From a bacterium (GTDB lineage Bacteria > Blakebacterota > Blakebacteria > Blakebacterales > Blakebacteraceae), in NCBI GenBank assembly GCA_025774615.1, contig JALGVQ010000083.1:1-12028 (forward strand): 12,028 nt of DNA. Reading direction: 5' to 3'. The position numbers and the translations under genes are program-made. Positions 1 to 12,028 of this stretch are shown in pieces. The notes below the pieces were generated by a model. That model saw nothing but the letters and a program-made list of their open reading frames with translations, made no database searches and was not told where the DNA came from. Within the stretch, counting starts at the first letter, position 1. Every line of letters begins with the position of its first letter.

Positions 1-1
1 G

Positions 2-430
2 AACCGGTTCGCCGACCTTGCGTTCTATGCATACCGCGATCTGAGCCGGACCGAGGTCGAACCGTTCCTGGCGGCCGCTATCGACCGGAGCCCGGTAGTG
101 ATCGATGGTTCACGTGACATGGATCAGACGGCGCTCTTCAAGCACCTGAACGGGATGCCCGATGAATCAACCTATGATGAACCGGGGCGGCTCGCCCAGC
201 CTGATGAGGTGTGGAACTTCGGTCGTGGTGATGGCCTCGAGAAGGCGATAACGATGGCGGCGGTCCTGCGCGAGCGCGGGATGGATGGAGAGATGACCCT
301 TACGATCGGCGCAGGGGAAGTCGTGTTGAGGGTCGGTGACGATCAGTGGGCGTTCGCGACCTCGAAGGGGCTTGAGGCTCAGGAATGGAGTGTCCCCGTT
401 CGATCCTCTGCGCCTGCTCCCTCTGCCTGA
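2..430 (+). CDS. C-terminal part of an unidentified protein; possible degenerate transglutaminase-like fold
   Basis: The frame is open from the first complete codon at base 2 to the TGA at 428-430, so this is the 3' end (142 codons) of a gene that begins before the window. An internal GTG at 98 could be taken as a start, but nothing closes the frame upstream of it. I do not recognise the family with confidence. Visible residues (numbered from base 2) include a GRGDG segment at 74-78 followed by an amphipathic helix (LEKAITMAAVLRERG, 79-93), then a beta-rich stretch with a conserved-looking WAF at 116-118. This helix-then-strands layout recalls the core of bacterial transglutaminase-like domains (GDC-x-D, helix, then the His strand). 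However, the Cys position is Gly and no clear catalytic His follows. If related, it would be a non-catalytic version. The tail is Ala/Pro/Ser-rich. It converges on the permease gene, with 81 bp between the stops. Confidence 0.75.
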   Translation, partial: NRFADLAFYAYRDLSRTEVEPFLAAAIDRSPVVIDGSRDMDQTALFKHLNGMPDESTYDEPGRLAQPDEVWNFGRGDGLEKAITMAAVLRERGMDGEMTLTIGAGEVVLRVGDDQWAFATSKGLEAQEWSVPVRSSAPAPSA

Positions 431-511
431 GTGCTCTCCTGAGAGAATAATCACATATTTCCACCCCGGTCGGATCGTCCATTCACATACAGCATGGCTC
501 GGATCGGATCA

Positions 512-3211
512 CTATTCGGCCTGTATGGCCCTGATCGGATCGATCCGGGTAGCCTTCAGGGCGGGGAAGAGGTGAGCGAGAAGAGCCGCCCCGGTGACGA
601 CGGTGATCGCCGCGAGGTAGGTAACCGGATCCCCCGTCCCGACCCCATAGAGCAGGCTCTGCATGGTCCGGGAGAAGAGGACCGCCCCTGCACTCCCGAG
701 GAGGAGCCCGAGCGCGATGAGGGCCAGGCCCCGTCCCAGGATCGATCGCAGGATATGCCGGTTCGAGGCGCCGATCGCGATCCGGATGCCGATCTCCCGT
801 CGCTGCCGGGCGACCGTGTAGGAAGTCACTCCGAAGATACCGGCCAGCGCGAGCAGCAGACCGGCCAGGCTGAAGGCGCCGATGAGGATCAGATTGAAAC
901 TGCGATCAGAGAACGAATCACGGTAGACGTCGGCTATCTGCCGGAACTGCACGGGGATGGTGGGGTCGAGTCCACGGACGACAGACCTGGCCGCGTTCTG
1001 GAGCGGCTCGGTCGGACCATCGTGATCCATGACGATCGTAAAGGCTTCCACGGCATTCGGTCGCTGACGAAAGCAGGCGTAGAAGGTGGGACGGGGATCA
1101 CTGTCCAGTCCCCGCTCCCTGATGTCGTTCACGATGCCGACGATGGTGTGTGGTGTCAGATCGCCATCCATGTTGCCGAACTGTATCAGGCGCCCGATCG
1201 GATCCTCGTCGGGCCACTCCTGGCGGGCGAGTGACTCGCTGATCAGGGCCGCGTGGGGAGCGCTGATGACATCCCGAGGTTCGAACAGACGACCCTCGAG
1301 AAGGGATATCCCCATCGCCCTGAAGTACCCGCCGTCGGCGACCCGGTATTCAGCGTATCCCTGCCGTTCCTCGATCTTCGAGATCCTCACCCAGTCATCC
1401 CAGTCTGAGACCTCGTCAGCGGAGACCAGCTTCAGGAGCGTTCCGTTCGCGGCTCCGCCGCTCAGGGGCAGGGCGTCCACGCCGCCGGCAGCGGTCACTC
1501 CTGGCAGTGCTCGCAGCCTCTCCATCACCTCGTCCAGGAGGCGGGCCCGCTGCCTGCCGGCCTCCTCCCCCGATGATCCTGACCAGGGCAGGTCCATGAC
1601 GAGGATCCCATCTGTCCTGAAGCCAGGGTCCTGATCCAGCAGTCTCAGGAGACTGCGCCCAAGCAATCCGGAACCGACCAGCAGGACGAGGGTGACGGCG
1701 ACCTGGAGGACCACCAGGACGCTGCGGAGCATCACCCCGCGTCGGGAGTCCGAACCGGCCCGGCCTCCTTCACGGAGTGCGCCGGTCAGGGCGGTACCTG
1801 TTGGCCGGAGGGCAGTGACCAGGCTCAACACCGCCGAGGTCAAGATCGCGACTGCCAGCGCGAAAAGGAAAATCCTGCTGTCGATGACGATCCCGTCCAG
1901 GCGTGGTATCCCCCCGGGCTCGAGGCGCTTGAGCAGGCCGATGCCGCCGATCGTGATCAGCATGCCCAGGGTCCCTCCACCGAGGGCCAGGATCAGCGAT
2001 TCCGAGAGTGACTGCTGCAGCAGGCGGCAGCGTCCGGCACCCAGGGCGGCACGGACTGAGAGTTCCAGCTGTCTGGTGGTGGCCCTGGCCAGCAGCAGAT
2101 TCGCGACGTTCAGGCAGGCGATCAACAGCAGCATGCCGACTGCGCCGAACAGCACCAGCAGGGCGGGACGGACACGGCCCGTCAATCGTTCCTTGAGCGG
2201 GATCAGACGACCGTCGACCATCCAGGTGTCGTCTCCGTGCAGTTCCTTCCAGCCGGCAGCAAGGACAGTGATCTCCTCGGAGGCCTCTTCCATGGTGACG
2301 CCAGCGGCCAGCCGACCGATGATGCGGCCTCCGTGGGAGGTCCGGGACTGGTTGTACCCCCTCAGCTCGTAGGGGATCCAGAGGTGAGTGCCGGCCGGAA
2401 ACGCATACCCGGCGGGCATGACTCCCACTACCAGATGGGGCACCTCACCGATCGTCAGCGCGAGCTCTCCGAGGTCGGTGGAGCCGCGCAGATAGCGGTT
2501 CCAGAAATCATGGCTGACTATGACGGTCGCCCCGACACCCTGCTGATGCTCGTCGGCCGTGAACGCTCGGCCCTCTCCCGGTTCGACACCCATGATGCCG
2601 AGGAAATCAGGGGTGACGCGGGACATCCGTGTCCGGACCGGTTCCCCTTCAGCCAGGACGGTGGTGGTCATGTTGACGTACTTCGCCAGGGCCTTGTAAC
2701 TCCGGCTGGCCTCCTGCACGTCGAGGAAGTTCGGATCGGAGAACGAATTGATCCCTCCGTTCTCACCGACCTGCCATACCTGTACGATCTCGTCGGCATC
2801 GGGGTAGGGTAGGGGCTTGAGGAGCACGCCGTATACGACACTGAAGATGACCGTGACCGATCCGATGCCGAGTCCCAGGGTGGTGATCGCGGCAGCCGTG
2901 AATCCGGGCTGCCGACGCATGAGGCGGAGTCCGTGTTTCAGATCCTGTACTGTCGCGCGAACGAAGTCCATCCGCTCCCTCCTCCTTATCCGCTGTGAGG
3001 CTGCTCGTACGGTCCGGGTTCTCAACCGGTTGACATCACCGAACCGCCGGAATGCCTCCGACCGGGCTTCCTCGGCCGTCATGCCCCCGTTCATCAACTC
3101 TTCGATACGGGTCCTGATGTGGAACTCGAATTCCTCTTCCACCTGTTCCGTGATCCGGCCGTTCTTCCGCTCGAGCCGGAACAGGTTCTGCCACGATTCA
3201 CGAGGTTTCAT
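512..3211 (-). CDS. ADOP-type ABC transporter permease (FtsX/MacB duplicated permease with N-terminal prefix)
   Basis: This 899-residue inner-membrane permease has the layout of the acidobacterial duplicated orphan permease (ADOP) family. Residues 1-80 form a charged, helical cytosolic prefix with the MTAEEARSEAFRRFGD signature (44-59). A first transmembrane helix lies near 104-130, followed by a MacB-type periplasmic domain (about 135-345). A first FtsX block has membrane helices near 347-375, 400-426 and 447-468, carrying the SVRAALGAGRCRLL coupling segment (385-398). A further helix at about 495-518, a second periplasmic domain and a second FtsX block (helices near 776-797, 825-850, 861-882) follow, with a matching EIGIRIAIGAS segment (816-826). 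It ends in the usual PIRAIQAE. Family members are thought to move or act on lipidic or envelope substrates with a MacB-like ATPase, but no ATPase gene is in this window. The gene starts 9 bp after padR and is almost certainly co-transcribed with it. The long plus-strand frames opposite it are shadows. Confidence 0.95.
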   Translation of the reverse strand: MKPRESWQNLFRLERKNGRITEQVEEEFEFHIRTRIEELMNGGMTAEEARSEAFRRFGDVNRLRTRTVRAASQRIRRRERMDFVRATVQDLKHGLRLMRRQPGFTAAAITTLGLGIGSVTVIFSVVYGVLLKPLPYPDADEIVQVWQVGENGGINSFSDPNFLDVQEASRSYKALAKYVNMTTTVLAEGEPVRTRMSRVTPDFLGIMGVEPGEGRAFTADEHQQGVGATVIVSHDFWNRYLRGSTDLGELALTIGEVPHLVVGVMPAGYAFPAGTHLWIPYELRGYNQSRTSHGGRIIGRLAAGVTMEEASEEITVLAAGWKELHGDDTWMVDGRLIPLKERLTGRVRPALLVLFGAVGMLLLIACLNVANLLLARATTRQLELSVRAALGAGRCRLLQQSLSESLILALGGGTLGMLITIGGIGLLKRLEPGGIPRLDGIVIDSRIFLFALAVAILTSAVLSLVTALRPTGTALTGALREGGRAGSDSRRGVMLRSVLVVLQVAVTLVLLVGSGLLGRSLLRLLDQDPGFRTDGILVMDLPWSGSSGEEAGRQRARLLDEVMERLRALPGVTAAGGVDALPLSGGAANGTLLKLVSADEVSDWDDWVRISKIEERQGYAEYRVADGGYFRAMGISLLEGRLFEPRDVISAPHAALISESLARQEWPDEDPIGRLIQFGNMDGDLTPHTIVGIVNDIRERGLDSDPRPTFYACFRQRPNAVEAFTIVMDHDGPTEPLQNAARSVVRGLDPTIPVQFRQIADVYRDSFSDRSFNLILIGAFSLAGLLLALAGIFGVTSYTVARQRREIGIRIAIGASNRHILRSILGRGLALIALGLLLGSAGAVLFSRTMQSLLYGVGTGDPVTYLAAITVVTGAALLAHLFPALKATRIDPIRAIQAE

Positions 3212-3220
3212 CGGGGTCGC

Positions 3221-3571
3221 TCAACTCATCTCTTCCCAGGCGAGTCCGAGTACCCGGCGGACCGCGCTGGTGTGTTCTTTCCATTCGGCCAGCTCTGCCT
3301 CCAGATGTTTCCGGCCGCGGGCAGTGAGTTCGTAGAATCTGGCCCGGCGGTTCTTCTCGCTGATCTTCCAGGCTCCCCGGATGAATCCTTCCTTCTCCAG
3401 CCGGTGGAGCGCTGGATAGAGGGCTCCCTCCTCGAGGATCACTTTCTCCCCCGAAAGGGTGAGTATCTCCCTGGCGACACCCAGCCCGTGGATGGAACCG
3501 GTCCGGTGGAGGGTCCTGAGGATCAGCAGATCGACGGTCCCGTAGAGTCTGCTCGACTGGATCTTTGTCAC
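3221..3571 (-). CDS. PadR-family transcriptional regulator
   Basis: This is a 116-residue winged-helix DNA-binding protein of the short PadR type. Visible family marks are GTVDLLILRTL at 11-21 (helix 1), GALYPALHRLEKEGFI at 49-64 (recognition helix), the wing with W68 and RRARFYELTARG at 75-86, then a C-terminal dimerisation helix ending in W112. It starts at a GTG at 3571-3569, preceded by an AGGAA ribosome binding site about 8 bases upstream. PadR proteins next to ADOP permeases normally repress the pair and respond to envelope or small-molecule stress. Here the gene lies first, with its TGA 9 bp before the permease ATG, so the two form an operon. The ligand cannot be read from the sequence. 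Confidence 0.94.
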   Translation of the reverse strand: MTKIQSSRLYGTVDLLILRTLHRTGSIHGLGVAREILTLSGEKVILEEGALYPALHRLEKEGFIRGAWKISEKNRRARFYELTARGRKHLEAELAEWKEHTSAVRRVLGLAWEEMS

Positions 3572-3831
3572 GCCAGATTTCCTGTTGGTGGTGAGACCTG
3601 TACTGGTCCAGGTCTGCGGTCATACCTAAGCCGCTGATGTGAGCAGCTTATGGTACGTCCGATACGACTAATAGGTTGCATGGTTTTCTGCAGTGGAAGA
3701 CCGACACGCTCTCGCCAGGAACATCGACCGGCCGAATCCGTTTCGGCTGATACCAACCATCCGGCCAATGTAAGCATCAAATAAGTACACATGGCAGGAT
3801 GGATCCCCGACAGCCGGTAAGGACAGTTCCC
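3572..3831. promoter_or_regulatory. Divergent control region between padR and the beta-propeller gene
   Basis: This 260-bp region separates the divergently read padR (minus) and lipoprotein (plus) genes and must hold both promoters and probably the PadR operator. I see no strong -35/-10 pair for either. The clearest structure is a 6-bp perfect inverted repeat, GCCGAA (3731-3736) and TTCGGC (3742-3747), with a 5-base spacer. It has no T tract, so it is an operator or mRNA hairpin candidate rather than an intrinsic terminator. The lipoprotein gene has AAGGA 8 bases before its preferred ATG at 3832. A minus-strand frame at 3568-3792 shows no family features and I do not call it. Confidence 0.4.
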
Positions 3832-5085
3832 ATGCTTCTTGCGTCATCGCGAATGATTACCCACCTGGTATCCCTGCTGGCCCTGGTTATGTTCTTCAAC
3901 GCCTGCAGCAGGGCAGGGGGGGACAGTAGCGGGTCCACCGTTCCCCTCCTCTCAGATGTCCTGACACCCATGGCCTCGATTGAAGATGATCCAACCCTCG
4001 ATTTCTTTCAGATCGTTGATCCGGCTGCTATCGGCGTTGATTCCAGAGAGAATATCTATGTCGCCGATGAGCATACCCTGAAGATATATAAGCCGGATGG
4101 TTCACCATCCAGGCTCATCGGCAGGGAAGGGTCGGGGCCTGGAGAGTTCATAGCCCCCTTCAGCGTGAATATCGGACCGACTGGAAATATCGCCGCAATG
4201 GATGTTCTCTGGGATGTGAATATATACGCGTCAGATGGAGAGTTCCTCGATCGGATCAATTACCGGAGCGATGATCCGTACAGGGATTACCTGCGGGACC
4301 AGGGATTCACCTTCACGATGATGAACGAGGTCATCGCGATCGATCCGGATCACCTTCTCATAGACCTGTTCGCGCTGGATAACACCCAACCGGGGCCGTA
4401 CATAGGGACTTCGCTGATCCTCTACTCGACACCAGACTCACTGTACGAGCTATGCCGGTATGTCAGTCATGAGAGTGTGAAGATCGATGAGAACAGTACT
4501 AACAGTGCTGAATTCCAGGGGAAATTGATCTGGTCGATGATAGATTCCGAACACCTGCTCTACACAGAGACCTTCACTGACCGGCTGGAGGACGGTGGAC
4601 GTTCGAGTTATCAGCTGATCATCCTCGATCTTGCCACTCTGTTGACCGACACTCTTACTGTTCCATGGTCCCCCGAACTGATACCACCAGAGGTCAAGGT
4701 CATGAAACCGTTCTATTCGGAGTTCCTGGACACAAACTTCGAAGTGGAGCCGGTGATCCGTGATATTCTGGAAGACACCAGGTATTATCCGCCTCTCAAA
4801 GATCTGAGAGTTGATCAGGGGATCGTCTTCGGCTTCCATTACTCACCGACCGACTCGGTAGAGCGGGATTTCGAGGATGAGGATCTCGAGGTTGAACCGC
4901 ATCTGGTTGATATTATCGATCTTGCAACAGGTCGCCTGCTGGCCAGAGCGGAATTCCCGTTTCTGCCGGAGGTCATCAAGGGCGGTCGGGCCTACCGACT
5001 CTATACACCACTGGATGACTTCCCGGCTGTGTATGTGTATCAGATCGATCCGCGTCTCTACGCGTTGCGTGAGGAGTTGAATTGA
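3832..5085 (+). CDS. 6-bladed beta-propeller (NHL-like) lipoprotein
   Basis: This predicted exported lipoprotein (417 residues) has a 6-bladed beta-propeller fold. The start at ATG 3832 is preferred because AAGGA lies 8 bases upstream and the protein then begins with a proper signal sequence: a hydrophobic run LVSLLALVMFF, then the lipobox F-N-A-C with C25 as the lipidated residue. An in-frame ATG at 3799 lacks a well-placed ribosome binding site. The first propeller blade is clear: AIGVDSRENIYVAD, then a strand reading TLKIYKPDG and the SGPGEF turn, all typical of the 6-bladed propeller family. Later blades are more divergent and rich in Asp, Glu and Tyr. Such proteins are common as single genes in Bacteroidota and Gemmatimonadota-like genomes. 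Binding partner and role are unknown. It is transcribed away from padR, with a hairpin 32 bp after the stop. Confidence 0.88.
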   Translation: MLLASSRMITHLVSLLALVMFFNACSRAGGDSSGSTVPLLSDVLTPMASIEDDPTLDFFQIVDPAAIGVDSRENIYVADEHTLKIYKPDGSPSRLIGREGSGPGEFIAPFSVNIGPTGNIAAMDVLWDVNIYASDGEFLDRINYRSDDPYRDYLRDQGFTFTMMNEVIAIDPDHLLIDLFALDNTQPGPYIGTSLILYSTPDSLYELCRYVSHESVKIDENSTNSAEFQGKLIWSMIDSEHLLYTETFTDRLEDGGRSSYQLIILDLATLLTDTLTVPWSPELIPPEVKVMKPFYSEFLDTNFEVEPVIRDILEDTRYYPPLKDLRVDQGIVFGFHYSPTDSVERDFEDEDLEVEPHLVDIIDLATGRLLARAEFPFLPEVIKGGRAYRLYTPLDDFPAVYVYQIDPRLYALREELN

Positions 5086-5116
5086 GCCTGATCGGAGAGA
5101 ATTGACTGTAGAGTCT

Positions 5117-5146
5117 TATTCCTTTGATTGATAGACCAAGGGAATA
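5117..5146 (+). terminator. Hairpin downstream of the beta-propeller gene (possible terminator)
   Basis: TATTCCTTTG (5117-5126) pairs with CAAGGGAATA (5137-5146): ten base pairs with one G-U, around a 10-base loop. It lies 32 bp after the lipoprotein stop and before the MNT promoter, so it could end that transcript. It lacks a U tract, so intrinsic termination is uncertain. Confidence 0.4.
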
Positions 5147-5184
5147 GTTGTCATGGGATTTCCTGAACACAGAATGCAGTGAAA

Positions 5185-5221
5185 TGTATGCTCTTGACAT
5201 ACAATTGTATGCTAATATAAT
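5185..5221 (+). promoter_or_regulatory. Sigma70-type promoter with palindromic operator for the MNT-HEPN module
   Basis: TTGACA (5194-5199) and TATAAT (5216-5221) are separated by 16 bp, a near-ideal housekeeping promoter. Between and overlapping them is a perfect 14-bp palindrome, CATACAA-TTGTATG (5198-5211). The octamer TGTATGCT occurs at 5185-5192 and again at 5206-5213, exactly 21 bp (two helical turns) apart on the same face. The downstream gene product has a winged-helix domain, so autorepression at these sites is the natural inference. The start of transcription should fall near 5228, three bases before the ATG, and there is no Shine-Dalgarno sequence. The mRNA is therefore probably (near-)leaderless. 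Confidence 0.75.
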
Positions 5222-5230
5222 ACAAATATT

Positions 5231-5797
5231 ATGCTAACTGAATTACTGGGATCAAAGGCCCGAACAGCCATATTACTGCAACTTTTCCTCAATCCTGACA
5301 AGGAATACTACCTGAGAGAACTGGTCCGGATGACCGGGTTCGCTCCACGGACCATCCAGGTAGTACTGGATCAGTTGTGGAAAGGTGACCTGCTTCTCGA
5401 GCGAAGATCCGGGAACCGCCGCTATCTGAAGGCGAACATCTACTCACCGCTATACAAACCACTCCAGGAACTGCTTCTCCGATCAGAAGGCTTCAGTGGC
5501 GTCCTCCGTGAGGCTCTGGGTGAGGAGGGGATCGAGTTCGCGTTCGTTTTCGGATCGATGGCTGATGGGACCGCAACAGCTGATAGCGATGTCGATCTCC
5601 TGGTGGTCGGTGAGATCGGGTTTCGGGAGACGACACGGAGACTACAAGGGGTGGGGGAGAAGATCGGAAGAGAAGTGAATCCGATTGTCTGGAAGCTGAA
5701 AGAGTATATGACGAGGCTGCAGGAAGAAGATCACTTCCTGACAACTCTGCTGAATGGTCCCCGACTGGAGTTGATTGGAGGACCAGTTGAGCCTTAA
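5231..5797 (+). CDS. Winged-helix plus minimal nucleotidyltransferase (MNT) antitoxin
   Basis: This 188-residue protein joins an N-terminal winged-helix DNA-binding domain (about 1-75; LGSKARTAILLQLFLNP start, RTIQVVLDQLW recognition helix, RRSGNRRYLKAN wing) to a minimal DNA-polymerase-beta-type nucleotidyltransferase domain (about 95-185). The catalytic motif is intact and fits GSX10DXD exactly: G108-S109, D120 and D122. The usual REVNP segment follows at 147-151. In MNT-HEPN toxin-antitoxin systems this protein is the antitoxin. In the characterised MntA-HepT pair it neutralises the HEPN RNase by adding AMP to a Tyr near the active site. Here the extra winged helix suggests that it also represses its own promoter, where a palindrome sits between -35 and -10. 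The ATG at 5231 has no ribosome binding site, consistent with a leaderless transcript. The HEPN gene overlaps its 3' end by 11 bases. Confidence 0.92.
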   Translation: MLTELLGSKARTAILLQLFLNPDKEYYLRELVRMTGFAPRTIQVVLDQLWKGDLLLERRSGNRRYLKANIYSPLYKPLQELLLRSEGFSGVLREALGEEGIEFAFVFGSMADGTATADSDVDLLVVGEIGFRETTRRLQGVGEKIGREVNPIVWKLKEYMTRLQEEDHFLTTLLNGPRLELIGGPVEP

Positions 5798-6224
5798 ACA
5801 GTGGTTGGATAATGGCTGGCTTCGCAGACATGAGACCTCTCGACAGGAGATACAGGAACAGTTTGAAGGGGTTGCTGGAGATATAGATGATGCTTCACAG
5901 GATCTCTCTGCTGCGTGGAAGTTCGCAATTGCATACAATGCGGCCCTTCGACTCTGTTCCATAATGCTCTATGCATGTGGATATCGTTCATCACGTGAAC
6001 AGAAACACTATCGTACGATCACTTCCCTACCACTGACGCTGGGGCCCGAGGCTGCCGAACTGACCAACTATCTGGACCGCTGTCGAGTGAAGCGACACGA
6101 GGCTACCTATGAGAAGGCCTCGATCGTTTCACTGGATGAAGCTGAAGAATTGATCACAGCGGTCAATGGCCTGAAGCTCCAGGTCCACCATTGGCTCAAA
6201 GCCAACCATCCAGATTACGCATAA
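5787..6224 (+). CDS. HEPN-domain RNase toxin partner of the MNT protein
   Basis: This all-helical HEPN protein of 145 residues begins at TTG 5787, preceded by GGAGGA (5777-5782), and starts MSLKQWLDNGWLR, the usual start of this family. An in-frame TTG at 5775 is possible but less fitting. The helix carrying WKFAIAYNAALRLC and the GYR segment are family hallmarks. The predicted RNase motif RX4-6H is present as R98...H104 (RCRVKRH), followed by EATYE with Y108, the kind of tyrosine that MNT partners modify. The gene overlaps the MNT gene by 11 bp, so the two are translationally coupled. HEPN proteins in such pairs are ribosome-independent or tRNA-cleaving RNases; the target here is unknown. 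The non-standard start codon may keep toxin yield below antitoxin. The transcript has no evident intrinsic terminator before the ATPase promoter. Confidence 0.88.
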   Translation: MSLKQWLDNGWLRRHETSRQEIQEQFEGVAGDIDDASQDLSAAWKFAIAYNAALRLCSIMLYACGYRSSREQKHYRTITSLPLTLGPEAAELTNYLDRCRVKRHEATYEKASIVSLDEAEELITAVNGLKLQVHHWLKANHPDYA

Positions 6225-6264
6225 TCTCTGCAGATAGGCAGTAAAATGATGTGATAAACGGTAT

Positions 6265-6293
6265 TTGACGGTTATGCATATCGGTATTACAAT
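6265..6293 (+). promoter_or_regulatory. Promoter for the AAA ATPase gene, probably leaderless
   Basis: TTGACG (6265-6270) and TACAAT (6288-6293) are spaced by 17 bp. Transcription should start close to 6300, the A of the ATG itself. The only purine-rich run, GGAG (6294-6297), is two bases from the ATG, too close for a normal ribosome binding site. The spacer contains the 8-bp palindrome TATGCATA (6273-6280), and CGGTATT is repeated at 6259-6265 and 6282-6288. These are candidate regulatory sites, though weaker than those of the flanking modules. Confidence 0.55.
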
Positions 6294-6299
6294 GGAGTC

Positions 6300-7535
6300 A
6301 TGAAATCCTATCTCAGGAGATCCATAGAGCCCCTGATGGAGCGACTACTCGATGAAGTCCCAGCGCTCCTGCTCGTAGGTCCGAGAGCCACGGGAAAGAC
6401 AACTACGGCTTCCCGCTACGCCAGGACAGTGATATCTCTCGACAAACCGGCGGAGGCCGCGGCGTTCGAGGCGGATCCTGACGTCGCCCTCAGGGGACTG
6501 CAGGAGCCTGTGCTGATTGATGAATGGCAGGCTGTCCCTGGTGTTCTGGGTGCTCTGAAACGCTCGATCGATGCGAATCCAACGCCCGGGAGATACCTCG
6601 TAACCGGTTCGATTCGAGCCGATCTTGAGGTGGAGACATGGCCCGGTACAGGCCGGCTCCTCCGCCTCTCCCTGCTTCCCATGACGACTGCCGAGCAGCA
6701 ACGGCGCCCTGATGTGACACCGCTTCTGGATCGCCTGGCCAGGGGAGCCGACCTGCTGGCGCCTGCGAAGAATTCACCCGATCTGCTGGGGTACCTCGAA
6801 TTGGCGCTGAAGGGGGGATACCCCGAGGCCGCACTCACACTTTCGGCAGCCATCAGGCAGCGCTGGATCGAGAGTTATACGGATCAAGTTCTGACCAGGG
6901 ATGCCGAACTCGTCGAGGTAGGCCGTGATCCTGAGCGATTGGGTCGTTATTTCCAGGCGTGTGCGCTGAATACAGCAGGAGTACCGGAACACAAGTCTCT
7001 CTATGACGCCGCGGGTATCAATCGCAAAACCGCAGTGGCTTACGACCGGCTTCTTGAGAACCTGATGATGACAACACGACTGCAGGCGTGGAGCACTAAC
7101 CGTCTCAAGCGGCTCACCCGGTCTCCCAAGCGATACCTCATCGACGCCTCACTTCTCGCGGGTATTCTCCACCTGGATGCGACAGCAGTCCTGCGGGATG
7201 GAGATCTCATGGGGAGAGTGCTGGACACCTTTGTCGCGGCGCAGTTGAGAGCGGAGCACACTGTATCGGAATCGCGTACCCGGCTCTATCACCTGCGCGA
7301 ACAGAATGGACTCCATGAGGTGGACATCATCGGCGAACTGGGCGCGGGCAGTGTGATTGCCATAGAAGTGAAGGCCGCCAGCGCTCCGGGCAAGAGGGAT
7401 GCGCGTCACCTTTCCTGGCTGCGGGACAAGCTTGGAGATCGATTCGTTTCAGGTGTGCTGCTCCACACTGGACCCCGGTCCTTCAGACTCGAAGACCGTA
7501 TTACAGCAGCTCCGATCAGCACGATCTGGGCCTGA
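6300..7535 (+). CDS. AAA_14/DUF4143 family ATPase
   Basis: This 411-residue protein has the standard architecture of a large, poorly understood bacterial and archaeal ATPase family. Residues 1-150 form the P-loop ATPase with Walker A GPRATGKT (27-34), Walker B VLIDEW (71-76) and the sensor-like strand YLVTGS (99-104). A helical linker follows. The C-terminal DUF4143 part has a restriction-endonuclease-like core with EVD (D342) and E356-V-K358, spaced as in PD-(D/E)XK folds. Family members are often found singly in accessory regions beside toxin-antitoxin genes. They have been proposed to act in defence or stress, but no general biochemical function is established. Here it stands alone between two toxin-antitoxin modules on the same strand, with its own promoter and a 75-bp gap from the HEPN gene. 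Length is normal for the family and all key motifs are intact. Confidence 0.9.
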   Translation: MKSYLRRSIEPLMERLLDEVPALLLVGPRATGKTTTASRYARTVISLDKPAEAAAFEADPDVALRGLQEPVLIDEWQAVPGVLGALKRSIDANPTPGRYLVTGSIRADLEVETWPGTGRLLRLSLLPMTTAEQQRRPDVTPLLDRLARGADLLAPAKNSPDLLGYLELALKGGYPEAALTLSAAIRQRWIESYTDQVLTRDAELVEVGRDPERLGRYFQACALNTAGVPEHKSLYDAAGINRKTAVAYDRLLENLMMTTRLQAWSTNRLKRLTRSPKRYLIDASLLAGILHLDATAVLRDGDLMGRVLDTFVAAQLRAEHTVSESRTRLYHLREQNGLHEVDIIGELGAGSVIAIEVKAASAPGKRDARHLSWLRDKLGDRFVSGVLLHTGPRSFRLEDRITAAPISTIWA

Positions 7536-7585
7536 ACCCCGATGCCCATCGGCCAACATTCGACTAATGAAATAGCTCATGTACA

Positions 7586-7611
7586 TTGGATCCGTACGCC
7601 TTGTACCTTGG
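7586..7611 (+). repeat. Left copy of 26-bp imperfect direct repeat flanking higBA
   Basis: The copy begins with TTGGATCCGTAC and ends with ACCTTGG. It matches 9274-9299 at 23 of 26 positions, with mismatches at repeat positions 13, 17 and 19. The two copies enclose the higBA promoter and both genes, 1688 bp apart. There is some patchy further likeness to the right of each copy (for example GAT-A-TCTCA and GTATCC blocks). Confidence 0.65.
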
Positions 7612-7664
7612 ATTTCCAGACCAAGGTTCTGTATGAGGATTAATCTCAGGTACCCGTATCCTCA
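7605..7664 (+). other. Two consecutive hairpins after the ATPase gene
   Basis: ACCTTGG (7605-7611) pairs with CCAAGGT (7621-7627) across a 9-base loop. TGAGGAT (7634-7640) pairs with ATCCTCA (7658-7664) across 17 bases. Both stems are 7 bp and perfect. They may form the 3' end structure of the ATPase transcript, although neither is followed by a U tract, or they may be part of the repeat unit. Confidence 0.4.
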
Positions 7665-7709
7665 ACGCCCACATTTCCTCTGAAATTGGGGCACTTGTCA
7701 TCAATTGGT

Positions 7710-7721
7710 GGACCATGGTCC
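7710..7721. promoter_or_regulatory. 12-bp perfect palindrome upstream of the higBA promoter
   Basis: GGACCATGGTCC is its own reverse complement. It sits 5 bp before the TTGACA at 7727-7732, a normal place for an operator or activator site. A palindrome of this length can occur by chance, so its role is uncertain. Confidence 0.35.
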
Positions 7722-7726
7722 TGCTC

Positions 7727-7784
7727 TTGACAGAATATAATTAACCTGTTACGTTAATAATTAATCATTTACCTTAATCGTTAA
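7727..7784 (+). promoter_or_regulatory. higBA promoter region with periodic TTAA operator array
   Basis: TTGACA (7727-7732) is a consensus -35. A perfect TATAAT (7736-7741) lies too close to be its partner, and the element 17 bp downstream (TACGTT) is weak, so the exact promoter is ambiguous. The striking feature is five TTAA sites starting at 7741, 7754, 7761, 7774 and 7781, that is, intervals of 13, 7, 13 and 7 bp. They form two TTAA-N3-TTAA dyads (7754-7764 and 7774-7784) centred 20 bp apart, plus a single half-site. TTACGTTAAT and TTACCTTAAT (7749-7758 and 7769-7778) show the same 20-bp period. HigA has a helix-turn-helix domain and HigA antitoxins usually repress their own operon, so this is the likely operator. 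Confidence 0.6.
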
Positions 7785-7795
7785 AGGAAACGGTG

Positions 7796-7831
7796 ATGTT
7801 CGACCATGAACATCTGCTTTGCGAACTCTAA
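7796..7831 (+). CDS. Possible 11-codon upstream ORF overlapping the start of higB
   Basis: ATG 7796 is followed by ten codons and TAA at 7829-7831 (MFDHEHLLCEL). It has the better placed ribosome binding site (AAGGAA at 7784-7789), while higB's own ATG at 7806 lies 16 bases from it and has none closer. It could couple or limit toxin translation, or simply be chance. Confidence 0.25.
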   Translation: MFDHEHLLCEL

Positions 7832-8150
7832 ACTGCGAAAGCAGTGCAATGATAGTAGAGAAATGAGGAAGGTTTGGGGTGACAAGCGTGCCAGGAAAAT
7901 GAGTGTGAGGCTGCAAGAGATCCATGCCGCCGAAACACTGGATGATCTGAGCCATGCACATGGACATTTTCATGAATTACATGGAGACCGCAAAGGGCAG
8001 ATCTCGTGCTCTCTGGATGGATCATATCGCTTGATACTGAAGCCCGCTGAAGATCCCCCGCCGCATAAGGCCGATGGCGGATTGGATTGGAAGGAAGTCA
8101 GAGGGCTGATTGTCATCGGAGTGGAGGACTACCATGGCTCGTCTACCTGA
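7806..8150 (+). CDS. higB: HigB/RelE-type toxin (mRNA interferase family)
   Basis: This 114-residue protein belongs to the HigB (RelE/ParE superfamily) toxins that occur with HigA-ImmA-type antitoxins. It starts at ATG 7806 with the family's characteristic opening (NICFANSKLRKQCND), followed by HFHELHGDRKGQISCSL (54-70), YRLIL with R75, and the C-terminal GLDWKEVRGLIVIGVEDYH (92-110). Upstream codons in this frame are closed by a TGA at 7794, so the start is secure. Family members cleave mRNA, often on the ribosome; the target here is inferred only. The toxin gene is first and overlaps the antitoxin start by 17 bp, the reverse order typical of hig modules. Translation may be weak because the closest ribosome binding site is badly spaced. 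Length is normal and no key segment is missing. Confidence 0.9.
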   Translation: MNICFANSKLRKQCNDSREMRKVWGDKRARKMSVRLQEIHAAETLDDLSHAHGHFHELHGDRKGQISCSLDGSYRLILKPAEDPPPHKADGGLDWKEVRGLIVIGVEDYHGSST

Positions 8151-9249
8151 AACTGAATACCGCCCGGATGTATTTGTACACCCGGGAGATCATCTCCAGG
8201 AGTTGCTGGAAGAGCAGGGGATGACACAGGTGGAATTGGCGCGACGAACTGGTCGCCCCATTAAGACGATCAACGAGATTGTAAAGGGACGGATATCAAT
8301 CACTACTGAAACGGCACTGCAACTGGAACGCGTATTCGGAGTGCCTGCACACTTCTGGGTGAATCTGGAAAAGAACTACCAGGAATATCTTGCACGGATT
8401 AAGGAACATCAAAGGCTCAAGAGTCAGATTGGATGGCTACAGAAATTACCGGTGAAGGAAATGATGCAATGGGGGTGGATTGAGAAACGTAATAGCGAGA
8501 CTGAACAGGTTGATGAGCTGTTGAGTTTCTTCGGAGTTTCTTCAAAGAAGTCGTGGACAGAGGTATATGCGGTTCCACAATCAGCCTATCGCCTGTCAGC
8601 TTCCTTCAAGGTCGATAAGCTGGCGCTTGCCTCCTGGCTTCGACAGGGTGAGCTCACAGCAATGGAGATTAATTGCCAGCCATTCAATCGTGACCGATTT
8701 CTTGATGCATTAAGTGAAATCAGAAAACTGACAGTTGAGCCTCCCCATGTGTATCAAGACAGGATAAGGGAGCTTTGTGCATCGGCCGGTGTTGCAGCAG
8801 TGTTTATTCCAGAATTGCCGAATACCAGGGTATCTGGTGCCACACGATGGCTATCTCCAACCAAGGCACTGATTCAGTTAAGCTTGCGATACAAAGCTGA
8901 TGATCACCTGTGGTTCACCTTCTTCCATGAGTCTGGCCATATCCTCCGACATGGAAAGAAACTGGTTTTTATTGATGGAGATGAAAAGAGGGGGAATAAG
9001 AAGGGGGACATGGAGGAGGAGGCAAACAGATTTGCATCTTCTTTCCTGATTCCCGACGACAAATACCACGTATTCATTGCTGCTAAAGATTTTTCATGTA
9101 CCAATATCAAACTATTTGCCAAGGAGTTGGAAATTGCTCCGGGCATTGTCGTCGGACGGTTACAGCACAATGGTCATCTGGATTACAGTAAATGTAACAG
9201 TCTCAAGCGGCGGTTGGTGTGGGGTTCCCCTGAAGTGAGTGTGCAGTGA
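8134..9249 (+). CDS. higA: HigA-type antitoxin fused to an ImmA/IrrE metallopeptidase domain
   Basis: This 371-residue two-domain protein starts at ATG 8134, chosen because GGAGG lies 6 bases upstream; an in-frame TTG at 8110 would add eight residues with no such site. Residues 17-75 form the HigA helix-turn-helix (GMTQVELARRTGRPIKTINEIVKG), followed by the VFGVPAHFWVNLEKNY segment typical of HigA. The C-terminal half is an ImmA/IrrE (COG2856) zinc peptidase with H265-E-S-G-H269 and a downstream Glu cluster EEEANRFASSF (E294-E296) that supplies the third ligand. Both zinc motifs are intact, so it may be an active protease. It should bind and neutralise the toxin encoded just upstream and repress the shared promoter. 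In phage and ICE systems ImmA peptidases cleave repressors, so proteolysis of itself or a partner could link stress to toxin release; that is inference. Confidence 0.9.
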   Translation: MARLPETEYRPDVFVHPGDHLQELLEEQGMTQVELARRTGRPIKTINEIVKGRISITTETALQLERVFGVPAHFWVNLEKNYQEYLARIKEHQRLKSQIGWLQKLPVKEMMQWGWIEKRNSETEQVDELLSFFGVSSKKSWTEVYAVPQSAYRLSASFKVDKLALASWLRQGELTAMEINCQPFNRDRFLDALSEIRKLTVEPPHVYQDRIRELCASAGVAAVFIPELPNTRVSGATRWLSPTKALIQLSLRYKADDHLWFTFFHESGHILRHGKKLVFIDGDEKRGNKKGDMEEEANRFASSFLIPDDKYHVFIAAKDFSCTNIKLFAKELEIAPGIVVGRLQHNGHLDYSKCNSLKRRLVWGSPEVSVQ

Positions 9250-9273
9250 TTTAGATCTGTTGCCTCGTATGGC

Positions 9274-9299
9274 TTGGATCCGTACTCCTCGGACCTTGG
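9274..9299 (+). repeat. Right copy of 26-bp imperfect direct repeat flanking higBA
   Basis: This copy also begins TTGGATCCGTAC and ends ACCTTGG, and matches 7586-7611 at 23 of 26 positions. It starts 24 bp after the higA stop. The ACCTTGGTC that closes this copy is the exact reverse complement of GACCAAGGT at 7619-7627 beside the left copy. Confidence 0.65.
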
Positions 9300-9551
9300 T
9301 CTCCGGCCGGTGTACCCTGGTGAACAGTCATTTACTTGATCCAGCTGTTAAGTTCGCAAGGGCTACGTAACGAGATGAGTCTCACGCAACCAGTATCCCA
9401 GTTCGAGGCGGTACCCCGGCTCGCGCCTAATACAGGTTCAGGGTGCAGTTGTTGGGCAGGGGATAATGACCTCTGATTTCCTGCGTGTAAGGCAGGCCCA
9501 GGCTACTATGCCCCCACCGGTCCCAATAGGTCACCGGACAGCACTGAGCAT
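9300..9551. other. Non-coding gap between higA and the lysine-rich microprotein gene
   Basis: I find no credible gene here. The plus-strand frame at 9466-9678 is a shadow of the lysine-rich gene on the other strand (its poly-Phe/Leu stretch is the complement of AAA/AAG codons). Small inverted repeats are present, for example CCTGC/GCAGG at 9480-9496, but none has a T tract. Both neighbouring genes point into this region, so it should contain termination sites that I cannot define. Confidence 0.4.
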
Positions 9552-9659
9552 TTATTTACTCTTTTTTTCTCTTTTCAATTTTCGTTTTTCCTTTGGATTA
9601 AGCTGGGCCTTTTTCTGTTGTTCCCTTTTGCCTTTATCCTTTTTTCCCTTATCACCCAT
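9552..9659 (-). CDS. Small lysine-rich hypothetical protein (35 residues)
   Basis: On the minus strand an ATG at 9659-9657 is preceded by AAGGAG (9673-9668) with 8 bases spacing, an excellent ribosome binding site. It opens a 35-codon frame ending in TAA at 9554-9552. The product begins MGDKGKKDKGKREQQ and ends LKREKKSK. More than a third of its residues are Lys, with several Arg, Glu, Asp and Gln and hardly any hydrophobics, so it should be disordered and nucleic-acid-binding in character. From memory, very similar tiny MGDKGKKDK-starting proteins are annotated as hypothetical in many unrelated bacteria, which supports a real gene; I could not check this. Function is unknown. It is read toward higA and sits downstream of, and on the same strand as, the serine hydrolase gene. 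The A-rich codon choice makes this the most T-rich stretch of the plus strand. Confidence 0.8.
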   Translation of the reverse strand: MGDKGKKDKGKREQQKKAQLNPKEKRKLKREKKSK

Positions 9660-9702
9660 ATCTGTTTCTCCTTGCTAGAAAAAACTTACACCGGACCGTG
9701 GC

Positions 9703-9722
9703 ACCGAAAACCCGTCTTCGGT
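9703..9722 (-). other. Inverted repeat upstream of the lysine-rich gene
   Basis: ACCGAA (9703-9708) pairs with TTCGGT (9717-9722) around 8 bases. It lies 44 bp upstream of the microprotein ATG and downstream of the serine hydrolase. A similar CCGAA...TTCGG pair lies at 3731-3747 in the padR control region. It could be an mRNA hairpin or a regulator site. Confidence 0.3.
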
Positions 9723-9744
9723 CGTTAAAGCTAGCAGATAAGAT

Positions 9745-9766
9745 CGTTTGGCAACACCGCCAAACG
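9745..9766 (-). terminator. Strong hairpin after the serine hydrolase gene (putative terminator)
   Basis: CGTTTGGC (9745-9752) pairs perfectly with GCCAAACG (9759-9766) around a 6-base loop. It lies 66-87 bp beyond the serine hydrolase stop on its coding strand, followed there by ATCTTATCT, a weak U-containing tail. It is a likely 3' end or stability hairpin for that transcript. Confidence 0.5.
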
Positions 9767-9831
9767 TTTGCAGCATGCCCCGAATTTCATCGAAGAACCC
9801 ATTAGAAGCTTCATCACCACGACCTGACAGA

Positions 9832-10953
9832 TCAGTTCGGCAAGAACGTATCCGCCACGATTTCCCCGATCCGCCACGAGCTCACTCGATACCGATTGGT
9901 GAACACGATGATCGCGAGCTCCTGGTCTGGGAGACGCCTGAAATTCGCTGTGAAGCCTGCCACCTGTCCACTGTGACCGACTGACCGGTACCCTCGATAC
10001 TGCCCAACGTTCCAACCGAAGCCGTATCCCGTGTCGTCCCCGTTCGGGAGGACCACCGGGGTCCACATGGCCGACCTGGATTCGTCGCTGAGGATGCGAT
10101 CCCCGTTCAGGGCCTCATCCCACTTCGCCATGTCGTGCACGGACGACACGAGACCCCCCGCGCCGAGGGTCGATGAGGTCTGCGTCGCGTCTCGGTTCAT
10201 CAGTTCGATGCCCATCCGGTCCACCCAATACCCCGAGGCTCGGTGGAGAATGATGTCTTCGGGATCGGCCAGGCGCGTCTGATTCATGCCCAGGGGCTCG
10301 AAGATCCTCGACCGGAGGACCTGGCTTAGCGGACGCCCTTCGATACGCTCCACGATGAGGCTGAGCAGGAAGTATCCAGTATTGCTGTAGTACCATCCTG
10401 TTCCTGGCTCGAAGTCCATGGGCCGAGAGTGGGCCACTCGGATGATCTGCTCGGGCGTGAAGCGGAACCGGTATGCCTCGTAGGTCTGGATCTCCTCGTA
10501 GTCGGGAATGCCAGATGTGTGGGTGAGCAACTGCCGCACTGTAACACCCAGCCACTCACCGGGCAGGTCGTGCAGGTACTCATGGATTCCATCGTCCAGG
10601 CCTACTCCCCCCTCCTCCACGAGCAGCATGATGGCTGTCGCTATGAACTGCTTGCTGATAGAACCGATCTCAAAGACGGTGCTGTCGGAAACTGGCACCC
10701 TGAGTTCGACGTTTGCCATTCCGTAGCTTTGGACATGGACAAGACGGCCCCTGGAGGCGACTCCAATTAGGACGCCGGGGATATTGTTTGCTGCCATCTC
10801 CGCCTGGATGCGTTCGTCCATGACAGTGAGGTCATCCGCCGTGGGCCGAATCACCTGGGCTGACAGCCGCGAGAGGGGTGGGGCGGTGGCTGTAATGAGG
10901 AGCACTGCGACCACCATACCCCCTACCTTGACCGCACGTCTCCATATGTCCAT
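9832..10953 (-). CDS. Exported serine hydrolase of the class C beta-lactamase-like family
   Basis: This 373-residue protein of the beta-lactamase/penicillin-binding-protein-like serine hydrolase family (COG1680) starts at ATG 10953, chosen because GGGGAGG lies 6-7 bases upstream. The longer frame from 11061 lacks this and would bury the signal sequence. Residues 1-32 form a signal peptide (WRRAVKV, then a hydrophobic run, ending LSA-Q), so the enzyme works outside the cytoplasm. The three catalytic motifs are present: S98-I-S-K101 (SxxK), Y189-S-N191 (YxN) and H327-S-G329 (HxG, in place of KTG). QLLTHTSGIPDY (141-152) and EPLGMNQT (219-226) are family marks. Substrate is unknown; relatives include D-aminopeptidases, esterases and peptidoglycan-type hydrolases, and true beta-lactamase activity is not implied. 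It stands as a single gene with a hairpin after the stop. Confidence 0.93.
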   Translation of the reverse strand: MDIWRRAVKVGGMVVAVLLITATAPPLSRLSAQVIRPTADDLTVMDERIQAEMAANNIPGVLIGVASRGRLVHVQSYGMANVELRVPVSDSTVFEIGSISKQFIATAIMLLVEEGGVGLDDGIHEYLHDLPGEWLGVTVRQLLTHTSGIPDYEEIQTYEAYRFRFTPEQIIRVAHSRPMDFEPGTGWYYSNTGYFLLSLIVERIEGRPLSQVLRSRIFEPLGMNQTRLADPEDIILHRASGYWVDRMGIELMNRDATQTSSTLGAGGLVSSVHDMAKWDEALNGDRILSDESRSAMWTPVVLPNGDDTGYGFGWNVGQYRGYRSVGHSGQVAGFTANFRRLPDQELAIIVFTNRYRVSSWRIGEIVADTFLPN

Positions 10954-11271
10954 CGCATACCTCCCCTGTATTTTCGCTCCACCGATCAAGATCGCGATCG
11001 CGTTCGAGCCGAGGATCACCACACCTTCGTCGAAAGCGCAGAGCCACAATCTCATGGTCATCTGGTGTCTTTATACTCGCGTTCTAACGTCAGCATAACC
11101 TGCAAGCGCAGCCAGGCGCTGGTCATGCCAGAGGCAAGAGGCAGTAGCCGGCATGAGCACAAACTGCAAAGCCTGTGACAGGCAAGATTGTCAGGTTCAT
11201 GTAGTTGTTCGACGGCATGCGGATCCTCGCGGTCTGTACCGCAAGCTGCGACGATCAACCAGCGAGATCCT
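10954..11271. other. 318-bp gap between the phosphatase and serine hydrolase genes
   Basis: No credible gene is seen here. It must contain the serine hydrolase promoter (minus strand), but I see no clear -35/-10 pair. Structures include a 7-bp inverted repeat TCATGCC (11123-11129) and GGCATGA (11150-11156), a CCAG-GCG-CTGG hairpin near 11113-11123, and the GCCTG/CAGGC hairpin listed separately. The region reads like degenerate or repeat-derived sequence, but I could not assign it to a known element. Confidence 0.4.
11171..11183 (-). terminator. Short hairpin with T-rich tail after the phosphatase gene
   Basis: On the minus strand GCCTG-TCA-CAGGC is followed by TTTGCAGTTTG, a weak intrinsic-terminator shape 89 bp beyond the phosphatase stop. 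Confidence 0.35.
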
Positions 11272-11811
11272 TCAACCCCCTCGTTCGTGGTACCTGGCGA
11301 TCAGCTTCTCCTGATCCTCGGTCTCGATGGATCCTGGCCGCAGCTCGCGCACCCGGTCGATGGCCGCCTGCGGCTCGTCGCCCAGGTGGACGAAATAGGC
11401 CGCCAGAAAGGTGCCCGTGCGTCCCTTGCCCGCCGCGCAGTGCACGCCCACCCGGCCGCCGGCGGCGATGACCGCATCGACCCGGTCGACGAACTCGACG
11501 ATCTGTTCGAGCTTCGGGGCATGGAAGTCCTCCACGGGCAGGTGCAGGGGGGTGAGGTCGTGCCGCTGCAGGGCCGCGGCGTCCAAGGGCGTCTCGGTGA
11601 GGGTGACCAGCAGGTCGATGCGCTGGCGGTTCAGGTAGTCGAGGTCGCTGTCCAGAGCTCCGCCCGTACCAGGGCGCGGCAAGCCGGCGACCTTCTCGTC
11701 GATGACCCAGGAAAAACCGTCCTGCATGGGTGTGGAACCGCCTTTCTGTTCTCCCGAGCAGCCGTTGAAGAGGATGGCCAGGGCGATTAGCAAGGTCACT
11801 GTCGCTCTCAT
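11272..11811 (-). CDS. DUSP23-like protein tyrosine/dual-specificity phosphatase lipoprotein
   Basis: This 179-residue predicted lipoprotein carries a cysteine-dependent phosphatase domain. It starts at ATG 11811, with AGGAG about 8 bases upstream. Residues 1-18 are a signal peptide ending in the lipobox F-N-G-C (C18), the same F-N-[A/G]-C pattern as in the beta-propeller lipoprotein. The catalytic P-loop is intact, H124-C125-A-A-G-K-G-R131-T (HCxxGxxRT), with the general-acid loop VEDFHAP (D95). The FSWV...VAGLPRPG start, the LVTLTE strand and the ending RPGSIETEDQEKL are strikingly like the eukaryotic DUSP23 (VHZ) subfamily. It should remove phosphate from Tyr or Ser/Thr, or from another small phospho-compound, outside the cytoplasm, attached to a membrane. 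Its codons are clearly more GC-rich than those of the toxin-antitoxin island. It is a single gene, divergent from the next gene on the plus strand. Confidence 0.9.
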   Translation of the reverse strand: MRATVTLLIALAILFNGCSGEQKGGSTPMQDGFSWVIDEKVAGLPRPGTGGALDSDLDYLNRQRIDLLVTLTETPLDAAALQRHDLTPLHLPVEDFHAPKLEQIVEFVDRVDAVIAAGGRVGVHCAAGKGRTGTFLAAYFVHLGDEPQAAIDRVRELRPGSIETEDQEKLIARYHERGG

Positions 11812-11937
11812 GATTCATCTCCTGCAATGCCTCGGGTACACAGCTGTCACGACTCGATATCGTGATCCGGCCATCGACCCCAGATGATATGACCGTTTCG
11901 TCCGCCTAAAGTCCTGCGCGTCAGCTGCAGAGATGGT

Positions 11938-11973
11938 ATGAGAAGGCCGGTCTCTGTCGCGCAGTACCGTTAA
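11938..11973 (+). CDS. Possible 11-residue leader peptide
   Basis: ATG 11938 opens an 11-codon frame (MRRPVSVAQYR) closed by TAA at 11971-11973, with a weak AGAG five bases upstream. It runs through the 5' arm of the stem that hides the downstream ribosome binding site and stops inside the next hairpin. A ribosome translating or stalled here would open that stem. This is a candidate only; short frames like this can arise by chance. Confidence 0.3.
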   Translation: MRRPVSVAQYR

Positions 11974-12024
11974 GGTCTGCAGTAAGACTAACGGGCTCAG
12001 AGGCCCTCAACAAGGAGACCGGCC
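11945..12024 (+). promoter_or_regulatory. Structured mRNA leader sequestering the ribosome binding site of the gene at 12025
   Basis: GGCCGGTCTC (11945-11954) pairs perfectly over 10 bp with GAGACCGGCC (12015-12024), which contains most of the GGAG ribosome binding site and ends at the base before the ATG. Inside, CCGTTA (11967-11972) pairs with TAACGG (11989-11994), and GTCT (11975-11978) with AGAC (11985-11988), leaving a 2-base bulge and a GCAGTA loop. GGGC (11993-11996) can also pair with GCCC (12003-12006), competing with the base of the second stem. The whole resembles a closed junction that would block translation until opened by a ligand, protein or ribosome. I do not recognise a known riboswitch class. 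Confidence 0.6.
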
Positions 12025-12028
12025 ATGA
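12025..12028 (+). CDS. Start of a gene cut by the window end
   Basis: ATG at 12025-12027 is preceded by AAGGAG (12012-12017) at 7 bases spacing and by the structured leader. Only four bases are visible, so the product is unknown. It is divergent from the phosphatase gene. Confidence 0.6.

What the first reader, a model, noticed from the sequence alone, without database searches (positions are those of the whole stretch)
11938..12024. Ribosome-binding-site-masking leader with a possible leader peptide: translational attenuation or an undescribed riboswitch
A perfect 10-bp stem (11945-11954 with 12015-12024) holds the GGAG and ends exactly at the ATG. It encloses a second 10-bp bulged hairpin and a competing third stem. 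An 11-codon frame (11938-11973) runs through the 5' arm. This is the layout of erm/cat-type translational attenuators and of translation-off riboswitches. A 10-bp match placed exactly over a ribosome binding site is unlikely by chance. The regulated gene lies beyond the window.
Basis: partly seen in the sequence, partly recalled or inferred. Interest (0 to 1): 0.72.

Follow-up and report, generated by a model that had tools for sequence, protein, structure and literature searches.

The report
Transposase mRNA leader hides its start
The hairpin at the end of this window is the start of a jumping gene (an IS110/IS1111-type insertion sequence sitting in an integron recombination site), whose messenger RNA folds so that the ribosome landing site is buried, a shape kept by matching mutations in dozens of distant relatives and probably there to keep the transposase scarce.

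Summary
The window is a whole contig that breaks inside a repeated element. A second copy in the same genome reads on into MKDLTTTTSVTIGIDLGD, the N-terminus of an IS110-family DEDD transposase. The leader is the left end plus 5'UTR of an IS1111-type insertion sequence, inserted in an integron attC site. All three helices covary strongly. No Rfam family matches. The target-guiding bridge/seekRNA lies downstream of the transposase in these elements (permutation tests), so the leader is not the guide RNA. The leader peptide is not supported: its length varies from 6 to at least 50 codons, and its ATG lies upstream of the start predicted from the circle-junction promoter. The 'competing stem' is lost in the sister copy. 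Best reading: a translation-repressing 5'UTR that limits transposase synthesis, as shown experimentally for ISPpu9, here as a distinct conserved architecture. The relieving signal is unknown. New variant of a known kind.

The parts
11904..11930 (+). Flanking target: left half (R''-L'') of an integron attC site, GCCTAAA-GTCCTGCGCGTCAGCTGCAG
   Evidence: Identical 20-mer in an intact attC array of a same-genus genome (L123/L008); a 2-mismatch copy in an uninterrupted attC of the own genome (G000:C60:17665)
11931..11932 (+). Core dinucleotide AG / first bases of the insertion sequence (LE position 1)
   Evidence: LE/RE alignment of complete homologous elements: LE (AG)ATGGG-ATGAGAAGGCC, RE GGCCTTCTCAT-GGA-(AG) in most
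11938..11948 (+).
   Evidence: Matched by GGCCTTCTCAT near the right end in most complete homologues
11941..12024 (+). Predicted transposase 5'UTR / structured leader RNA (three-way junction P1-P2-P3)
   Evidence: R1 covariance model 89.5 bits, E 3e-17 (in training set); +1 predicted from junction promoters of homologues
11945..11954 (+). P1 5' arm GGCCGGTCTC
11961..11980 (+). P2: GCAG-U(bulge)-ACC-[GTTAA]-GGT-CTGC
   Evidence: Helix 2 of A4: 5 of 6 pairs with double-sided changes, 94.8% of cells paired; bulged hairpin in most homologues
11981..11992 (+). J2/3 variable single-stranded linker; with the P2 loop it holds all 7 leader differences between the two copies of this genome
11993..12006 (+). 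P3 hairpin GGGCT-CAGA-GGCCC
   Evidence: Pairs 2, 3 and 5 change on both sides in homologues; own vs swapped arms p < 5e-5
12012..12017 (+). Shine-Dalgarno AAGGAG, 3' part inside P1
   Evidence: sequence
12015..12024 (+). P1 3' arm GAGACCGGCC, flush with the start codon
12025..12028 (+). Start of the IS110-family transposase gene (ATGA...), cut by the contig end
   Evidence: Sister copy G000:C60:18542-18596 reads on as MKDLTTTTSVTIGIDLGD; homologues carry DEDD_Tnp_IS110 + Transposase_20

Best explanation
It is the left end and 5'UTR of an IS1111-type (IS110 family) insertion sequence inserted in an integron attC site. When the element excises as a circle, its right end (-35 TTGAC) and left end (-10 at the junction) should form a promoter whose transcript starts a few bases before P1. 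The RNA folds into a three-way junction whose closing helix P1 pairs the Shine-Dalgarno region and abuts the start codon, so the transposase is poorly translated from junction transcripts and from read-through alike; a trigger, or slow spontaneous opening, allows occasional synthesis. Shown here: identity of the element, the conserved covarying fold, its placement on SD and AUG, and that the target guides lie in a separate 3' RNA. Inferred: the promoter and start site, repression of translation, and what relieves it.
For: Sister copy gives the transposase N-terminus. Homologous leaders upstream of IS110 transposases in Poly30 and other Planctomycetota, with covariance-model matches in G573, G526 and G414, which were not used for training. 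Covariation: P1+P2 94.1% of cells paired vs 75.5% shuffled, 89 double-change cells vs 27.9, 0/500 shuffles; P1 own vs swapped arms p < 1e-4; P3 p < 5e-5. The 3' arm carries the SD and usually ends at the start codon, including a GTG start in L069. All 7 leader differences between the two copies fall in unpaired positions, p = 0.006. Junction promoter in 12 of 13 delimited elements, +1 at LE about 11 in most. Same P1-P2-P3 fold in a more distant attC-inserted IS110 element (L008). Experimental precedent: weakening the RBS-burying 5'UTR of ISPpu9 raised tnp'-'lacZ 26-fold (PMC8450116).
Against: No expression data; the junction promoter and +1 are consensus predictions, with poor -10 hexamers. 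The right end of the window's own element is absent from the assembly, so its RE, 3' NCR and an intact transposase are not seen. Covariation alone does not distinguish repression from another RNA function. IS4321 (IS1111 group) has no such P1, so it is not universal in the group. Many homologues used came from the training set.
Confidence: 0.75

Rival explanations
1. The leader is the bridge RNA/seekRNA of the element (upstream-NCR, IS110-group layout): its variable loops are target guides.
For: Position in the 5' NCR; structured RNA with variable loops; loops differ between the two copies while helices do not; a segment complementary to attC at 12 of 14 positions (I2).
Against: In 11 complete homologues the leader does not match its own target flanks better than others' (p 0.04-0.42 over 4 tests), while the 3' NCR does in the IS1111 orientation and order (LT p < 2e-4, RT p = 6e-4), and the 3' RNA also contains the right-end/core sequence, varying with it. 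The attC-like motif GCGCAGTACC..TCTGCA recurs in elements with unrelated left flanks (L071, L075, L087).
Confidence: 0.07
2. Autogenous control: the transposase, alone or as bridge-RNA complex, binds the leader (a small three-way junction somewhat like the bridge RNA) and locks P1, so excess transposase shuts off its own translation.
For: Both RNAs appear as a closing helix plus two hairpins, and both have a single-base bulge on the 5' side of a hairpin stem; the transposase is an RNA-binding protein in known members (PMC11187229).
Against: No sequence similarity or specific pairing between leader and own 3' RNA (p 0.24-0.46); the leader model does not hit the 3' RNA.
Confidence: 0.2
3. Pure shield against impinging transcription (IS10/IS50-type): P1 forms only in read-through transcripts, while the element's own promoter starts inside or after the 5' arm.
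For: The 5' arm lies at the extreme left end; this protection is classical for insertion sequences (own knowledge).
Against: The predicted junction +1 (LE about 11) lies before the P1 arm (LE 15) in most elements (L081 is an exception); P2 and P3 conservation is not needed for a simple shield.
Confidence: 0.12
4. Translational attenuator with leader peptide (erm/cat type) or a ligand-binding riboswitch.
For: RBS-masking stem with an upstream in-leader ATG (sequence).
Against: Leader frame not conserved and probably not transcribed; competing stem lost in the sister copy; no Rfam match; the gene is a transposase, not a resistance or metabolic gene.
Confidence: 0.04

Closest known systems
ISPpu9 transposase 5'UTR (IS110/IS492 family, Pseudomonas putida; PMC8450116)
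   Same: IS110-family transposase mRNA whose 5'UTR buries the RBS; weakening it raises translation 26-fold
   Different: ISPpu9's 5'UTR is 244 nt with an antisense activator RNA (Asr9) and a downstream sRNA (Ssr9); the paper text read here reports no covarying fold flush with the AUG; ISPpu9 is classed IS110/IS492, the present elements have IS1111-type subterminal repeats
IS1111-group elements with downstream seekRNA/bridge RNA (PMC11187229, PMC11208160), incl. attC-targeting ISKpn4/ISPst6
   Same: Subterminal inverted repeats, 3' NCR with RTG before LTG, attC as a target, promoter at the circle junction
   Different: A separate structured 5' leader is not described in the passages read; the insertion point lies next to the L'' half of attC
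IS10/IS50-type RBS-sequestering left-end repeats (own knowledge)
   Same: Left-end inverted repeat limits transposase translation
   Different: Three-way junction with conserved P2/P3; predicted to be present also in the element's own transcript
erm/cat translational attenuators (own knowledge)
   Same: SD masked in a stem
   Different: No conserved leader peptide, no inducer, gene is a transposase

Membership tests
IS1111 group of the IS110 family | DEDD transposase with DEDD_Tnp_IS110 and Transposase_20 domains | tested here: met
   Met for a complete homologue (L068); in the window's genome only the first 18 residues are visible
IS1111 group of the IS110 family | 11-13 bp subterminal inverted repeats, 7-bp left / 3-bp right extensions | tested here: inconclusive
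   ATGAGAAGGCC/GGCCTTCTCAT in most complete homologues; the window has the left repeat, its right end is not in the assembly
IS1111 group of the IS110 family | Guide RNA in the downstream NCR, top-strand complement before bottom-strand match | tested here: inconclusive
   Met in homologues; not visible for the window's element
Bridge RNA / seekRNA (as identity of the leader) | Segments matching both strands of the element's own target | tested here: not met
   Leader vs own flanks p 0.04-0.42 over four tests, 3' NCR p < 0.001
erm/cat translational attenuator | Conserved translated leader peptide | tested here: not met
   Frame length 6 to at least 50 codons, ATG upstream of the predicted +1
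Known riboswitch / Rfam family | Match to a curated covariance model | tested here: not met
   No match at gathering threshold or E <= 10
RBS-burying transposase 5'UTR (ISPpu9-like) | Structure sequesters the transposase RBS | tested here: met
   By prediction and covariation only
RBS-burying transposase 5'UTR (ISPpu9-like) | Opening the structure raises translation | not testable with these tools
   Needs reporter fusions
Integron attC site (flank) | R''/L'' and L'/R' boxes, hairpin, tandem copies, integrase in genome | tested here: met
   Intact copies fold as attC with GTTRRRY ends; integron integrase 490 bits in the same-genus genome, partial 139 bits in the own genome

The most novel reading that the evidence does not exclude
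The leader is a structural stand-in for the element's own bridge RNA: a small three-way junction with a bulged hairpin that the RNA-binding transposase, or its guide complex, recognises in its own mRNA, closing P1 over the start site and coupling transposase dosage to guide-RNA supply. That would be autogenous control of an RNA-guided recombinase by guide mimicry.
Probability: 0.18. Interest if true: 0.78.

Novelty: new variant of a known kind. Interest (0 to 1): 0.52.

Why it matters
IS110/IS1111 recombinases are the bridge-RNA systems now being developed for genome engineering, and how their dosage is controlled is little studied (one IS110-family case, ISPpu9, found in the literature searched). 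A second, covarying RNA at the other end of the element, present across phyla, gives a specific and easily testable control layer, and an annotation signature (leader ending at the start codon) for finding and delimiting such elements.

Tried and rejected
Leader as target guide: rejected by permutation test with the 3' NCR as positive control. Leader pairing with its own bridge RNA: no signal. Leader peptide: not conserved. Junction-promoter start inside the 5' arm: not predicted for most elements. First pattern (CTCAA..AGGAG..GIDL) in viral contigs: only unrelated phage genes. Searching the own genome for the element's right end (GAGACCGGCC, GGCCTTCTCAT): no right end; the repeat is missing from this draft assembly. 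PF01548 in the own genome: none, because only 18 codons are assembled. Plasmid DNA search with the leader: none. Terminator, and antisense promoter in the leader: none convincing. The structure string typed was shifted by one base in P2; the paired/unpaired totals and the conclusion (all 7 differences unpaired) are unaffected.

Full report
Observation. The perfect 10-bp inverted repeat 11945-11954/12015-12024 is real, ends directly before an ATG and overlaps the AAGGAG at 12012-12017. The exact complement of the arm was absent from 5000 dinucleotide shuffles of the leader; the fold has z = -3.9 to -5.0. Rfam has no match.

Identity. The window is the entire contig G000:C100, which stops 4 bases into the gene. 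The own genome holds a second copy of 11907-12028 at C60 (93% identical), and its contig stops 54 bases after the match. That copy reads MKDLTTTTSVTIGIDLGD, the N-terminus of an IS110-family DEDD transposase; contig breaks of this sort are typical of repeated insertion sequences. A pattern built from leader and protein motif found two copies in Planctomycetes bacterium Poly30, and a protein search gave four copies there and many more in Planctomycetota, with homologous leaders upstream.

Element anatomy. Comparing complete homologues gives a left end (AG)ATGGG-ATGAGAAGGCC and a right end TTGAC-N6/7-GGCCTTCTCAT-GGA-(AG) in most, i.e. the IS1111-group subterminal repeats with 7- and 3-bp extensions described in PMC11187229. 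In the window the element therefore starts at 11931; the sequence before it is the left half of an integron attC site. Intact attC copies exist in the own genome (C60:17665) and in a same-genus genome; the latter has a full integron integrase and the own genome a partial match.

Where the guide RNA is. The 3' NCR of homologues carries a conserved RNA (GGGYGACTGCG-[RTG]...[LTG]-GCAGCRCCC...GAGTGCGAATGGAAGC). Permutation over 11 elements shows that the 3' NCR matches its own left flank (p < 2e-4) and the complement of its own right flank (p = 6e-4), in the IS1111 order; the leader does not (p 0.04-0.42 over four tests). The right-end/core sequence in the 3' RNA varies together with the right end (ATGGAAG, ATAGAAG, ATAAAAG, TACAAG, ATAGAAC). 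So the leader is a separate RNA.

Leader structure. P1 closes a three-way junction with P2 (typically 4 bp, one bulged base, 3-5 bp, small loop) and P3 (5 bp). On the model-based alignment of 27 leaders P1+P2 pair in 94.1% of cells against 75.5% when shuffled, with 89 double-sided changes against 27.9 and a covariation score of 0.537 against 0.193; sliding partners by 1-3 columns drops pairing to 31-49% (that alignment leans towards the structure). A test independent of that alignment, swapping P1 arms between elements, gives p < 1e-4; P3 likewise p < 5e-5. The 3' arm carries the SD and in most leaders ends directly at the start codon, including a GTG start in L069. Between the two copies in the window's genome all seven leader differences lie in the P2 loop and the J2/3 linker (p = 0.006). 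Leaders found in genomes not used for training (G573, G526 with 11 copies, G414) precede IS110-type starts where enough sequence follows; one G414 copy (L108) is followed by a frame that is not recognisably IS110. A second, more distant IS110 element inserted at the other end of attC sites in the same genus (L008 and G000:C133) folds into the same three-helix shape with an unrelated P1 sequence.

Mechanism. The peptide frame varies from 6 to at least 50 codons. The simplest reading is a 5'UTR that keeps the transposase SD paired in the element's own and in read-through transcripts. ISPpu9, an IS110-family element, is an experimental precedent: weakening its RBS-burying 5'UTR raised expression 26-fold, and an antisense RNA relieves it (PMC8450116). 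What opens P1 here is unknown. P2/P3 conservation beyond what masking needs suggests a binding partner; the transposase itself is the most attractive candidate, but specific pairing or sequence mimicry with the bridge RNA was not found.

Novelty. RBS masking of an IS110-family transposase is known from ISPpu9; a compact covarying three-way-junction leader in IS1111-type elements with a separate downstream guide RNA is not in Rfam and was not found in the papers searched. I rate it a new variant of a known kind.

Noticed in passing
L008:8465-9083 and G000:C133 (L130): A second, different IS110-family element in the same genus sits at the other (L') side of attC sites, with the same three-helix RBS-masking leader.
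   Followed up: partly
11904-11930; G000:C60:17665 and 18425; L008:7681-8470: Integron cassette arrays with intact attC sites in this genus; one cassette (L008:7813-8376) encodes a RelE/HigA-like toxin-antitoxin pair; a full integron integrase is in the same-genus genome (G001:C400) and a partial match in the own genome (G000:C285).
   Followed up: partly
L064-L087, 3' NCRs (e.g. L066, L071, L080): Bridge/seekRNA of this clade readable by eye: target guides match both flanks, and the donor-guide segment varies with the right-end extension and core dinucleotide (AG, AC in L074).
   Followed up: yes
L115, L117-L119, L121 (genome G526): Eleven copies of a related element in one genome, many at contig ends, with left flanks near a CACCNCGG|AG consensus in several copies: a natural target-site series for guide analysis.
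   Followed up: partly
L053-L057 (marine gammaproteobacterial plasmids): IS110 elements of the L008 type with GAG.CTTCTCC...GGAGAAG.CTC-type stems ending at or next to the start codon.
   Followed up: partly
7806-9249: Apparent RelE/HigB-like plus HigA/XRE-ImmA-like two-gene unit upstream in the window.
   Followed up: no
11272-11811: Small lipoprotein-like dual-specificity-type phosphatase gene on the minus strand next to the attC half.
   Followed up: no
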